Source: Paracoccaceae bacterium
Lineage (GTDB): Bacteria > Pseudomonadota > Alphaproteobacteria > Rhodobacterales > Rhodobacteraceae
NCBI GenBank assembly: GCA_030066175.1
Contig: JASJCC010000014.1
Span: forward strand, 1-33,814
Reading direction: 5' to 3'
DNA: 33,814 nt
The notes below the pieces were generated by a model. That model did no database searches, had not been told where the DNA came from, and saw only the letters and a list, made by a program, of their open reading frames with translations. Of this stretch, positions 1-33,814 are shown one piece after another (position 1 is the first letter of the stretch; the number at the start of each line of letters is the position of its first letter). The translations under genes were made by a program, and so were the position numbers.

Positions 1-381
1 GCGGTGGTGATGCAGTATATGGCGAGCGGCTTTAACTGGGCGACGGCGCGGCTGCGCTATCCCTATCACGGGGTGATCGGCGCCGGGGTTTTGGTGGCGG
101 GCCTCACCGGGATCGGCTCGTGGTTTGTCTCCAAGCCGTTCCTGACCACCGATTTCACCTATGTGCGCATCCCGCCGTTCAATGAGTTTGAGCTGGCGAC
201 CGCGCTGCTATTCGACCTTGGCGTGTTCCTCGCCGTGGTCGGCGCGGTGATGTTGTCGCTCGAAAGCTTCTCACGTCTGGCGCGCACCGCCGATACCAAG
301 GACAGCGACTACCCGATGGATATCGACCCTTCGCGCGAGGACGACCCGCCCGAAGGCGCCCCGGCAAAGGAGGGCGTGTGA
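1..381 (+). CDS. mrpB: Mrp Na+/H+ antiporter, MnhB domain (5' end cut off)
   Basis: This is the C-terminal part of the MnhB/MrpB domain of a multisubunit monovalent cation/proton antiporter in the inner membrane. The frame is open from base 1, so the true start lies outside the window. The visible 126 residues show two hydrophobic segments (about residues 22-42 and 65-90). Between them lies the family's loop, including GSWF and FLTTDFTY, and the LLFDLGVFLAVVGAVM stretch follows. A charged, acidic tail ends the protein. In many Rhodobacterales this domain is the end of a fused MrpA-MrpB subunit of over 900 residues, and the window cannot tell a fused from a separate gene. The stop is one base before the mrpC start, which fits an operon. 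Confidence 0.88.
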   Translation, partial: AVVMQYMASGFNWATARLRYPYHGVIGAGVLVAGLTGIGSWFVSKPFLTTDFTYVRIPPFNEFELATALLFDLGVFLAVVGAVMLSLESFSRLARTADTKDSDYPMDIDPSREDDPPEGAPAKEGV

Positions 382-382
382 C

Positions 383-736
383 ATGGAATTCCTTGTTGCC
401 TCTGCCATCGGCGCGCTGACCGCCGGCGGGATCTATCTGCTGCTGCGCTTGCGCACCTTCCCGGTGATCCTGGGGATTTCGCTGCTGACCTATGCGGTGA
501 ACGTGTTTCTGTTTGCCTCGGGCCGGCTGACCATTGGTGCCTCGCCGATCCTGATCAAGGGGGTCGAGACCTATGCCGACCCGCTGCCGCAAGCGCTGGT
601 TCTGACCGCCATCGTGATTTCCTTTGGGATGACAGCGGTGGTGGTGATGATCGCGCTTGGCGCGTTCCTTGGGTCGAGTGACGATCACGTGGACGATCTG
701 CCCGAAGAAGACCCGCGGGCGGAGGACGCGAAATGA
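383..736 (+). CDS. mrpC: Mrp Na+/H+ antiporter subunit C
   Basis: This is a small NuoK-like membrane subunit of the Mrp antiporter, 117 residues, close to the usual MrpC length. It has three hydrophobic helices (roughly residues 2-22, 27-46 and 70-95) joined by the family segment with LTYAVNVFLFASG and DPLPQALVLTAIVISFG. The acidic C-terminal tail is soluble. AGGAGG lies about 12 bases before the ATG, inside the end of the preceding gene. Its stop overlaps the mrpD start by four bases (ATGA), so the two are probably translated together. The subunit is homologous to NuoK of complex I and is needed for assembly of the full antiporter. Confidence 0.93.
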   Translation: MEFLVASAIGALTAGGIYLLLRLRTFPVILGISLLTYAVNVFLFASGRLTIGASPILIKGVETYADPLPQALVLTAIVISFGMTAVVVMIALGAFLGSSDDHVDDLPEEDPRAEDAK

Positions 737-2292
737 GCCACTGGATCATTCTGCCGGTGATCCTGCCGGCCATCCTCGCCCCGTTTATCGTTCTGGCGGC
801 GCGCTATCACATCACGATCCAGCGGGTGTTTTCCGTCGCTGGCGTGCTGGCGCAGATCGTGCTGACCGCCGGGCTGGCCTGGCATGTGTCGGATGGCACC
901 GTGTTGCTTTATCAGCTGGGCGACTGGGCCGCGCCGTTTGGCATCGTTGTGGTGGGCGATCGCCTGTCGACGCTGATGGTGCTGCTAACCTCGGTGCTGG
1001 CGCTTTTTGTGCTGCTCTATGCCATCGGGTCGAAATGGGACGAACGCGGGCGGCATTTCCATGCGCTTTATCAGTTCCAGCTGATGGGGATTATGGGCGC
1101 CTTCCTGACCGGTGACCTCTTTAACCTCTTTGTCTTTTTCGAGGTACTGCTGATCGCCTCATACGGCCTGATGATCCACGCCGGGGGTGACGCGCGGCTG
1201 CGGGCTGGGGTGCAATACGTGCTCTATAACCTCGTTGGCTCTACCCTGTTCCTGTTTGCGCTCGGGGCGATCTATGCCGAGGCGGGGACGCTGAATATGG
1301 CCGATCTGGCGCAGCGCGCACAACTGATCAGCGAAGAGGCCACGGTGGGCATCCGCATCGCCGCCGTGTTGCTGATCCTCGTGTTCATGATCAAGGCCGC
1401 CGTGGTGCCGCTGCATTTCTGGCTGCCCTCCAGCTATGCCGAGGCCCCGGCCCCGGTGGCCGCCCTCTTTGCCATCATGACCAAGGTCGGCGCCTACGCG
1501 ATCATCCGCGTCTACACCATGGTCTTCCCGCCCGATCTTGAGGTGACCTCCGGCCTGCACGACGTCTGGCTGCTGCCCGCCGCGCTGATTTCGATCGCCG
1601 TGGGGACCATCGGCATCCTGGCGGCGAAAAAGCTCGACCGGTTGGTGGCCTTTGCGGTGATCGGGTCGATGGGCATGGTGATGACCGCGATTGCGATGTT
1701 CACGCCCGAAGGCATCGCCGCAGCACTTTACTACATGGTGCATTCGACGCTGGCAGCGGCCGCGCTCTTCCTGATTGTCGATCTGGTCCGTGACAGCCGC
1801 GCCGATCTGCGCCTGACCCCGCAGCCCCCGGTGGCGGGCGCGGCGATGACCGCGGGGCTGTTCTTTACCGCCGCGATCGCCATGACCGGCCTGCCGCCGC
1901 TGTCAGGCTTTCTGGGCAAGCTCTTGATCCTGAACGCAGGCTTTGACACCGCTGGCACCGTCTGGATCTGGTCGTTCGTGCTGATCGGCAGCCTGATCGG
2001 CATTGTCGGCTTTGGTCGCGCCGGCAGCGTGTTGTTCTGGAAATCCAAGAGCCTGCTGCCCGAGGACGGCGATGAGACCGAAGACACCGACAGGCCCGCC
2101 GCGCCATCGGTGCTGTCTTACGCGGCGGTGGGTGGCCTGCTGACCATGTTGGTGCTGCACACGGTGTTTGCCGGGCAAATCATCGGCTATACCAACACCA
2201 TTGCCGCGCAGCTCTTTGCGCCCGACACCTATATCACCACAGTGATCGAGACCCCGGGCAAGCTGAGCGACAAACCGGCGGAGGAGAACTGA
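733..2292 (+). CDS. mrpD: Mrp Na+/H+ antiporter subunit D
   Basis: This is a large NuoN/NuoM-like proton-translocating subunit, 519 residues with about 14 hydrophobic helices (Proton_antipo_M family). The conserved ionisable residues of the family are visible. Glu137 lies in LFVFFEVLLIASYG, matching the essential Glu137 that I recall for Bacillus MrpD, and Lys221 lies in MIKAAVVPLHFWLP, matching the essential helix-7 lysine. The TGLPPLSGFLGK motif is present near residue 385. MrpD works with MrpA to couple H+ entry to Na+ exit, giving sodium and alkali tolerance, which suits a marine bacterium. It overlaps mrpC by four bases, and its stop is one base before mrpE. Confidence 0.96.
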   Translation: MSHWIILPVILPAILAPFIVLAARYHITIQRVFSVAGVLAQIVLTAGLAWHVSDGTVLLYQLGDWAAPFGIVVVGDRLSTLMVLLTSVLALFVLLYAIGSKWDERGRHFHALYQFQLMGIMGAFLTGDLFNLFVFFEVLLIASYGLMIHAGGDARLRAGVQYVLYNLVGSTLFLFALGAIYAEAGTLNMADLAQRAQLISEEATVGIRIAAVLLILVFMIKAAVVPLHFWLPSSYAEAPAPVAALFAIMTKVGAYAIIRVYTMVFPPDLEVTSGLHDVWLLPAALISIAVGTIGILAAKKLDRLVAFAVIGSMGMVMTAIAMFTPEGIAAALYYMVHSTLAAAALFLIVDLVRDSRADLRLTPQPPVAGAAMTAGLFFTAAIAMTGLPPLSGFLGKLLILNAGFDTAGTVWIWSFVLIGSLIGIVGFGRAGSVLFWKSKSLLPEDGDETEDTDRPAAPSVLSYAAVGGLLTMLVLHTVFAGQIIGYTNTIAAQLFAPDTYITTVIETPGKLSDKPAEEN

Positions 2293-2293
2293 C

Positions 2294-2797
2294 ATGATCC
2301 GAGCCTTCTTCAACTGGCTGATGCCTCACCCCTTGCTGACACTGATCCTGACGGTGGTTTGGACGCTGCTGCAAAACCAGGTTTCGGCCGGGATGGTCGT
2401 CTTTGGCCTGATCCTTGGCATCATCATCCCGCTCATCACTTCAGCCTGGTGGCCCGACCGGCCGCAAGGGTTCAAGCTGGGCAAGATGGTCAGCTACACG
2501 CTGATGGTGATCTGGGACATCATGGTCGCCAATGTGCAGGTGGCCTGGATTGTGCTCACCCGCTCCAACGCGTCGCTGCGCCCGGCTTGGGTTGTGATAC
2601 CGCTAGAGCTCAAGCATCCCGAGGCGATCTCGATCCTCGCCGGCACCATCACGCTCACGCCCGGCACCGTCTCGGCCGATCTTTCTGACGAAGGCCACAG
2701 CCTGCTGGTCCATGCGCTCGATTGTGACAACCCCGACGCCGTGCGGGACGAGATCAAGAACCGCTATGAACGCCGCTTGATGGAGATTTTCACATGA
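2294..2797 (+). CDS. mrpE: Mrp Na+/H+ antiporter subunit E
   Basis: This 167-residue protein matches the MrpE (PhaE) family in length and layout. Two hydrophobic segments near the N-terminus (about residues 12-30 and 33-52) and a third around 63-85 are followed by a soluble domain. That domain carries the family stretch with ILAGTITLTPGTVSADL and the sequence HSLLVHALD. The ATG follows the mrpD stop by a single base with GGAGGAG just before it. The stop codon overlaps the start of mrpF (ATGA). MrpE is an accessory subunit needed for full assembly of the antiporter, with no catalytic residue known to me. Confidence 0.95.
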   Translation: MIRAFFNWLMPHPLLTLILTVVWTLLQNQVSAGMVVFGLILGIIIPLITSAWWPDRPQGFKLGKMVSYTLMVIWDIMVANVQVAWIVLTRSNASLRPAWVVIPLELKHPEAISILAGTITLTPGTVSADLSDEGHSLLVHALDCDNPDAVRDEIKNRYERRLMEIFT

Positions 2798-3081
2798 CCT
2801 TTGCTGAAAACCTCATGGATGTCGCCCTGCTGACGGCCTTTATCGTGGCGGTGCTGGCGCAGATCATGTCGATGGTCCGCGTCGCCATCGGCCCCACCAC
2901 CGGCGACCGTATCCTGGCGCTCGACACCATGGTGATCAACGCCATCGGCCTGATTGTCCTTCTGGGCATCGCGCAGGGCACGCGGATCTATTTTGAGCCC
3001 AGCCTCTTGGTGGCGATGCTGGGCTTTGTTTCGACCGTGGCGCTGGCGCGCTTCATCCTGAGAGGAGACATCATCGAATGA
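2794..3081 (+). CDS. mrpF: Mrp Na+/H+ antiporter subunit F
   Basis: This is a 95-residue membrane subunit of the Mrp antiporter with three hydrophobic helices. The family signature MVRVAIGPTTGDRILALDTM lies at about residues 24-43. MrpF has been linked to cation and bile-salt efflux and to assembly of the complex in other bacteria. It overlaps mrpE and mrpG by four bases at each end, so translation of E, F and G is probably coupled. Length and gene order (E-F-G) are as usual for the operon. Confidence 0.95.
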   Translation: MTFAENLMDVALLTAFIVAVLAQIMSMVRVAIGPTTGDRILALDTMVINAIGLIVLLGIAQGTRIYFEPSLLVAMLGFVSTVALARFILRGDIIE

Positions 3082-3467
3082 CCCTTCAGATCATCGGAAC
3101 CTATGCCGTCGCCTTTTGCCTCTTTATCGGCGCGTTTTTCTCGCTGGTCGGTGTGATTGGGCTTTTGAAGTTCAACGATCCCATGACACGCCTGCACGCG
3201 CCAACCAAGGTGGGCACCGTGGGGATCGGCGCGCTGCTCTTGGCGTCGATGATCCATGCCTGGGTCTTTGGCGAAGGCTCGATGCATGAGGCGCTGATCA
3301 TGGCGTTCCTGTTTGTAACCGCGCCGATCTCGGCCAATTTCATCGCCAAGGTGAACATCCACCGCAAGGCGTGCGAAACGCCCCCCGATCCGCCCAAGGA
3401 CGACACGTGGTCAACGCTCGTGGACCCGCTGGCGCCCGAGGACGACAAAGCGCTGGAAAAGGCCTGA
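3078..3467 (+). CDS. mrpG: Mrp Na+/H+ antiporter subunit G
   Basis: This is the last gene of the antiporter operon, 129 residues. It shows three hydrophobic helices and the MrpG/PhaG signature: GVIGLLKFNDPMTRLHAPTK at about residues 25-44, then KVGTVGIGALLLAS, then a helix ending FLFVTAPISANFIAK. A charged tail of about 35 residues follows, which is longer than the core family. The gene converges with the aminotransferase gene on the other strand and the two stop codons are only two bases apart. The imperfect palindrome GGCCTGAGCTTAGGCC spans the junction (3461-3476) and could form a weak shared hairpin. Confidence 0.95.
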   Translation: MTLQIIGTYAVAFCLFIGAFFSLVGVIGLLKFNDPMTRLHAPTKVGTVGIGALLLASMIHAWVFGEGSMHEALIMAFLFVTAPISANFIAKVNIHRKACETPPDPPKDDTWSTLVDPLAPEDDKALEKA

Positions 3468-3469
3468 GC

Positions 3470-4795
3470 TTAGGCCGGCACCACCGCGTCGATGGCCTGG
3501 CCAAGCTTGGTCACCAACTCGTCGATCTGCGCGTCTTCGATGATAAAGGGCGGCGCCAGCAGCACGTGATCGCCGTGTTTGCCGTCGCGTGTGCCGGCCA
3601 TTGGGTAGCAGATCAGCCCATGCTCAAACGCCGTCGCCTTGATCCGCGCGGCGAGTCCCAGGCCGGGATCAAACGGCGTCTTGGTCTCGCGGTCCTCGAC
3701 AATCTCGATCCCGCGGAACAGGCCCCGCCCGCGGATATCGCCCACATGGCTGTGCTGGCCAAAGCGGTCATGTAGCGCGGCTGACAGCCGCTCCCCCTGC
3801 TCGGCTGCGCGCTGCACAAGGCCCTGGTCCACCAGCTTGTTCACCACGGCCAGCCCGGCCGCCGCGGCGACCGGGTGGCCAAGATAAGTGTGCCCGTGCT
3901 GGAAAAACCCGCTTCCATCGCGGATCGTGTCAAAGATCGTATCGGTGCAGAGCATCGCGCCAATCGGCTGATACCCCGCGCCCAACCCCTTGGCGATACA
4001 CAGAATATCCGGCGCAACGCCATCGGCCTCACAGGCAAACAGGTGCCCGGTCCGCCCCATGCCGCACATCACCTCATCAAGGATCAGCAGCACGCCGTAG
4101 CGGTCACAGATCTCACGGATGCGCTTGAAATAGCCCGCTACCGCCGGCACAGCGCCCAGCGTCGCCCCGACCACCGGTTCGGCCATAAATGCCATCACGC
4201 TGTCAGGCCCAAGGCGCAGAATTTCGTCCTCCAGCTCTTGCGCGGCGCGCAGGCCGTAATCCTCGGCGCTCTCATCATCGCGGCGCAGCACGTATTCGTA
4301 ACACGGCGCGATATGGCTGACCTCCACGAGCAGCGGCGCAAATTGCTGGCGCCGCCATGCATTGCCGCCTGCGGCCAGCGCCCCAAGGGTGTTGCCGTGA
4401 TAGCTCTGCTTGCGGGCAATCAGGTGCCGGCGCTGCGGCTCGCCTTTCTCGACGAAATACTGCCGCGCCAGTTTGATCGCCGCCTCGGTCGCCTCGGACC
4501 CGCCGGAGACGAAATAGACCCGGTCGATCTGGCCTGGGGCGTGTGCAATCAAAAGGTCCGCCAAGGCCTCCGCCGGCTCCGAGGTCAGGAACCCGGTATG
4601 GGCAAAGGCCAGCGCCTCCACCTGCTGTTGCACCGCGGCGATGATGTCGGGATCGCCATGGCCCAGACACGACACCGCCGCCCCGCCCGAGCCGTCGAGA
4701 TAGGCCTTGCCGGTGTCGTCATAGAGGTAACAGCCCTCACCGCGCACCGCCTTGGGCGGGGTCTTGCGGGAATGGCGGGGAAAGACGTGGGACAT
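3470..4795 (-). CDS. Class III PLP-dependent aminotransferase
   Basis: This is a fold-type I (omega/class III) aminotransferase of 441 residues, normal for the family. SGGSEATEAAIKLAR (about 97-111) is the phosphate-binding region and ILDEVMCGMGRTG (238-250) holds the cofactor-pyridine Asp240. The PLP lysine is Lys269 in CIAKGLGAGYQP, and FFQHGHTYLGHP follows. Enzymes of this group move amino groups between amines or omega/beta-amino acids and pyruvate or 2-oxoglutarate, and the substrate cannot be read from sequence. AGGAG lies seven bases before the ATG. It is the last gene of a leftward run after the FAD oxidoreductase/GcvT fusion and the BKACE enzyme, separated from the latter by 64 bp. 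That gap contains the 12-bp palindrome CGCCCGCGGGCG (4814-4825). In context I infer that it deaminates the demethylated product. Confidence 0.92.
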   Translation of the reverse strand: MSHVFPRHSRKTPPKAVRGEGCYLYDDTGKAYLDGSGGAAVSCLGHGDPDIIAAVQQQVEALAFAHTGFLTSEPAEALADLLIAHAPGQIDRVYFVSGGSEATEAAIKLARQYFVEKGEPQRRHLIARKQSYHGNTLGALAAGGNAWRRQQFAPLLVEVSHIAPCYEYVLRRDDESAEDYGLRAAQELEDEILRLGPDSVMAFMAEPVVGATLGAVPAVAGYFKRIREICDRYGVLLILDEVMCGMGRTGHLFACEADGVAPDILCIAKGLGAGYQPIGAMLCTDTIFDTIRDGSGFFQHGHTYLGHPVAAAAGLAVVNKLVDQGLVQRAAEQGERLSAALHDRFGQHSHVGDIRGRGLFRGIEIVEDRETKTPFDPGLGLAARIKATAFEHGLICYPMAGTRDGKHGDHVLLAPPFIIEDAQIDELVTKLGQAIDAVVPA

Positions 4796-4859
4796 CAGAG
4801 CTCTCCTGTGGGACGCCCGCGGGCGCTGTGATCATAGACGTAGAACCGAGCGATGAACA

Positions 4860-5633
4860 TCACGCAGCCCCTTTTCGGGTTGCGTTGGCGAGCGCAGCCC
4901 GCAAGGACGCAACCGCGGCTGCATTGTCCGGCCAGGGGGTGCCGTCGGGCGCGTAGATGTTGTTCTCAAACCCCACCCGTAGATCCCAGCCGAGATGTGC
5001 CGCGGCCAGCAAGCAGGCCTGCTCTGGCGGGCCGAAGGCACAGACCGTCATTTCCAGCTGTCCCGCTTGCGCCAAGGCCGCGTGTTGCGCCAACTCGGCG
5101 GGTTGACCCGCGCGCGGCGGGTCGCATTGGCCCAAAACGGCAATCGCGTCACGCATGTCGGCGGGCACAAGACCGGTGGCGTGCCAGTCCGCCAATTGCT
5201 GGTAACAGTCTGGACCATAAAGGATATGCTGGACCTCGGTGCCCGCCGCATGGGCCGCCGTATAGAGCCGGGCGGCGCGTGTTGCATCGCGGGCCATTTC
5301 GCGCACGGCCACGCTCGCGGCCCGGGGGTGCAGCGTCTCGATCAGGTGCAGCTGGTCCGCCACGTCGTAGCGGCCCGCGGCTTCGGTGGTGATCTGCACA
5401 CCCAAACCCGGCGCGGCCTCTGCAATCGCCTCCAGCGCTTCGCGGTAGAGGCCCACATCCAGAGAATGCGCCCCCTGCCCGTCCCGCACGTGCAGATGCA
5501 ACGCGTCCGCCCCGGCCTCTTTGCACGCCCGAGCGGTGGCCGCGATCTCGGCCACCGTCAGAGGCACCGCCGGATGGTCGCGCTTCTGCAACCGTGCACC
5601 ATTGGGGGCGACGGTGATCTTGGGCCCGGTCAT
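4860..5633 (-). CDS. BKACE family (DUF849) beta-keto acid cleavage enzyme, atypical subgroup
   Basis: The 257-residue protein belongs to the BKACE/DUF849 TIM-barrel family. Known members use zinc to split a beta-keto acid with acetyl-CoA, giving acetoacetate and a new CoA ester. The zinc pair His46 and His48 is present in LHLHVRD at the same numbers as in the characterised 3-keto-5-aminohexanoate cleavage enzyme Kce. The third ligand is Glu223 in RVGFENNIY. Two positions differ from Kce as I recall it: residue 14 is Arg (NGARL) rather than Glu, and the residue after the zinc Glu is Asn rather than Asp. The protein is also shorter than most BKACEs (about 270-310). The start overlaps the end of the FAD/GcvT gene by four bases, with GAGGA just upstream. 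Confidence 0.88.
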   Translation of the reverse strand: MTGPKITVAPNGARLQKRDHPAVPLTVAEIAATARACKEAGADALHLHVRDGQGAHSLDVGLYREALEAIAEAAPGLGVQITTEAAGRYDVADQLHLIETLHPRAASVAVREMARDATRAARLYTAAHAAGTEVQHILYGPDCYQQLADWHATGLVPADMRDAIAVLGQCDPPRAGQPAELAQHAALAQAGQLEMTVCAFGPPEQACLLAAAHLGWDLRVGFENNIYAPDGTPWPDNAAAVASLRAALANATRKGAA

Positions 5634-8014
5634 ACGCGCATCCTCGCGCCTTCTGGGTCAAACGCCGGCGCCAGTTGCATCCGGCCCGGCACCCGTTTGC
5701 CGGCGATGTCGAGCTCGACAGGCGCGCCGTCCATAGCGGCCTCCACATGCGCCAACACAATCGGCGCGCCGATGCGGTAGCCATAGGCTGCCGAGGTTGT
5801 CTGCCCGATGATCTTCCCGTCGCGATAAACCGGCTCATGCCCCAAGGGCACGGCGTCGTCCTGCTCCAGCACAATCGTCACGAGGCTGCGCGCCACGTCC
5901 GACGCAGCCACCACCTCCGCCCCGATGAACCCGCCGGCCTTCTTGCACATTTTGCTCATGCCCAAAGCATGCGGACCCAAATCGCCGTCGATCTCGTGCC
6001 CCATGGCGGCAAAGCCCTTTTCGATCCGCATCGAGGTCTGCGCATAAAGCCCGGCCGGCACCGCCCCGGCACCCGTCAAGGCGGCGTAGATCGCGGTGGC
6101 GTTTTCGGCTTTGCAGGTGATCTCCCACCCCGCCTCGCCGACATAGGACATCCGCACCGCGCGCACGTGTTTGCCGGCGATGTGCGCCGGGCCAACCTGG
6201 AAATAGCCCAGATCGTTGAGCTTTGGTGCGCCGGTCTCGGCCACGATCCGTGCCGCCTCGGGGCCCATCAGGGCCAGCACGGCATAGTCCTCGGTGCTGT
6301 CGGCCAAAGCAACGTCAAAGCCTTCGGCATGCCGCTGCAGCCAAGCCAGATCGCGTTTGATCGCGTTTGTGCCGGTGAAGAGGCGGTAGTGATCCGCGGC
6401 AATCCGATGGGCGGTCAGGTCACTTTCATAGGTGCCGCGGTCGTTCAGGATGCCGGTATAGATCGCCGTGCCCGCGGGCCGGTCCATGTTGCGCATGCAG
6501 ATCCGTTGCAGGAAGGCGCAGGCATCCGGGCCCGTCACCTCGATCTTGCCAAAGGGGGAGGCATCGAAGATCGCAGCGTGCTCATGTGCCGCCATCACCT
6601 CAGCCCGGACGTTTTCGAACCAGTCGGGCCGGTCAAAGCGCAGCTGGGGCTCGGCCGTTTTGCCGAAGAAAAGCGGCCGTTCCCAGCCATAGACCTGCCC
6701 CATATGCGCCCCCGCGGCGCGGTACTCCGCATCCAACGGCAGGCGTCGCAGGTCGCGGGCCGTCTGAAGCTGACGACCGGGATAGGCAATCTCGTAATGC
6801 GTGCCGAGGATTTCCGGCGCGCGGGCCATCAGGTGCTCGACCGAGTTGAAGACCGGCGCAAAGCGCTTGGCATCGGCCTCGGACAGATCATAGGCGGTGT
6901 GGCCGTGCACGATGTTATGGGCGAGGTTCATCCCCGCCCCGCCACCCGAGGCCATCCCGACCGAATTCATCCCACAGCCCAGGAACAGCCCGCGCGTTTC
7001 CGCCGTTTCCCCCAGCATGAACATGCCGTCGGGGGTGAAGCTTTCAGGCCCGTTGAGCAGCATCTTGACCTCGGCGGTTTCCAGCGCCGGCAGGCGATGC
7101 AGCGCGTTGAGCATCATCGGCTCAAAATGATCCCAGTCTTCGGGCAGCAGGCCAAACTCGAAATTCTCGTCCAGAACTCCGGGCGCAATCGGTTTACCCA
7201 TCGGCTCGAAACACCCGACCAGCAACCCGCCGCTGTCGTCGCGAATATAGAGGTGGTTGTCGTGGTCGCTGAGCGTCGGCATGTTACCAGTGATGCCGTC
7301 GATGGGTTTGGTGAGCAGGAAGAAATGCTCACAGGCCAGCGCGGGTACCTCCGCCCCCGCCATGGCGCCGATTTCGCGTGACCAGAGCCCTGCGCAGAGC
7401 GCCACGGCATCACACATCACGGTGCCTTGGGTCGTCTCCACCCCGCTGATACGGCCGTTTTCGGTCAGGATGCCGGTCACGCCGGTGTCCTCAAAGATCC
7501 GCGCGCCCAAGCCCTTGGCCGATTTCACCAAGGCCGCGCAGACATCCGAGGGTGACACGCGCCCGTCCTCGGGTGACCAGACGGCGCCCAACACGTCCTC
7601 GGCGTTCATCAGCGGCCAACGCTCCTGCGCCTCACCGGCGCTGATCCACTGCGCGTCGATGCCATAACCATGCGCCAGCGCCTCTTGTCGCCGCACATGG
7701 GTAGCGCGGTCGGGCGTGGTGGCGATGGACAGCGAGCCCTTCTGGATCCAGCCCACCGATTGCCCGGTCTCGCGTTCCAACTGGGCATAAAGATCGACAG
7801 AATACTGGATCATGCGCGTCAGGTTGCGCGAATGCCGCAGCGCCCGGACCTGTGCCGCGGAATGCCAGGTGGTGCCCGAGGTCAGCTTATTGCGCTCCAG
7901 CAGGATCGCGTCTGTCACGCCCATCTTGGCGAGGTGATAAAGCGTTGAGCAGCCCATGATGCCGCCGCCGATCACGACAACCGAGGCATGGGGGGGAAGG
8001 TGGGAATCAGGCAT
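5630..8014 (-). CDS. FAD-dependent oxidoreductase/GcvT fusion (dimethylglycine/sarcosine dehydrogenase-like)
   Basis: This is a 794-residue fusion typical of dimethylglycine dehydrogenase-like enzymes, which oxidatively remove an N-methyl group and pass the one-carbon unit to tetrahydrofolate. The DAO-type FAD domain is at about 10-370, starting with the dinucleotide motif VVIGGGIMGCS. SGTTWHSA contains His51, at the position where related enzymes attach FAD covalently. A short linking domain (about 375-430) precedes the aminomethyltransferase (GCV_T) domain at 435-690 and its C-terminal barrel at 700-790. The gene opens the leftward operon and has AAGGA seven bases before its ATG. It diverges from the RpiR gene across a region with two palindromes. 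The true methylamine substrate is unknown; dimethylglycine, sarcosine or a beta-amino acid analogue are all possible. Confidence 0.92.
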   Translation of the reverse strand: MPDSHLPPHASVVVIGGGIMGCSTLYHLAKMGVTDAILLERNKLTSGTTWHSAAQVRALRHSRNLTRMIQYSVDLYAQLERETGQSVGWIQKGSLSIATTPDRATHVRRQEALAHGYGIDAQWISAGEAQERWPLMNAEDVLGAVWSPEDGRVSPSDVCAALVKSAKGLGARIFEDTGVTGILTENGRISGVETTQGTVMCDAVALCAGLWSREIGAMAGAEVPALACEHFFLLTKPIDGITGNMPTLSDHDNHLYIRDDSGGLLVGCFEPMGKPIAPGVLDENFEFGLLPEDWDHFEPMMLNALHRLPALETAEVKMLLNGPESFTPDGMFMLGETAETRGLFLGCGMNSVGMASGGGAGMNLAHNIVHGHTAYDLSEADAKRFAPVFNSVEHLMARAPEILGTHYEIAYPGRQLQTARDLRRLPLDAEYRAAGAHMGQVYGWERPLFFGKTAEPQLRFDRPDWFENVRAEVMAAHEHAAIFDASPFGKIEVTGPDACAFLQRICMRNMDRPAGTAIYTGILNDRGTYESDLTAHRIAADHYRLFTGTNAIKRDLAWLQRHAEGFDVALADSTEDYAVLALMGPEAARIVAETGAPKLNDLGYFQVGPAHIAGKHVRAVRMSYVGEAGWEITCKAENATAIYAALTGAGAVPAGLYAQTSMRIEKGFAAMGHEIDGDLGPHALGMSKMCKKAGGFIGAEVVAASDVARSLVTIVLEQDDAVPLGHEPVYRDGKIIGQTTSAAYGYRIGAPIVLAHVEAAMDGAPVELDIAGKRVPGRMQLAPAFDPEGARMRV

Positions 8015-8040
8015 GGTCTTGTCCTTGCGTCACTCGATCA

Positions 8041-8056
8041 TGAAACACTTGTTTCA
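8041..8056. promoter_or_regulatory. Candidate RpiR operator 1
   Basis: A perfect 7-bp inverted repeat with a 2-bp centre, TGAAACA-CT-TGTTTCA, lies 27 bp upstream of the FAD/GcvT gene start and 59 bp before the RpiR gene start. RpiR-type regulators bind short palindromes, often in the divergent region next to their own gene. A TTGACA hexamer follows at 8061-8066 on the plus strand and TTGTCA can be read on the minus strand across the same bases. Binding here could therefore block both directions. The assignment to this regulator is inferred. Confidence 0.6.
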
Positions 8057-8080
8057 AAAGTTGACAAGATGGAAAACACT

Positions 8081-8097
8081 TGAAACATTCCGTTTCA
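8081..8097. promoter_or_regulatory. Candidate RpiR operator 2
   Basis: A second palindrome, TGAAAC-ATTCC-GTTTCA, shares the TGAAAC/GTTTCA half-sites with operator 1. It starts exactly 40 bp from it, close to four helical turns, so two dimers would sit on roughly the same face of the DNA. It lies 18 bp before the GTG start of the RpiR gene. The two spacers differ (2 versus 5 bp), so operator 2 may be a weaker site. Confidence 0.52.
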
Positions 8098-8114
8098 CGT
8101 CCGAGGGGGGATTC

Positions 8115-8987
8115 GTGACAGACAGCGCCAGCATTCAGGATCGCATCAACCGGTCCTATTCCGGTCTCAGCGACAAGTTGCAGGTTGCGGCGCAGTACGT
8201 CGCCGACAATCCTGTGGACGTCGCCACCCGGTCGCTGCGCGCCGTGGCGACCACCAGCGGCGTGTCGCCCGCCACGTTTTCCCGCCTCGCCAGAGCCCTG
8301 GGCTATGCCGACTATGAGGCGATGCGCGAAGATGGGCGCCTGGCCGTCGAGCGGCAGATGTCGCCCTTTTCCGAGCGCGCCTCGGCCCTGCGCAGCAAGG
8401 CCAGCGGCCAAGCCGGCCGCGCGATCTTGCAGCATCAAGCGGCGGCTTGCGTCGCCAATATCGAGGCTTTGGAACAGACGATCGATCCACAAAGGCTCGA
8501 GGCGGCGGTGGCGGCGCTGCATGCGGCGCGTCAGGTGCTGTTGGTAGGATCAAAGGGATCTGCAGGGCTGATCGACTACCTTGGCTATATGGGCCACTGG
8601 TTCAAAACCAACTGGCGCATTGCGGGCCGCAACGGCACCGAGCTGTCTGCCACCCTGTCGCGCCTTGGCCCGGGCGACGTGGTGCTGGCCCTGGCCAAAC
8701 AACCCTATGCCCACCGCACCGTAGCAGCCCTGCAAGCTGCGCAGGCAGCGGGCGCCGAAACCATCGCGATCACCGACAGCCGGACCTCTCCGGCATTGCA
8801 ATTTGCCGAACATGCTTTCATCGTCTCCACCGAGAGCCCGCAGTTCTTTTCGTCTTACGCGGCGACACTGGTTCTGATGGAGACGATGATCAGCATGCTG
8901 CTGGCCCGCGCCGGACCCGATGCCGAAGACATGATCCGCGCGGCCGAGCTTCAGATCGACCGTCTGGGGGAAAACTGGACGGCGTAA
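8115..8987 (+). CDS. RpiR/MurR family transcriptional regulator (HTH plus SIS domains)
   Basis: This 290-residue regulator has an N-terminal RpiR-type helix-turn-helix domain (about 10-65) including TTSGVSPATFSRLARALGY. A SIS sugar-isomerase-like sensor domain follows at about 125-262, beginning QVLLVGSKGSAG and containing AIAITDS-like features. I chose the GTG at 8115 because GAGGGGGG lies just before it and the protein then has the usual family length. The in-frame ATG at 8040 would place the operator palindromes inside the gene and add residues with no family match. SIS domains usually bind phosphosugars, but RpiR members next to amine catabolism genes are also common. It diverges from the FAD/GcvT operon and reads toward the TAXI-TRAP transporter 41 bp downstream. 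It probably controls both arms. Confidence 0.9.
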   Translation: MTDSASIQDRINRSYSGLSDKLQVAAQYVADNPVDVATRSLRAVATTSGVSPATFSRLARALGYADYEAMREDGRLAVERQMSPFSERASALRSKASGQAGRAILQHQAAACVANIEALEQTIDPQRLEAAVAALHAARQVLLVGSKGSAGLIDYLGYMGHWFKTNWRIAGRNGTELSATLSRLGPGDVVLALAKQPYAHRTVAALQAAQAAGAETIAITDSRTSPALQFAEHAFIVSTESPQFFSSYAATLVLMETMISMLLARAGPDAEDMIRAAELQIDRLGENWTA

Positions 8988-9028
8988 ACAACCAAAAGAC
9001 TTGCAACATCCAAAAGGGAGAAAACACA

Positions 9029-9997
9029 ATGTTTGCAAAGCACTTCATGAAAGGCGCCGCCGTTGCCGCGGTGCTGGGCATGGCCGGGGCGGCCAGCGCG
9101 CAGCAGACCTTTATCACCATCGGCACCGGCGGTGTGACCGGCGTCTACTACCCGACCGGCGGCGCCATCTGCCGTCTGGTGAACAAAGGCCGCAAGGAAC
9201 ACGGCATCCGCTGCTCGGTCGAATCCACCGGCGGATCGGTCTACAACACCCGCACCATCCGCGAGGGGGAGCTGGACTTTGGCGTTGTGCAGTCCGACGT
9301 GCAATCGGCCGCAATGGAAGGCGTGCGCGCCTTTGACGGCGATGAGCCCTACGCCGATCTGCGCGCGGTCTTCTCCGTGCACCCCGAACCGATGCACGTC
9401 ATGGTGCGCGGCGATTCCGGCATTGAGTCCGTGATGGACATGAAGGGCAAGCGGGTGAATATCGGCAACCCCGGCTCGGGCACCCGTGTTCTGGCTGGCG
9501 TTCTGATGGATGCCGCCGGCGTGACGCCTGATGACTTTGCGCTTGCCGCCGAGCTGAAATCCTCCGAACAGGCCGCCGCGCTTTGCGATGGCAAGATCGA
9601 CGCCGCGATCTGGGCTGCCGGTCTGCCCAACGGTTCGACCATGGAGGCAACCTCGACCTGCGATATCAAGGTCCTCGATCTGACCTCGTCGGGCATGGAC
9701 AAGGTGCTGGCGGAAAACGCGGCTTATGCGGCGGCGGGCATCCCCGGCGGTCTTTACCCGGGCAACGATGGCGACATCGCCTCTTGGGGCCCCAAGGCGA
9801 CCTTTGTTACCGATGCCAGCACCCCGGATGAGGTGGTTTACACGCTGGTGAAGTCGATCTTTGAAAACTTCGACGACTTCAAGAAACTGCACCCGGCCTT
9901 CAACGCTCTGACCGAAGAGCAGATGATCAAGGACGGTCTCAGCGCGCCGCTGCACCCCGGTGCCGCACAATACTATGGCGAGCGCGGCTGGATGTGA
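9029..9997 (+). CDS. TAXI-type TRAP transporter substrate-binding protein
   Basis: This is a periplasmic solute-binding protein of the TAXI family, 322 residues. A signal peptide is clear (positively charged start, hydrophobic core, cleavage after ASA near residue 24). The mature protein begins QQTFITIGTGGVTGVYYPTGGAI, containing the family's TGGxTGxYYP signature, followed by VESTGGSVYNTR and GVVQSDVQ. TAXI proteins deliver small organic acids or amino acids to a fused permease, driven by an ion gradient. AGGGAG lies 10 bases before the ATG. The gene sits between the RpiR regulator and the permease and is followed by a strong hairpin. Its ligand is unknown and is presumably the substrate of the divergent catabolic operon. 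Confidence 0.94.
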   Translation: MFAKHFMKGAAVAAVLGMAGAASAQQTFITIGTGGVTGVYYPTGGAICRLVNKGRKEHGIRCSVESTGGSVYNTRTIREGELDFGVVQSDVQSAAMEGVRAFDGDEPYADLRAVFSVHPEPMHVMVRGDSGIESVMDMKGKRVNIGNPGSGTRVLAGVLMDAAGVTPDDFALAAELKSSEQAAALCDGKIDAAIWAAGLPNGSTMEATSTCDIKVLDLTSSGMDKVLAENAAYAAAGIPGGLYPGNDGDIASWGPKATFVTDASTPDEVVYTLVKSIFENFDDFKKLHPAFNALTEEQMIKDGLSAPLHPGAAQYYGERGWM

Positions 9998-10019
9998 TCC
10001 GACCCGTTTGACACCACGT

Positions 10020-10044
10020 CCCCCGGCGCTTTGCGCGCCGGGGG
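10020..10044 (+). terminator. Hairpin between binding protein and permease genes
   Basis: CCCCCGGCGC and GCGCCGGGGG form a perfect 10-bp stem with a 5-base loop, 22 bases after the TAXI gene stop and 49 before the permease start. No U-run follows (AACCTCTATTCG). It therefore looks like a partial terminator or an RNA-stabilising hairpin that lets the binding protein be made in excess over the permease. Confidence 0.7.
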
Positions 10045-10093
10045 AACCTCTATTCGTTACATAAATTCAGCGGGTTAACCGCAGGGGGACAGA

Positions 10094-12694
10094 ATGTCGG
10101 ACGCACAGACCAAGGGGCCCGAGCCCGCGCTCGAGGATATCGTCGCCGACGCCGATACCGGCGGGCGCAACCCGCATGACGCGTTTGGCCGCGCGGCCCT
10201 CTGGTATATCCCGCTGGTCTGGTCGATCTACCAGCTCTGGATCGCCTCCCCCCTGCCCTTCATGCTGGGCATCGGCGTGATGAACGACACCCAGACGCGC
10301 GCAATCCACCTTGGGTTTGCGGTGCTCTTGGCCTTCATCGCCTTCCCGGGCCTGAAAAACAGCCCGCGTCACCACATCCCGGCCCTCACCTGGGTCATCG
10401 CCATCGCCGCCGCCGTTACCGCGTCTTATCTCTGGTGGGACTACCGCGGTGTGGCGCAACGCACCGGTGCCCCGAACACCACCGACCTGATCATGGCGGG
10501 TATCGGTATCGTGCTGCTTTTGGAGGCCGCGCGCCGGTCGCTCGGCTTCCCGCTGATGGGTGTGGCGCTCTTCTTCCTGTCTTATGTCTTTTTCGGCTCC
10601 TGGTCCGGCCTGCCGGAGGTGGTGCAGTGGAAAGGGGCGTCCTTCGAGAAAGCCATGAGCCATATGTGGCTGACCACCGAGGGCGTTTTTGGCGTGGCGT
10701 TGGGTGTGTCTTCGGGCTTTGTCTTTCTCTTCGTGCTCTTCGGCGCTTTGTTGAACCAAGCAGGCGCGGGCAACTACTTCCTGAAACTCGCCTTCGCCGC
10801 ATTGGGCCACCTGCGCGGTGGCCCGGCCAAAGCGGCCGTCATCGCCTCAGCCGCCACCGGCCTGATCTCGGGGTCCTCGATCGCCAACGTGGTCACCACC
10901 GGCACCTTCACCATCCCCTTGATGAAAAAGGTGGGCTTCCCGGCCACCAAGGCCGGCGCGGTTGAGGTCTCATCCTCGATCAACGGCGTTCTGACGCCGC
11001 CGGTGATGGGCGCCGTGGCCTTCCTGATGACCGAATATGTCGGCATTTCCTATGTCGAGGTGGTGAAAACCGCGATTGTTCCGGCGGCGATTTCCTATGT
11101 CGCGCTGGTCTATATCGTGCATCTCGAAGCGCTCAAGATGGGCATGACCGGCACCAGCCGCATGAACCCGATCAAGTTCATCCTCGGCGCGATCTTCATC
11201 ATCGCCATCTCGATCGTCATCGCGGGCGGCACGCTGTTCCTGACCGGTGTCATCGTCGACACCCTCGGCAGCGTCTTTGGTGGCGCGTCGCTCTATGTCA
11301 TCCTCGCCATCATGCTGGCCGCGTATATCGCCGCCGTGCGCTACGCCGCGCAGGCGCCCGATCTGGATATGAGCCTCGAGTCGATGCAGCACCTGCCGCC
11401 GACGCGCGATATCTTCAAGACCGGCATCCACTACCTGATGCCGATCCTCTTGCTGATGTATCTCTTGATGATCGAACGCAAATCTCCAGGCCTTTCAGCC
11501 TTTTGGTCGACGATTTTCATGTTGTTCATCCTGCTCACCCAGAACCCGTTAAAGGCCTTCTTCCGCGGCGAAGGTGAAACCGTCCGCCACATCCAAGAGG
11601 GCCTATCGGACATTGCCGAGGGCATGATCGCCGGCGCCCGCAACATGATCGGCCTCGCCGCCGCCATGGGCGTTGCGGGCATCATCGTCGGCGCCGTGAC
11701 GCTCACCGGGATTGGCCAGGTGATGGCGGAGTTTGTCGAGTTCCTGTCGGGCGGCAACCTCTTGGCGATGCTGTTCTTCGTCGCCGTCATCTCGATCATC
11801 CTCGGGATGGGCCTGCCGACGACCGCCAACTACATCGTCGTCAGCTCGCTGATGGCCGGGGTGGTCGTCGAGCTGGGCGCGCAAGCCGGGCTGATCGTGC
11901 CGCTGGTCGCGGTGCACATGTTCGTCTTCTATTTCGGGATCATGGCCGATGTGACACCCCCGGTGGGGCTCGCAAGCTTCGCCGCCGCCGCGATCTCCAA
12001 AGGGGATCCATTGCGCACCGGGTTCCAGGCCTTCTTCTACTCGATCCGCACCGCCCTTCTGCCATTCCTCTTCATCTTCAACACCGATCTTCTGTTGATC
12101 GATGTCGGACCCGTGCAAGCGGTCTTTGTCTTTATCATCGCGCTTATCGCCATGCTGCTCTTTGCCGCCGGGACGATGAATTACTTCATGGTCAAGTCGC
12201 GATTGTGGGAAAGCGCGGTGCTGCTCTTCTCGGCCTTCGTGCTTTTCCAGCCCGGCTTCTTTCTGAACCAGATGGCGCCCGAGTTTGAATCCCGCCCCGG
12301 CAGCGCGTTGTTTGAAATGGCCGAAGCGGCCGCGGATGGCGCCTCGCTCCGGGTGCGGCTGGTGGGTGAGAACCTCAACGGCGATCTGGTCGATGCGCGC
12401 TACCTTTTGCCGGTGGGCGATTCCGGGGCCGACGGCGAAACCCGGCTGATGGATGGCGCCGGGATCGAGTTCCGCGATGAAGGCGGCAGTATCTTTGTCG
12501 ATAATCTGAGCTTTGGCGGACCAGCCGAGCAGTTGGGGATCGATTTCGACTGGGAAGTGGTCGAGCTTGAGGTCGCTGCCGACCGACTGCCGAAAGAGAT
12601 CTTCTACATCCCGGCCCTACTGCTCGTCGCCATGGTGTTCGGCCTACAGATGGGCCGCAAACGGAAAGAAGAAAGCCAGGAGGCCCCAGCATGA
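10094..12694 (+). CDS. TRAP transporter fused permease (4TM-12TM) with extra C-terminal domain
   Basis: This is an 866-residue inner-membrane permease in which the small DctQ-like and large DctM-like TRAP subunits are fused, as is usual with TAXI binding proteins. The DctQ-like helices occupy about residues 30-170. The DctM part (about 190-700) shows TGLISGSSIANVVTTGTFTIP, GVLTPPVMGAVAF, ILGMGLPTTANYIVVSSL and a late DVTPPVGLASFAAAAIS motif. After the last core helices comes a soluble segment at about 735-833 with GGPAEQLGIDFDW, resembling a PDZ-type loop (a DUF3394-like tail), then a final helix (838-855) and a basic end. GGGGGA precedes the ATG. Its stop overlaps the UspA start by four bases. 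Confidence 0.94.
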   Translation: MSDAQTKGPEPALEDIVADADTGGRNPHDAFGRAALWYIPLVWSIYQLWIASPLPFMLGIGVMNDTQTRAIHLGFAVLLAFIAFPGLKNSPRHHIPALTWVIAIAAAVTASYLWWDYRGVAQRTGAPNTTDLIMAGIGIVLLLEAARRSLGFPLMGVALFFLSYVFFGSWSGLPEVVQWKGASFEKAMSHMWLTTEGVFGVALGVSSGFVFLFVLFGALLNQAGAGNYFLKLAFAALGHLRGGPAKAAVIASAATGLISGSSIANVVTTGTFTIPLMKKVGFPATKAGAVEVSSSINGVLTPPVMGAVAFLMTEYVGISYVEVVKTAIVPAAISYVALVYIVHLEALKMGMTGTSRMNPIKFILGAIFIIAISIVIAGGTLFLTGVIVDTLGSVFGGASLYVILAIMLAAYIAAVRYAAQAPDLDMSLESMQHLPPTRDIFKTGIHYLMPILLLMYLLMIERKSPGLSAFWSTIFMLFILLTQNPLKAFFRGEGETVRHIQEGLSDIAEGMIAGARNMIGLAAAMGVAGIIVGAVTLTGIGQVMAEFVEFLSGGNLLAMLFFVAVISIILGMGLPTTANYIVVSSLMAGVVVELGAQAGLIVPLVAVHMFVFYFGIMADVTPPVGLASFAAAAISKGDPLRTGFQAFFYSIRTALLPFLFIFNTDLLLIDVGPVQAVFVFIIALIAMLLFAAGTMNYFMVKSRLWESAVLLFSAFVLFQPGFFLNQMAPEFESRPGSALFEMAEAAADGASLRVRLVGENLNGDLVDARYLLPVGDSGADGETRLMDGAGIEFRDEGGSIFVDNLSFGGPAEQLGIDFDWEVVELEVAADRLPKEIFYIPALLLVAMVFGLQMGRKRKEESQEAPA

Positions 12695-13119
12695 CGGAAC
12701 ATGTCCTTTGCGCCATCGACCTGACCCACGAAGACGACGCCAAGGCGCTGTTGCGCGAGGCCGACAAGTTGGCCGGGTTCTACGGCGCCACGCTGAGCGT
12801 GGTGACCGTGCTGCCGGATTTCGGATCCTCCTGGGTCGGCACGTTTTTCAAGCCGGGCACGATGCATGACGCCGCGGAGGCTGCCAACGACGCCCTGCAC
12901 GACCTGGTGCGACAGACCCTGCCCGACCGCGAAGGGGTGCAGCACATCGTCGAGATCGGCGTGGTCTACGAAGAGGTCCTTCGGGCTATTTCCCAAGCAC
13001 AAGCCGACCTCGTCATCGTCGGCGCGCACAAACCCGACATCGCCGACCGGCTCCTCGGCCCCAACTCCGCCCGGATCGCCCGCTTGTCGCCAGTCTCGAC
13101 GCTCGTGGTGCGGGTCTAG
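12691..13119 (+). CDS. UspA-family universal stress protein linked to the TRAP transporter
   Basis: This is a 142-residue single-domain UspA protein. The N-terminus VLCAIDLTHEDDAKALL and the C-terminal ATP-loop region VIVGAHKPDIADRLLGPNSARI followed by LSPVSTLVVRV fit the family. The ATP-loop region resembles that of TeaD, the UspA protein that modulates the ectoine TRAP transporter TeaABC of Halomonas. The gene overlaps the permease stop by four bases (ATGA). A role in tuning transport in response to ATP is therefore likely, though inferred from TeaD. It is the last gene of the rightward operon. Confidence 0.92.
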   Translation: MTEHVLCAIDLTHEDDAKALLREADKLAGFYGATLSVVTVLPDFGSSWVGTFFKPGTMHDAAEAANDALHDLVRQTLPDREGVQHIVEIGVVYEEVLRAISQAQADLVIVGAHKPDIADRLLGPNSARIARLSPVSTLVVRV

Positions 13120-13192
13120 CAAGGATCCGCTTCTGCGCGACCGGTAATCTTGCGACTCACCCGAAGCACACTTTTAACGACCCAGACCCAAG

Positions 13193-13222
13193 AACGGCGC
13201 CACAGGGAACTGCGGCGCCGTT
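13193..13222. terminator. Shared hairpin between convergent uspA and chemoreceptor genes
   Basis: AACGGCGCC and GGCGCCGTT form a perfect 9-bp stem with a 12-base loop. It lies 73 bases after the UspA stop and 36 bases beyond the end of the leftward chemoreceptor gene. Both exits carry short T-containing runs but no strong U-tract. It is placed to stop transcription from both sides. Confidence 0.6.
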
Positions 13223-13258
13223 CACTTGATTTGCTCGATTGGTCTTGTTTCCGCTGAA

Positions 13259-15007
13259 TTAGGTACCGGTTTTCAGTGCGCGCATCTCTGCCATCGGTGT
13301 CGCCACCACTGCGGACGCATGACCCGAGATGGAAAAGCGCGACATCTGCTGGGTCAGGTCGTTGACGCTTTGGGTCAGCATATGTGCGGCGGCAGTGGAT
13401 TGTTCGACCATGGCAGCGTTTTGCTGGGTCACGCGGTCGAGGTTGGTCACCCCAACGTTGATTTCCTTCAGGCCCTCGGCCTGTTCCGAAGCGCCATTGG
13501 CAATGCCGCTCATTAGTTCGGAGATGTGATCGACCTCGCGCACCACTTCGTTCAGCGCTTGCCCGGCTCGTTCGACCAGCCCCACACCATCTTTGACCTG
13601 GTTGGTCGAATTGCCGACAAGCTGCTTGATCTGCTGCGCTGCGTCCGAGCTGCGTTGCGCCAGCGCGCGCACTTCCGAGGCGACCACCGCAAAGCCTTTG
13701 CCTGAGGCGCCCGCACGGGCGGCTTCGACACCGGCATTCAGCGCCAAGAGGTTGGTCTGGAAAGCGATGTCGTCGATCACGGTGATAATCTCGCCGATCT
13801 GGCCCGAGGATTTTTCAATCTCGGACATGGCATCGACCGCCGATTGCATCACCGCGCCATTCTGTGCCGCCATGGTCGAAGCGCTTTGTACCGAGGTTTC
13901 GACCTCACGGGCCGAGGTTGCGGCTTTGCTGACGATGCTGAGCAATTGATCCAATGCGGCAGCGGTTTGCTCCAGCGTCGCCGCCTGGTTTTCCGTGCGG
14001 CGCGACAGATCGTCGGAAGCGCTGGAAATCTCGGTGGCGCCGTGGCCAATGGATTCGGCTGTGCCCTGCACCGATCCCAAGGCGTCGCGCAAGGCTTCGA
14101 CGGCGGTGTTGTAGTCGCTCCGCAGGGCCAGATACTGATCCGGGAAATCGGCCGTGATGGTTTCGGTCAGAACCCCTTCGGAGAGCGTCCGCAACCCGCG
14201 GCTGAGATGCGCCACAACGTCGGCTTGCGCGCGGTGTTCTTCCTGTCGCGCAGCCTCAAGCTCACTGCTTTCCCGCAGTTTTTCGGCCAGGAGATCGAGG
14301 TCACGCGCGATATCGCCCAGTTCATCGCCGCGCGTGCGCATTTGCACGTCCTGATCGTAATCTCCGCCGGCAATCGCGGTCATGGTCATGCCAAGATCGC
14401 GCAGCGGCTTGCCGATCATCCGTCGCAGCGCCAGCAGGGTCAGCACGGACATGCCCAGCATCACCGCAAAGCCCACAAGCAGGATGGTGATCTTCTTGCC
14501 GGATACGGCGCGCAAGGCGTTGGCATCGGTAAAGGCCATCGCGATGGCCCCGGTCGCCGTGCCGTCTGGCAGCAAAACCGGCGCGGCCAGATGCAATCCA
14601 TCCGGGCTGGCAGCAGACTCGCCCGTTTCGATAGCGCGCGCGGCCAGCGCGCTCAGTGTTGTACTCAAGGATGGGGCGACGGCGCGTTCTGCAAGGACCG
14701 CACCGTCGCCACCGAATATCATCACCCCTTCGCCATCTTCGCCGGCGACCCGCACCGCTTCGTCGGCGGTTTCTTCGATCTTGGGCTGCGCCTTGAACCG
14801 GATCGGCTGTACCAGCGCGTCCGACTGGAACGAGACCGTCGCGGTCGCCCGGTCGGCCACCGCCTCGCGGACGAGGCTGTCGACCACCCGGGTCGACCCG
14901 GTGACCAGCACACCCGCCACGATCAAGGTCGTAACCGTCATGATGGCGGCGCACTTTACAAAAACCGACCGCAGGGCCGAGGTTCGGACAAGATCGAGAG
15001 CGGGCAT
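13259..15007 (-). CDS. Methyl-accepting chemotaxis protein
   Basis: This is an inner-membrane chemoreceptor of 582 residues. Helix 1 spans about 18-37, a small periplasmic domain covers 40-170, helix 2 covers 173-193 and a HAMP domain covers 195-250. A second HAMP-like segment lies around 270-310, followed by the long signalling coiled coil. The conserved hairpin tip at about 404-450 includes AFQTNLLALNAGVEAARAG and GKGFAVVASEVRALAQRS. These contact CheA and CheW. The ligand domain contains a short Cache/PAS-like stretch (FGGDGAVLAERAV and LLPDGTATGAIAMAF). No CheR-binding pentapeptide ends the protein. The gene lies 46 bp downstream of a secreted Cache-like protein on the same strand, suggesting that the two sense together. 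Confidence 0.95.
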   Translation of the reverse strand: MPALDLVRTSALRSVFVKCAAIMTVTTLIVAGVLVTGSTRVVDSLVREAVADRATATVSFQSDALVQPIRFKAQPKIEETADEAVRVAGEDGEGVMIFGGDGAVLAERAVAPSLSTTLSALAARAIETGESAASPDGLHLAAPVLLPDGTATGAIAMAFTDANALRAVSGKKITILLVGFAVMLGMSVLTLLALRRMIGKPLRDLGMTMTAIAGGDYDQDVQMRTRGDELGDIARDLDLLAEKLRESSELEAARQEEHRAQADVVAHLSRGLRTLSEGVLTETITADFPDQYLALRSDYNTAVEALRDALGSVQGTAESIGHGATEISSASDDLSRRTENQAATLEQTAAALDQLLSIVSKAATSAREVETSVQSASTMAAQNGAVMQSAVDAMSEIEKSSGQIGEIITVIDDIAFQTNLLALNAGVEAARAGASGKGFAVVASEVRALAQRSSDAAQQIKQLVGNSTNQVKDGVGLVERAGQALNEVVREVDHISELMSGIANGASEQAEGLKEINVGVTNLDRVTQQNAAMVEQSTAAAHMLTQSVNDLTQQMSRFSISGHASAVVATPMAEMRALKTGT

Positions 15008-15053
15008 CGCGTGTCTCCGGTTGCAGAAGAGGTCAGGAAGGGGCGGCAGGCGC

Positions 15054-15623
15054 TTACATAAAGGCGTCGGCGATCACCCCGACCGTCATCGCACCGACAA
15101 CTTCGCCGGTGGCCGGATCGGTCAGCGCCATCGAGATCTGCACCTGGTAGGACTGGCTCGATTCGTCGAATTCGATCTCACCGAAATGCACGGCGCCGGC
15201 ACCGACGCCAAAGGTTTCGGAGAACTTCGCCTCATCACCCTGCCAGTAATCCGAGGTCACGGCAGAGGCCGCCACGTTCAGGCCCACGGCGTCCATGACA
15301 AACACCTCGGTGATCATGCCACCCGAGGCTTCGGTCTGCGCGCGCAGGAAATCCGCGGCCGCGTTGCCGAGCACCGGATCGATCGTCGGCGTGCTGGCAG
15401 CGCCCACTTCGGCGCGCCAGGTCTGATCCAGGTCGTTGATCGTTGCGGCATCGTAACCGGCGGTCATGGCGTTTTGTGCGGCAATGGCGTCCATCAGGAC
15501 GGCGTCATGCGCCCAAGGCATGATCTGGTCCTGCAGGAAGGCGTTCATTGCCGGGGTCGGTTCGGCGGCAAAGGCGGGGGCTGCGGCGGCAAGGGTGGCA
15601 GCAACGAGGGCGGTACGGATCAT
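15054..15623 (-). CDS. Secreted single-domain Cache-like protein next to a chemoreceptor
   Basis: This 189-residue protein has a signal peptide with cleavage expected after AFA at about residue 19, and no membrane anchor, so it should be free in the periplasm. The C-terminal half reads like the core of a Cache/PDC sensor domain. FVMDAVGLNVAAS (108-120), TSDYWQGDEAKF (123-134) and a closing strand with ALTDPATGEVVGAMTVGV (166-183) match the pattern seen in extracellular domains of chemoreceptors and kinases. The N-terminal half would be the long helix of such a domain. It probably forms an operon with the downstream chemoreceptor gene. The function is not established. I infer a ligand-binding partner of the receptor. 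Confidence 0.72.
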   Translation of the reverse strand: MIRTALVAATLAAAAPAFAAEPTPAMNAFLQDQIMPWAHDAVLMDAIAAQNAMTAGYDAATINDLDQTWRAEVGAASTPTIDPVLGNAAADFLRAQTEASGGMITEVFVMDAVGLNVAASAVTSDYWQGDEAKFSETFGVGAGAVHFGEIEFDESSQSYQVQISMALTDPATGEVVGAMTVGVIADAFM

Positions 15624-15914
15624 CAGAATCTCCTGTTGGTGGGTGTCATGCGCGGCACCCTAGGAACGATGACCTTATGTTCCGTTAATGACGTCCCGCG
15701 CATTTCGCGACAGGTTTAAAGGTCGAAAAACGACAGATCGTCGCATTCGGTACAGACAGGCGCGGGCGCAGGGACTGAACTGCGCGTTATGGACCAAGAA
15801 CGTTCCAGCATCGCGGTGATCCAGCGCAAGATCGGGGCGCGGCGTGGACGGGCGGCGCGCGGGCGGCCTTAACCGGCCTCTGCCACCCGTTTCTTTCACC
15901 GCCAGGATACCAAG
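15624..15914. other. Divergent intergenic region before the Cache-like and mttB-like genes
   Basis: This 291-bp region has no convincing gene and must hold the promoters of both divergent units. Visible structure is limited to short repeats: GTCG-AAAAA-CGAC at 15722-15734, which can also pair onward with GTCG at 15740-15743, and CGCG-CATTT-CGCG near 15698. A 27-codon frame (15789-15872) ends before the mttB-like start and has no supporting ribosome site. I see no recognisable riboswitch. Confidence 0.5.
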
Positions 15915-17453
15915 ATGAACGCTCCTTCCCCTCGCCGCAGCGGTGGCCGCAAGGCCCGCGTTGCGGCCCGCGCCGCCGCCCCCGACGCAGATGCCCGCCC
16001 GGTTCAGCCGGGCATGTCCGGCGGGCTTTATTCGCCGCTGAGCGATGCCGAAACCCAGCGCATTCACCGCGCGGCCTTGCTGGCATTGGAAGAGATCGGT
16101 CTGGCTGATGCGCCGCCCTCGGGCGTTGAAATCATGACAAAAGCCGGCGCCATCCAAGGCGCGGATGGCCGGCTGCGCTTTCCCCCGGCGCTGGTCGAGG
16201 ACATGCTGGCCATCGCGGCACGTGACATCACACTGCACGGGCGTGACCCGGCGCATGATCTGGACCTTTCCGGGACGCAGGTGCATTTCGGCACCGCCGG
16301 AGCCGCCGTGCATATGGTCGATCTGGCAAGCGACAGCTATCGCGACAGCACCTTGCAGGATCTGCACGACGCCGCGCGGATCGCCGATCAGCTCAACAAC
16401 ATCCATTTTGTGCAGCGGCCCATGGTGGCGCGGGATGTGACGGACAATCGGCTGCTTGATCTCAACACGATCTACGCCTGCTGTGCAGGCACCACGAAAC
16501 ATATCGGTACATCTTTTGTCGAACCGGCCTTTGTACCGGAGGCTTTGACGCTTTTGCACATGATTGCCGGCGGTGAAGACGCCTGGCGCGCGCGGCCATT
16601 TGTGTCAAATTCGAACTGTTTTGTTGTGCCGCCGATGAAATTCGCCACCGAAAGCTGCGAGGTGATGGAGGCCTGCATTCGCGGCGGCATGCCGGTGCTG
16701 CTGCTGAGCGCCGGTCAGGCGGGGGCGACCGCGCCGGTGACGATCGCCGGGGCGATTGTGCAGGCGGTGGCGGAATGCCTGGCTGGGCTGGTCTATGTCA
16801 ACGCGATGGCGCCGGGGCATCCGGCGGTGTTTGGCACCTGGCCCTTTGTGTCCGACCTGCGCACCGGGGCGATGTCGGGTGGGTCGGGGGAGCAGGCGCT
16901 GCTGACCGCCGGCTGCGCGCAGATGCACCGGTTTTATGGCCTTCCAGGTGGGGCTGCGGCCGGGATCGCAGACTCCAAACGCCCCGACATGCAGGCCGGG
17001 TGGGAGCAGATGTGTTCCAACGTCATGGCCGGGCTTTCGGGGCTCAACATGGTTTATGAGGCGGCGGGCATGCATGCCTCGCTGCTGGGGTTCTGCCATG
17101 AAAGCCTGATCCTCGGCGACGATCTTCTGGGCCAGGCGCTGCGCTGCGTGCGCGGGATCGAGGTCAGCGAAGACGCGCTGAGCCTCGAGGCGATGCGCGC
17201 CACCTGCATCGGCGGCCCGGGGCATTACCTGGGCTCGGACCAGACGCTGGCGCGGATGCAGACGGATTACGTCTATCCGGCTTTGGGCGACAGGACCTCC
17301 CCCAAGGAATGGGAAGAGCTGGGCAAACCCGACCTTCTGGCCAAGGCGACCGCGCGCAAGGAGGAGATCTTGTCACAGCGTGCCGCGGCGCGGTTTGATC
17401 CCGCGACCGACCAGGCCATCCGCGACGCGTTCGAGATCCTCTTGCCGGCCTAG
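15915..17453 (+). CDS. Trimethylamine methyltransferase family (MttB-like), non-pyrrolysine
   Basis: This is a cytoplasmic TIM-barrel protein of 512 residues in the MttB superfamily (COG5598). Members transfer a methyl group from a methylamine or betaine to a corrinoid protein. The whole frame reads without an internal amber codon, so it lacks pyrrolysine and falls with the non-Pyl group that includes the glycine betaine methyltransferase MtgB. Family stretches such as HIGTSFVEP, PFVSNSNCFVVPPMKF and CIGGPGHYLG are visible. The first 35 residues are rich in Arg, Gly and Ala and look disordered. The start has only a weak AGGA 12 bases upstream. No corrinoid protein or activating gene lies nearby. 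Glycine betaine, another quaternary amine or a different substrate are all possible. Confidence 0.9.
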   Translation: MNAPSPRRSGGRKARVAARAAAPDADARPVQPGMSGGLYSPLSDAETQRIHRAALLALEEIGLADAPPSGVEIMTKAGAIQGADGRLRFPPALVEDMLAIAARDITLHGRDPAHDLDLSGTQVHFGTAGAAVHMVDLASDSYRDSTLQDLHDAARIADQLNNIHFVQRPMVARDVTDNRLLDLNTIYACCAGTTKHIGTSFVEPAFVPEALTLLHMIAGGEDAWRARPFVSNSNCFVVPPMKFATESCEVMEACIRGGMPVLLLSAGQAGATAPVTIAGAIVQAVAECLAGLVYVNAMAPGHPAVFGTWPFVSDLRTGAMSGGSGEQALLTAGCAQMHRFYGLPGGAAAGIADSKRPDMQAGWEQMCSNVMAGLSGLNMVYEAAGMHASLLGFCHESLILGDDLLGQALRCVRGIEVSEDALSLEAMRATCIGGPGHYLGSDQTLARMQTDYVYPALGDRTSPKEWEELGKPDLLAKATARKEEILSQRAAARFDPATDQAIRDAFEILLPA

Positions 17454-17475
17454 GCGCGGGTATGAAGCGCGGATC

Positions 17476-17522
17476 GGGGGCTCTGCCCCCGAACCCCCGA
17501 GGTATTTTTGAACCAGAGAAGC
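17476..17522 (+). repeat. Intergenic repeat element, copy 1
   Basis: A GGGGGC-TCT-GCCCCC hairpin (17476-17490) is followed by a 29-base core at 17494-17522. The core starts CCCCCGAGGTATTTTTG and ends AACCAGAGAAGC. The core is identical, in the same orientation, to copy 2 at 30693-30721. It lies between the mttB-like and SMR genes, both on the plus strand. Elements of this shape recur between genes in Rhodobacteraceae as I recall them, and their function is unclear. Confidence 0.75.
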
Positions 17523-17594
17523 AGGGGACGGTTGGACGTTGACCTGCTTGCCGGCTAAGCCTGCGACAAGAGCTTTGAGAAAGGCGAATGACCG

Positions 17595-17924
17595 ATGCCC
17601 TATATCACCCTTGCCCTGGCCGTGCTGGCCGAAACCATCGGCACCACGGCGCTGCAGGCGAGCCAGCAATTCACCAAGCCCCTGCCGACGGTGATCGTCG
17701 TGCTGGCCTATGGCTGCGCGTTCTACCTGCTGGGCCTTGCGCTGAAATTCATTCCCGTCGGTATCGCCTATGCGATCTGGTCGGGCCTTGGCATCGTGCT
17801 GATCGCGATCATCGGCTTTGCCGTCTTTGGCCAAAAGCTCGATATGGCGGCGATCCTCGGCATGGGGCTGATCCTTGCCGGAATCCTGGTCATTCACCTC
17901 TTTTCCGGTTCCGCCACACACTAG
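17595..17924 (+). CDS. EmrE-type small multidrug resistance (SMR) exporter
   Basis: This is a four-helix inner-membrane exporter of 109 residues, the standard SMR length. The essential membrane glutamate is Glu13 in VLAETIGTTAL, matching Glu14 of EmrE. GIAYAIWSGLGIVLI in helix 3 and FGQKLDMAAILGMGLILAG in helix 4 also match EmrE closely. This places it in the Qac (quaternary cation) branch rather than the guanidinium exporter branch. It would exchange protons for lipophilic or quaternary cations. It follows the mttB-like gene by 141 bp, with a repeat element between them, so co-transcription is uncertain. GAGAAAGG lies 10-18 bases upstream of the chosen ATG. Confidence 0.94.
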   Translation: MPYITLALAVLAETIGTTALQASQQFTKPLPTVIVVLAYGCAFYLLGLALKFIPVGIAYAIWSGLGIVLIAIIGFAVFGQKLDMAAILGMGLILAGILVIHLFSGSATH

Positions 17925-17989
17925 GGACTGGCCTTTTGCCGTGAAGGGGGCTAGGTCGCGCGCAAGACACCCCCAAAAGGCAGAACGAC

Positions 17990-19807
17990 ATGGACCTGCG
18001 CAACGTCGCAATCATCGCTCACGTGGACCACGGCAAGACGACGCTGGTGGATGAGCTTTTGAAACAATCCGGCGCCTTTCGCGAGAACCAGGCCGTGGCC
18101 GAACGCGCGATGGACAGCAATGAGCTGGAGCGTGAGCGCGGCATCACCATCTTTGCCAAGCCCACCTCAGTCGAGTGGAAAGGCACGCGGATCAATATCG
18201 TCGACACCCCCGGCCACGCCGATTTCGGCGGTGAGGTCGAGCGCATACTGTCGATGGTCGACGGGGTGGTGCTGCTGGTCGATGCCGCCGAAGGGCCGAT
18301 GCCGCAGACCAAGTTCGTGACCTCCAAGGCGCTGGCGTTGGGCCTGCGGCCGATTGTGGTGCTGAACAAGGTCGACAAACCCGATGCTGAACCCGACCGG
18401 GCGCTGGACGAATGTTTTGATTTGTTTGCCAATCTCGATGCCGACGAGGACCAGCTGGATTTCCCGCATCTTTACGCTTCGGGCCGCTCTGGCTGGGCTG
18501 ATCCCGAGCTGGACGGGCCGCGCAAGGACCTGTCGGCGCTCTTCAACCTGATCGTCAACCACGTCCCTGCCCCGCGCCAGATCACCCGGCAGGATGACGA
18601 TTTCCGCATGCTGGCCACCACGCTGGGCGCCGATCCCTTTGTCGGTCGGGTGCTGACCGGCCGGGTAGAATCGGGCACACTGCGTGTGGGTGCGACCGTG
18701 CAGGCGCTGAGCCGGATTGGGCAAAAGATCGAGCAGTTCCGCGTGACCAAGATCCAGGCCTTCCGCGGTCTGGCCCAGCAGGACATCGACGAGGCGCAGG
18801 CTGGTGACATCGTCAGCATTGCGGGCATGTCCAAGGCCACCGTGGCCGACACAATCTGCGCTTTGGCGGTGGATGAACCGCTTGACGCCCAGCCGATCGA
18901 TCCGCCCACGATCACCGTCACCTTCGGCATCAACGACTCGCCCCTTGCCGGGCGTGACGGTAAAAAGGTGCAGTCCCGCGTGATCCGCGAACGGCTGATG
19001 AAAGAGGCCGAATCCAACGTCGCCATCAAGGTCGCTGACACCCCGGGTGGCGAAGCCTTTGAGGTCTCGGGCCGGGGCGAATTGCAGATGGGCGTGTTGA
19101 TCGAAAACATGCGCCGCGAAGGCTTTGAGCTCAGCATCTCGCGCCCGCAGGTCATCATGCGCGAAGAAAACGGTGCGCTGATGGAGCCGGTCGAAGAGGC
19201 CACCATCGACGTTGATGACGACTATTCCGGTGCCGTGATCGAAAAGCTGACCGGCGCGCGCAAAGGCGAGCTCGTGGAGATGCGCCCCGCAGGCGCGGGC
19301 AAGACCCGGATCATCGCGCATGTGCCGTCGCGCGGGCTCATTGGCTATCACGGCGAGTTTCTGACCGACACCCGCGGCACCGGTGTGCTCAACCGCGTCT
19401 TTCACGGCTGGACCCCGCATAAGGGCCCGATCCCGGGCCGCCGCGCCGGGGTGCTGATCTCGATGGAAAACGGCGAGGCCGTGGCCTATGCGCTCTGGAA
19501 CCTCGAGGATCGTGGCCGGATGTTCCTGGGCGCGCAGGCGCCGGTCTATACCGGCATGATCATCGGCGAGCACAGCCGCGACAACGATCTGGAAGTGAAC
19601 CCGCTGAAGGGTAAGAAGCTGACCAATGTGCGCGCCTCAGGCTCGGACGAGGCGGTGCGGCTGACCACCCCGGTGACCATGAGCCTGGAAGAGGCCATCG
19701 CCTATATCAACGACGACGAGCTGGTCGAGGTCACCCCCAACGCGATCCGGTTGCGCAAGCGGTATCTCGATCCGCATGAACGCAAGCGCGCGGCGAAGGC
19801 AAGCTGA
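17990..19807 (+). CDS. typA: Ribosome-associated GTPase TypA/BipA
   Basis: This is a translational GTPase of 605 residues, the usual TypA/BipA length. The G-domain motifs are intact: [10 protein letters not shown] (residues 10-19), [19 protein letters not shown] and [11 protein letters not shown]-like domains II, III and V follow. The TypA-specific C-terminal part includes [20 protein letters not shown] and [12 protein letters not shown]. TypA binds the ribosome and helps 50S assembly, especially in cold or stress. The ATG at 17990 starts directly with the conserved [16 protein letters not shown]. It is a single gene, with a 65-bp gap after the SMR gene. Confidence 0.98.
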
Positions 19808-20086
19808 CGGGCACCCCGCGCGCGGGCGAGTTGACCACGCGCCCCGCCGGGCCCGCGTCGTGTTCCCAAGCGCTGCTGCTTAGCGCCCAATCCGGCGTTA
19901 ACCAATTGGCCCAGAAAGGCACAAAAACCCCTGTTTTTGGCGCTGAATCGGGAAGAATTCTCGAGGACGGACGCCCGTTTCTGGCATTGGACAAGTCACT
20001 ATTTCGTGCGTAGGCTGTTTGTGTGGATTCTTGCTGCTTCTTCTCTAGCATCCACGCATTCGAAAACCTGGGAAGGAATTAAACCC
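19808..20086 (+). other. Intergenic region after typA with two small hairpins
   Basis: No gene is seen here. A GCGCT/AGCGC hairpin at 19870-19886 and a CAAAAAC-CCCT-GTTTTTG hairpin at 19922-19939 could end typA transcription, the second one being T-rich on both strands. A possible promoter for the next gene is TTGGAC at 19987-19992 and TAGGCT at 20011-20016, spaced 18 bp. These are weak matches and only suggestive. Confidence 0.4.
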
Positions 20087-20434
20087 ATGAAGATTTTGAA
20101 ACAAACCCTCACCGCAGCGGCCCTTGCCACCGGCCTCGGTCTCGCCTCGCAAGCCGCTGCACACGTGGTTGAATCTGGAACCATGCAACTGTCGCCCATC
20201 GCCTCCGGCGCCAAGTACGTGGTCGAGCATACCTGCACGCATCACGGCTATGCCCTCAGCGGTGGCCTGACGATCGACAAGCAGGTGACGACCTACGGCC
20301 CGCTGGTTGTGACCGGAAGCTATCCCAAGTCGACGCGCACCTGGGCCGTGGAGCTGACCAACAAGAGCGGTCGTCCCACCGGCGCAATGGAAGTCATGGT
20401 GACCATTCGGGTGCTCTGCGGCTACCGCCACTGA
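20087..20434 (+). CDS. Small secreted protein of unknown function
   Basis: I do not recognise the family. The 115-residue protein starts at the ATG at 20087, where GGAAGGA lies upstream and a clear signal peptide begins (MKILKQTLTAAALA). Upstream in-frame codons lack this. Cleavage after AAA at residue 25 would leave His26 as the first residue, and cleavage after Ala23 is also possible. The mature part of about 90 residues has alternating hydrophobic strands typical of a small beta-sandwich. It contains two cysteines (Cys50 and Cys111) that could form a disulfide, and a cluster EHTCTHH at 47-53. A copper- or metal-binding role is conceivable but not shown. The gene stands alone and converges with the DUF1330 gene. 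Confidence 0.75.
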   Translation: MKILKQTLTAAALATGLGLASQAAAHVVESGTMQLSPIASGAKYVVEHTCTHHGYALSGGLTIDKQVTTYGPLVVTGSYPKSTRTWAVELTNKSGRPTGAMEVMVTIRVLCGYRH

Positions 20435-20441
20435 CGCGCCG

Positions 20442-20471
20442 CGCCGCCGGTGCCAGGGGGGACCGGCGGCG
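20442..20471. terminator. Bidirectional hairpin between convergent genes
   Basis: CGCCGCCGGT and ACCGGCGGCG form a perfect 10-bp stem with a 10-base loop. It lies seven bases after the small secreted protein's stop and directly abuts the stop codon of the DUF1330 gene. It has no U-tract on either side, but the position fits a shared terminator. Confidence 0.65.
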
Positions 20472-20765
20472 TTACTCGGTGATTTCAACCACCATCAACT
20501 CACGCTCGGATGCATCCCGCGCGTGGCTGAGGGCCTGTTGATAGGCGTCGGAGTTGTAACACTCCACCGCTGCCTCGACGCTGGGAAAGCGCGCAACCAC
20601 GTTGCGCGGGCGCTCTTGGCCTTCCAGTTGCACGTAACGCCCGCCGCGGGCGAGGAACGTGCCGCCATGCGCGGCAATCGCCGGGCCGGCCAGTTCGGCG
20701 TAACGGCCATAAGCCTCGGCATCGGTGACGGTGACATGGGCAATCCAAAGCGCGCCGGTCATCAC
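20472..20765 (-). CDS. DUF1330 family protein
   Basis: This 97-residue cytoplasmic protein has the DUF1330 dimeric alpha/beta-barrel (ferredoxin-like) fold. Visible features are [36 protein letters not shown] at 7-42, [26 protein letters not shown], and a final strand ELMVVEITE. No enzymatic activity is firmly known for the family. Its ATG overlaps the alaS stop codon by four bases, so it is probably translated together with alaS. I see no functional link between the two. Confidence 0.93.
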
Positions 20766-23440
20766 GTGTTCTCCAATACTGTCTCGACCGCGCCAATCGC
20801 GGCCTCTGCATTGTCGGCCGATTTGCCGCCGCCCTGCGCCATGTCGGGCCTGCCGCCGCCGCCCTTGCCGCCCAGCTCGGCCACCGCCGCCTTGACCAGA
20901 TCGACCGCGGACACCCGGCCCGTCAGGTCTTCGGTCACACCGGCCGCCACGGCCGCCTTACCGCCGGCATCCGCGATCAGCACAATCGCACCGGTGCCAA
21001 GACGGGCCTTATGCTCGTCAATCAACGGCGGCAGGTCTTTGCCCGACACGCCCTGCAGCACTTGCGTCAGCAGCGGCACGCCATTGACCTCGCGCGGGGC
21101 TGCGCCACCGCCCTGCCCGGCCCCGCCGGCCATCGCCAGCTCACGCCGCAACTGCGCCACCTCATTGGCCAGCGCCTTGCGCTCATCCATCAGGCTGCGC
21201 ACCCGCGCTGGCACATCAGCCGCGCTGGTCTTCAATTCGACCGCGATGTCGGACACGCGCTGATCCTGTTCGGTGAGGTATGCCAAGGCCCCGGCCCCGG
21301 TTAGCGCCTCGATCCGCCGAACCCCGGCGCTGGAGGCACTGTCGCCCAGGGTCACAAACACCCCGATATCGCCGGTCTGGCGTACATGGGTCCCGCCGCA
21401 AAGCTCAAGCGAATAGGTCTGGCCGTCGCTGCCCTTGCCCGATCCCGGCTGCGTGCCCATCGACACCACGCGCACTTCGTCACCGTATTTCTCCCCAAAG
21501 AGCGCTTGCGCACCGATGGCCCGCGCGTCATCGGGTGTCATGATCCGCGTCTCAACCGGGCTGTTCTGGCGGATATAGGCGTTGACCTCTTCCTCGACCT
21601 GCCGCAGCTGATCACCTGTCAGCGCCTTGCTGTGGCTGAAGTCAAAGCGCAGCCGGTCGGGCGCGTTCAGCGACCCGCGCTGTGCCACATGATCGCCAAG
21701 CGCGCGCCGCAGCGCCTCGTGCATCAGGTGCGTCGCCGAGTGGTTGGCCCGGATTGCCGTGCGCCGCGTGTGATCGACCTCAAGCTGCACCGCCTCCCCT
21801 TTGGCAAAGGTGCCGCGTTCGACCGTCACCTGATGCGCAATCAGCTTGCCATCCCCCATCTTTTGCGTGTCGGTGACGCGCGCGTAATCATCCTCGTCCT
21901 CGAGCCGACGCAGCCAGCCGGTGTCACCGACCTGACCGCCCGCTTCGCCGTAAAACGGCGTCTGGTTGAGGATCACCCAACCACAGTCACCTTCGTTCAA
22001 AGTGTCCACCTCGGCGCCATCGCGCACAAAGGTCAGCATCTGGCCCTCGGCCTGCTCTGTATCATAGCCGAGGAAATCCGTGGCGCCCTGCGCCTCGGCG
22101 ATGTCGAACCAGATCGCCAGATCCGCGGATTCGCCGGACCCGGCCCAAGCCGCGCGCGCCTTGGCCTTTTGCTCAGCCATCGCACTGTCAAACCCAGCCT
22201 GGTCGACCGTCAGGTCACGCTCACGCAAAGCGTCCTGCGTGAGGTCCAGCGGAAATCCATAGGTGTCATAAAGCTTGAACGCCGCCTCACCGGGTAAAGC
22301 CGCCCCGTCGGGCAGTTGCGCCACCTCTTCATCGAGTAGCTTTAGCCCGCGGTCCAGAGTCTGCCGGAACCGGGTTTCTTCCAGCCGCAAAGTCTCTTCG
22401 ATCAACGCCTGCGCCCGCGGCAGCTCAGGGTACGCCGCCCCCATCTGCCGCACCAAGGCGGGCACCAGGCGGTGCATGACCGGGTCCTGCGCGCCCAGCA
22501 TATGCGCGTGCCGCATCGCCCGGCGCATGATCCGGCGCAGCACGTAGCCACGGCCATCATTCGACGGCATCACCCCATCGGCAATCAGGAACGAGGTCGA
22601 ACGCAGGTGATCCGCGATCACCCGGTGATGGGTCTTGCCCGGCCCATCCGGGTCGGTGCTGGTGGCATCGGCACTGGCCTCGATCAGGCTGCGGATGAGG
22701 TCGGTGGAGTAGTTATCGTTGGTGCCCTGCAGCAGCGCTGCGACCCGCTCGATCCCCATCCCGGTATCGATGCTTTGCGCGGCGAGCTCCTTGCGGCTGC
22801 CATCCTCGAACTGTTCGTATTGCATAAAGACGAGGTTCCAGATCTCGACAAAGCGGTCGCCATCCTCCTCGGGCGTTCCCGGCGGACCACCCCAGTATTT
22901 CTCGCCATGATCAAAGAAAATCTCGGTGCACGGCCCACACGGGCCCGTCGGCCCCATCATCCAGAAATTGTCATCCGTGGCGATGCGGATGATCCTATCG
23001 TCGGGCACGCCGATCTTGGACCAGATCTCGGCCGCTTCATCATCGGTGTGGTAGATCGTGACCAGCAGCCGGTCTTTGGGGATGTCGAGCTCACGCGTAA
23101 TCAGCTCCCACGCGAAAGGGATTGCGTCGGCCTTAAAATAATCGCCAAAGCTGAAATTGCCGAGCATCTCGAAAAACGTGTGATGCCGCGCGGTGTAGCC
23201 CACATTGTCGAGATCGTTGTGCTTGCCGCCCGCGCGCACACATTTCTGCGCCGTCGTCGCGCGCTGATAATCACGATGTTCCACACCGGTGAACAGGTTC
23301 TTGAACTGCACCATGCCGGAATTGGCAAACATCAACGTCGGGTCGTTGCGCGGCACCAAGGGGCTCGAGGCGACAACCTCGTGGCCCTGCTTTTCAAAGT
23401 AGTTCAGAAAGGTCGACCGGATATCGTTCAGCGTGGGCAT
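20762..23440 (-). CDS. alaS: Alanyl-tRNA synthetase
   Basis: This is a class II aminoacyl-tRNA synthetase that charges tRNA-Ala, 892 residues, near the usual length. The start at 23440 gives [15 protein letters not shown], the conserved beginning. A longer frame up to 23548 adds 36 residues with no family match. The catalytic core shows [18 protein letters not shown] and [18 protein letters not shown]-type sequence. The editing domain has [14 protein letters not shown] (HxxxH) and [16 protein letters not shown] (CxxxH) for zinc. The C-Ala part has a coiled coil ([16 protein letters not shown]) and a Gly-rich tail. The gene is followed directly by the overlapping DUF1330 gene. In the 197 bp before it I see only the recA terminator, and no T-box-like leader. 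Confidence 0.98.
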
Positions 23441-23537
23441 GTGGCGTGGCCTTGTTGCGGCGAGTTTGCGCGAAGATGTAGCCGCCTGCCCCGGCGCTGT
23501 CCATGGTCTGGGCGCGTCTAGCGGGCCGAAACGGAAA

Positions 23538-23560
23538 CGGGGTGCCAAAGCGGCACCCCG
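23538..23560 (-). terminator. recA terminator hairpin
   Basis: CGGGGTGCC and GGCACCCCG form a perfect 9-bp stem with a 5-base loop, 78 bases downstream of the recA stop on the minus strand. On that strand it is followed by GTTTCCGTTTC, a broken T-rich run. It is a plausible intrinsic terminator. Confidence 0.72.
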
Positions 23561-23637
23561 ATCCAGGTATTCTCAGCCTCTTGGATGAGACCGGGGAGTT
23601 TCTGCTGTCTCCGTCAGCACCGGCGTGGACCCGGGCC

Positions 23638-24720
23638 TCAGCCCTCCATCACGTCGTCATCATCCTCTTCGATCGCTCCCGGCGGCATGTCGAAATCGAG
23701 CCCGTGCGCGGCGCGGATCTTGTCTTCGATTTCCAGCGCGATGCGGCTGTTTTCACGCAGGAAGGTCTTGGCGTTCTCGCGCCCCTGCCCGATGCGTTCA
23801 TCACCATAGCTGAACCAGGCGCCGGATTTGTCGACCACACCGGCTTTGACGCCGAGATCGAGCAGTTCGCCCATCTTCGAGATGCCTTCACCATACATGA
23901 TGTCGAATTCCACCTGCTTGAAGGGCGGCGCCACCTTGTTCTTGACGACCTTGACGCGGGTCGCGTTGCCGACCACCTCGTCACGGTCCTTGATGGCGCC
24001 GATGCGGCGGATGTCCAGCCGGACCGAGCTGTAGAATTTCAGCGCGTTGCCGCCGGTGGTGGTTTCGGGCGAGCCGAACATCACGCCGATCTTCATCCGG
24101 ATCTGGTTGATGAAGATTACCATGCAGTTGCTGCGCGCGATCGAGCCGGTCAGCTTGCGCATCGCCTGGCTCATCAGGCGGGCCTGGACGCCGACATTGC
24201 TGTCGCCCATGTCGCCTTCTAGCTCGGATTTCGGCGTCAGGGCGGCCACCGAGTCCACCACCACCATGTTCACGGCCCCCGATCGCACCAGCGTATCGGT
24301 GATCTCAAGCGCCTGTTCGCCGGTATCGGGCTGCGAAATCAGCAGCTCATCCAGATCGACACCCAACTTTTTGGCATATTGCGGGTCGAGCGCGTGTTCG
24401 GCGTCGACAAAGGCACAAACGCCGCCTTTCTTCTGCTCTTCGGCCACGCAATGCAGGGTCAACGTTGTCTTGCCCGAGCTTTCCGGTCCGTAAATCTCAA
24501 CGATCCTACCCTTGGGCAAGCCGCCGATCCCCAGCGCAATATCGAGCCCCAGCGAGCCCGTCGAGGTCGCCTCGATATCCTTGACGGCGTTCTCGCCCCC
24601 CAGCTTCATGATCGAGCCTTTGCCGAACTGCCGTTCGATCTGGGCCAGAGCGCTGTCGAGCGCCTTTTGCTTGTCTGCCGACCGCTTGTTGTCCATTGTC
24701 AAAAGATCTGCCGTTGCCAT
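23638..24720 (-). CDS. recA: Recombinase RecA
   Basis: This is the DNA strand-exchange and SOS-coprotease protein, 360 residues. The Walker A motif GPESSGKTT lies at 78-86, and [10 protein letters not shown] gives Walker B. The L1/L2 regions and the ring-forming stretch with [28 protein letters not shown] are intact. The C-terminus is strongly acidic (EEDDDD), as usual. The start at 24720 follows GGACGGGA, and [10 protein letters not shown] at residue 9 is a less likely alternative start. A GTTC-N7-GTTC LexA-type box lies 52-66 bases upstream, so induction by DNA damage is expected. It is head to head with a sulfotransferase-like gene. Confidence 0.98.
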
Positions 24721-24771
24721 GTTTTCCCGTCCTTATTCCACACCCTTTACTGGGCGGCAATTGCTGCTTTC

Positions 24772-24786
24772 GTTCGCCTCTTGTTC
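24772..24786. promoter_or_regulatory. LexA (SOS) box upstream of recA
   Basis: GTTC-GCCTCTT-GTTC is an exact GTTC-N7-GTTC direct repeat, the LexA-binding motif of Alphaproteobacteria. It is 52-66 bases before recA and 116-130 bases before the divergent sulfotransferase-like gene. A neighbouring palindrome TCTCAT-GGGT-ATGAGA at 24785-24800 could be a second operator. Confidence 0.82.
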
Positions 24787-24901
24787 TCATGGGTATGAGA
24801 TCAAAAAGAGAACATTTCAAGACAAATTTTCCGTTTTCAGACTGGCGTGGGATGGTTAAAGGAGTGTTGATGGCAATGAAAAATCCGCGAAAGGATTGAA
24901 A

Positions 24902-25498
24902 ATGCTGGTGTTCTGGAAGGCGCGTCTGGTGTTTTTGGCGGTCCCCAAGACCGGCACCTCGGCGTTTGAAGAGGCGCTGGGGCCGCATGCGTCGATGGTG
25001 GTGCGCGATCCGCCCGAGCTGAAACACGCGCCGGTCTATCGCTACAACCGGTTTTTTCGGCCGATGTATGAGAAGATGGGCGCCGAGCATATGGATGTAT
25101 TGGCGGTGATCCGCGAGCCGATCAGTTGGTTGGGCAGCTGGTACAGTTACCGCCAACGCGGGTTTCTGGAGGGTAAGCCGACCTCGACCCGTGGCATCAG
25201 CTTTGACGCGTTCTGCGACGCCTATGCCAAGGGCGACAAGCCGCCATTCGCCAATGTGGGCAGCCAGGCCAAGTTCATCGAGCCGCGCCCCAACGGCACG
25301 CAAGTCACGCATCTCTTCAAGTACGAAAACCAGGCCGGGCTGATCGACTTTTTGGAAGAGCGGTTGGGCGTCGCCATTGACCTACCGCGCAGCAACGTGT
25401 CCCCCAAGCGTGACCTGACGCTGTCACCCGAGACCGAGGCCAAGCTGCGCCGCAAATGCGCCGACGATTTCGCTGTGTGGGAACGCGCGGAAGGCTAG
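24902..25498 (+). CDS. Small sulfotransferase-like protein
   Basis: This 198-residue protein carries sulfotransferase-fold signatures. LVFLAVPKTGTSAFEEAL at residues 9-26 matches the 5'-phosphosulfate loop (PKTGTS), and VLAVIREPISWLGSWYSYRQR at about 62-82 matches the 3'-phosphate-binding segment. Members use PAPS to sulfate carbohydrates or other acceptors, and the acceptor here cannot be told. The protein is shorter than typical bacterial sulfotransferases (250-300), but small versions exist in roseobacters. I chose ATG 24902 because AAAGGA lies six bases upstream, while a TTG two codons earlier is less likely. It diverges from recA and is not in an operon with its neighbours. Confidence 0.8.
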   Translation: MLVFWKARLVFLAVPKTGTSAFEEALGPHASMVVRDPPELKHAPVYRYNRFFRPMYEKMGAEHMDVLAVIREPISWLGSWYSYRQRGFLEGKPTSTRGISFDAFCDAYAKGDKPPFANVGSQAKFIEPRPNGTQVTHLFKYENQAGLIDFLEERLGVAIDLPRSNVSPKRDLTLSPETEAKLRRKCADDFAVWERAEG

Positions 25499-25552
25499 CG
25501 CACACCGTGTCGCCGACGGGGATCGCGGCCAAACGCGAATCCGAGGTCCGAG

Positions 25553-27877
25553 TCAGTCAAACTGCCGATGCACGGTCTCAGTCAGATCGGTCAGCGAGAA
25601 CGGTTTCGGTAGGAATTCCGAGTTCGGAATCGCCCCGCGCCCATTGCCAAACGCGTCTTCGGTATAGCCCGAGACAAAGATCACCCGCACATCGGGCCGT
25701 TCCTCGAGCGCCTTGCGCACCCAGGTCGGCCCGTCCATGCCCGGCATCACCACGTCCGTGACGAAAACATCCACCTTTAAGTCCTTGTCTTCGAGGATCG
25801 CCAACGCCTCCTCAGCGGTTTCCGCCTCGACCACGGTATAGCCGCGCAGGCGTAAGGCGCGGGCGGCGAAGGCGCGGACCGGCGCCTCGTCCTCGACCAG
25901 CAGCACCACGCCCGAGCCCTTTTCCGGCAATTGCCGCGGCTGGGCTTTCTCGGCCACCTGGGCCGCTTCGACGCGCGCCTCATGTGCCGGGAACATCAGG
26001 GTAAAGCAGGTGCCGTTGCCCGGCACGCTATCGACAAAGATGAAGCCGCCAGTTTGTTTGACGATGCCATAGACTGTCGACAGGCCAAGCCCGGTGCCCT
26101 CCCCCGTGCGTTTGGTGGTAAAGAACGGCTCAAACACCTTTTGCAGCTTGCTTTTCGGGATGCCGATGCCTTCATCCGACACCGACACCGTCACGTACGT
26201 GCCCGGCGGGACCATCGCGCGGTCGCGGGTCAACGGCTCTTTCAGAACGCGGCGCTCGGTCTCGATGATGATCTCGCCGCCCTCGGGCATGGCGTCGCGC
26301 GCGTTGACGACAAGGTTCATCATCACCTGTTCCAGCTGCCGCCGGTCGCCGCGAATGGGCGGCAGGACCGGATCGTGCTGCAGCGACAGCCGCACCTTTT
26401 CGCCCACCAGACGGTTCAAAAGATGCGTCAGGTCCGACAGGGTGTCGCGCAGGTCGAGCACCTCGGGCCGCATCGTCTGCTTGCGCGAGAACGCCAGCAA
26501 CTGGCCTACCAGAGCGGCCGCCCGGTTGGCATTCTGGTTGATCTGGACGAGGTCGCCATAGTCCGGATCGCCCTGGTCATGGCGCAAGAGCATCAGGTCG
26601 CAATGCCCTGAAATCGCTGTCAAAAGGTTGTTGAAGTCATGCGCCACACCGCCGGCAAGCTGGCCAATTGCCTGCATCTTCTGGCTTTGTACAAATTGCG
26701 CCTCGAGCGATTTTAGTTCGGTGGCGTCGTTCAGCACCGCCACCAGCGTGGCCTGCCCGTCTTCGACCACCCGGCTGAGTGTGACCTGGACAAACATCTC
26801 ACGATCCGACCGGGTCAGACGCAGGAATTCGGAATGGTGCAGCATGCGCCCATCGGCAGCCTCTTCCAGCCAGTCGCGGATTGCCCGGCCGAGCCCCTCC
26901 ATGTAGTCCACAAGGTTGCCTTGCGATTCGCTGCCCATGTCCAAGAGCTTGCGTGCCTCGGGATTGGCGCGCAGCACGGTGCCATCCGCCGCCAGACGCA
27001 AGAGCGGCACCGGCAGATTGTCGAACCCACCCGAGACCGAGGCCTCAAGCTCGGGATCGGCCAGTGGTGAGAGCGTGATTTCCTGCCGGCCGGCGCCTGA
27101 GTCGTTGACCTGCACCAGCACCTGTTGCGGCGCCAGCGTGCCGGCCAAGCGGTGCACCCCGCCGGGCCGCAAAGGCAGGTCCGAGATGATGTCATCGAGC
27201 CGCTTGGCACGTTGCCCGATCAGCTTGCGCGCCTCGCCATTCATAAAGAGGATCGCGCCGTTGCGCCCCAGCGTCATCAAGGGCTGCTGGCCCGGCGCAT
27301 TGGGGCTGGTGTCGACCCGGCTGTCCATCCGCCAGATCACCAGACCCGGTTCCACCAGGCGGACAAAGATCCGGTAACGGTCGGCGTGGCTGGTCACATC
27401 CTCAAGTGCAGTGCCGTCGCGTTGCGCGCGGGTCAAAAGCCGGAACAAAAGCCCTTCGGAGCTGGCAAATTCGTTGCGCAAAAGATGCGCGAGCGTGTCG
27501 CCCATGGCATCTGCGAACTGGTCGCGTGCGGCTTTGTTGGCGCGAAGCACCTGGCCCTCCGGGCTGCAGATAAAACACAGGCCGGGGTCGTTTTCGATGA
27601 GGAACTCGGCCAGTTTCAGCCGCTGCCCCCGGCGCCACGTGCGCACGACATGCGAAACGCCGGCCACCAGGGCGATGGCGGCAAACCCGCTGGCCGCGGC
27701 CAGAAAGCTGAGGCCGATTGTGGCCGAGGCGCTGACATACCAGCCCACAGCGCAAACAGCGCCGAGCGCCAGCAGCAAAAACGCTACAACCGGTAGTTGC
27801 AGCACCAAGGAACTTCGCGCCGGCGCGTGTTCAGTCGCGGACAAGCTGTAATCTCCCAAAGACGAGGAATCGCCCAA
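25553..27877 (-). CDS. cckA: Hybrid sensor histidine kinase CckA
   Basis: This is the cell-cycle hybrid kinase that phosphorylates ChpT and, through it, CtrA. It is up to 774 residues. Two N-terminal membrane helices (about 27-48 and 53-75) are followed by PAS-like domains (85-390). The HisKA box [20 protein letters not shown] has His413. The kinase core follows with [19 protein letters not shown] and [21 protein letters not shown] receiver domain has the phospho-acceptor Asp708 in [14 protein letters not shown]. The start is uncertain: TTG at 27877 gives the longest form, while TTG at 27844 has GGGAG eight bases upstream and gives 763 residues. There is no in-frame ATG. In roseobacters CckA-ChpT-CtrA mainly controls motility and gene transfer agent genes. 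Confidence 0.95.
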
Positions 27878-27899
27878 GTCGCATTCGATACGACACCCA

Positions 27900-27914
27900 T
27901 TAACCAGTGGTTAA
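27900..27914. promoter_or_regulatory. CtrA box upstream of cckA
   Basis: TTAACCA-G-TGGTTAA is a perfect palindrome and also an exact TTAA-N7-TTAA, the CtrA recognition motif known from Caulobacter and used in roseobacters. It ends 22 bases before the longest cckA start and lies 71 bases or more from the end of the gene downstream of cckA. Binding here would let CtrA feed back on its own kinase. Confidence 0.72.
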
Positions 27915-27984
27915 CGATACCACATAGAGCGCCGCCGGGTCGGCAAACCTGCGCTTTTTTGCGCCTATGACGCGGCGCGCGGGC

Positions 27985-30617
<2,633 letters not shown>

Positions 30618-30657
30618 CTATCGCACGGGCAGGCGCTGGGGGAAAGGGGCGATTTTT

Positions 30658-30721
30658 GGGGGCGCTGCCCCCGCTGCGGCGTGGCCGCAGCCCCCCCGAG
30701 GTATTTTTGAACCAGAGAAGC
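30658..30721 (+). repeat. Intergenic repeat element, copy 2
   Basis: The GGGGGC-GCT-GCCCCC hairpin (30658-30672) is followed by a second hairpin CTGCGGC-GTG-GCCGCAG (30674-30690). The 29-base core at 30693-30721 is identical to copy 1. It lies between two leftward genes (guaB and the DM13 gene), so its direction is opposite to both. Copy 1 runs with its neighbours. This argues against a simple one-way terminator. Confidence 0.75.
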
Positions 30722-30758
30722 GGGGGATGGGCGCACTATCGGGGCGTTGCGCTGGGCG

Positions 30759-31229
30759 TCAGCGGTATTGCGCGGCGGTGATGAATTCCGAGAATGCCTC
30801 ACACCAGATCAGGACTGTGGTGTAGTTGGTCACATCGATGCCGTCGGGGATGTCGAGCAGGAAGCCTCCGAACGTTTTGACGTCGCCGACCAGCTGCGCC
30901 TGATCCTTGATCGGAAGAAACTCGTCTTCGTGTTCGACAAAGCTTTCCACCAGGTAGAGCTTGTAATCCGGGCCCGGGGCCAAGCGGCCTTCGTGCACGA
31001 TCTGGCCATCGGTCAGGCTGATCGTGCCCTCCCCCCAATGCAGCAGGTCACTGCCGCGCAGGTCGCGTGTCAGGGTGGCCGAAAACTGGGCGTTCTGTGC
31101 GGAGGATTGCAGCATCTCGGCATCTGGTGAGGCGGGGGCGGTGAGGATGGGCAAGAGGTAGATACCCAGCGCAAATCCAACGGCGAGCGCGGCCGTGTGA
31201 GTGACAATGGCCAACAGGATCCGACGCAT
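30759..31229 (-). CDS. Membrane-anchored DM13-domain protein
   Basis: This 156-residue protein has an N-terminal hydrophobic helix (about 7-30) acting as membrane anchor or uncleaved signal, then a DM13 domain facing the periplasm. The domain shows GTISLTDGQIVHEGRLAPGPDYKLYLV and ends TTVLIWCEAFSEFITAAQ, with the conserved Cys. DM13 domains are thought to take part in redox reactions through this cysteine, but the bacterial role is not settled. I chose the ATG at 31229, preceded by GGAGG. A longer frame extends to 31451 through the divergent neighbour's promoter and is not credible. Confidence 0.85.
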   Translation of the reverse strand: MRRILLAIVTHTAALAVGFALGIYLLPILTAPASPDAEMLQSSAQNAQFSATLTRDLRGSDLLHWGEGTISLTDGQIVHEGRLAPGPDYKLYLVESFVEHEDEFLPIKDQAQLVGDVKTFGGFLLDIPDGIDVTNYTTVLIWCEAFSEFITAAQYR

Positions 31230-31389
31230 ACCTGCCTCCGCTTTTGTTCGGTGCGCCGAGCCTAGGGGACAAAAGCCGCGACGTGCAAGCGGCGACGCCG
31301 GGGTGTTCGCTGTGTTGGCGGCAAAAACGCGCAAGACATTCCCCGGCGCCTCGCCTAGCCTTTCCCAACATGACACAGGAGCAAAAGCG

Positions 31390-32343
31390 ATGCACGGATA
31401 CACATCGGGACGTCTGAACCTGCCCTTCACCGGCATCTGCACCTTTGCCAAGAAACCTCATGTCGCCGATTGGTCCGCCATCGACGCCGATGCCGCGATC
31501 CTCGGCGCGCCGTTTGATGCCGGCACGCAGTGGCGGGCCGGCGCGCGGTTTGGACCGCGGGGGGTGCGTGAGGCCTCGACGCTCTTTTCCTTTGGCCATG
31601 CCGGCGCGTATGACCACGAGGACGACGCGACGTACCTGAGTGATGACGTGCGGATTGTCGATATGGGTGACGCTGACATCGTGCATACCGACACGCTGCA
31701 AAGCCACGCCAATATCCGCGCCGGGGTGGAGGCTGCCCTGGCCGCAAACGCCCTGCCCGTGGTGATCGGCGGCGACCATTCGATCAACATCCCCTGTATC
31801 GAGGCCTATGAGGGCCAGGCGCCGTTCCACGTGCTGCAGATCGATGCGCATCTGGATTTTGTCGACGAACGCCACGGCGTCACCCGCGGCCACGGCAACC
31901 CGATGCGCCGCGCCATCGAAAAGCCTTGGGTCAGCGGGATGACGCAGGTGGGGATTCGCAATGTCAGCTCGACCGCGCGCGAAGGCTATGAGGATGCACG
32001 GGACCGCGGGTCGGACATCCTGTCGGTACGCCAAGCGCGCGCCTTGGGGCCAGACGGCGTCGCCGCGCGCATTCCCAGTGGCGTGCCGGTCTATATCACC
32101 ATCGACATCGACGCGTTCTGCCCCTCGATTGCGCCCGGCACAGGCACGCCGTCGCATGGCGGGTTTCTCTATTACGACGTGCTGGAGATGCTGCAGCAGG
32201 TGACACGCGCCCACCCGATTGTTGGCATCGACCTGGTCGAGGTGGCGCCGGATTATGACCCGACGGGCTCGACCTCGATCCTCGCTGCGCAGCTGTTGAT
32301 GAACCTTTTGGGCTTTGTGTTCCACGCCCGCGCGCAAGGCTGA
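31390..32343 (+). CDS. Agmatinase-family ureohydrolase
   Basis: This is a binuclear manganese ureohydrolase of 317 residues. The metal ligands are His130 in IGGDHS, Asp152, His154 and Asp156 in QIDAHLDF, and Asp239 and Asp241 in ITIDIDAF, all intact. The agmatinase-like RGHGNPMRRAIE segment follows the second motif. Such enzymes remove urea from agmatine, guanidinobutyrate, guanidinopropionate, guanidine or similar compounds. Sequence alone does not decide which, so I give no symbol. After the last metal Asp it reads AFCPSIAPGTGTP, with Cys244 where most members have Asp. CAGGAG precedes the ATG, which I prefer to the longer frame starting at 31201. It diverges from the DM13 gene across 160 bp. 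Confidence 0.92.
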   Translation: MHGYTSGRLNLPFTGICTFAKKPHVADWSAIDADAAILGAPFDAGTQWRAGARFGPRGVREASTLFSFGHAGAYDHEDDATYLSDDVRIVDMGDADIVHTDTLQSHANIRAGVEAALAANALPVVIGGDHSINIPCIEAYEGQAPFHVLQIDAHLDFVDERHGVTRGHGNPMRRAIEKPWVSGMTQVGIRNVSSTAREGYEDARDRGSDILSVRQARALGPDGVAARIPSGVPVYITIDIDAFCPSIAPGTGTPSHGGFLYYDVLEMLQQVTRAHPIVGIDLVEVAPDYDPTGSTSILAAQLLMNLLGFVFHARAQG

Positions 32344-32382
32344 GCGGCCGACAAACAAACACATCACACAATCAGAATATAT

Positions 32383-32396
32383 TTGACCCAGATCAA
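32383..32396. promoter_or_regulatory. FNR/FnrL-type box
   Basis: TTGAC-CCAG-ATCAA is an exact match to the TTGAY-N4-ATCAA box bound by FnrL and Dnr-type regulators. It is centred at 32389.5. A weak -10 (TATCTC, 32419-32424) would put the transcription start near 32431, leaving the box at about -41.5, the classic activating position. It points to low-oxygen or nitric-oxide control of the DsrE-like gene. Confidence 0.75.
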
Positions 32397-32431
32397 ATCC
32401 CCGAATCCGGCGCTGCGCTATCTCGCGGTTA

Positions 32432-32454
32432 AAGCTGAGTCTCAGTTTCAGCTT
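32432..32454. promoter_or_regulatory. Inverted repeat in the leader of the DsrE-like gene
   Basis: AAGCTGA-N9-TCAGCTT is a perfect 7-bp inverted repeat. Inside it CTGAG-T-CTCAG is a second nested one. The spacing also fits the TGA-N9-TCA core of iron-responsive RirA sites. It could be an operator just after the predicted transcription start or an RNA hairpin in the leader. The RirA reading is weak because that motif is short. Confidence 0.45.
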
Positions 32455-32476
32455 ATCTCTAACCCTAGGAGCCACT

Positions 32477-32917
32477 ATGCAACGCACCCTCACCGCCGCC
32501 CTTCTCGCCACCGCAGCGCTGGTCGCCCCCGCCGCCCAGGCGGAGACACCCGAGACCCTTGTCACCGTCCTGACCGCACCCGAACCGCAGACCCAGCTGA
32601 TGGCCATGGTGCTGACCATGCAGGCCGCGCAGCAAGGGGTTGCGCCGCATGTCCTGCTCTGCGGGCCGGCCGGGGATCTGGCACTGAAAGACGCGCCCGC
32701 CACGGCCACCGCCGGCCAGCCGCCGCGTGACATGAGCCCGCAGGGCCTGATGCAGAAGATCATGTTGCAGGATGGTGCGCGGGTTGAGGTTTGCGCCATC
32801 TACCTGCCCGGCAAGGGCGCCGATCCATCTGTCCTGCTGGACGGTGTTGGCGTCGCCAAACCGGGTGCCATGGCCAGCGCCATCGTGGCCCCCAACGCCC
32901 GTGTCATGAGCTACTGA
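32477..32917 (+). CDS. Secreted DsrE-like protein
   Basis: This 146-residue protein has a signal peptide with cleavage expected after AQA at about residue 21. The mature part has the DsrE/YchN-like layout: first strand ETLVTVLTAPEPQTQLMAM, helix, then APHVLLCGPAGDLAL. The central SPQGLMQKIMLQDGARVEVCAIYLP follows, and the end reads GVGVAKPGAMASAIVAPNARVMSY. Two cysteines, one in LLCGPAG and one in EVCAIY, sit where sulfur-carrying family members often have theirs. GGAG precedes the ATG. The upstream FNR-type box suggests expression at low oxygen. A role in sulfur handling is inferred from the family only. Confidence 0.8.
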   Translation: MQRTLTAALLATAALVAPAAQAETPETLVTVLTAPEPQTQLMAMVLTMQAAQQGVAPHVLLCGPAGDLALKDAPATATAGQPPRDMSPQGLMQKIMLQDGARVEVCAIYLPGKGADPSVLLDGVGVAKPGAMASAIVAPNARVMSY

Positions 32918-32935
32918 TCCCACACTAAACCCGCT

Positions 32936-32960
32936 GCGGTGCCGGCAAATGCGGCGCCGC
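32936..32960 (+). terminator. Hairpin after the DsrE-like gene
   Basis: GCGGTGCC and GGCGCCGC pair as an 8-bp stem with one G-U pair and a 9-base loop, and can extend three more pairs outward. It lies 18 bases after the stop. ATTCGG follows without a U-run. It is a likely terminator or RNA 3' end. Confidence 0.55.
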
Positions 32961-33049
32961 GGCATTCGGTCCTGTACGCGCGGTAAATGCCCGGTGTACG
33001 CTCTCGTTGCGCGCCCCACCCCAGGCGCGGCCAACGATTGGAATACACC

Positions 33050-33814
33050 ATGTCAGCACCCCTAGAAGGTCTCTTGATCCTCGACCTCACCCATGTTCTT
33101 GCCGGGCCCTTCTGTTCCATGACGCTTGTCGATCTGGGCGCCGAGGTGATCAAGGTCGAGCGGCCCGATACCGGCGACGACACCCGCGCCTTTCCGCCCT
33201 TCAAGGACGGCAAATCGGCCTATTTCGCCGCGCTCAACCACGGCAAGCATTCCATCGCGCTGGATCTCAAGGACAGCGCCGAGGACCGGGCGGTGTTCGA
33301 ACGCCTGCTGGAGCGGTCGGACGTGGTGCTGGAAAACTTCCGTCCCGGTGTGATGGAACGGCTGGGCTATGGCTGGGAGGATCTGCACGCGCGCTATCCG
33401 CAGCTGGTTTATGGCGCCGTGTCGGGCTTTGGCCATACCGGCCCGGATGCCAAGCGGCCGGCCTATGACATGGTTGTGCAGGCGCGTGGGGGCGTCATGT
33501 CGATCACCGGAGAGAAAGACCGTGAACCGGTGCGCGTCGGGGCCTCGATCGGCGATATCGTCGCCGGCATGTACCTGACCCAGGGCATTCTGGCCGCGCT
33601 CTTTGATCGCGAAAGCTCGGGCAAGGGCCGCAAGGTCGATGTGTCGATGCTCGACAGCCAGCTCGCGATCCTCGAACACGCCATCGCGCTGACCACGGTG
33701 ACAGGCCAAGCCCCCGGCCCCTCGGGTGCGCGCCACCCGTCGATCACGCCGTTTGAGACCTTTCACGCCTCGGACGGGCTCTTTGTCGTTGCCGGCGGCA
33801 ATGACAAAGAGCCC
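33050..33814 (+). CDS. CaiB/BaiF family CoA-transferase (3' end cut off)
   Basis: This is a class III CoA-transferase that moves CoA between carboxylic acids. The first 255 residues are in the window and the frame stays open to the last base. The N-terminus LEGLLILDLTHVLAGPFCSMTLVDLGAEVIKVE is the typical family start. ALNHGKHSIALDL, DVVLENFRPGVMERLG and YDMVVQARGGVMSITG follow. The catalytic Asp169 in VRVGASIGDIVAGMYL falls at the same number as in formyl-CoA transferase and CaiB. Full-length members have about 380-410 residues. The ATG has only a weak GGAA before it. The acid substrate is unknown. The upstream 132 bp hold the DsrE gene's terminator. Confidence 0.93.
   Translation, partial: MSAPLEGLLILDLTHVLAGPFCSMTLVDLGAEVIKVERPDTGDDTRAFPPFKDGKSAYFAALNHGKHSIALDLKDSAEDRAVFERLLERSDVVLENFRPGVMERLGYGWEDLHARYPQLVYGAVSGFGHTGPDAKRPAYDMVVQARGGVMSITGEKDREPVRVGASIGDIVAGMYLTQGILAALFDRESSGKGRKVDVSMLDSQLAILEHAIALTTVTGQAPGPSGARHPSITPFETFHASDGLFVVAGGNDKEP

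Follow-up and report, generated by a model that had tools for sequence, protein, structure and literature searches.

A secreted free-standing Cache protein paired with a chemoreceptor in Rhodobacteraceae: a probable detached sensory subunit

A secreted protein with the predicted fold of a single Cache (PDC) domain, P0001, is encoded directly before a methyl-accepting chemotaxis protein (MCP), P0002, in a Paracoccaceae bacterium of the order Rhodobacterales. P0001 is probably a detached periplasmic sensory subunit of this chemoreceptor, predicted to bind a ligand and to dock on the receptor. Computational analysis of a 33,814-nucleotide stretch of contig JASJCC010000014.1 (hereafter, the window) and of related genomes yielded an export signal, a Cache fold, an operon-like pairing of the two genes, conservation of this pairing across families and across receptor types, co-occurrence of the two partners when their genes are unlinked, and a conserved motif.

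The gene pair and its products

Both genes are located on the minus strand of the window. The gene of P0001 (15054..15623; 189 aa, ATG start) is separated from that of P0002 (13259..15007; 582 aa, ATG start) by an intergenic gap of 46 bp (15008..15053), which contains a GGAG ribosome-binding-site-like sequence before the ATG of P0002. This is the arrangement given in the preliminary description, a secreted protein encoded 46 bp before a chemoreceptor. In a pattern scan of positions 12900-16000, no promoter-like site was found, and the terminator-like matches were weak (4 found vs. 2.5 expected in shuffles).

The N-terminus of P0001, MIRTALVAATLAAAAPAFA-AEP, was judged by eye to be a signal peptide (residues 1–19, 15567..15623, minus strand) with an AFA-AE cleavage site. 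The 189-residue protein has no second membrane segment and no output domain, in line with its earlier designation as secreted; it contains 0 Cys residues and therefore is not a lipoprotein. One copy was found in the genome (3.74 Mb, 253 contigs, 84% complete).

The sequence of P0001 alone is insufficient to establish its Cache identity. The Pfam scan returned 0 families at E<=1, the NCBIfam scan only a sub-threshold match to FlgB, and the PDB sequence search with P0001 alone 0 matches. The A1 profile compared with the PDB retrieved lysozyme and one capsid-fusion match only (E 0.39 or worse), and we dismissed both as chance. The assignment draws on an AlphaFold2 model and on weak Pfam matches of relatives. 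The model, built from alignment A2 with 78 relatives, is confident (mean pLDDT 93.3, pTM 0.85) and has a Cache/PAS-like fold with a long N-terminal helix. Foldseek matched it to 62 PDB chains at E<=1e-3, headed by DctB (4e-7), and nearly all of the ranked rows shown are Cache/PDC sensor domains; comparison with DctB (3by9_A) gave Z 12.6, rmsd 3.5, and 141 aligned residues. The Cache-like core that the preliminary description had read from the letters is thus borne out by structure prediction of the protein alone. When the 82 relatives of P0001 were scanned singly, MCP-like_PDC_1 was matched in 7/82 (best 1e-7) and dCache_1 in 10/82 (best 1.4e-4), these being E-values as given, with the curated Pfam cut-offs of the two families not shown. 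As far as the model goes, P0001 is predicted to belong to the Cache (PDC) superfamily as a fold, not as a Pfam sequence family.

P0002 is an MCP chemoreceptor with all the expected parts, namely a periplasmic ligand domain (residues 42–168, 14504..14884), a HAMP domain (residues 194–246, 14270..14428; Pfam, 3.1e-11), and a signalling domain (MCPsignal, 13427..13891; Pfam, 2.5e-47), all on the minus strand. The N-terminus of the receptor, modelled with AlphaFold2 from alignment A3 (56 rows; pLDDT 93.3), contains a single CitA/WalK-like Cache domain, also captured by our profile A4, which would serve as the docking site. Its closeness to CitA (1p0z; Z 13.0, rmsd 3.0, 117 aligned) and WalK (4ywz_B; Z 12.2, rmsd 2.7, 123 aligned) gives a fold to the small ligand domain with which the receptor had earlier been credited. 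Hence, both partners have Cache folds in their models. When the profiles of the cache family and of the receptor ligand domain were compared with each other, the probability was 16 and E 0.0016, and common descent of the two partners is therefore not claimed.

The genome contains seven MCPsignal matches and two CheW-domain matches, one of the latter in a 693-aa frame, and thus a chemotaxis system is present. The last residues of P0002 are KTGT, whereas many of the longer (~850-aa) receptors of the same type end in WE[ED]F; P0002 may rely on other receptors for adaptation.

Several neighbours of the pair were noted in the window. A fused TRAP permease with a DUF3394 tail (TRAP_fused) is encoded at 10094-12694 (+), and a universal stress protein gene (12691-13119, +) overlaps the permease gene by 4 bp. 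Upstream of the permease, the frame 8447-9997 includes an NMT1_3 (TAXI-type) binding protein. An MttB-family methyltransferase gene (15915-17453, +) is situated divergently beside the pair, and a DAO/GCV_T dimethylglycine-dehydrogenase-like protein is encoded at 5630-8014 (-). Among the best 80 of at least 570 relatives, the former arrangement recurs in 8/80 and a dimethylglycine-dehydrogenase-like gene is found at <=5 kb from the pair in 7/80. The loci with an MttB neighbour seem to represent a single lineage, and MttB genes are present in most genomes of the family (58/61, often several). N-methylated ligands, at which these neighbours may hint, are therefore no more than a weak lead.

Conservation and co-occurrence of the pair

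A scan of GTDB genome contigs gave at least 570 relatives of P0001, of which the best 80 were kept; an MCP-like ORF directly follows the cache gene on the same strand in 62/80 of these. Against the bias of nearest relatives, we used an evenly drawn sample of the family, in which 80/295 genomes had a match (87 rows but 86 genes, a broken gene in G245 accounting for two rows), and read all loci with their flanks. An MCP is encoded downstream on the same strand of 63/86 cache genes. The gaps of 61/63 pairs lie between -26 and 207 bp with a median of 37, the remaining two involving an overlong ORF start, and 60/63 paired receptors match the single-Cache ligand-domain profile (the exceptions are L118, L121, and L125). 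Seven of the 23 genes without a downstream MCP encode PilJ-Cache fusions, and one more, L123, is truncated and resembles what is left of a PilJ-Cache gene. With the seven fusions set aside, 16/79 genes, including L123, have no adjoining MCP.

The pairing extends beyond the family. In a sample of the phylum outside it, a match was found in 38/398 genomes; of the 36 places fetched, 23 hold free-standing genes, and 16/23 of these adjoin an MCP: 13 downstream, two upstream on the same strand (L162, L165), and one divergent (L166). No MCP was seen beside the other seven (L163, L174, L175, L176, L184, L186, L193). Ten of the outside-family receptors were typed with Pfam: five contain CHASE3 (L159, L167, L171, L172, L173), one contains dCache_1 (L177), and in four no known ligand domain was found at E<=0.01 (L158, L160, L164, L165). 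According to a quickly built tree of 122 cache domains, the state of having another type of MCP as the partner must have changed at least three times along well-supported branches, and one branch (SH-aLRT 93, not starred) has all the PilJ fusions on the same side. Given these receptor-type switches and the varied gene order, the partnership with MCPs outlives changes of both.

The adjacency of cache genes and MCP genes is far beyond chance, and the conservation of the pair that had been proposed as a check was found within the family as well as outside it. Annotated examples are available at NCBI: in Ruegeria sp. TM1040, the homologue TM1040_RS01395 is named "PDC sensor domain-containing protein" and its neighbour TM1040_RS01400 is a methyl-accepting chemotaxis protein, and Rhizobium sp. 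TCK has the same annotated pair. Clustering of neighbours relied on a crude choice of ORFs and under-counted MCPs (45/81 vs. 62/80). A cluster of 32 loci produced by it was discarded as antisense ORFs, situated on the opposite strand and mostly over the receptor.

Co-occurrence was assessed in the family sample, where 157/295 genomes contain MCPsignal. It is present in 77/80 genomes with a cache gene vs. 80/215 genomes without one (Fisher 1.3e-22, a p-value that ignores the relatedness of genomes); the three cache genomes lacking it are G022 and G183, both of the PilJ type, and G282. The ligand domain of the pair-type receptor (profile A4) was found in 84/295 genomes, including four weak matches in genomes without an MCP. 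Among the 157 MCP genomes, 67 contain both the cache gene and the pair-type receptor, 10 the cache gene only, 13 the receptor only, and 67 neither (p 4e-20, relatedness ignored). The test least explained by adjacency is confined to MCP genomes without a linked pair, in which the receptor type is present in 7/12 cache genomes vs. 13/83 others (p 0.0027, relatedness ignored).

The association is incomplete on both sides. Six of the 13 unlinked cache genomes lack a pair-type receptor, and one of the six, G282, lacks any MCP. Conversely, 13 MCP genomes have the pair-type receptor and no cache gene (L249-L261), and hence this receptor can work without the cache protein. Reading of 20 loci with unlinked receptors or receptors only revealed no ORF matching the cache model and no common alternative secreted partner. 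Distances between cache proteins of 55 pairs correlate with those between receptor ligand domains (r 0.39) and equally with those between signalling domains (0.41), and therefore are not indicative of specific coevolution; the partial correlation of cache and ligand domain given the signalling domain is 0.28 (p 0.0005). These distance correlations lend weak support to a partnership between the cache protein and the receptor.

Conserved motif and related architectures

Both peptides quoted in the preliminary description are present in P0001. The strand DAVGLNVAAS occupies residues 111–120 (15264..15293, minus strand), D111 and G114 being invariant in 82 relatives, and TSDYWQGDEAKF, residues 123–134 (15222..15257, minus strand), forms a putative ligand pocket loop. 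They belong to a motif, GLNV..S..TSDYWQGDEAK, that is nearly invariant in the cache family; the invariant positions of the 82-row alignment are N51, W69, D111, G114, D125, Q128, G129, D130, and G177. All copies beside single-Cache receptors contain WQGDE (62/62) and all copies beside other MCPs contain QGDE (14/14), while in most built-in relatives WQGDEAK is replaced by other residues. Constancy of the motif despite the change of partner suggests either a single shared ligand or a shared structural requirement, and its acidic residues hint at a cation as the ligand.

Related domains occur in several other settings. PilJ domains normally belong to receptors. Secreted proteins L112 and L114 contain cache-like domains fused to PilJ, as recognized by Pfam, and the larger set L111-L117 comprises secreted PilJ-Cache proteins without an MCP neighbour. 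The secreted PilJ-Cache proteins are a second type of free-standing sensor protein. In L182 and L183, Peripla_BP_5 binding proteins are fused to a related Cache domain; a 663-aa frame follows L182, overlapping its end by a few bases, and its C-terminus reads by eye like a histidine kinase. The histidine kinases L188-L190 have the related domain built in as the opening part of their dCache_1 region, and the fused relative L182 matches positions 32-156 of the 240 positions of the dCache_1 profile. P0001 thus resembles the detached membrane-distal half of a double Cache domain.

Comparison with known systems sets the pair apart in different ways. The receptors stimulated by solute-binding proteins (MBP-Tar, LsrB-Tsr) share with it the proposed scheme, in which a separate periplasmic protein binds the ligand and docks on an MCP; however, the soluble part is here a predicted single Cache domain of ~170 residues, not a two-lobed binding protein, and its gene adjoins that of the receptor, not that of a transporter. 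The dCache_1 receptors of the PctA, Tlp3, and DctB type resemble the cache family in that the latter matches the first half of dCache_1, whereas P0001 has neither transmembrane segments nor an output domain. The single-Cache receptors CitA, DcuS, and WalK have the fold predicted for the ligand domain of P0002, which, in contrast to them, is kept together with a second, soluble Cache protein. YfiR-YfiN, NspS-MbaA, and LuxP-LuxQ are likewise systems in which a membrane receptor is under the control of a partner in the periplasm; these partners have other folds, and signalling proceeds through c-di-GMP or kinases, not through MCPs. Finally, residues 353-494 of an extracellular binding receptor from Desulfohalobium retbaense (5ere) match the P0001 model (Z 9.8, rmsd 4.5, 133 aligned). 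This protein combines a binding protein with a Cache domain, as do the fusions L182 and L183, but its Cache part is not free-standing.

The models of the 2016 Cache census were built from regions between two membrane helices, and according to that paper Cache domains had until then been recognized in proteins with output domains only (PMC4822843); free Cache subunits thus fell outside the scope of the census. P0001 neither lies between two transmembrane helices nor carries an output domain. What is already known is the NCBI protein name "PDC sensor domain-containing protein" and binding-protein-assisted chemoreception. Among the papers listed in literature searches for free-standing Cache proteins and related schemes, none deals with a free Cache protein that is partnered by an MCP, and the exact NCBI name occurs in none of the papers of the library searched.

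Proposed mechanism and alternatives

We propose that the pair probably works like a binding-protein-assisted chemoreceptor whose soluble part comes from outside the binding-protein families. P0001 would be exported to the periplasm and form a single Cache domain, a homologue of the membrane-distal first half of dCache_1 sensors. The conserved TSDYWQGDEAK loop would border its pocket for one small ligand, and the bound (or empty) protein would dock on the small periplasmic domain of P0002. Docking would shift the signalling state of the HAMP and MCP domains, and hence CheA. The ligand binding, the docking on the P0002 Cache domain, the direction of the signal, and the role in taxis are the steps that we infer.

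The foremost alternative is regulation of the kind exerted by YfiR, which acts on YfiN, a protein of the CHASE8 domain class, as a periplasmic clamp or inhibitor. P0001 would accordingly be a periplasmic regulator, clamping or inhibiting the receptor and itself subject to release or titration by a signal, and the ligand may bind the receptor directly. Such a regulator would have the same genetics as a sensory subunit; 3/56 pair-type receptors show weak similarity to CHASE8 (best 3.7e-4; none for P0002), and the 13 MCP genomes with the receptor only are in keeping with it. We nevertheless regard it as unlikely, because the sensor fold of P0001 with its nearly invariant polar loop, as well as the match of its relatives to the first half of dCache_1, points to ligand binding.

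It is more improbable still that P0001 acts alone or with another system, as a scavenger, a chaperone, or a partner of a c-di-GMP or histidine-kinase protein, the adjacency to MCPs being one inherited context among several. Copies that would fit this explanation do exist: 16/79 lack a neighbouring MCP when the PilJ fusions are set aside, the seven PilJ-Cache fusions are beside no MCP, and the 15 orphan cache loci of the family that we read share no obvious common partner. The Azospirillum and Pseudoalteromonas copies adjoin cytochrome c, EAL, or arginine genes, not MCPs. On a plasmid of Azospirillum brasilense (L246), the unpaired cache gene follows genes for a c-type cytochrome and coxB and lies beside that of an EAL protein. 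The explanation fits poorly with MCP adjacency in different gene orders and with different receptor types, with the near-complete co-occurrence with MCPs (77/80), and with the receptor type still being present in 7/13 unlinked genomes.

Receptors stimulated by binding proteins are, according to PMC9602780, a general and widespread phenomenon, and functionally the scheme is the same; yet that P0001 itself is an unusually small solute-binding protein docking on the MCP in this known way is very improbable, since its predicted fold is a single Cache domain and not two-lobed, P0001 has no such Pfam match, the sole one among the 25 Pfam families listed for its relatives is Phosphonate-bd (0.052, in 1/82 members), and the pair lacks a cognate transporter. 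Hence, as family membership this is disfavoured by the modelled fold, and it stands as an analogy.

A more specific form of the sensory-subunit reading, which we put forward tentatively and think somewhat doubtful as a whole, treats the pair as a split double-Cache receptor. P0001 would be the diffusible membrane-distal Cache, an exchangeable sensory cartridge, and P0002 would keep only the small membrane-proximal Cache for docking. As part of the same tentative claim, the WQGDE loop would tune the free module to one conserved, perhaps cationic, ligand, and the module would have come to serve receptors whose ligand domains are unrelated, besides being fused to binding proteins and to PilJ domains.

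The pair is carried by the culturable Ruegeria sp. TM1040, and the scheme is thus directly testable. Should the scheme prove right, the true sensor would escape ligand screens carried out on the own domains of such receptors. It would also mean that a very common sensory fold can act in diffusible form, as solute-binding proteins do.
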